NCBI GenBank assembly: GCA_030669695.1
Contig: DAOVDC010000002.1
Span: 1 to 23,977 of the forward strand
Source: Candidatus Bathyarchaeota archaeon
GTDB taxonomy: Archaea > Thermoproteota > Bathyarchaeia > Bathyarchaeales > Bathyarchaeaceae
DNA: 23,977 nucleotides
Reading direction: 5' to 3'
Below, piece by piece: positions 1-23,977 of this stretch. The notes under the pieces are model-generated. The model searched no databases. It was not told the DNA's origin and was given only the letters and a program-made list of their open reading frames with translations. Positions within the stretch are counted from its first letter, which is position 1. Every line of letters begins with the position of its first letter. The translations under genes and the position numbers were made by a program.

Positions 1-1653
1 GTAGCTATGGACGTTGGCGAATCTCAACTATTTACGACAATCGTCTCCGGTGGTATTTCGCCCTACACTTATAAGTGGTGTCTAAATGGAACAGCAGTTC
101 CTGACGCAATACATAGCAGCTGGACATTTACTCCAACTACCATGGGCTATTACCTGGTCCATCTGAGCGTGACAGATGATGTGAATATAAGCGTTGAATC
201 TGATATCGCTTCAGTAATTGTCAGAGGATGCCCCAAAGCGGCGTTCACTTATTCACCACTTTATCCATATATCAATGAGACCGTGACCTTCAACGCTTCA
301 GCTTCAACCCCAAACGGAGGTGTCATCTCCAATTATACTTGGTTTTTTGGTGATGGCAAATTCACTGTCGTAACCGATCCTGTTATAACTTATGCTTATG
401 CGGCTGAAGGAAACTACACGGTGACCCTAGTAGTAACTGACAGTGAAGGGCTTTTAGACAACACATCCAAAACCATAACCGTTTATTCGCCCGAGTTGCA
501 TTCTTCAGATTACAAAGCACACTATTTAGGCGAAGAGTTTCTCATTGATGTAGTTATCGTCAACGCCACCCATCTCTCCTCCTTTGAGTTCAAGCTAGGC
601 TATAACACAACACTCTTAGATGCCATCAACATCACAGAAGGACCCTTCCTCAAGAGCTTTGGAAGCACATCCACCACAATGGAAATACACGACCCAGAAA
701 GCTACGTATTGATAAACATTGCACTCTTAGCTTCTACACCTCCAGCTGACGGCAACGGAATACTAGCAACTATCAAATTCAAAGTCACATACGCAACCGT
801 TTACCCAGAGACCGTAGTATGCAATTTAGACCTGTACGATACAGAGCTTAATGATCCAGCAGATCAACTAATTCCTCACACAGTAGTTAATGGTTGGTAT
901 GATTTTGTTCCTCTTCCCCCACAGCCACCATGTATGGGCCCTGCGATTGACATCTACACCCAGAAACTCGACCCTTACGGTGGGAAGGGCCCAAACATGC
1001 CAAGTGATGCCTTCGGTCCTCAAGAGGAGGTCATCATCTATGCTTACGTGTCATATGATTGCGAACCAATACAAAACAAACTTGTGGTCTTCGAGGTGAA
1101 AAACCCCAGCCACGAACCTGTCATCTTCCGAACGGCCACCAGCAATGCGGAAGGCATCGCCACATCCAGCTTCAGAATACCTTGGGAAGCCAAAGACGCG
1201 GAATCTCTCTTCGGTGAATGGACCATTTACGGTTCGGTTGAAATTGGCGAGACAAAAGTTAATGACACTTGTACATTCAAGTTCGGTTGGCTCATAGAAA
1301 TAACCCAAGTAAGGACAGCCGATACATACGGTAGCCCTAAGAGCAGCTTCACAAAAGGCGAGCACATAAACTTCAACATAACCGTAAAGAACATAGCCTT
1401 CACCTCGAAAATCACCACATTCACCCTCGCAGTTTACGACGAATGCGACGTACCCATCGGGCATGTCGTGTTGCACGACTGGCTCATTTCACCCGGTACA
1501 ACCGAAATATTCATCATAGGCCTGCAGATTCCAAAATGGGCATATGTTGGCATAGGAACCGTATATGCTAACGCTTACACCGACTTGCCTCAACTCTATG
1601 GAACGCCATACTGCCCTGAGATATCAACAACATTTACGATTACGAAGCCGTAG
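1..1653 (+). CDS. Secreted PKD/cohesin-like multidomain protein, 5'-truncated by window edge
   Basis: The frame is open from base 1 (codons GTA GCT ATG), so the methionine at base 7 is probably internal and the N-terminus with any signal peptide lies outside. About 548 residues are visible. Counting from that Met, residues 1-70 are an Ig/PKD-like repeat (VSGGISPYTYKW, then FTPTTMGYYLVHLSVTD). Residues about 75-160 form a PKD domain with the hallmark WFFGDG and GNYTVTLVVTD. Residues about 161-297 resemble a cohesin fold (FEFKLGYNTTLLDAINI, GNGILATIKFKV). The rest is two more beta-rich Ig-like modules. Many N-x-S/T sequons suggest a glycosylated surface protein. No C-terminal membrane anchor is visible. 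PKD and cohesin domains mediate adhesion or assembly at archaeal cell surfaces; the ligand is unknown. The domain calls are by eye; the cohesin call is less certain than the PKD call. Confidence 0.85.
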   Translation, partial: VAMDVGESQLFTTIVSGGISPYTYKWCLNGTAVPDAIHSSWTFTPTTMGYYLVHLSVTDDVNISVESDIASVIVRGCPKAAFTYSPLYPYINETVTFNASASTPNGGVISNYTWFFGDGKFTVVTDPVITYAYAAEGNYTVTLVVTDSEGLLDNTSKTITVYSPELHSSDYKAHYLGEEFLIDVVIVNATHLSSFEFKLGYNTTLLDAINITEGPFLKSFGSTSTTMEIHDPESYVLINIALLASTPPADGNGILATIKFKVTYATVYPETVVCNLDLYDTELNDPADQLIPHTVVNGWYDFVPLPPQPPCMGPAIDIYTQKLDPYGGKGPNMPSDAFGPQEEVIIYAYVSYDCEPIQNKLVVFEVKNPSHEPVIFRTATSNAEGIATSSFRIPWEAKDAESLFGEWTIYGSVEIGETKVNDTCTFKFGWLIEITQVRTADTYGSPKSSFTKGEHINFNITVKNIAFTSKITTFTLAVYDECDVPIGHVVLHDWLISPGTTEIFIIGLQIPKWAYVGIGTVYANAYTDLPQLYGTPYCPEISTTFTITKP

Positions 1654-1713
1654 AACGCCCTTTTCACCGAACCACAGCTCATTGCTAAGAGAGCTCGAAA
1701 AATAGGGGTGCCA

Positions 1714-2145
1714 TTAGGAAGTAGAAGTTTTGCTCTGTCTCTTTGTATGTGTCACTGAATCCACTAGGTCTGCCACTTGCATCTGCGTGTGTTTCCAGAA
1801 GTCGTTTTCAAGCATGTCTAAGGCTTCTCGCTTCTTGGCTTCCCTAGATACGAGGTATCCTCCTCCGAACATCGTTGTTAAATATCCTGCTATCATTGAA
1901 GATGAAAAATATCCTCCTCTACTTCCAGCCGAAAACTCCACCGTAAAATCGTCTGGTTGACCTAGAATTTTTACGTCAATTTTTAACTTCAAATTCGGAA
2001 TTTTGCTAATTGCCTGAATCATATATCCTTCTTGCATCTTTTCAACCATAGTTTCAAAATCTATTTCATGAAAAAATGGTCTTATGCGTTCAGCAAGCGT
2101 ATTCAAATCCACATTCTTTTCAAGCCATTGGTTCTTCACTTTCAT
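1714..2145 (-). CDS. Conserved hypothetical protein (143 aa or slightly shorter)
   Basis: A soluble protein I do not recognise. The N-terminal half is mixed alpha/beta (IRPFFHEIDFETMVEKMQ, then KIPNLKLKIDVKILG). It is followed by a glycine-rich stretch (EFSAGSRGGYFSSSMIAGYL, FGGGYLVSREAKKREAL) that may be a small amphipathic or membrane-associated hairpin, then a charged C-terminus. The ATG at 2145 directly abuts a GAGGG box with no spacing. A GTG two codons downstream (2139) is spaced six bases from that box and may be the real start. It lies downstream of the ligase gene on the same strand, 96 bases away, and may be its own unit: an AT-rich TTAATTAT stretch sits about 25 bases upstream. Function unknown. 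Confidence 0.7.
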   Translation of the reverse strand: MKVKNQWLEKNVDLNTLAERIRPFFHEIDFETMVEKMQEGYMIQAISKIPNLKLKIDVKILGQPDDFTVEFSAGSRGGYFSSSMIAGYLTTMFGGGYLVSREAKKREALDMLENDFWKHTQMQVADLVDSVTHTKRQSKTSTS

Positions 2146-2241
2146 CCCTCATATTGAATTAGGATAATTAACCCATTTATTTTTGTTGTTGGATGCTTGA
2201 CCTTTAGCGCAGTTTGGGTTAGTGAGCAACTGATCATTGGG

Positions 2242-4002
2242 TTAACCAGCCACTTTTTTCAGTCGACTTTTATACATTTCAATGATTTCTTCAACGGATG
2301 TTGCGTCTTCAGCTGACTTGTCTAGCCGGTAATTTCCTGTGAACCGTGGGAACCTTATGGCCAGTCCGCTTCCTTTTCTAATAGCGTTCATAGCGCATAC
2401 ATGAATTGGGCTGAGTGTTATTTCGGCGCCTAGGGTTTCGATGACGACTTTTGGTTCAAACCATATGTCTGCCTTAAGCGTTGAATTAACTCTTGGGTGC
2501 CGATGTGGTATCTGATGTTTTTTCATCATTTTTGGGAGTTTTTTTAGGTCTTCGTCGGTGAATCCGGTTCCACATTTGGTGACTGTTTCAAACATATCTA
2601 TTTTGGGATTGTATGCGGTGAGAAGTAGAGCACCATATGTCCCTGCTCTTTTGCCCTTCCCATGAAATGCTCCTACTACTACTAGGTCGACGGTGTCAGT
2701 CATTTCGCTTTTATAGTCTCGTTTATATTTTATCCAGAGCCAGCCTCTTGCTCCTGCCTGATACACTGCGTCTTTGGTTACTGATTTGCAAATCAGTCCT
2801 TCGCATCCGCTCTCCACTGCTTTTTCGAAGAACCGCTCCAGTTCGTCTAGATCATCTGTGAATATGTAGTCTGCTACCTTGATGTGATCGCTTTGTTCAA
2901 TTATTTTTTCAAGATTTCGGCGTCGAATTGAGTATGGTTCTATTGTCAAGTCTTTTCCGTCAATATACAAAGCGTCGAACATGAAAAGGGAAATTGGGTA
3001 CTCTTCCATGGCTTCTTTGATGCCGTGTTTACGTCTTCGATGCATTAATTCTTGAAAGGGTCTCATTTCACCAGTGTCAGAATCAACTGCAACGCATTCT
3101 GCCTCAACGATTGCATTTTCTGCCTGAACGTGATTTCTAAGCAATTCACAGCTGTCAGGGTATTGATCTGTGATGTTTTCTAGTCGTCGAGAAAAGAGAG
3201 TGACTTGATCTCCTTTTTTGTGGGCCTGTATTCTCTCTCCGTCATATTTGAATTCAGCTATGCATTTTCCTCCAAGCTTTTCAAGGATTTCAATGGGTGC
3301 ACTTAGTCGTTCAGCCTGCATAGGTCTAATAGGTTCTCCGAGCGAAACTTCAAACTTTTTAACAGTTTCCATTCCTTGCTCTACAACTGTTTTCGCTACT
3401 CTACCCAAATCAGACGAAATGTTGTACGCCCGCTCCAAATATTTCCGAGCATCTTTTCCTCCGCCAAACGCAACAGCCAATGCATCAAGAACCGTCATGT
3501 CGGCAATTCCCAATCTCAGGCTGCCTGTGACTGTGCGAATGACATACTTTCCCTCTTTGGGAGTAGCATTTGCCAACAGACCGGTCAAAAGGCTTATCTT
3601 TAATTCAATAGACCCGGGGCCTTCAGTTTTTGCCATCTTATCTAGGTTTGCATATACTGTGTGAACGGTCAGTGGTTCTTGAAAAAACGTTCTTTGCGTT
3701 TTCTTTTCCAGAAATTTCTCGGTGGTCTCACCCAGATCTCCTGTTTTTTTCACATTTTCTTCAATTTCTTTTTCACTATAACCCGCTGCTTTGGCAACTG
3801 CACGTATAGCTAACTTTTCTGCGATCCCTATCTCAATTCCAACAAAGTCGGGATAGAGCTTCCCTTGTGTCAAGTAGACAACTTTGTCGATTAGGTCTTT
3901 AGGAGTTTGTTTGAGGAGCGTGACTAGGAGGTCTGTCATTTCCAGCCTTTTAGTTGTGGCTTCAATTTTTCCGTAGCCGTCTGCAATGAGTGAGTATCGC
4001 AA
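2242..4002 (-). CDS. lig: ATP-dependent DNA ligase
   Basis: Seals nicks in double-stranded DNA in replication and repair, through an enzyme-adenylate intermediate. At 586 residues it has the usual archaeal length. The N-terminal DNA-binding domain opens in the family style (YSLIADGYGKIEATTKRLEM). The adenylation motif is FKYDGER with the AMP-accepting lysine near residue 252. Later nucleotidyltransferase motifs include FSRRLENIT, EAECVAVD, FMFDALYIDG, EGLICKS and WLWIKYKRDY. The C-terminal OB domain contains RFPRFTG. The start is TTG at 4002. A TTTAATAT element lies about 35 bases upstream, so the leader would be very short, as is usual for archaeal promoters. All visible catalytic motifs are intact, so this is probably the replicative (Okazaki fragment) ligase. 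The assignment is secure. Confidence 0.97.
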   Translation of the reverse strand: MRYSLIADGYGKIEATTKRLEMTDLLVTLLKQTPKDLIDKVVYLTQGKLYPDFVGIEIGIAEKLAIRAVAKAAGYSEKEIEENVKKTGDLGETTEKFLEKKTQRTFFQEPLTVHTVYANLDKMAKTEGPGSIELKISLLTGLLANATPKEGKYVIRTVTGSLRLGIADMTVLDALAVAFGGGKDARKYLERAYNISSDLGRVAKTVVEQGMETVKKFEVSLGEPIRPMQAERLSAPIEILEKLGGKCIAEFKYDGERIQAHKKGDQVTLFSRRLENITDQYPDSCELLRNHVQAENAIVEAECVAVDSDTGEMRPFQELMHRRRKHGIKEAMEEYPISLFMFDALYIDGKDLTIEPYSIRRRNLEKIIEQSDHIKVADYIFTDDLDELERFFEKAVESGCEGLICKSVTKDAVYQAGARGWLWIKYKRDYKSEMTDTVDLVVVGAFHGKGKRAGTYGALLLTAYNPKIDMFETVTKCGTGFTDEDLKKLPKMMKKHQIPHRHPRVNSTLKADIWFEPKVVIETLGAEITLSPIHVCAMNAIRKGSGLAIRFPRFTGNYRLDKSAEDATSVEEIIEMYKSRLKKVAG

Positions 4003-4076
4003 ACGTTATCCCGCGTTAATAAGAGTGCGGAGAGATATTAAAGTTGAATGTTGAGGTGTTTGGAAGAGATTATAGC

Positions 4077-4388
4077 TTATTCTTTTGCTAAGAGTAACAG
4101 CCCGCCAAGGATGTTTATTGCACCAAGAAAACCTAGAAAAATGAAAAAGAGGACTTCAGAGCCGAGAAACAAGAATTGTGTACCTGTAGAAAGAGTGTAT
4201 AATGAGAGGATGAGAAATAGAATACCCACAGTGGCTACTAAGCGACCTAAGAGTCGTCCAAATTTTGCGGAAATTTTGAAAACATCGTAGCTTTCCAGTC
4301 CTGTGGTGTCTTTAAGAAGTTCCTCTTCTCCGCGTTTCAGAAGAGAGGTATCTACTAAAATCTCCTTTCTTTTTTTCTTCTTTGGCAT
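4077..4388 (-). CDS. Small two-helix membrane protein
   Basis: A 103-residue protein with a strongly basic N-terminus (MPKKKKRKEIL), a charged cytoplasmic stretch of about 45 residues, and two hydrophobic segments: about 49-68 (LVATVGILFLILSLYTL) and about 73-100 (FLFLGSEVLFFIFLGFLGAI). It ends in a lysine. The basic start and positive-inside bias suggest both termini face the cytoplasm. It lies between the APC permease and the ligase on the same strand, 79 bases after the former. A TTTTGATAAAAG element about 50 bases upstream of the ATG could be its own promoter. No catalytic motif is visible and I do not recognise a family. It resembles in style the two small membrane proteins at 5952-6435. 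Confidence 0.7.
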   Translation of the reverse strand: MPKKKKRKEILVDTSLLKRGEEELLKDTTGLESYDVFKISAKFGRLLGRLVATVGILFLILSLYTLSTGTQFLFLGSEVLFFIFLGFLGAINILGGLLLLAKE

Positions 4389-4467
4389 TTAGGTCAAAAT
4401 ATGATTATCTGAATTACAGTTAAAGTTTGCTTTTATCAAAAGAATCCTTCACGTGTTTGGATTTGCC

Positions 4468-5955
4468 TTAACCTTTGGATGCAATATTGAAGATACCAGC
4501 TAAAATGGAAATTATGCTGACAAAGATTAAGAAATAAAAGAGAATGGTTGCTAATTGTGGTGAGAAGGCTAATGGCAACGTAAATCCTGTTCCTGCCAGA
4601 TATGCCAAAAATGTTGTAAAGCCTCCTATCCCTAGGCTCATTCCTCCGAATGCGATGCGAATGCGGTGGTATCCTACCATTTTAACGTAGTATGCAAGCA
4701 GGCCTAAAGCTACGAGTCCGATGCCTAACGAAAATGCTCTTGGCTCGATAAATATGAGAAGGATGAGTGATACTAGGATTCCAGCGATAGGAGTGTATGG
4801 ATATAATGGAACCTTGAATGGTCGCTGCAGATACGGCTTTTTCACTCTAAGTTTCATAAGAGAAAGATTGACTAATGCAAACCCTAAAAGAGAAGCGAAT
4901 ACCGCAACAGAACCTACGAATTCTACGACTCCGGTTGCAGCAAATAAAATGTAAAAAATTGAACCGAAAATTATCACTATGTGAGGGGTTTTGAAACGTC
5001 TGTGAGTGGATAACAGAAATTTGGGTAAATATCCATCTCTACTCAATCCTCTAGTAATGCTTGATTGAACCATAATGGCTGTGCTTAAAGAAGATAACGC
5101 CGCAACTATTCCAGCAATCGTCAGTATTATTACTCCACCCTCTCCAAGAATCTTCTCCGCTGCTAAGGACAAAGGCAAAGCCGTTGGCGCAGCAATTTCT
5201 TCTAATGAAACAACGCTGATAGTCACGTATGCAATGCCGCAGTAAAGCACCATCAGCACGACAGCAGAGAGAATTATAGCCCTAGGAATGTTTTTTCCAG
5301 GCTTCTTTACCACAGCACCTCCCGCTGCTATCGCCCTCATCCCTAAAAACATAAGAAAAGTGTAGGTGACCGCTGCGACAAAATTCGATGACTCCCCTAG
5401 AGTGATTGGATAGAACAACTTCAGCTCTAAGCCATGCAAGATTCCGACTGCAATGAAGACAAGGAATACAGCTATGAACGCTATAACTATCAAAGCTCCC
5501 ATTTGCCTTGTTCCTCGAATACTCAACACTGTGAGAACAAGAATTATTGCAACAGCCACTAAGGCTACTAGCAGGGACCTGTCAACTGGAATAATGGCGG
5601 TTGGAACAAAATATAGAAAGTGGTACGCGAAGCCTAAGGCGGCCAATGCTGCGCCGAACACGTTGCTTATCCATCTGAGCCAGCCTGTTAGGAATGCTAA
5701 GAAACCGCCAAATGCTGCCTTCGCGTAGGAATATTCTCCACCAACTTCAGGAACGGCTGCTCCAAGTTCACAAAAACTGAGCATAGTCAACAGGTTGATT
5801 ATTCCACATACGAAAAGCACGAGGACTATAGTCGATCCAGCAAGATAAGTTGCGTAATTAAGGAGTACGAAGATTTCAATTCCTATAGCACCGCCTAACC
5901 CAATAATCACCGCTTGGAAGAGTCCTAGTTCCCTCGGCGCCTTGGATTTATTCAT
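4468..5955 (-). CDS. APC-superfamily amino acid/polyamine permease
   Basis: A 495-residue integral membrane protein with about 12-14 hydrophobic segments. It is a secondary transporter of the amino acid-polyamine-organocation superfamily. The family's glycine-rich first helix is clear (FQAVIIGLGGAIGIEIFVLL), followed by the conserved CELGAAVPEVGGEYSYA and FLTGWLRW of helices 2-3. The usual RGLSRDGYLPKF loop between later helices is also present. The substrate cannot be read from the sequence; amino acids, polyamines or amides are the family range. The ATG overlaps the stop of the upstream 81-residue gene (ATGA). This places it at the end of a translationally coupled unit with two small membrane proteins and a creatininase-family hydrolase. 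Import of that enzyme's substrate is a reasonable inference. Confidence 0.93.
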   Translation of the reverse strand: MNKSKAPRELGLFQAVIIGLGGAIGIEIFVLLNYATYLAGSTIVLVLFVCGIINLLTMLSFCELGAAVPEVGGEYSYAKAAFGGFLAFLTGWLRWISNVFGAALAALGFAYHFLYFVPTAIIPVDRSLLVALVAVAIILVLTVLSIRGTRQMGALIVIAFIAVFLVFIAVGILHGLELKLFYPITLGESSNFVAAVTYTFLMFLGMRAIAAGGAVVKKPGKNIPRAIILSAVVLMVLYCGIAYVTISVVSLEEIAAPTALPLSLAAEKILGEGGVIILTIAGIVAALSSLSTAIMVQSSITRGLSRDGYLPKFLLSTHRRFKTPHIVIIFGSIFYILFAATGVVEFVGSVAVFASLLGFALVNLSLMKLRVKKPYLQRPFKVPLYPYTPIAGILVSLILLIFIEPRAFSLGIGLVALGLLAYYVKMVGYHRIRIAFGGMSLGIGGFTTFLAYLAGTGFTLPLAFSPQLATILFYFLIFVSIISILAGIFNIASKG

Positions 5956-6197
5956 GAACCATTTTCTCCTTCCAACTCTAGTAGTTCGCGTATGAGAAAG
6001 AAGCCATTGAAAATGGAGATAAAACCAAAAACGAAAAGGAGAAGAAGGTAAACAGAAACATGTTCTGGGAGTATTTCTAAGTTGGCGCGAATATGCAAAA
6101 TGTTGTAGTAAAGGACGTAGGCGAAAACGATGGCTAAAGCGCCTATTACCTCTTGTGTTACGCCAAAGAATGTAACAACAAATTTTCTAATTTTCAT
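5952..6197 (-). CDS. Small membrane protein, 81 aa
   Basis: Two predicted transmembrane helices: about residues 8-30 (VVTFFGVTQEVIGALAIVFA) and about 48-68 (VYLLLLFVFGFISIFNGFFL). A hydrophilic loop lies between them and the tail is acidic (LLELEGENGS). An AGGTGA box precedes the ATG by seven bases. Its TGA stop overlaps the ATG of the APC permease, and the upstream 76-residue gene ends seven bases before its start. This spacing implies co-translation, so an accessory or small-subunit role for the permease is possible but not shown. I recognise no family motif. Confidence 0.75.
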   Translation of the reverse strand: MKIRKFVVTFFGVTQEVIGALAIVFAYVLYYNILHIRANLEILPEHVSVYLLLLFVFGFISIFNGFFLIRELLELEGENGS

Positions 6198-6204
6198 GAC
6201 AAAA

Positions 6205-6435
6205 TCACCTGAAGAGAAGGATAACTCCTGCTGCTATGTCACAAATGCTGACCGTCAACAATATCCACATAAATAGCATTTGATATTCAGACTCTACTGT
6301 AACACCAGCCATGTTGAAAAGTAATGCAACACCTATCAGAAGCATCCCCACCATTATAAGGAACCCACCTAAAGCTACAGCCACCTTGCTGAACCTTCGC
6401 GGTTTCGCAGTCAACTGAACATCAATCATCCTCAA
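6205..6435 (-). CDS. Small membrane protein, 76 aa
   Basis: Two hydrophobic segments: about 19-40 (VALGGFLIMVGMLLIGVALL) and about 54-74 (MLFMWILLTVSICDIAAGVI). A short basic N-terminus (TAKPRRFSK) precedes them. The frame opens with TTG at 6435, which overlaps the stop of the creatininase-family gene. An internal ATG two codons later (6429) is an equally possible start. It has the same two-helix layout as the next gene but no clear sequence match by eye. It belongs to the tight hydrolase - membrane protein - membrane protein - permease arrangement. Function unknown. Confidence 0.72.
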   Translation of the reverse strand: MRMIDVQLTAKPRRFSKVAVALGGFLIMVGMLLIGVALLFNMAGVTVESEYQMLFMWILLTVSICDIAAGVILLFR

Positions 6436-7208
6436 AGCTTGATTTCCATTTTGTCTAGTTCAGTTAACAGTTCTGCAAGTCGTTCAACAGCGAGTTTCCA
6501 AGCTTTCTCTCCCTTTTCTTTCGAAGCCTTTGTTGGATCGCCTATGACTCCTGTCTCGCTGATTTCTTTTGTTCGAAATCCCCAGTAAACCTGTGGGCCT
6601 TTCTCTTTCAATCCAATTTTCGTGTACTTTGACTTTGGAAGCGTAATCGTCGGTTTTTTAATTCTTTCAGTTACTACGAGTTCTTCACGGTTAGCAAGAG
6701 TTGTTGAAGTCTCGAATTCGCCAGCGTGTGCATCATACGATGTTTCAATAAATTTCTCAATGAAATCTGGGATCAAGCTTACCGTGTCAACAATCACGAA
6801 CGCGCCTGTATCCGCTTTTATACGTTGAACTGTTGCTTTTAATGCTGGTATGTTGCCACCGTGTCCATTTTCAAAAACGACTTTCTTAAACCCGTGCTTG
6901 ATGAAGCTAACTGCAACTTCGTACGCCAGTTGTTCCAGAGTGTGAGGATATAACGTCGCTGTTCCCGGAAAGTCCATGTGATGAAATGAAATTCCGTAAT
7001 AAATTGGTGGTGCTACCAAGGCGCAACCTGACTTCTCCGCTGCTCTTAGAGACAGCCAAAAGGCATCGTAGGCGTCTGTGTCTAAGGGCAGGTGCGGACC
7101 GTGTTGCTCGCAGCTTCCAACAGGAATCACCACAACATCATGACTTGACAAGAAGTCTTTGACATCCGGCCAAGTCAGTTCGCCTAGGTAAAATCTTCGC
7201 TTCTTCAT
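6432..7208 (-). CDS. Creatininase-family metal-dependent amidohydrolase
   Basis: A 258-residue enzyme of the creatinine amidohydrolase fold, which hydrolyses cyclic or linear amide bonds with a two-metal centre. The metal ligands of the family are all visible. They are E34 and H36 in GSCEQHGPHLPL, D45 in LDTDAY, H116 in ENGHGGN, and the acidic pair in DAHAGEFETS near residues 159-164. An AGGAGAAG ribosome binding site lies just before the ATG. Family members include creatininase, the archaeal FAPy deformylase ArfB of riboflavin/F420 synthesis, and the mycofactocin peptidase MftE, so the substrate is open. ArfB is a real alternative in an archaeon. Synteny with an APC permease and small membrane proteins points instead to an imported amide or lactam. 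The fold is certain; the substrate is not. Confidence 0.92.
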   Translation of the reverse strand: MKKRRFYLGELTWPDVKDFLSSHDVVVIPVGSCEQHGPHLPLDTDAYDAFWLSLRAAEKSGCALVAPPIYYGISFHHMDFPGTATLYPHTLEQLAYEVAVSFIKHGFKKVVFENGHGGNIPALKATVQRIKADTGAFVIVDTVSLIPDFIEKFIETSYDAHAGEFETSTTLANREELVVTERIKKPTITLPKSKYTKIGLKEKGPQVYWGFRTKEISETGVIGDPTKASKEKGEKAWKLAVERLAELLTELDKMEIKL

Positions 7209-7220
7209 AAGTTTCTTCTC

Positions 7221-7742
7221 CTAGAATGATTCATAATGAACTATTTCCCTTATAGACCGTTTTGGTGGAGCTTCCGGTTTCTCAGTCGGATGTCCAACCG
7301 GAATAATTACGACAGGTCTCACACCAGTAGGCGTGTTCAGCGCCTTTCTTACTCCCTCCTCGTGGAATGCACCGATCCAGCAAGTTCCAATCCCTAAGGC
7401 ATGGGCCGCGAGGAGAATGTTTTGTGCGGCCGCCGCCGTGTCTTGTAGACAATAAAGAGCTCTTCCCCGTTGGCCATATCTCCAGCTGGATCGTTCCTCA
7501 TTGGCACAGATGACGATAACTACTGGCGCCTCTTCGATGAACCTTTGGTCTAGTGCAGCTACTGACAGCTTTCGCTTTATCTTAGCATTTTTCACGATGA
7601 CGAATTCCCAAGGTTGAATGTTTCCAGCTGACGGAGCCAACCTTGCAGCATCTATCAGTTTCTCAATATTCTCTTCTGAAACTTCCTCTTTTGTATAGGT
7701 TCTGATGCTCCTTCTTTCTCTAATCACCTCAAACAGGTTCAA
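7221..7742 (-). CDS. Nitroreductase-family FMN oxidoreductase
   Basis: An FMN-dependent NAD(P)H oxidoreductase of the nitroreductase fold. The classic N-terminal FMN-binding motif is present (RERRSIRTYTKEEV, then APSAGNIQPWEFVIV). The central helix LQDTAAAAQNILLAAHALGI is followed by GTCWIGAF, and the C-terminus carries VVIIPVGHPTEKP. About 173 residues is normal. I chose TTG at 7742 because GAGGA sits eight bases upstream and the family signature begins right after it. An in-frame TTG at 7784 would add 14 residues and overlap the RAD55-like gene by 26 bases, but has no ribosome binding site. It lies 12 bases before the creatininase gene and is probably co-transcribed. The substrate is unknown. 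Confidence 0.93.
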   Translation of the reverse strand: MNLFEVIRERRSIRTYTKEEVSEENIEKLIDAARLAPSAGNIQPWEFVIVKNAKIKRKLSVAALDQRFIEEAPVVIVICANEERSSWRYGQRGRALYCLQDTAAAAQNILLAAHALGIGTCWIGAFHEEGVRKALNTPTGVRPVVIIPVGHPTEKPEAPPKRSIREIVHYESF

Positions 7743-7758
7743 GATTTTTTCCTCAGGG

Positions 7759-8442
7759 TTATGGTATTCGAACAGCTGTTTCAATGATTATTCCGTTTTT
7801 GGTTATGCTGAAAGGAATCAGCCTCGGTGCATAAACCGCTTTTCTCATTTTCTTTATTCGTATTCGTCTGTTGATCCCACCTGCAACCTTGTGTGCGGTT
7901 AATTCGATCACTCCATCAGCTAGGTGTTGCATGGTGATTTCTGTTTGGGGATCATGCATTCCTCGCGTGAGAAGTAAGAAGTGAATCCCACCATGTTTTC
8001 GTGTGTTGTCTAACAGCAACTCGATCGTATTGAGGACCGACTTGTACTCTTGGGTTAAAAGGAGGTAAGACAACGAGTCAATAATAGTCCAACATCCCTC
8101 TTTCAGTCTCATAGGTATTTCTTTTTGAAGAATTTGGAGAGCTTTTGAGGCGTGAACATCGATAAAGGTCCAGTGGACAGCTTTTTTTAAGGGTGAGACC
8201 GTCCAACCGAATGTTTCAAAATCTTCTGTTAGGGCGTCGGGTGACCTAAAGGTTGTGAAGTATGCGACCCTTCCTTCCTTGAGTGCATGGTGGTACATGA
8301 TTTGCTGAGCGAGAGTGTCGTTTCCAGAGCCTGGCTCTCCCAGCATTAAGATGACGCTCTTGTCGGGGAGACCACCTCCAAGAATTTCGTCTAACTGCAT
8401 TATCTGTGTTTTAACCAGTTTCATGGCGTTTTCCAGCTTCAT
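7759..8442 (-). CDS. RAD55/KaiC-like RecA-fold protein with degenerate Walker A
   Basis: A 227-residue single-domain RecA-fold protein of the archaeal KaiC/RAD55 group. The opening (LDEILGGGLPDKSVILMLGE) is typical. The P-loop reads GEPGSGNDT at residues 35-43, so the lysine and Ser/Thr of GKS/T are replaced by N41 and D42. The DNA reads this unambiguously. The Walker B-like strand is TIIDSLSYLLL near 119-129, and a later strand is GIHFLLLTRG. Loss of the P-loop lysine predicts poor or absent ATP hydrolysis, so a regulatory or scaffolding role is possible. ATG at 8442 follows an AATAATATT element about 25 bases upstream. It is the first gene of the minus-strand run that continues into the nitroreductase and hydrolase. 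Confidence 0.88.
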   Translation of the reverse strand: MKLENAMKLVKTQIMQLDEILGGGLPDKSVILMLGEPGSGNDTLAQQIMYHHALKEGRVAYFTTFRSPDALTEDFETFGWTVSPLKKAVHWTFIDVHASKALQILQKEIPMRLKEGCWTIIDSLSYLLLTQEYKSVLNTIELLLDNTRKHGGIHFLLLTRGMHDPQTEITMQHLADGVIELTAHKVAGGINRRIRIKKMRKAVYAPRLIPFSITKNGIIIETAVRIP

Positions 8443-8680
8443 CGAGTGTTATGGTTGTTAAGCAATATTATTTTTTCCAAGTCATATGTCGTCGCTTTTG
8501 AGAAGCACGCATCCTTCACCAACACATCCGTCATAACTCGCAGCGATCAGATGAGAAAAGTTTGTTCTGTTTGAGCGCAGAAAACTGTTTTCTAACTAAA
8601 GCTTTTCTTATGGATTTTGAAATTTTTCTTATGGTATTGTCGACTGCGTATGCAATGGTTTAGTTATAGCTTGACTACAA

Positions 8681-8689
8681 TTTTATAAG
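8681..8689 (+). promoter_or_regulatory. TATA-box candidate for a small RNA
   Basis: TTTTATAAG matches an archaeal TATA box and lies about 25-30 bases before the 5' arm of the long-range stem at 8712. No coding start follows within 380 bases on this strand, so it would drive a non-coding transcript. The TATA end also overlaps a small hairpin (AAGGG/CCCTT, 8687-8704). Confidence 0.45.
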
Positions 8690-8710
8690 GGGTCGCAAAC
8701 CCTTAGTGAA

Positions 8711-8795
8711 GTTGGGGTGCGCATTTTAGACGCACATTCAAAACGCGTATATGCTGAAAGAGAAAGGAGGGACTTACGTGCGCACCCCAATAAGA
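8711..8795 (+). ncRNA. Candidate structured small RNA with 12-bp closing stem
   Basis: TTGGGGTGCGCA (8712-8723) pairs perfectly with TGCGCACCCCAA (8779-8790) around a 55-base loop. The 5' arm can instead form a local hairpin through GTGCG (8718-8722) and CGCAC (8731-8735), so two mutually exclusive folds exist. A TATA box is correctly spaced upstream. It does not match tRNA, 5S, SRP or RNase P RNA signatures that I know. Only a short T-run follows (TTTTG at 8811). It could also be a regulatory DNA inverted repeat. The structure is seen; transcription is inferred. Confidence 0.35.
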
Positions 8796-9012
8796 TTTCG
8801 TTTTGATACTAAACGGTGTTGTTCGAAAGTTGTTTTTCGATGAAGAGATGCGGAAGTATGGAAGTTTTATTGTTACAAGTTTATGGTAAAAGTCTAGTTA
8901 GAGCCATAACCAATTCGGTTCGGATGACTGGTACGAGAATCTGTGGAGCTAAGAGTCGTGATGCTTGACTAGCGACCGATTCTTGTTTTAAACGTAATAC
9001 AGGCAAAAAAAG

Positions 9013-9020
9013 TTATTTAT
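9013..9020 (+). promoter_or_regulatory. TATA box of purA
   Basis: TTATTTAT preceded by an A-rich, BRE-like stretch (GGCAAAAAAAG). A start about 25 bases downstream would leave a leader of roughly 28 bases containing the GGAGAGG ribosome binding site at 9057-9063. A second AT-rich element, TTTAAACA at 9031-9038, is too close to that site to be preferred. Confidence 0.5.
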
Positions 9021-9069
9021 TTGGAGTTAATTTAAACAAAAGTGCTCATAATGTTTGGAGAGGTAAATC

Positions 9070-10071
9070 ATGTCTTGTACAGTTGTAGTTTGCGGTTTCT
9101 TCGGGGACACGGGTAAAGGAAAGGTCATTTCATATCTTTCGTTGAAGGATAAAATAACAGTAACTGCCAGAGCAGGCGTTGGTCCCAACGCAGGTCATAC
9201 AGTGGTCTATGAAGGAAAAGAGTACAAGTTAAGAATGCTTCCAAGCGCCTTCGTCTACAATAAATGCCGATTATTAATAGGCCCAGGTGTTCTAGTAAAC
9301 CCAGAAATTCTTCTAAACGAGATACAACTAACCAAGTCCGAGGACAGAGTCGGCGTTGACGGGCAATGCGCAGTCATCGAACCAAGGCACATTGAAGCCG
9401 ACAAAAAAGGGGAACTTGCGAAAAAAATAAAGACAACAGGTTCGGGATCAGGCCCATGCAACGCGGAGAGAGCGTTAAGAATCGTTAAATTAACTCGTGA
9501 CTTGCCGGAGCTTGAGAGATTTTTGACAGATGTTCCTGCAGAAGTAAACAGTGCAATTGACGAAGGAAAGAATGTTCTAATTGAAGGAACCCAGGGAACG
9601 TATCTTTCCCTTTTTCATGGAACCTACCCTTACTGCACCTCCAAGGACGTAACGGCCTCAGCTGCGTGTTCAGATGTTGGCGTCGGACCAACGAAGATTG
9701 ACGATGTTATTCTTGTACTCAAAGCGTACACAACTAGGGTTGGAGCAGGTCCGCTTCAAGGCGAACTGTCATGGGAGGAAGCAGGGAAGAGAGGATGGGC
9801 TGAGGTTGCCACGGTAACTGGTAGACGGCGAAGAGCAGCGCCATTCGATTATGAACTTGCAAAGAGGGCGGTGATGTTAAATGGAGCAACAAAAGCTGCC
9901 ATAACGAAAATTGATATACTGTTTCCAGACTGCAAAGGAGTTAAATCCTATGAAGAGCTTTCACAAAAAGCAAAAAAATTCATCGAGAACGTTGAAAAGG
10001 AAATCAAAGTGCCGGTGACGCTTGTTGGAACGGGACCTGGCACTAGGGAGATCGTGGATAGAAGAGCTTAG
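9070..10071 (+). CDS. purA: Adenylosuccinate synthetase (short archaeal form)
   Basis: Catalyses the GTP-dependent condensation of IMP with aspartate, the first committed step to AMP in cytosolic purine synthesis. At 333 residues it has the length of the compact archaeal form rather than the roughly 430-residue bacterial enzyme. The GTP-binding loop is GDTGKGK at 12-18 (usually GDEGKGK, so Glu is replaced by Thr). The IMP-binding region is GVGPNAGHT, followed by GPGVLVN, GTGSGSGPCNAER, GTQGTYLSLFHGTYPYCTSKD and TGRRRRAAPFD. The C-terminus has GTGPGTRE. ATG follows GGAGAGG by six bases. It appears to be monocistronic, with 125 bases to the next gene. The assignment is secure. Confidence 0.97.
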   Translation: MSCTVVVCGFFGDTGKGKVISYLSLKDKITVTARAGVGPNAGHTVVYEGKEYKLRMLPSAFVYNKCRLLIGPGVLVNPEILLNEIQLTKSEDRVGVDGQCAVIEPRHIEADKKGELAKKIKTTGSGSGPCNAERALRIVKLTRDLPELERFLTDVPAEVNSAIDEGKNVLIEGTQGTYLSLFHGTYPYCTSKDVTASAACSDVGVGPTKIDDVILVLKAYTTRVGAGPLQGELSWEEAGKRGWAEVATVTGRRRRAAPFDYELAKRAVMLNGATKAAITKIDILFPDCKGVKSYEELSQKAKKFIENVEKEIKVPVTLVGTGPGTREIVDRRA

Positions 10072-10109
10072 CTCGATTACGTTTCAGTCAATGTTCAAAT
10101 TTAACAAAG

Positions 10110-10117
10110 ATATAAAA
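10110..10117 (+). promoter_or_regulatory. TATA box of the ABC transporter operon
   Basis: ATATAAAA preceded by ACAAAG, in the 125-base gap after purA. Transcription would begin near 10137, leaving about 60 bases of leader that contains the GGAGG box (10183-10187) nine bases before the TTG start. It is the only clear promoter before the four-gene plus-strand run. Confidence 0.5.
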
Positions 10118-10196
10118 TGGCGTTGAAACACTACTAGAGAATATTCGACGATATCTGTTGAAACCAAGGATTTCGTGACGGCGGAGGACTGTTTGA

Positions 10197-11909
10197 TTGA
10201 AAGTTGGGGAAAGGAAATCAGGCAGAAAAATTGATTTAGGCGATTCTGCTTTCACAAAATTTCTTGATTCTCTTTCTTCCAAACCTATTATCCGATACAT
10301 GGTTTACTCGTGCGCCGTGGTTTCCTTTTTCGGGTTGATCTTAATTCCGCCCATTCTTGGTATACTTCTCAAATGGAATACGATGGGACAAATTTTTGAA
10401 AATCCTGATTTGATGTCTAGAGCGACGACGGCAATTTCCTCGTCCTTTGCGATAGCTATCTTTGTTTCACTAATAGACTTGGCTGCTGGTTTGCCGATGG
10501 CTTGGTTTATCACGAGAGGTAGATCCAGATGGCTAAATGTTCTCGATACATTCACGGACATTCCTTTTGTCGTACCTACGGTGACTCTTGGCTATTCGTT
10601 GCTGTTGTTCTGGAGTGGGCCAGAGGGTGTTTCTTCACTGTTTGAAGGTAGTCTTGTGTCACCTGGTTGGTTGCTAATCATTTTGCTTCATTTCACGTTT
10701 TCTTTTCCCGTTGTAGTTAGGGTGATGGTAGGAGGGCTTCTTGATTATGAGCGAACTTATGAGGAAGCGGCAAGGACTCTGGGTGCCGCACCATTAACTG
10801 CAGACAGAACTGTTACACTCCCCATTCTAAAACAGTCATTAATAGCGTCCTTCATATTAGCGTTTGCAAGGTCGATTTCTGAAACTGGAGCAACCATGAT
10901 GGTTGCAGGTGTATTGGAAAATGGAAAATGGGTAGGTTTTGAGAACGGGCCTATTTTAATTAATAACCTTAGAACTGCCCAAGAACCTGGCTTTGAAGGC
11001 GCCTTAGTTTTCGTCAGCTTCATCTTAATAGTAGTTTCTTGCCTGATTTTCTTAATTATTAAGTTGCTGGGCACAAGACTAAGAATACCTATTAGGAGGG
11101 TTCGACCTGCGATTGAGAGAAAACTGAGTGGCCATAGTGTAGTAACGTTGAGAAATAGCATCACGCTTTTGATATTTCTTATTCTTATTCTCATTCCATC
11201 GCTTTTCGTGGCTCTCCCAGCGATACAAGCCATCTCAGACGGCACAATAAACCAAGCAATAACCGCCACAGGTGCATGGGAAGGATACTGGCAAAGTCTT
11301 GTTTTATCCTATTTCGTAGGAACCATCGCCACCATATTAAATGTTATACTTGGTTTGCCAATGGCAATTCTCATCGCAAGAAGAAGAATTGGAACTTTAT
11401 CTTCAACAATTCTAGACGTACTGGTCAACGTTCCCATGATAGTCCCCTCTATTGCACTCGGGATCTCCCTCAGCTTTTTCTGGAAAAACTTCGCCTTTTT
11501 CCCTGAAATTTGGCTACTGATTCTAGCACACATGTCGATTACTTATCCCTACTTCGTGAGGTCTGCAGCATCCGCGGTTGAAAGAATTAGCATAGATCTC
11601 GAAGAAGCCGCCAGAACTCTTGGTAGCCGACCATTCACCGTGTTTAGGACAATCATTTTGCCTTTAACAAAATACTCTCTGTTGGCAGGAGCAATCATGG
11701 TATTTACGAGAAGTATAAGCGAGACTGGCGCCACTTTGGCCGTGGTAACTGAGCTACAGACGGTTCCAGTTCTATTGGTTAGTTGGGTTAAGCCAGGGAG
11801 TGGAATGTTGTCTTCAGAAATTGGTCTAGGTTGTGGCTTTCTGATTGTGTTATCCTTTATAATTTTATTACTTTTAAGGCTCGTAGCTAGAGGGCATCAG
11901 CATGCTTAA
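10197..11909 (+). CDS. ABC importer permease, two fused permease domains
   Basis: A 570-residue inner-membrane permease with two tandem binding-protein-dependent transport domains, each of about six helices, as in FbpB/ThiP-type proteins. Each half carries an EAA loop that docks to the ATPase: EEAARTLGAAPLTADRTVTL in the first and EEAARTLGSRPFTVFRTIIL in the second. The two loops are followed by near-identical helices (ARSISETGATMMV and TRSISETGATLAV), showing an internal duplication. TTG at 10197 is chosen because GGAGG sits nine bases upstream. The importer subfamily includes iron, thiamine, sulfate, tungstate and phosphonate systems. No substrate-binding protein is in the window, so the cargo is unknown. 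It is followed by its ATPase and a PhoU-like gene. Confidence 0.94.
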   Translation: MKVGERKSGRKIDLGDSAFTKFLDSLSSKPIIRYMVYSCAVVSFFGLILIPPILGILLKWNTMGQIFENPDLMSRATTAISSSFAIAIFVSLIDLAAGLPMAWFITRGRSRWLNVLDTFTDIPFVVPTVTLGYSLLLFWSGPEGVSSLFEGSLVSPGWLLIILLHFTFSFPVVVRVMVGGLLDYERTYEEAARTLGAAPLTADRTVTLPILKQSLIASFILAFARSISETGATMMVAGVLENGKWVGFENGPILINNLRTAQEPGFEGALVFVSFILIVVSCLIFLIIKLLGTRLRIPIRRVRPAIERKLSGHSVVTLRNSITLLIFLILILIPSLFVALPAIQAISDGTINQAITATGAWEGYWQSLVLSYFVGTIATILNVILGLPMAILIARRRIGTLSSTILDVLVNVPMIVPSIALGISLSFFWKNFAFFPEIWLLILAHMSITYPYFVRSAASAVERISIDLEEAARTLGSRPFTVFRTIILPLTKYSLLAGAIMVFTRSISETGATLAVVTELQTVPVLLVSWVKPGSGMLSSEIGLGCGFLIVLSFIILLLLRLVARGHQHA

Positions 11910-11973
11910 AATATCCAGCGTAGTTGAATCATACTACTATGATTGCACACGAGCTTGCGGAGGCTTAAGTTAG
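11902..11973 (+). CDS. Possible 23-residue ORF bridging permease and ATPase genes
   Basis: An ATG inside the last codons of the permease opens a 23-residue frame (contains YYYDCTRACGGLS). It ends with TAG immediately before the ATG of the ATPase gene. It fills the whole gap and contains the ATPase ribosome binding site (GGAGG, 11959-11963). It could be a coupling peptide that carries ribosomes across the junction, or chance. No SD box of its own is clear. Confidence 0.2.
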   Translation: MLKISSVVESYYYDCTRACGGLS

Positions 11974-13083
11974 ATGCCAGAAGTTCAACTAGTGAACGTT
12001 ACCAAGACGTTTGAAAAAGGTAAAATCGTTGCAGTGGATGACGTAAGCTTTCGTGTTCAAGATAAAGAATATTTTTCCCTTATTGGTCCAAGCGGATGTG
12101 GCAAGACCACTCTGCTTAGAATTGTTGCTGGTTTGGTTCAACCAGACGAAGGCGAAATTCGCATTGAAAATAAGCTTGTAAATTCCATTCCGCCTGAAGA
12201 CAGGAGTATTGGATTCGTTTTTCAGACCTATGCACTCTTTCCTCACATGAATGTTTGGGACAACGTAACCTATGGCCCAAGAGTGAAGGCATGGGGCAAC
12301 AAAGAAAGGACAAGAATTGGACGTGAAATGTTGGAGATGGTTAGGCTCTATGAACGTTTGGATGCTTTACCGTCTGAGCTGAGCGGTGGAATGATGCAGA
12401 GAGTTGCCTTGGCAAGAGCGTTGGCCGCAGGTGCTAAATTGTTATTGTTAGATGAGCCACTGGGCGCCTTGGACGCTAAGATCAGGTTTGAGTTAAGGTA
12501 CGAATTGAGAAAGTTTGTGAAAGACCTTGGATTGACTGCTATACACGTTACTCACGATCAAGGAGAGGCTATGGCTATTTCGGACAGAATCGCGGTGATG
12601 AGAAAGGGAAGGGTCTTGCAGGTTGGAACTCCTCAAGAACTGTATATGAAGCCTCAACATATTTTTGTAGCTCATTTCATCGGAGAATCAAACTTCCTTG
12701 AAGGCTACATCACTGAGGTATATAAGAAAGGGTCCGTTGTTGAGTTGCGGGGAAGATTGGCCGTTCATGTTTCCGACAAGACGAAAAACAAGGGTGAAAG
12801 AGTTGTTTTGATGGTTAGACCGGAAACGTTTAAGATGGAAGAAGGACGAAAAAAGAGGGTTAATTCGATGTTTGGTCACATTGAAAAGTTTAGGTTTGAA
12901 GGAACAAACATACGATATGATGTCCTACTTGAAAACGAGGATAGGATAGCAATCGTCCGTCCTACGTTGATAGGTGAATGGTTCAACGTAGGTGACAGAG
13001 TTACTGTCAGTTTTTCTCCTAACAAAAGTTATATTTTCACTTATCCACGCAAAGGGTTAAGGGAGGAGCTGACGCTTGAGTGA
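11974..13083 (+). CDS. ABC importer ATP-binding protein with TOBE domain
   Basis: A 369-residue nucleotide-binding subunit that powers the permease encoded just upstream. Motifs in order are Walker A GPSGCGKTT (about 39-47), Q-loop GFVFQTYALF, signature LSGGMMQRVALARAL, Walker B LLLLDEPLGALD and the H-loop IHVTHD. After residue about 235 comes a beta-rich TOBE-type regulatory domain (VLMVRPETFKM), as in PotA, FbpC, CysA and WtpC proteins. The ATG lies ten bases after GGAGG. The last eight bases overlap the start of the DUF47 gene. All catalytic motifs are intact. The family matches iron, thiamine, sulfate, molybdate or tungstate and polyamine importers. Substrate cannot be assigned from the sequence. 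Confidence 0.96.
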   Translation: MPEVQLVNVTKTFEKGKIVAVDDVSFRVQDKEYFSLIGPSGCGKTTLLRIVAGLVQPDEGEIRIENKLVNSIPPEDRSIGFVFQTYALFPHMNVWDNVTYGPRVKAWGNKERTRIGREMLEMVRLYERLDALPSELSGGMMQRVALARALAAGAKLLLLDEPLGALDAKIRFELRYELRKFVKDLGLTAIHVTHDQGEAMAISDRIAVMRKGRVLQVGTPQELYMKPQHIFVAHFIGESNFLEGYITEVYKKGSVVELRGRLAVHVSDKTKNKGERVVLMVRPETFKMEEGRKKRVNSMFGHIEKFRFEGTNIRYDVLLENEDRIAIVRPTLIGEWFNVGDRVTVSFSPNKSYIFTYPRKGLREELTLE

Positions 13084-13735
13084 ACTGTTAAAATGGTTTG
13101 GAAAAAGAAGAGAAGAAAAGGTATTAACAATGACGCAGCAGCATCTGGCGATGACCATGAGCATTGCTGAAGACTTGGAAAGAGCGGTAAAGGCAGCAAT
13201 AAATAACGATGAAAAAGGAAAGAAACTATGCATAAATCGAGTGGCAAAGGCTGAAAAGGAAGCAGACAAGCTGAGAAGAGGGATAATGGACGAATTGGCC
13301 CGTGGAGAACTATCACCAACAGATAGGGAAGATCTCATGCACCTCGTGAAAAGAGTGGACATGGTGGCAGATTGGAGTCGCGAATCCACTCGCATACTCA
13401 ACGTCGTTTCAATGGAGAAAGTGCCAGAAAACTTGAAGAAAGCATGCGTTGAGATGGTTAAAGGAGCCAGAGAATGCACGTCTGCGCTTCGAAAATGCAT
13501 CAACCGACTAGCAGATAAACCTGAAGAAGCACTTGAGGCGGCAGATCAGGTTGAAAGACAAGAGGAGAAAGTAGACGATCTCTACGAAGACGCTAGATTG
13601 CTGTTGGCTAAAGATACAACTACGAGTGCAGGGGTCACTGTTTTAATGAGCCAACTTTTTGAAAGTATCGAGATGATAGCTGACTGGTGTGAAGACGCTT
13701 GCGACCAGGTTAGAATAATTGTCGTTCGTCGATAA
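13076..13735 (+). CDS. DUF47/PhoU-like phosphate transport regulator
   Basis: A 219-residue all-helical protein resembling the DUF47 family, distant relatives of PhoU that usually sit beside Pit-type phosphate transporters. Sequence signs are long amphipathic helices with acidic and basic repeats: AEKEADKLRRGIMDEL, then LVKRVDMVADWSRESTRIL and VERQEEKVDDLYEDAR, then FESIEMIADWCEDACDQVRI. The two MVADW/MIADW repeats correspond to the two-fold PhoU bundle that binds metal ions. TTG at 13076 follows GGGAGGAG by about eight bases and overlaps the end of the ATPase gene. Here the partner is an ABC importer and no Pit gene is visible. This suggests the importer is controlled by, or carries, phosphate or a related anion (inference). 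Confidence 0.88.
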   Translation: MSELLKWFGKRREEKVLTMTQQHLAMTMSIAEDLERAVKAAINNDEKGKKLCINRVAKAEKEADKLRRGIMDELARGELSPTDREDLMHLVKRVDMVADWSRESTRILNVVSMEKVPENLKKACVEMVKGARECTSALRKCINRLADKPEEALEAADQVERQEEKVDDLYEDARLLLAKDTTTSAGVTVLMSQLFESIEMIADWCEDACDQVRIIVVRR

Positions 13736-13756
13736 CAGCATAGGAGGTGCAAGCAT

Positions 13757-14038
13757 ACGCCGAAACTTACAATTGAAGTGCGCGAGCTTCGCGATAAGGC
13801 CGACGGTGAAACGGTAAAGGACTTGCTAAGTTTTCTGGAAAAAAGAATAGATGCAGAAGTGAAAGTTGTAGGCGGCAAGATTACCATAAACGAAGAGAAT
13901 GCTCCTTCCAAGGCATATTTGCGGGTGCTTATCAGAAAATTCCTGCATCAAGTAGAGCTGAAAGAAGACTTCCGCGTGATCTCAAGCAAAGAAAACGTTT
14001 TCACCATCAAAGAAAGGAAGAGAGCTAGAGAAGAATAG
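13757..14038 (+). CDS. Ribosomal protein eL22-like, probable ACG start
   Basis: About 93 residues. It resembles eukaryotic-type ribosomal protein L22e, a small RNA-binding protein of the large subunit. Matching elements are a first strand KLTIEVREL (compare the KFTVDV type), a helix LLSFLEKRI, a strand GGKITIN, then the hallmark segment AYLRVLIRKFLHQVEL (compare KYLKYLTKKYLKKNQL), then DFRVISSKENVFTI. The only ATG/GTG/TTG start in the right place is GTG at 13778. That would delete the first beta strand and lies 28 bases from the AGGAGGTG box (13742-13749). ACG at 13757 is seven bases from that box and gives TPKLTIEV. I therefore take ACG, either a genuine non-canonical start or a T-to-C change or error. 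It follows DUF47 by 21 bases. The eL22 match is by eye. Confidence 0.75.
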   Translation, partial: TPKLTIEVRELRDKADGETVKDLLSFLEKRIDAEVKVVGGKITINEENAPSKAYLRVLIRKFLHQVELKEDFRVISSKENVFTIKERKRAREE

Positions 14039-14070
14039 GCTTTATTATTGTTCAGCAGGCAGAATGGAAA

Positions 14071-14460
14071 TCATTTAACTCTTTGCTGTTCTTTTTGCTT
14101 CTTTTCAAATGCGTCATGAACCCTCAAGAGATATCCGCGTGCCGTCCACGTTTTCTTATGAGCGTCAAGCAGTTCACCTGCTTCCATATTGTCTTTTGCC
14201 TCTCGAAGCAACTCTTGAACAGAATAAAAAGTAGAACTTACCTCAACTTGCTTTGGATACGGGCCAACCTTCCATGAAGAACTTTCAGATTCGTTTTGAT
14301 GCATGAGGGAAAAAAGAAAAAGGGCGTATTCTAAATCGGCACCTGCTCGCCAAACGAGATTTACCAAGTTTTTTTCATCTTTTTTCGCGAGGGCCTTCAT
14401 TGAACCCTCAAGGTGGTTTATCGCAGACGCTATGGACTCGATTATTTTTTCTTGCTTCAT
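14071..14460 (-). CDS. Conserved helical hypothetical protein, 129 aa
   Basis: A soluble, predominantly helical protein. The first helices (IIESIASAINHLEGSMKALA) are followed by VWRAGADLEYALFLFSLMHQ. A serine-rich linker with KVGPYPKQVEVSSTFYSV comes next, then two more helices (LLREAKDNMEAGELLDAHKK, TARGYLLRVHDAFEKKQ). The pattern resembles HEPN- or TPR-like helical bundles, but no catalytic RxxxxH motif is visible, so I do not assign it. It is convergent with the eL22-like gene (32 bases apart) and divergent from the small membrane protein at 14537. Function unknown. Confidence 0.75.
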   Translation of the reverse strand: MKQEKIIESIASAINHLEGSMKALAKKDEKNLVNLVWRAGADLEYALFLFSLMHQNESESSSWKVGPYPKQVEVSSTFYSVQELLREAKDNMEAGELLDAHKKTWTARGYLLRVHDAFEKKQKEQQRVK

Positions 14461-14536
14461 CTTTTATCATCTAAATATCTCGAAAGTTTTAAGTGATGTG
14501 TGCTTTAAGCTTTTAGTTCAAGGAGGACGAACACTC

Positions 14537-14809
14537 GTGCGCGATAAGACTTTAGGTGCGCTTATGTGTATTCTAGGCGTGCTCGCTATGACTGGATATT
14601 TTTGTTGGCTTTTCCTAGCGCCCCAAGATTTGGTTTTTTTGGGAAGACCGCTTAGCGATTGGGCGGTAATCGTTCCAGTCGCAATCATCGTATACGTGTT
14701 TCTCTTCATTGTAGTATGGATCGGTTGGACAATGGTTTCCACGCCGCCACCATTGCCAGTTGCTCCAAAAAGCTCTGAGGAGAAAAAAGAAACTGAAAAG
14801 AAAGAATAA
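14537..14809 (+). CDS. Small two-helix membrane protein, 90 aa
   Basis: GTG at 14537 lies ten bases after AGGAGG (14521-14526) and is clearly the start; a longer open frame begins at 14303 but runs antisense through the neighbour. Two hydrophobic segments are seen: about 6-26 (LGALMCILGVLAMTGYFCWL) and about 42-64 (WAVIVPVAIIVYVFLFIVVW). A proline-rich linker (STPPPLPVAPK) and a highly charged tail of Glu and Lys follow. Both ends probably lie in the cytoplasm. It is divergent from the 129-residue gene, with 76 bases of shared AT-rich upstream DNA. No family is recognised. Confidence 0.75.
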   Translation: MRDKTLGALMCILGVLAMTGYFCWLFLAPQDLVFLGRPLSDWAVIVPVAIIVYVFLFIVVWIGWTMVSTPPPLPVAPKSSEEKKETEKKE

Positions 14810-14879
14810 CTGATCATCTAGAGTCAAAGGAAATAGATTCGTCAATGCGTTTCAACTCGTGATTTGGGAGGGTTCAAGG

Positions 14880-15023
14880 GTGGTCGGTCGACGTTGTCCA
14901 AAATGTGGAGGACGACTGCGGTATCTAGCGCGCTTATGGTACTGCGGCAATTGTGACAAGTGTTTTGATGTAAGCCAGACAAAGCTTAGTGCACGAGCAA
15001 AAGCAGAATGCGTGAGACCGTAA
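14880..15023 (+). CDS. 47-residue zinc-ribbon protein ending KAECVRP
   Basis: A short gene with GTG at 14880 eight bases after GGGAGG (14866-14871). The protein has two knuckles, CPKC at 6-9 and CGNC at 22-25, with C28 nearby and C44 near the end: a zinc-ribbon layout. The C-terminal half is basic (SARAKAECVRP). The last seven residues, KAECVRP, recur exactly at the end of another small cysteine-rich protein at 23266-23412, so this is probably a family. Zinc ribbons of this size commonly bind nucleic acid or protein partners; the role here is unknown. The neighbour upstream is a small membrane protein 70 bases away; rad50 is convergent downstream. The coding call rests on the ribosome binding site, the cysteine pattern and the paralogue. 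Confidence 0.8.
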   Translation: MVGRRCPKCGGRLRYLARLWYCGNCDKCFDVSQTKLSARAKAECVRP

Positions 15024-15062
15024 CCAACAGAAAATTTTGGAGATGAAGCTCGCTCTATGTGA

Positions 15063-17150
15063 TTACCTTTCCATAGAAGCTTTGCTTATGCCGGCCTCTT
15101 TCTCTACCCGTATGACGTGTTCTGCTTTCTCTGCGAACGCTTCACTGTGGGTCACAGCGATTATTTGTTCGATGGCTTTTAGGCGGGAAATGGCTTCAGC
15201 TAACCTGTCAACTGAACCGTCTTCTCTTCCTAAACTCTCTGTCGGTTCATCTAAGAGAAGTAGATAAAGCCCATGACCTGTTCTTGACTGCATAATTAGT
15301 TGGCCGAGGCCGAGGCGATAGGCGAATGCAAGCAGCGTTCGTTCTCCGCCTGAGAGGTTGGAAACTTCTCGCGCATACCCCTCCTCGCTCTTAATAATCG
15401 GCGTGTATGTTTCATCAATCTTAACAGTTAAAATTGGACCTTCCGGTCCGCTAAGGTCATCTAATACGTGTTGAACCATTCGTTCTAGGTAAGTGACGAA
15501 CTCGCTTCGCAATTTAGGTTGAATACTTCTGTAGGCGCCTCGTATATCGTCCATGACGCGGAGAAGCTTTTCAATATTCTCCATTCGTTTAATCTTTTGT
15601 TGTGCATGGTCTAAACGTTCTCTGAGGGTGTCTATTCTCAACGCGATGTCTCTCTTTCGAGTTTCCTTTATTTCTAACTTAGACTTCACAGCGGAGTATT
15701 GCTCAAATGTTGTGTCCCGAAGTTTTCGAGTAGATTCAAGTTCGTCGATGTCGAATTTGGTGATTTCTGCACGCGCAGCGTCAAGTTGACTTCGAAGCGT
15801 TTTTTCTTTCTGTTGTTTGTCTTCAAAGTCTGTGGAAAGTTTGTTTAAGGATTCATGTTCCTCTTGGATTCGCTCTTTTGTTTCTTCAATTCGAGGGGTA
15901 AGTAGTTGTAAGTTTGAGATAACGAAGTTGACGACGCTGCGTAGTCCTTCCAGTTCGTCAGAGTTCTTCTGAAGTTCAATAAGTCTGTTTTCACGTTCAG
16001 CGTTTTCTTTATCAAGTCGTTCGAGAAGGCTTTTCTTGTATTCTCCAGTGAGGTTTTGAAGGCATAGTGGGCATTTGTTTTCGGTTGTTAAGCTTGAAAT
16101 GCGCTTTTTGGAGGTTTGTGTTTCTTTTTTGGTAGCTTCCTGTTCGCCTCCAATGCTCGTCATCTGGTCTTCAAGAGTCACAAGATATTTCCTGAGCTCT
16201 TTGATTGTTTGGTCAGGTTTTAGTCCCACTTCTTGGAGCTTTTTTCGATGCGACTTCTGTTGCGCTTCTATTGATGTTAGGCGTCCTTCGAGGTCGTGGA
16301 TGAATGTTTTCTTCTTTTCGATTTCATTCGCTAACTTTGCACATGTGTCTTCAGTGTTGGCAACGTTTGCTTGTAATTCTGCTTCTCTTCTACGCAACTT
16401 GTCTGTTTGTTTTCTTAATTTCTCAAGGCTCTGAAGACGTGAAGTGGCTTCTTTGAAGGCGGTTTCGGTTTGAACAAGCTTCTTTCTCAAGTCTTCAAGT
16501 TCATTTTCAATCAGCGAAAACTCTTCAACCGACTTGTTGTACTCGGTTTGAAGCTTTTCCATTCCAACTACGTCGAAATCGCGTTCGTAGGCTCTCTTTT
16601 CACCTTGATATTCTTTTTGGAATCCAGCTAGACCGCTCCATGCGACTTCATAATCGGAAAGTCCAAACATTTGGTCCATTTTTTTCTGTCGCTGTCGCGG
16701 GGTCATGTTCAGCAGTTCTTTCAGATGCTCTTGGCGCACCCATACAACCTCGCGAAAAAGGTCTTTGTCAAGGCCGGTTAGTGCCTTCAATTGTTCAACG
16801 ACAGCTTCTCCCTTTGAGCTTGCGATCAATTTGTCCTCTTCAAAGAATTTGAGCTGTTCCATGTCTTGGCTGATGCCTTTATCATGTCTTCGAAGACCTC
16901 TTAAAATCTTGTAATTTTTTCCACTGTGAACAAAGTGCATTGTGACCTTGCCTACGTCCGCTCCTTCTCTGAGAATATAGTCGTAGCTTCTCCCGAGTGG
17001 GTCTCCGAAAAGGGCAAAATCAATGGCGTAGAGAACGGTTGACTTGCCGCGTCCCAAGCCGCCGACAAGACAGTTGAAACCTCTGGCAAATGGAACGTCC
17101 GTTTTTACGTGAGATCGAATGTTTTCAAGCTGCACGGTTTTGATTCTCAT
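15063..17150 (-). CDS. rad50: DNA double-strand break repair ATPase Rad50
   Basis: An SMC-like ATPase that partners Mre11 to tether and process DNA ends. Walker A is GGLGRGKST at 30-38. A Q-loop-like VWVRQEH lies near 135-142. Long coiled coils run from about 180 to 590 and are interrupted by the zinc hook CPLC at 360-363, which dimerises Rad50 through one zinc ion. The signature LSGGERT is near 599-605, and Walker B LLLLDE is near 630-635. At 695 residues it is shorter than the usual 850-900, so the coiled-coil arms are shortened on both sides of the hook. The D-loop reads SLGRED, with Gly where Asp is typical. The ATG overlaps the 3' end of mre11 by 26 bases, so the two are co-translated. 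Confidence 0.95.
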   Translation of the reverse strand: MRIKTVQLENIRSHVKTDVPFARGFNCLVGGLGRGKSTVLYAIDFALFGDPLGRSYDYILREGADVGKVTMHFVHSGKNYKILRGLRRHDKGISQDMEQLKFFEEDKLIASSKGEAVVEQLKALTGLDKDLFREVVWVRQEHLKELLNMTPRQRQKKMDQMFGLSDYEVAWSGLAGFQKEYQGEKRAYERDFDVVGMEKLQTEYNKSVEEFSLIENELEDLRKKLVQTETAFKEATSRLQSLEKLRKQTDKLRRREAELQANVANTEDTCAKLANEIEKKKTFIHDLEGRLTSIEAQQKSHRKKLQEVGLKPDQTIKELRKYLVTLEDQMTSIGGEQEATKKETQTSKKRISSLTTENKCPLCLQNLTGEYKKSLLERLDKENAERENRLIELQKNSDELEGLRSVVNFVISNLQLLTPRIEETKERIQEEHESLNKLSTDFEDKQQKEKTLRSQLDAARAEITKFDIDELESTRKLRDTTFEQYSAVKSKLEIKETRKRDIALRIDTLRERLDHAQQKIKRMENIEKLLRVMDDIRGAYRSIQPKLRSEFVTYLERMVQHVLDDLSGPEGPILTVKIDETYTPIIKSEEGYAREVSNLSGGERTLLAFAYRLGLGQLIMQSRTGHGLYLLLLDEPTESLGREDGSVDRLAEAISRLKAIEQIIAVTHSEAFAEKAEHVIRVEKEAGISKASMER

Positions 17151-18372
17151 GAGTGAAAGCCTCCAACGTTTCCTTCACCTTTTTTTCTTCTTTTCCCACT
17201 AACGGTTCAAGGAGGTCAACGGCGAGTCTTGCCGCTCTTTCAGCTTCTTCCTGAGCGTAGCGGTCACGGAAGATTTCGAAAAAGTATTCGAACGCCTTCG
17301 TTTTGAGGTCTTTCAATTCGCCTTCGAATATGGAGCGGATTAGCTCTTCAGTGATTTCTGTTTCTCTTAACCGAACAAGTGGGTGTACAGTGAGCGCCCT
17401 TCTCGCCGCATTTCTGATCTTGGTGATGTCGATCTCTCCGCGTCCAGCTTCGACTGGCAACGCTCCCTTCAATATAGGTACAATTACTGCTCCAGCTTCA
17501 TCGGCCTCTTTTACTGCTTGTACCGCCATCTTGGTTATTTTTTGCGGAGTTGAGCCCGTGTAGTCACGTTCCAAGATGATGAATCGACGTGGAGTTTCAA
17601 GCTTGACGCGATGGAGTTTAGCTACTCCTTTTTGGTTTACTTTAATGTGGTAGAAGCCCTTGTCGACCTTAGCATCGTCGTGGCTGACCGTTTCTGTGCA
17701 GCCGCTGTAGACGAGAAGACCGTTTTTGAAGGGCATCTTAGCTGGCTTGTGAATGTGACCGCCTGCATAATAGTTGAAGCCGTCGGGAAGCATTTCAGGT
17801 GAAGCTTCGGCTTCCATTTGCGGGGGGGTCAGGCGGGGGATGTCGAGAGCCATGTGGAAAACGAAGATGTTGAAGCTGGAGGGGTCAGGCGCGGGCTTGT
17901 TCTGTTCTAGAAAGATGGGTAGTTGTTCCTCAGTTCTTCCTCTTGTTCGAAAATTAGGGATGCCATATACGTAGCAGTTCTTGTTTCGCCAAGAAGCGCT
18001 CTCATGACGGGGCAAATAACGAATCAAGCCTGCACTGTCCAACGGATTAAGAATGGTTCCTGTAATCATGTTTGGCGCGGAGTCGTGAGAGCCGTCTACT
18101 GCAAGCGCGGGTATTCCAGCCTCTTTTAGTCGCCTGAAATTGGTTATGGCGTTTTCAAGGGTGATATTGGTGGGACGAGCGCGGTGAAATATGTCTCCTG
18201 CGATAATCGTGAACTCAGGCTTTAACTCGATGGTTTTGTCAACCACTTCTCGAAATGTTGCGTTAAAATCTTCACGCCGTACATCCAGATTATACTGTGC
18301 ATAGCCTAAATGTAGATCAGCCACGTGAACAAAACTGAAAGGCTTCATCTGTTTCTTTCGCTGCTTCACCAC
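17125..18372 (-). CDS. mre11: DNA double-strand break repair nuclease Mre11
   Basis: A manganese-dependent endo/exonuclease that works with Rad50 to open and resect DNA ends. The calcineurin-like phosphoesterase motifs are in order: ADLHLG (D19, H21), AGDIFH (59-63), DGSHD (93-97), FHMAL with H173, and GGHIHK (204-209). The third motif is GSHD rather than the textbook GNHD/E; the catalytic His is kept but the metal-ligand Asn is Ser. The capping domain and Rad50-binding C-terminal helices follow to residue 415. The frame opens with two GTG codons behind a GGGAGAG box; an internal ATG at residue 9 is also possible. It overlaps rad50 downstream. The identity is certain; the effect of the Asn-to-Ser change is not. 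Confidence 0.96.
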   Translation of the reverse strand: MVKQRKKQMKPFSFVHVADLHLGYAQYNLDVRREDFNATFREVVDKTIELKPEFTIIAGDIFHRARPTNITLENAITNFRRLKEAGIPALAVDGSHDSAPNMITGTILNPLDSAGLIRYLPRHESASWRNKNCYVYGIPNFRTRGRTEEQLPIFLEQNKPAPDPSSFNIFVFHMALDIPRLTPPQMEAEASPEMLPDGFNYYAGGHIHKPAKMPFKNGLLVYSGCTETVSHDDAKVDKGFYHIKVNQKGVAKLHRVKLETPRRFIILERDYTGSTPQKITKMAVQAVKEADEAGAVIVPILKGALPVEAGRGEIDITKIRNAARRALTVHPLVRLRETEITEELIRSIFEGELKDLKTKAFEYFFEIFRDRYAQEEAERAARLAVDLLEPLVGKEEKKVKETLEAFTHENQNRAA

Positions 18373-18453
18373 TAACTCTCCCGAACTTTAATTAGACAAA
18401 TCGCTTTTTAAGTGTAAGAGATCGGTGAAGATATTGTTGTCGGAGGCTTGGAT

Positions 18454-18894
18454 TTGAGACGTGAATATCCTACTCAGCCTATTGTGGGCGTTGGAGCGGT
18501 CATTGTGGACGAGGGTAAGCTTCTTCTGGTCAAGAGGGGAGTGGAGCCTGGAAAAGGCAAATGGAGTATTCCAGGCGGAGCGGTGGAACTTGGAGAAAAG
18601 GTTCGAGACGCCGTTGTACGGGAGGCTGAGGAAGAGAGTGGGTTGAAAGTTGAGATTGTAATTGATAGACCTTTGGATACGGTTGATAACATCATGATGG
18701 ATGAAAATAAACGGCTTCAATACCACTACATTCTGCTACAATTTTTAATTCGCCCTAAAAGTGGAACCCCAAAGTCGGGAGGCGACGTATTAGACGCAAA
18801 ATGGGTTTCCCTAGATGAAGTGGAAACCTATGACTTAACAACCTCCTTCCGTTCTTTCTTCAAAAGACATCGAAACGAGCTAGAAGGATTCTAG
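18454..18894 (+). CDS. NUDIX hydrolase
   Basis: A pyrophosphohydrolase of about 146 residues that cleaves a nucleoside diphosphate linked to another moiety. The Nudix box is complete: GAVELGEKVRDAVV followed by REAEEESGL, matching Gx5Ex7REUxEExGU. The flanking strands VGVGAVIVDEGKLLLVKRG and VLDAKWVSLDEVE are typical of MutT or ADP-ribose pyrophosphatase types. TTG at 18454 is chosen since GGAGG (18442-18446) is seven bases upstream; TTG at 18448 is too close to it. It is the only plus-strand gene in the resection cluster. Its TAG stop lies in the palindrome CTAG that is also the stop of herA on the other strand. Sanitising damaged nucleotides near repair genes is an inference from position only. 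Confidence 0.93.
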   Translation: MRREYPTQPIVGVGAVIVDEGKLLLVKRGVEPGKGKWSIPGGAVELGEKVRDAVVREAEEESGLKVEIVIDRPLDTVDNIMMDENKRLQYHYILLQFLIRPKSGTPKSGGDVLDAKWVSLDEVETYDLTTSFRSFFKRHRNELEGF

Positions 18895-20345
18895 TTCTTA
18901 TCTGTGAAAAATAGTCTTGTTTGCCCCATTGTTTGAATGTCAAGAGCTTTCACCTTCACTACGATAGGGAAGTCTTTTACAACTTTTCCAAGAACGAGGC
19001 AATGATGTGGCAATAGGTCTCGTGCAACCGACTTGACGGTTTCAGCGTCAACCTTGGCAGCTCTTGACACTGCCTCAAGGTCATGTTCGTTGGTGAAGTT
19101 GAAGAGGAATATATTGTCTGCTTGGCGATAGATGTTCTCTCGAATGGTGTTAGGTTGATTAGTCACAAAGGTTGTGAAAACTCCGAAGTGGCGCATTCTC
19201 GTAACAATGTCGTCCCAATAGGTTTCACGCAGGTAAAGATGAGCCTCCTCAGCAAACAGAAATACTGCTCTCAACTTCCGCTGAGTCAGAAGTTCCACAA
19301 GTTTTCCAAGCATAAACTCTACCACGACTTGCCGATCAATCGAAGAAATGTCTTGTAGGTTTATGATCAATGCTCCGCCACTCTGCATGCTGTGAAAGTT
19401 TTCCTCAAGACTTGTTGCTTCTGCATGGTTGTCGGTGAAAAACCCAGAGTTTAACAGGCTGTAGTAACGAGAATTAAGTGCATTTCGCACATGCAGGTTG
19501 CACTGTCGATTTCTAATAGTCTCGCCTAGTTCATGCATCGTAAGCGTGTCGCGGTTTTTTAGAAATCGCCATATGCGTCGAAACTCTCGTGCCGAGGTGC
19601 CTGGCAGGTCAAGCGCGTGGAAGAGGATGTTCATCATAACGCGCAGGTTCGTCTGTGCCAATGTTATTTTGAAGTTGTCGCCTGGGGTGAGCACTCGAAC
19701 CTTTTTGTTGTACTCGTTTTTTTCGCCGTTTGACGAGAAACCTAGGCGGGTGTATTCGCCGTTTAGGTCTAGAACTACAACTGGGGCTCCATAGTCTATG
19801 AGGCTGAGGACGAGGAGTTTGGAGAGGTGAGATTTTCCGGTTTCCTTCTTTCCGGTCACTATGTTGAGTTTGCCGTCAAGCATGTGAGCGTCAATTGTGA
19901 TGGAAGATGATTCTCTTGTTTCGCCAAGGTTGATAGGACGGCTTTTGCTGATTTTTGCTTGTGCTAGCAAAGAAGCCACGGGAAGTTTTTTGATGTTTGA
20001 TTGGGAGCGTGAAGGGAGCCATGCTGTGTTTATGCTTAGTTTTCCGTTTTGTATGGTTCCTCGGATTTTGCAGACAAGCATTCGTGCGTCTTGGATGTAA
20101 GTTATGTGTGGGGCTACTTCCAGCGGGTCGAGGTTTTCTCCGTAGACATGTTGGTTGTCTGTGGAGTTTCTTAGGAGTTCTTCTAGGATGCCGGGAATGT
20201 TGGCAAATTGGATGTCGATTACTTGTGTGACGAGGCTTCTGTTGTGTTTAGAGTCTTGTATGAGGAGGTATTCTCCCTTTTCGATGTCCTCGGTTGGAAA
20301 GCTTAGGATTTGGATAGTGTTGCCTTCTTTTCTGTAAAGTCGCAT
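18891..20345 (-). CDS. herA: HerA DNA translocase/helicase
   Basis: A hexameric FtsK/VirB4-like ATPase that with NurA resects DNA ends in archaea. The N-terminal about 130 residues form a beta barrel (HAS-type) domain. Walker A is GKKETGKSH with K171; the next strand VVVLDLNGEYTRLG is characteristic of HerA. Walker B is VFLFAEEAHLY near 361-371, with E366-E367. VFTTFVTNQP is the sensor-like strand after the arginine region. At 484 residues it has the normal length. It begins three bases after the nurA stop, with an AGAGG box inside the end of nurA, so the two are coupled. Its stop codon shares CTAG with the convergent NUDIX gene. The assignment is firm. Confidence 0.93.
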   Translation of the reverse strand: MRLYRKEGNTIQILSFPTEDIEKGEYLLIQDSKHNRSLVTQVIDIQFANIPGILEELLRNSTDNQHVYGENLDPLEVAPHITYIQDARMLVCKIRGTIQNGKLSINTAWLPSRSQSNIKKLPVASLLAQAKISKSRPINLGETRESSSITIDAHMLDGKLNIVTGKKETGKSHLSKLLVLSLIDYGAPVVVLDLNGEYTRLGFSSNGEKNEYNKKVRVLTPGDNFKITLAQTNLRVMMNILFHALDLPGTSAREFRRIWRFLKNRDTLTMHELGETIRNRQCNLHVRNALNSRYYSLLNSGFFTDNHAEATSLEENFHSMQSGGALIINLQDISSIDRQVVVEFMLGKLVELLTQRKLRAVFLFAEEAHLYLRETYWDDIVTRMRHFGVFTTFVTNQPNTIRENIYRQADNIFLFNFTNEHDLEAVSRAAKVDAETVKSVARDLLPHHCLVLGKVVKDFPIVVKVKALDIQTMGQTRLFFTDKN

Positions 20346-20348
20346 CGG

Positions 20349-21449
20349 CTAGGCCTCTGGGCCTTTTCCGTATGGTCCAAATAGTAGTCGGCGTAGATTG
20401 GGTCGTGTGACGATTTTTAGTCCGTATGTTTGGGCTATGAACCGTTGTATGCCTATGACTTCGTTGGCTGTGAATGTGGAGTATATGTGTGCCAAGCGTA
20501 GGGTTTCAGGGTAGCCTTGAAGGAGTATGTCGTTTCCAAGAAGCTTCTGTGCCGCTGCTATTCCTTGTTCGCTGGGGATGTTTTTGTCTATGTCTAGTCG
20601 AAATGAACAACCGCCGTTTGTGAGTTTTGCGATGTAGATGTTTCCTAGGAAGCGAATAGGAGTAGACGAATGAAGCGGGTAGTGATTGATTTGGATTAGG
20701 CGTGGCGGAGGAGTTTTTGTGGTTAGGTCTGTGAGTCTGTGACCGCCAAGTCTCAGCGTGGTGGTTTTTGTGAACGCCAGAACTGTGTTGAGGCGGTTTC
20801 TTGCAATTTCTAAGAGTTGTGAAAGAACTTTTGTTGGGTTGTCTGGGGTTCCTGCTGTTAGTGATCCGTCCCAGAGTATGATGTTGTCGTGTGAGCTGGT
20901 GGATATGCTCATTTGTAGCCAGCGTTCGAGTAGGTTGCTTATCCGATTTTGCATGTTGAGTAGGTTTGGGCCGACTATGTCTTTTGGTGGTGTTTGAAAG
21001 TAGTATTGTCGGAATAGATGGTATATTTCCCGTCTGTTTTGTTCAGTTATGTGGAAAGGGAAAGGTCCGAGGCGGAGGTATCGGTATTGGCGGCTCTGTC
21101 TCCAGACTATGGCGGCTCTTATGGCTGTGAGGATGCCTGTTTCGGTTTCGCCTAGTTTTATGTTTGACACATCAATGGCGGTGATTGTTGTGGGTTGCGG
21201 GAGGGGTTTTAACGGGATTGACCGTAGAGTGGGTGGACTGTAATCCAAAAGAGTTGGCTCGGTCGAGTCAGTGTTTTCTGTTATTGAATTGAAAAGATTT
21301 GTTTCAATAGGATGGAATTGTTCCAAGTTTAGGTTTTTCATGGATTTGAGGCTTAGTTCGATGAAGTTTTGTGGTAGTTGCAGGTCTTGGACTGCGTTAG
21401 GAAAATTATATTTTGGTGTTGTTGCATATGGTAGTTGTTCAATCAACAA
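20349..21449 (-). CDS. nurA: NurA 5'-to-3' nuclease
   Basis: The nuclease partner of HerA; RNase H-like fold with manganese-dependent activity on single- and double-stranded DNA. At 366 residues it is a normal length. The first catalytic motif is AIDVSN with D93, and the later acidic motif is LWDGSL with D194. GGCSFRLDIDK near the C-terminus and NEVIGIQRFI in the final helix also fit the family. The start is TTG at 21449 (a second TTG follows directly). A TTAAATAC element about 35 bases upstream on the minus strand gives a short leader. It is divergent from the gene at 21532. Gene order nurA-herA-(NUDIX)-mre11-rad50 is the familiar archaeal end-resection cluster. Confidence 0.9.
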   Translation of the reverse strand: MLIEQLPYATTPKYNFPNAVQDLQLPQNFIELSLKSMKNLNLEQFHPIETNLFNSITENTDSTEPTLLDYSPPTLRSIPLKPLPQPTTITAIDVSNIKLGETETGILTAIRAAIVWRQSRQYRYLRLGPFPFHITEQNRREIYHLFRQYYFQTPPKDIVGPNLLNMQNRISNLLERWLQMSISTSSHDNIILWDGSLTAGTPDNPTKVLSQLLEIARNRLNTVLAFTKTTTLRLGGHRLTDLTTKTPPPRLIQINHYPLHSSTPIRFLGNIYIAKLTNGGCSFRLDIDKNIPSEQGIAAAQKLLGNDILLQGYPETLRLAHIYSTFTANEVIGIQRFIAQTYGLKIVTRPNLRRLLFGPYGKGPEA

Positions 21450-21531
21450 GATTCACCAATAACAATTGATAGATGTGAAAAAGTATTTAAGTGTTGTGCA
21501 TGTGCATAATGCTCAATACAATAAACAATAA
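21450..21531. promoter_or_regulatory. Divergent promoter region of nurA and the 139-aa gene
   Basis: The 82-base gap contains GTATTTAAGTG near 21483-21493, which reads as a TATA box on both strands (TATTTAAG forward, TTAAATAC reverse). Just downstream in the plus direction is TGTGCATGTGCATAA (21496-21510), two GTGCAT units related to the (ATGC)n tracts of the region beyond 22 kb. A protein bound there would sit at the plus-strand transcription start. No ribosome binding site precedes either start. Confidence 0.45.
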
Positions 21532-21951
21532 GTGAACGATATGACAGAACCAGAACAAGAGAAGCGTACCATACGGGTGAAGATGAAAATTGGAGATTTA
21601 GAATTCGAGTTCGAAGGCAATCCAAATGAAGTACAAGCAACAATTGAAAACACTCTTTCTACAATAACAAAACATGAATATGCAAGGAAGTTGGCCACAA
21701 CACCAGAGCGGGCTGTTCCGCGAGCTGAAACTTGTAAGGGCGTTATTCACAGGCTTTGGAGTGAAGGATGGTTTGCTTCCACTCGTAGTCTAGGCGAGGT
21801 GCATGGTGAGATGGCTCGGAAGGGTTTTCATTATGACCGTACTGCAGTGGCGCATGCGTTGATTGACCTCGTTAAGGATAATGTTTTGACTAGGGATGGT
21901 AGACCACGACGGTACAGGTATGCTCAGAAGAGACCGCCAACTATCAAGTAA
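21532..21951 (+). CDS. Putative winged-helix-like protein, 139 aa
   Basis: I do not recognise a named family. The N-terminus is acidic, followed by a beta pair (IRVKMKIGDLEFEFEGNP) and a helix (EVQATIENTLSTIT). The C-terminal about 75 residues look like a helix-turn-helix with a wing. They comprise helix VIHRLWSEGWFAS, helix LGEVHGEMARKG, helix DRTAVAHALIDLVKDN and a basic beta turn LTRDGRPRRYRY. DNA binding is likely from this shape and the basic wing. Start is GTG at 21532 or ATG at 21541; no ribosome binding site favours either. It is divergent from nurA across a shared promoter region, so it could regulate the resection operon, or itself. A 35-bp repeat begins three bases after its stop. 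Confidence 0.72.
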   Translation: MNDMTEPEQEKRTIRVKMKIGDLEFEFEGNPNEVQATIENTLSTITKHEYARKLATTPERAVPRAETCKGVIHRLWSEGWFASTRSLGEVHGEMARKGFHYDRTAVAHALIDLVKDNVLTRDGRPRRYRYAQKRPPTIK

Positions 21952-21954
21952 CCT

Positions 21955-21989
21955 AAAGTTTGCTTATTACCGTTGTTCATTAAATATAA
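21955..21989 (+). repeat. 35-bp direct repeat, copy 1
   Basis: Begins AAAGTTTGCTTATTACCG and ends with TATA-like AAATATAA. It matches 22711-22745 at 32 of 35 positions (differences at repeat positions 14, 19 and 28). The two copies bracket the Lrp-type gene. The TATA-like end suggests a duplicated promoter; flanking repeats from insertion of a cassette are an alternative. Confidence 0.8.
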
Positions 21990-22013
21990 TCTAGACAAGA
22001 ATTCTTCAGTATT

Positions 22014-22026
22014 TGCATGCATGCAT
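22014..22026. repeat. (ATGC)n palindromic tract, site 1
   Basis: TGCATGCATGCAT, about 25 bases after the TATA-like end of repeat copy 1. One of seven such tracts between 22.0 and 23.85 kb. It is a self-complementary, alternating purine-pyrimidine tract. Confidence 0.75.
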
Positions 22027-22059
22027 AACTAAGGAAAAATAGAAGGTTATCCTCTCAGA

Positions 22060-22081
22060 CATGAACTCTGCAAAATTCATG
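22060..22081. repeat. Hairpin at the 3' end of the Lrp-type gene
   Basis: CATGAA (22060-22065) pairs with TTCATG (22076-22081) around a ten-base loop, just past the stop of the minus-strand Lrp-type gene. A T5 run follows on the minus strand about 20-25 bases further. It may be a weak terminator. Confidence 0.35.
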
Positions 22082-22083
22082 GG

Positions 22084-22605
22084 CTATTGGTATTTTTTTA
22101 TGTAATCTGCCAAATATTTGAGGGTTAAATGCCTCAGGACTTTGTCACTCTTAAGGCTGATAATGAAACTGTCATATTTCGCTGTATACTGCCCACAATC
22201 CTTTTCGAAGTCCGTCCTGAAGTTTACAAAATCAGAATAGTCTCTGTGGACTGTAACAGTCATCCTACTAAAGCCGCAGCCCTGTCCAGAAGAGGCAAAG
22301 ATGATGTTGGGATGTTTTGAAAGAAATTTATTCATTTTTTTCATGAAATCGTTCATCTGACTGAGTGTTTCGTATCCTTCAGGCTTCCACTGGACAAAAT
22401 GGAGAGCCACGATTTCCATCCCCAATTTCGAAAAGTTTGGAATCGCAGTGTAATCAATTGAAAGTTCCTTTTCCATTTTGGCTCTTCTTCTGGTGACAGT
22501 GGGCTGAGAGACTCCAATGATTTCAGCCAGTTTCCTGTCACTTATTTTGGAGTTTTTCATCAACCCCGAGAGAATCTTCAAGTCAATATCTTTTATTTTC
22601 GTCAT
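22084..22605 (-). CDS. Lrp/AsnC-type transcription regulator
   Basis: A 173-residue DNA-binding protein. The N-terminal AsnC-type helix-turn-helix is clear: DIDLKILSGLMKNSKISDRK, then LAEIIGVSQPTVTRRRAKME. The rest (MEIVALHFVQWKPEGYETL, then SSGQGCGFSRMTVTVHRDYS) is alpha/beta but is not an obvious RAM ligand domain, so its effector is unknown. ATG at 22605 has no ribosome binding site; a CATAAAAAC element lies about 35 bases upstream (22637-22645), implying a nearly leaderless message. It is alone on its strand, flanked by two 35-bp direct repeats and by (ATGC)n tracts. It could bind these palindromes; this is untested inference. Confidence 0.88.
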   Translation of the reverse strand: MTKIKDIDLKILSGLMKNSKISDRKLAEIIGVSQPTVTRRRAKMEKELSIDYTAIPNFSKLGMEIVALHFVQWKPEGYETLSQMNDFMKKMNKFLSKHPNIIFASSGQGCGFSRMTVTVHRDYSDFVNFRTDFEKDCGQYTAKYDSFIISLKSDKVLRHLTLKYLADYIKKYQ

Positions 22606-22702
22606 ATCGCATCATTTATCATATCTTCTCTTAAGTGTTTTTATGACTTATGGAAGAAACTTCTAATGTTGAAACCTCTAAAAATAATGTATATCTAAAT
22701 CC

Positions 22703-22711
22703 ATGCATGCA
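22703..22711. repeat. (ATGC)n palindromic tract, site 2
   Basis: ATGCATGCA directly abutting the 5' end of repeat copy 2, about 100 bases upstream of the Lrp-type gene start on its side. Confidence 0.7.
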
Positions 22712-22745
22712 AAGTTTGCTTATCACCGATGTTCATTGAATATAA
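22711..22745 (+). repeat. 35-bp direct repeat, copy 2, promoter-like
   Basis: Begins AAAGTTTGCTTATCACCG and matches copy 1 at 32 of 35 bases. The end runs into GAATATAAAATAT (22738-22750), a good TATA box that would start transcription near 22770. The leader would be about 130 bases long before the frameshifted gene at 22902. A 6-bp hairpin AACATT/AATGTT (22768-22785) falls at the expected 5' end of that RNA. Confidence 0.7.
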
Positions 22746-22828
22746 AATATCAGTATGGTTAAGTTGTAACATTGGTTTTAATGTTGAATTTGGTATAAGA
22801 AAGCTTCAGCAAAATTAGTTCTCTTTCT

Positions 22829-22842
22829 TGCATGCATGCATG
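22829..22842. repeat. (ATGC)n palindromic tract, site 3
   Basis: TGCATGCATGCATG, immediately before AAAGGAGG (22845-22852). Its last ATG (22840) opens an 11-codon frame ending at 22875, in competition with the TTG leader frame at 22862. Confidence 0.75.
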
Positions 22843-22861
22843 GGAAAGGAGGTTTATCAAA

Positions 22862-22897
22862 TTGTCATTGACTAGAAACCTGTTGGTAAGGAGGTGA
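22862..22897 (+). CDS. Possible 11-residue leader peptide
   Basis: TTG at 22862 lies nine bases after AAAGGAGG (22845-22852) and encodes MSLTRNLLVRR. Its last codons and stop (AGG AGG TGA) are the ribosome binding site of the next gene (AAGGAGGTG, 22888-22896). Translation of the leader would cover that site, so it may couple or attenuate the downstream gene. The arrangement is seen; expression is inferred. Confidence 0.35.
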   Translation: MSLTRNLLVRR

Positions 22898-22901
22898 ATA
22901 T

Positions 22902-23133
22902 GTGAAAGAAAAAAAAAGAACTTGAGTGGTGGAAACATCCAACAGAGAAGACGAAGAGTAAAGTTGGATATGTTCAAGTTGGAGACACAATATTTGCCAT
23001 ATACATAGGTAAACATGGACACGACCTCGTCGAATGGGATCTAACCACAGGAAACTTCAAGTTCATTGAGCAAAAGGTCTCACTCGCCACGGCTATGACA
23101 AAGATGGCAGACCTTAGCAAAAACGACAAATGA
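22902..23133 (+). pseudogene. Small soluble protein gene, frame-shifted at an A9 run
   Basis: GTG at 22902 lies five bases after AAGGAGGTG, but its frame closes at TGA 22923. The coding sequence is in another frame, open after TGA 22903 and running to TGA 23131-23133. It reads ELEWWKHPTEKTKSKVGYVQ, then GDTIFAIYIGKHGHDLVEWD, and ends TKMADLSKNDK. The two frames meet in nine consecutive A residues (22909-22917). With eight A residues the protein would read MKEKKELEWW and be about 76 residues, soluble, with a beta-rich centre. No family is recognised. Options are a homopolymer sequencing error, transcriptional or ribosomal slippage, or a true lesion. The codon use and composition look like an intact gene. 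Confidence 0.65.
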
Positions 23134-23155
23134 TGACTTAACGTTGACTCCAATT

Positions 23156-23164
23156 TGCATGCAT
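23156..23164. repeat. (ATGC)n palindromic tract, site 4
   Basis: TGCATGCAT in the 132-base gap between the frame-shifted plus-strand gene and the convergent minus-strand zinc-protein cluster. Confidence 0.65.
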
Positions 23165-23177
23165 ACATACCGTTCCA

Positions 23178-23210
23178 ACCAAAAAAAGGATGAGTGTTTG
23201 TCAGACACTC
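23178..23210 (-). terminator. Intrinsic-type terminator of the minus-strand small-gene cluster
   Basis: On the minus strand, GAGTGT and ACACTC form a 6-bp stem around seven bases (23192-23210). ATCC and seven T residues follow. It lies about 55 bases after the last gene of the cluster (stop at 23266). A hairpin plus T-run is the expected layout for termination on this strand only. Confidence 0.6.
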
Positions 23211-23217
23211 TCAGGGT

Positions 23218-23244
23218 CCAGAGGTTGATGTCAACCCCTCTGGA
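23218..23244. repeat. Second hairpin before the terminator
   Basis: CCAGAGG pairs with CCTCTGG (7 bp), with an inner TTGA/TCAA pairing, between the last zinc-protein gene and the terminator hairpin. It may stabilise the 3' end of the cluster mRNA or act as part of a tandem terminator. Confidence 0.55.
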
Positions 23245-23252
23245 GCATGCAT
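23245..23252. repeat. (ATGC)n palindromic tract, site 5
   Basis: GCATGCAT directly beside the 7-bp hairpin and 14 bases past the stop of the last small gene. The shortest of the tracts. Confidence 0.55.
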
Positions 23253-23265
23253 ATTTGCTCACTTG

Positions 23266-23412
23266 TCATGGTCTTACACATTCCGCTTTTGGTCTATATG
23301 GTCTTTTCTTTTTTGGCTTGCTATGTTTCTTACATTTTTTAATGCAAACCCATACGCCTTGTTGAATTTTCCAAACGCAACCGCAAAGGTCTTTTCTAAT
23401 TTGTTCATTCAT
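23266..23412 (-). CDS. 48-residue cysteine-rich protein ending KAECVRP
   Basis: ATG at 23412 overlaps the TGA of the preceding zinc-finger frame (ATGA). The protein has CGC near 10-12, CIKKC at 23-27 and C45, followed by a lysine-rich run and KAECVRP at the end. Length, cysteine spacing around VWVC/LWYC and the last seven residues match the protein at 14880-15023, so I treat them as paralogues. A second frame (ATG 23408 to TAA 23274, 44 residues) also exists but lacks cysteines and the shared ending, so I reject it. It is the last gene before the terminator. Probably a zinc-binding, nucleic-acid-associated protein; function unknown. Confidence 0.7.
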   Translation of the reverse strand: MNEQIRKDLCGCVWKIQQGVWVCIKKCKKHSKPKKKRPYRPKAECVRP

Positions 23413-23620
23413 CTCTCAGCATACTCACAGTTTATGCATTTTCGGCGTTTTTTATCGGTTGTCGAAAATTCCTTTCCACAAAGTTCACAGATTTTTTCGT
23501 ATAGTGGTATTATTTTTCACCTCGTTCTTCTTTAGTCCAAGCCCATGTTTCTTCATCTAAAATCCAAATTGTGCCATGGTCCCAATCAGTTTGTGGTTTA
23601 TTATAGGTTTTTTTATGCAT
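23409..23620 (-). pseudogene. Small zinc-finger protein gene, split by a frame shift in an A5 run
   Basis: Frame one starts with ATG at 23620, inside an (ATGC)n tract, and encodes 36 residues (including DWDHGTIWILDEETWAWTKE) ending EERGEK at TAA 23510. Frame two begins there in the -1 frame and encodes IIPLYEKICELCGKEFSTT, then DKKRRKCINCEYAER, ending at TGA 23409. A slip on AAAAA (23513-23517), or one extra A, joins them into a 70-residue protein with a CxxC...CxxC zinc site. Frame two has no start of its own; a GTG at 23520 is in the third frame. It could be a programmed -1 event, a sequencing error, or decay. The stop overlaps the next gene's ATG. Confidence 0.6.
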
Positions 23621-23627
23621 GCATGCA
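23615..23627. repeat. (ATGC)n palindromic tract, site 6, containing a start codon
   Basis: ATGCATGCATGCA. On the minus strand its last ATG is the start codon of the 23409-23620 gene (Met-His-Lys-Lys), so a protein bound here would also block initiation. Confidence 0.75.
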
Positions 23628-23638
23628 AATGCGGGTTC

Positions 23639-23749
23639 TTACCAGATTTGTTTTTTCCAAACGTTGTATGGACATTGACGCCAACAGTAAGAAGAACCTT
23701 TGAAGCTACAACCCTTACATTGCACAGTAGAGAACATGCGAGATTTCAA
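23639..23749 (-). CDS. Tiny zinc-binding protein, 32-36 residues
   Basis: TTG at 23749, eleven bases after AGGAGA, or ATG at 23737, opens a frame ending at TAA 23639. The peptide includes VQCKGCSFKGSSYCWRQCPY, with four cysteines as CKGC and CWRQC, then VWKKQIW. The two CxxC/CxxxC pairs about ten residues apart can bind one zinc ion. It lies 19 bases upstream of the split zinc-finger gene in the same direction. Its TTG start overlaps the stop of a possible 28-residue frame upstream. The small size limits certainty, but the cysteine pattern is unlikely by chance next to two other cysteine-rich genes. Confidence 0.55.
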   Translation of the reverse strand: MKSRMFSTVQCKGCSFKGSSYCWRQCPYNVWKKQIW

Positions 23750-23832
23750 AAATCGTTACTTCTCCTATGAAATTCTAAGGTTAGCGGGCTATAAGAATCT
23801 TTCAATTCTCCTGTAAGCAACAGTAGATGCAT
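23746..23832 (-). CDS. Possible 28-residue ORF starting in an (ATGC)n tract
   Basis: ATG at 23832 within the tract (Met-His-Leu-Leu) opens a 28-codon frame ending RRSNDF at TGA 23746, which overlaps the TTG of the zinc-protein gene. AGGAGA for that gene lies inside it, so it could couple translation. No cysteines and no family; it may be chance. Confidence 0.25.
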   Translation of the reverse strand: MHLLLLTGELKDSYSPLTLEFHRRSNDF

Positions 23833-23835
23833 GCA
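23827..23835. repeat. (ATGC)n palindromic tract, site 7
   Basis: ATGCATGCA. It contains potential ATG starts on both strands: minus for the 28-residue frame and plus for the interrupted frame at 23827-23930. Confidence 0.65.
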
Positions 23836-23930
23836 ACCATGGTATCGAATTTAGCCGTCAGAGTTCCGTAGAACCTGTAGTTAGGATCCTTAAGACTAAA
23901 GGGGATATCCTGGAGTGGGTCTGGAAATAA
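23827..23930 (+). pseudogene. Possible interrupted small gene near the window end
   Basis: ATG at 23827 opens 14 codons ending SNLAVRVP at TAG 23869. A different frame reads on from about the same place as VEPVVRILKTKGDILEWVWK to TAA 23928-23930, which looks coding but has no start. One base shift near AGTTCCGTAGAACC would join them into a peptide of about 33 residues. It is the third apparent shift within 1.1 kb. The evidence is weak, and no ribosome binding site is seen. Bases 23931-23977 hold nothing recognisable. Confidence 0.25.
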
Positions 23931-23977
23931 GTCACTTTTAGGATTTAACACAAATCTTAATATGATGTTGAAAATAA

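What the first reader, a model, noticed from the sequence alone, without database searches (positions are those of the whole stretch)
23266..23832. Cluster of tiny overlapping cysteine-rich genes, possibly an undescribed small-protein operon
Seen: three to four minus-strand frames of 28-70 codons with ATGA-type or start/stop overlaps. Each cysteine-bearing product has CxxC-like pairs (CKGC/CWRQC, CELC/CINC, CGC/CIKKC). The run is closed by two hairpins and a T7 tract. Family knowledge: such knuckles bind zinc and often nucleic acid. Inference: this is a co-transcribed set of zinc microproteins, perhaps viral or mobile. Standard gene callers would miss all of them.
Basis: partly seen in the sequence, partly recalled or inferred. 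Interest (0 to 1): 0.75.

Follow-up and report, generated by a model that had tools for sequence, protein, structure and literature searches.

The report
Shuffling gene cassettes in an archaeon
The tiny cysteine-rich genes are real, but they ride on small DNA cassettes that an archaeal lineage seems to insert, flip and re-order at a short repeated palindrome, much like bacterial integrons but built from different parts.

Summary
The three cysteine-rich frames are real and conserved: relatives differ mostly by synonymous changes, and the CKGC protein occurs in 18 of 30 Bathyarchaeia genomes searched. They are not one operon. They lie on separate segments between copies of a 12-14 bp palindrome, (A)TGCATGCATGCA(T). 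In two related genomes the same segments have other neighbours, on other contigs, in either orientation, and homology often stops at the palindrome. One empty/occupied site pair, one inverted segment and one duplicated one-gene cassette were found. The 12-mer occurs 42 and 79 times in the two nearest genomes (reversed control 0) and at most once in each of 169 genomes outside the class. One subgroup of tyrosine recombinases, below the IntI and XerA cut-offs, has a palindrome 2-381 bp behind the stop codon in 9 of 17 cases, often with an array following, and its closest relatives track the palindrome across 256 genomes, with exceptions. Best reading: an integron-like cassette-shuffling system in Bathyarchaeia on an unrelated short site. 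That this recombinase is the enzyme is inference.

The parts
22014..22026 (.). palindrome site 1 (TGCATGCATGCAT)
22027..22701 (-). segment A: Lrp/AsnC-type regulator gene 22084-22605 (-); same place in G001:C22 and G004:C10, inverted relative inside the same kind of flanks in G004:C23
22702..22711 (.). palindrome site 2 (CATGCATGCA)
22712..22828 (.). segment B: 117 bp; no ORF listed wholly inside it
22829..22842 (.). palindrome site 3 (TGCATGCATGCATG)
22843..23155 (+). segment C: plus-strand frame KKELEWWKHP... (22912-23134); no match in the loci held
23156..23164 (.). palindrome site 4 (TGCATGCAT, then ACAT)
23165..23244 (.). segment D: two hairpins and a T tract (read on the minus strand); found apart in G001:C24 and G004:C16
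23245..23252 (.). palindrome site 5 (GCATGCAT)
23253..23614 (-). segment E: ORF2+ORF3; 23259-23539 matches G001:C44 and, reversed, G004:C16
23266..23412 (-). ORF3, CGC/CIKKC microprotein, 48 aa
23409..23510 (-). ORF2, CELC/CINC microprotein, 33 aa; start ATA here, GTG in relatives
23615..23627 (.). palindrome site 6 (ATGCATGCATGCA)
23628..23826 (-). segment F: ORF1 and frame 23746-23832; matches G001:C31, G001:C30, G004:C10, each with another neighbour on the left
23639..23749 (-). ORF1, CKGC/CWRQC microprotein, 36 aa from TTG (or 32 aa from ATG)
23827..23835 (.). palindrome site 7 (ATGCATGCA)
23836..23977 (.). segment G, cut by the window end; next to segment F also in G001:C31, reversed in G001:C30; its last 67 bp also match the first segment behind the recombinase of G001:C19

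Best explanation
The window ends in an array of mobile cassettes. Each is a short stretch (a gene, a pair of tiny genes, or only a hairpin) between copies of a 12-14 bp palindrome, ATGCATGCATGCAT. Recombination between two palindromes inserts, removes, inverts or re-joins cassettes and leaves the site intact; because the site is its own reverse complement, cassettes can go in either way round. Shown by genome comparison: breakpoints at the site, one empty/occupied pair, one inverted segment, one duplicated one-gene cassette, cassettes shared between genera. Inferred: that the enzyme is a tyrosine recombinase (about 290-330 aa) whose gene often has such an array behind its stop codon, and that excised cassettes are circles. 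The cysteine-rich microproteins are cargo; zinc and perhaps nucleic-acid binding is inferred from their cysteine pairs alone.
For: Site: TGCATGCATGCA 42x in G001, 79x in G004, reversed word 0 (about 0.1 expected by base composition). Within two mismatches of the 14-mer: 231 in 1.68 Mb, reversed control 5, nothing conserved outside the 14 bp. Sites avoid genes: 21 of 207 inside ORFs of 100 aa or more, which cover 79% of that DNA. Breakpoints: 48 of 148 homology ends lie within 15 bp of a site, 28 on both sides, about 2.6% expected. Empty site in G004:C4, same flanks with about 1.4 kb inserted and a site at each end in G001:C15. Lrp-type segment inverted in G004:C23. 768-bp HAD-hydrolase cassette on G004:C10 and, reversed, on G004:C12, 99% identical with unrelated flanks. 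Cassettes shared across genera: G004:C1 with G013:C74 (83%) and G001:C19 with G013:C82 (73%). Recombinase: first site 2-381 bp behind the stop in 9 of 17 members with room; within 200 bp in 8 of 17 against 16% of 735 ORFs, p 0.003; orthologues in G004 and G011 are 88% identical up to the start of the G011 site and unrelated after it. Co-distribution: 10 of 12 genomes with a recombinase hit below 1e-90 have 8 or more 12-mers, against 3 of 244 others. Catalytic residues kept.
Against: No recombination was observed; all is comparative. The recombinase family is wider than the palindrome: 141 of 256 genomes have a relative below 1e-20, most without the palindrome; the 1e-90 cut was chosen after seeing the table, and the next genome, G024 (1.3e-89), has no palindrome. 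G138 and G057 have close relatives and none; G010, G012 and G002 have 13, 10 and 8 copies without such a hit. The tree does not make array-side recombinases one clade. Array position is not always downstream: at equal room 24 sites downstream, 12 upstream, p 0.065, with G004:C19 and G197 against it; beyond 5 kb, sites also lie upstream of G004:C1 (8.5 and 9.1 kb) and G039:C10 (5.8 and 8.5 kb). Tyrosine recombinases as a whole are not closer to sites than other ORFs (4 of 15 against 29%). A bare 14-bp site is short for this enzyme class (recalled). Some homology ends lie off the site (segment E at 23538; segment A runs 12 bp past it; third HAD copy without sites).
Confidence: 0.68

Rival explanations
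1. The palindrome is only a place where DNA breaks or is cut (by an endonuclease, or as a cruciform) and ends are re-joined by microhomology. Shuffling is real, but there is no dedicated cassette enzyme; arrays beside some recombinases are general insertion hot spots.
For: Site is a bare palindrome with no recombinase-arm signal outside it; the recombinase link is statistical and has exceptions.
Against: Whole genes kept exact between two sites, an empty/occupied pair with the site intact on both sides, and arrays starting right behind recombinase genes.
Confidence: 0.2
2. The palindrome is a regulatory or chromosome-structure site (for example bound by a dimeric regulator) that lies between genes; apparent breakpoints only reflect that rearrangements happen between genes.
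For: Sites are mostly intergenic.
Against: Matched random intergenic points show fewer junction changes (33 changed against 79 contiguous, sites 37 against 22), and one-sided matches end at a site in the other genome in 15 of 31 against 2 of 28.
Confidence: 0.07
3. Assembly artefact: a repeated short word joins unrelated pieces in metagenome assemblies.
For: The genome that could be named is a metagenome assembly (G001 matches a Candidatus Bathyarchaeota MAG).
Against: 12-14 bp is shorter than usual assembly words (recalled). The same junctions recur: 14 of 160 sites keep site and both flanks between G004/window and G001, and F-G are adjacent in the window and G001:C31. Single-contig genomes (G010, G196, G197) also hold 13, 22 and 35 copies.
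Confidence: 0.04
4. One reading: one co-transcribed operon of zinc microproteins.
For: ORF2 and ORF3 overlap and travel together.
Against: ORF1 and the terminator-like stretch are separate segments with other neighbours elsewhere.
Confidence: 0.03

Closest known systems
Integrons (IntI + attI + attC arrays), including archaeal integrons (Ghaly et al. 2022, PMC9668308; abstract, find passages and section 7 read)
   Same: Tyrosine recombinase gene beside a tandem array of short, mostly one-gene cassettes; array behind the recombinase gene, as that paper reports for archaeal attI; arrays also far from any recombinase.
   Different: Recombinase scores far below the integron-integrase cut-off; site is a bare 14-bp palindrome whose flanks do not pair; cassettes in both orientations (17 same, 11 opposite).
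Xer/dif systems, archaeal XerA (PDB 4a8e, 5hxy)
   Same: Nearest solved relatives by sequence; same fold, with IntI4, Tn1549 integrase and XerH also matched.
   Different: Below the XerA cut-off (76-103 bits for 8 proteins, cut-off 220); many sites per genome instead of one dif (one dif: recalled).
DNA inversion systems with dispersed sites (Bacteroides Mpi, shufflons, Mycoplasma vsa; recalled, no call)
   Same: Inversion of segments at short repeated sites spread over a genome.
   Different: Here segments also move between places and genomes and form one-gene arrays.
Thermococcales inversions by the pTN3 integrase ('Flipping chromosomes in deep-sea archaea', PMC5495485; listing and start of abstract seen)
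   Same: Genome rearrangement in archaea that is not explained by ordinary homologous recombination.
   Different: Large inversions; no cassette arrays at one short palindrome in what I saw.

Membership tests
Integron | IntI-type integrase over the family cut-off (TIGR02249) | tested here: not met
   8 recombinases score 46-75 bits against a cut-off of 265
Integron | IntI-specific extra domain near patch III | tested here: inconclusive
   Sequence match to IntI4 (2a3v) covers only residues 224-269; fold match to 2a3v TM 0.58; the extra-domain profile itself was not available
Integron | attC sites: long imperfect inverted repeats that fold | tested here: not met
   204 sites: flanks outside the 14-mer pair no more than chance (0.263, control 0.264) and fold no better than with a swapped flank; no conserved letters outside; no Rfam match in the window. 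No dedicated attC scan was run
Integron | cassettes generally in one orientation | tested here: not met
   17 neighbours same, 11 opposite, p 0.34 against even odds, in 10 arrays
Integron | cassette array next to a recombinase gene | tested here: met
   9 of 17 recombinases have a site within 400 bp behind the stop codon
XerA | score over NF040815 cut-off | tested here: not met
   76-103 bits for 8 proteins, cut-off 220
Tyrosine recombinase superfamily | PF00589 over cut-off and catalytic R-K-R-H-Y | tested here: met
   8 of 8 over the cut-off; R138, K163, R232, H255, Y264 in 94-100% of 34 rows
Known zinc-finger families (for ORF1-ORF3) | Pfam match over cut-off | tested here: not met
   ORF1 and ORF2 best hits are below cut-off (14.7 and 17 bits against 27 and 26.5); ORF3 none

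The most novel reading that the evidence does not exclude
Bathyarchaeia evolved their own cassette-capture machine, independent of integrons: a non-IntI tyrosine recombinase acting on a bare 14-bp palindrome, so that genes, microgenes and terminator-like or hairpin pieces become interchangeable, flippable modules across the chromosome and between species.
Probability: 0.5. Interest if true: 0.93.

Novelty: new variant of a known kind. Interest (0 to 1): 0.85.

Why it matters
If true, lineages of a large, mostly uncultured archaeal class shuffle genes genome-wide with a system that looks like an integron but shares neither its integrase type nor its site. It would help explain patchy gene content, give a home to conserved microproteins that gene callers skip, and offer a recombinase with a very short, orientation-free site. 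Tools that search for IntI and attC would miss it.

Tried and rejected
Operon reading: rejected for the set as a whole, since ORF1 and ORF2+ORF3 are on different segments. Frame 23510-23620 as a gene, or joined to ORF2 by frameshift: no relative. Serine resolvase as the enzyme: none in 25 genomes. All tyrosine recombinases alike: 4 of 15 resolved (of 18 asked) lie within 300 bp of a site, against 29% of 516 ORFs. Other palindromes beside recombinase relatives: repeated words sought in 30 loci and 20 larger ones; no clear second site type. A repeated word in G149 is a 17-bp tandem repeat; G057 has a spaced repeat not followed up. Viral origin: no relative of the recombinase in viral contigs; the 14-mer occurs in 65 viral contig stretches, 63 of them once, not followed up. 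Plasmids: 176 records, all under 60% identity, the ten listed 25-27%. ORF3 in the large protein set: nothing. Paper searches listed no paper describing such a system; lists were capped (for TGCATGCA 30 of 780 papers shown), and most subscription papers and preprints are not held, so this is no proof of absence. The review 'Archaeal tyrosine recombinases' (PMC8371274) was seen by find passages only: 'cassette' 0 times, Bathyarchaea once, for topoisomerase IB.

Full report
What was claimed. A run of tiny minus-strand genes with cysteine pairs at 23266-23832. The frames are there with the pairs as described. ORF2 lacks a usual start codon in this copy; its relatives have GTG.

Are the genes real? 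Yes, on comparative grounds. ORF1 has relatives in 18 of 30 Bathyarchaeia genomes that I chose, up to 7 matches in one (G033). Three of its four cysteines are kept in 23 of 23 aligned copies, the fourth in 21. ORF2 has relatives in G001 and G004, ORF3 also in G051 and G020. Changes are mostly synonymous. Some ORF1 copies are broken. No known family reaches its cut-off.

What surrounds them. The last 2 kb of the window holds seven copies of a palindrome made of TGCA units. The organism is related to Bathyarchaeia: one contig of the nearest held genome, G001:C22, has the length and match of a contig of a named Candidatus Bathyarchaeota MAG. The window's segments are A (Lrp-type regulator), B (no gene), C (a plus-strand frame, no match), D (hairpins and T tract), E (ORF2+ORF3), F (ORF1) and G (cut by the window end). 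Six of the seven (all but C) match G001 or G004, on several contigs and in both orientations, and the matches of E, F and G begin or end at a palindrome in most comparisons. Against: the match of E also ends inside the segment, and those of A run 12 bp past its site.

How general. TGCATGCATGCA occurs 42 times in G001 and 79 in G004, the reversed word never. Of 256 genomes of the class 48 have a match and 13 have eight or more, all 13 in two families (f1, f6); the reversed word was found once in each of 3. Of 200 genomes drawn from the phylum 31 had been seen; of the other 169 six have one copy and none has more. In 1.68 Mb of G001 and G004, 231 sites lie within two mismatches of ATGCATGCATGCAT against 5 for the reversed word, and no letter is conserved outside the 14 bp. 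The flanks do not pair with each other.

Are the segments mobile? Of 148 homology ends away from locus edges, 48 fall within 15 bp of a site on at least one side and 28 on both; about 2.6% is expected. Ends that share a cassette are not independent, so the p-value is not literal. Of 160 sites of the G004 stretches and the window looked up in 1.19 Mb of G001: 75 no match, 26 stopped short, 14 site and flanks conserved, 8 contiguous without a site, 31 one flank only (15 of them at a G001 site), 5 flanks in two places, 1 insert. Of 320 control intergenic points: 160, 48, 1, 78, 28 (2), 4 and 1. The reverse look-up of 244 G001 sites in the smaller G004 set gave 150 no match, 29 short, 14 conserved, 7 contiguous, 40 one flank (17 at a site), 3 two places, 1 insert; controls (488): 336, 64, 2, 51, 34 (4), 1 and 0. 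Clear single cases: G004:C4 has one site where G001:C15 has the same flanks with about 1.4 kb inserted and a site at each end, holding a 411-aa frame that starts in the left flank; the Lrp-type segment is inverted in G004:C23; a 768-bp cassette with a HAD-type hydrolase gene lies on G004:C10 and reversed on G004:C12, 99% identical, while a third copy on G004:C2 has no site at its ends.

What might move them. Tyrosine recombinases are found in 25 of 27 genomes searched, serine resolvases in 0 of 25. As a whole the former are not close to sites. One subgroup stands out: in 9 of 17 members with room the first site lies 2-381 bp behind the stop codon, and up to nine sites follow within 6 kb. Upstream, no site was seen in the 3.8 kb held for G013:C74 or the 8.9 kb held for G009:C6; for G004:C1 and G039:C10 the nearest lie 8.5 and 5.8 kb away. 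Over the 12 members with room on both sides the excess downstream is 24 to 12, p 0.065. Behind the orthologues of G011 and G004 the DNA is 88% identical up to the first letters of the G011 site and not alignable after it. The last 67 bp of the window match the first segment behind the G001:C19 recombinase.

Cargo. Segments in recombinase-side arrays carry a TATA-binding protein, an AAA ATPase and a PALP-type enzyme, a HTH_10 regulator and a molybdopterin oxidoreductase; another array of G013 carries a nitroreductase. Two related 77- and 90-aa cysteine-bearing proteins (no Pfam match) lie in the arrays of G004:C1 and G013:C74, in segments 83% identical. A Pfam scan of 101 of 124 listed between-site ORFs gave 118 families, none matched by more than 5 members. 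A 73-bp hairpin segment without a gene recurs in G001 and G004.

The recombinase. It keeps the catalytic residues. 1840 proteins below 1e-20 were found, 120 listed. The model of a close relative (80% identical; pLDDT 85.8, pTM 0.66) has a small beta-alpha-beta-beta end after the tyrosine and matches XerA, integron IntI4, Tn1549 integrase and XerH folds. By sequence it passes neither the XerA nor the IntI cut-off.

Verdict. It works like an integron and fails three tested integron features. I hold mobility at the palindrome as about 0.9 likely and this recombinase as its enzyme as about 0.6 (both judgement).

Noticed in passing
window 22897-23134 (+): A plus-strand frame (KKELEWWKHP...) behind a good ribosome-binding sequence has ATG followed at once by TGA, and a GTG start that fits only if the A9 run slips: sequencing error, frameshift or decay. 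No relative in the loci held.
   Followed up: partly
L036:6837-6909, L126:19911-19979, L102:1575-1643, L037:8051-8117, L046:6508-6577, L148:1725-1798: A 73-bp segment without a gene, with a hairpin, recurs in G001 and G004 at several places, some of them between palindromes.
   Followed up: partly
L147:4853-5410 (G004:C1): An intact-looking TATA-binding protein gene (PF00352, 205 bits) lies as cargo in the array behind a recombinase.
   Followed up: no
window 23620 and 23832: Two small minus-strand frames (MHKK..., MHLL...) take their ATG from the palindrome itself, so the site could supply start codons.
   Followed up: no
G033:C44, C33, C72, C55, C11; G008:C172, C126, C219: ORF1-type microproteins in 7 matches in G033 (no palindrome there) and 4 in G008: a multi-copy family of its own.
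   Followed up: no
L186:415-4009 (G057:C41): GTTTAAGCCGAGGAGCTTT-type repeat, four spaced copies, on the 3' side of a close recombinase relative in a genome without the palindrome.
   Followed up: no
G001 and G004 stretches: Other over-represented words: GCGCGCGC (60 against 6 expected), TATAGGGGGG and TAGACCCCCC.
   Followed up: no
L167:3738-3892 (G149:C5): A 17-bp tandem repeat with TGACAATTGT downstream of a recombinase relative.
   Followed up: partly
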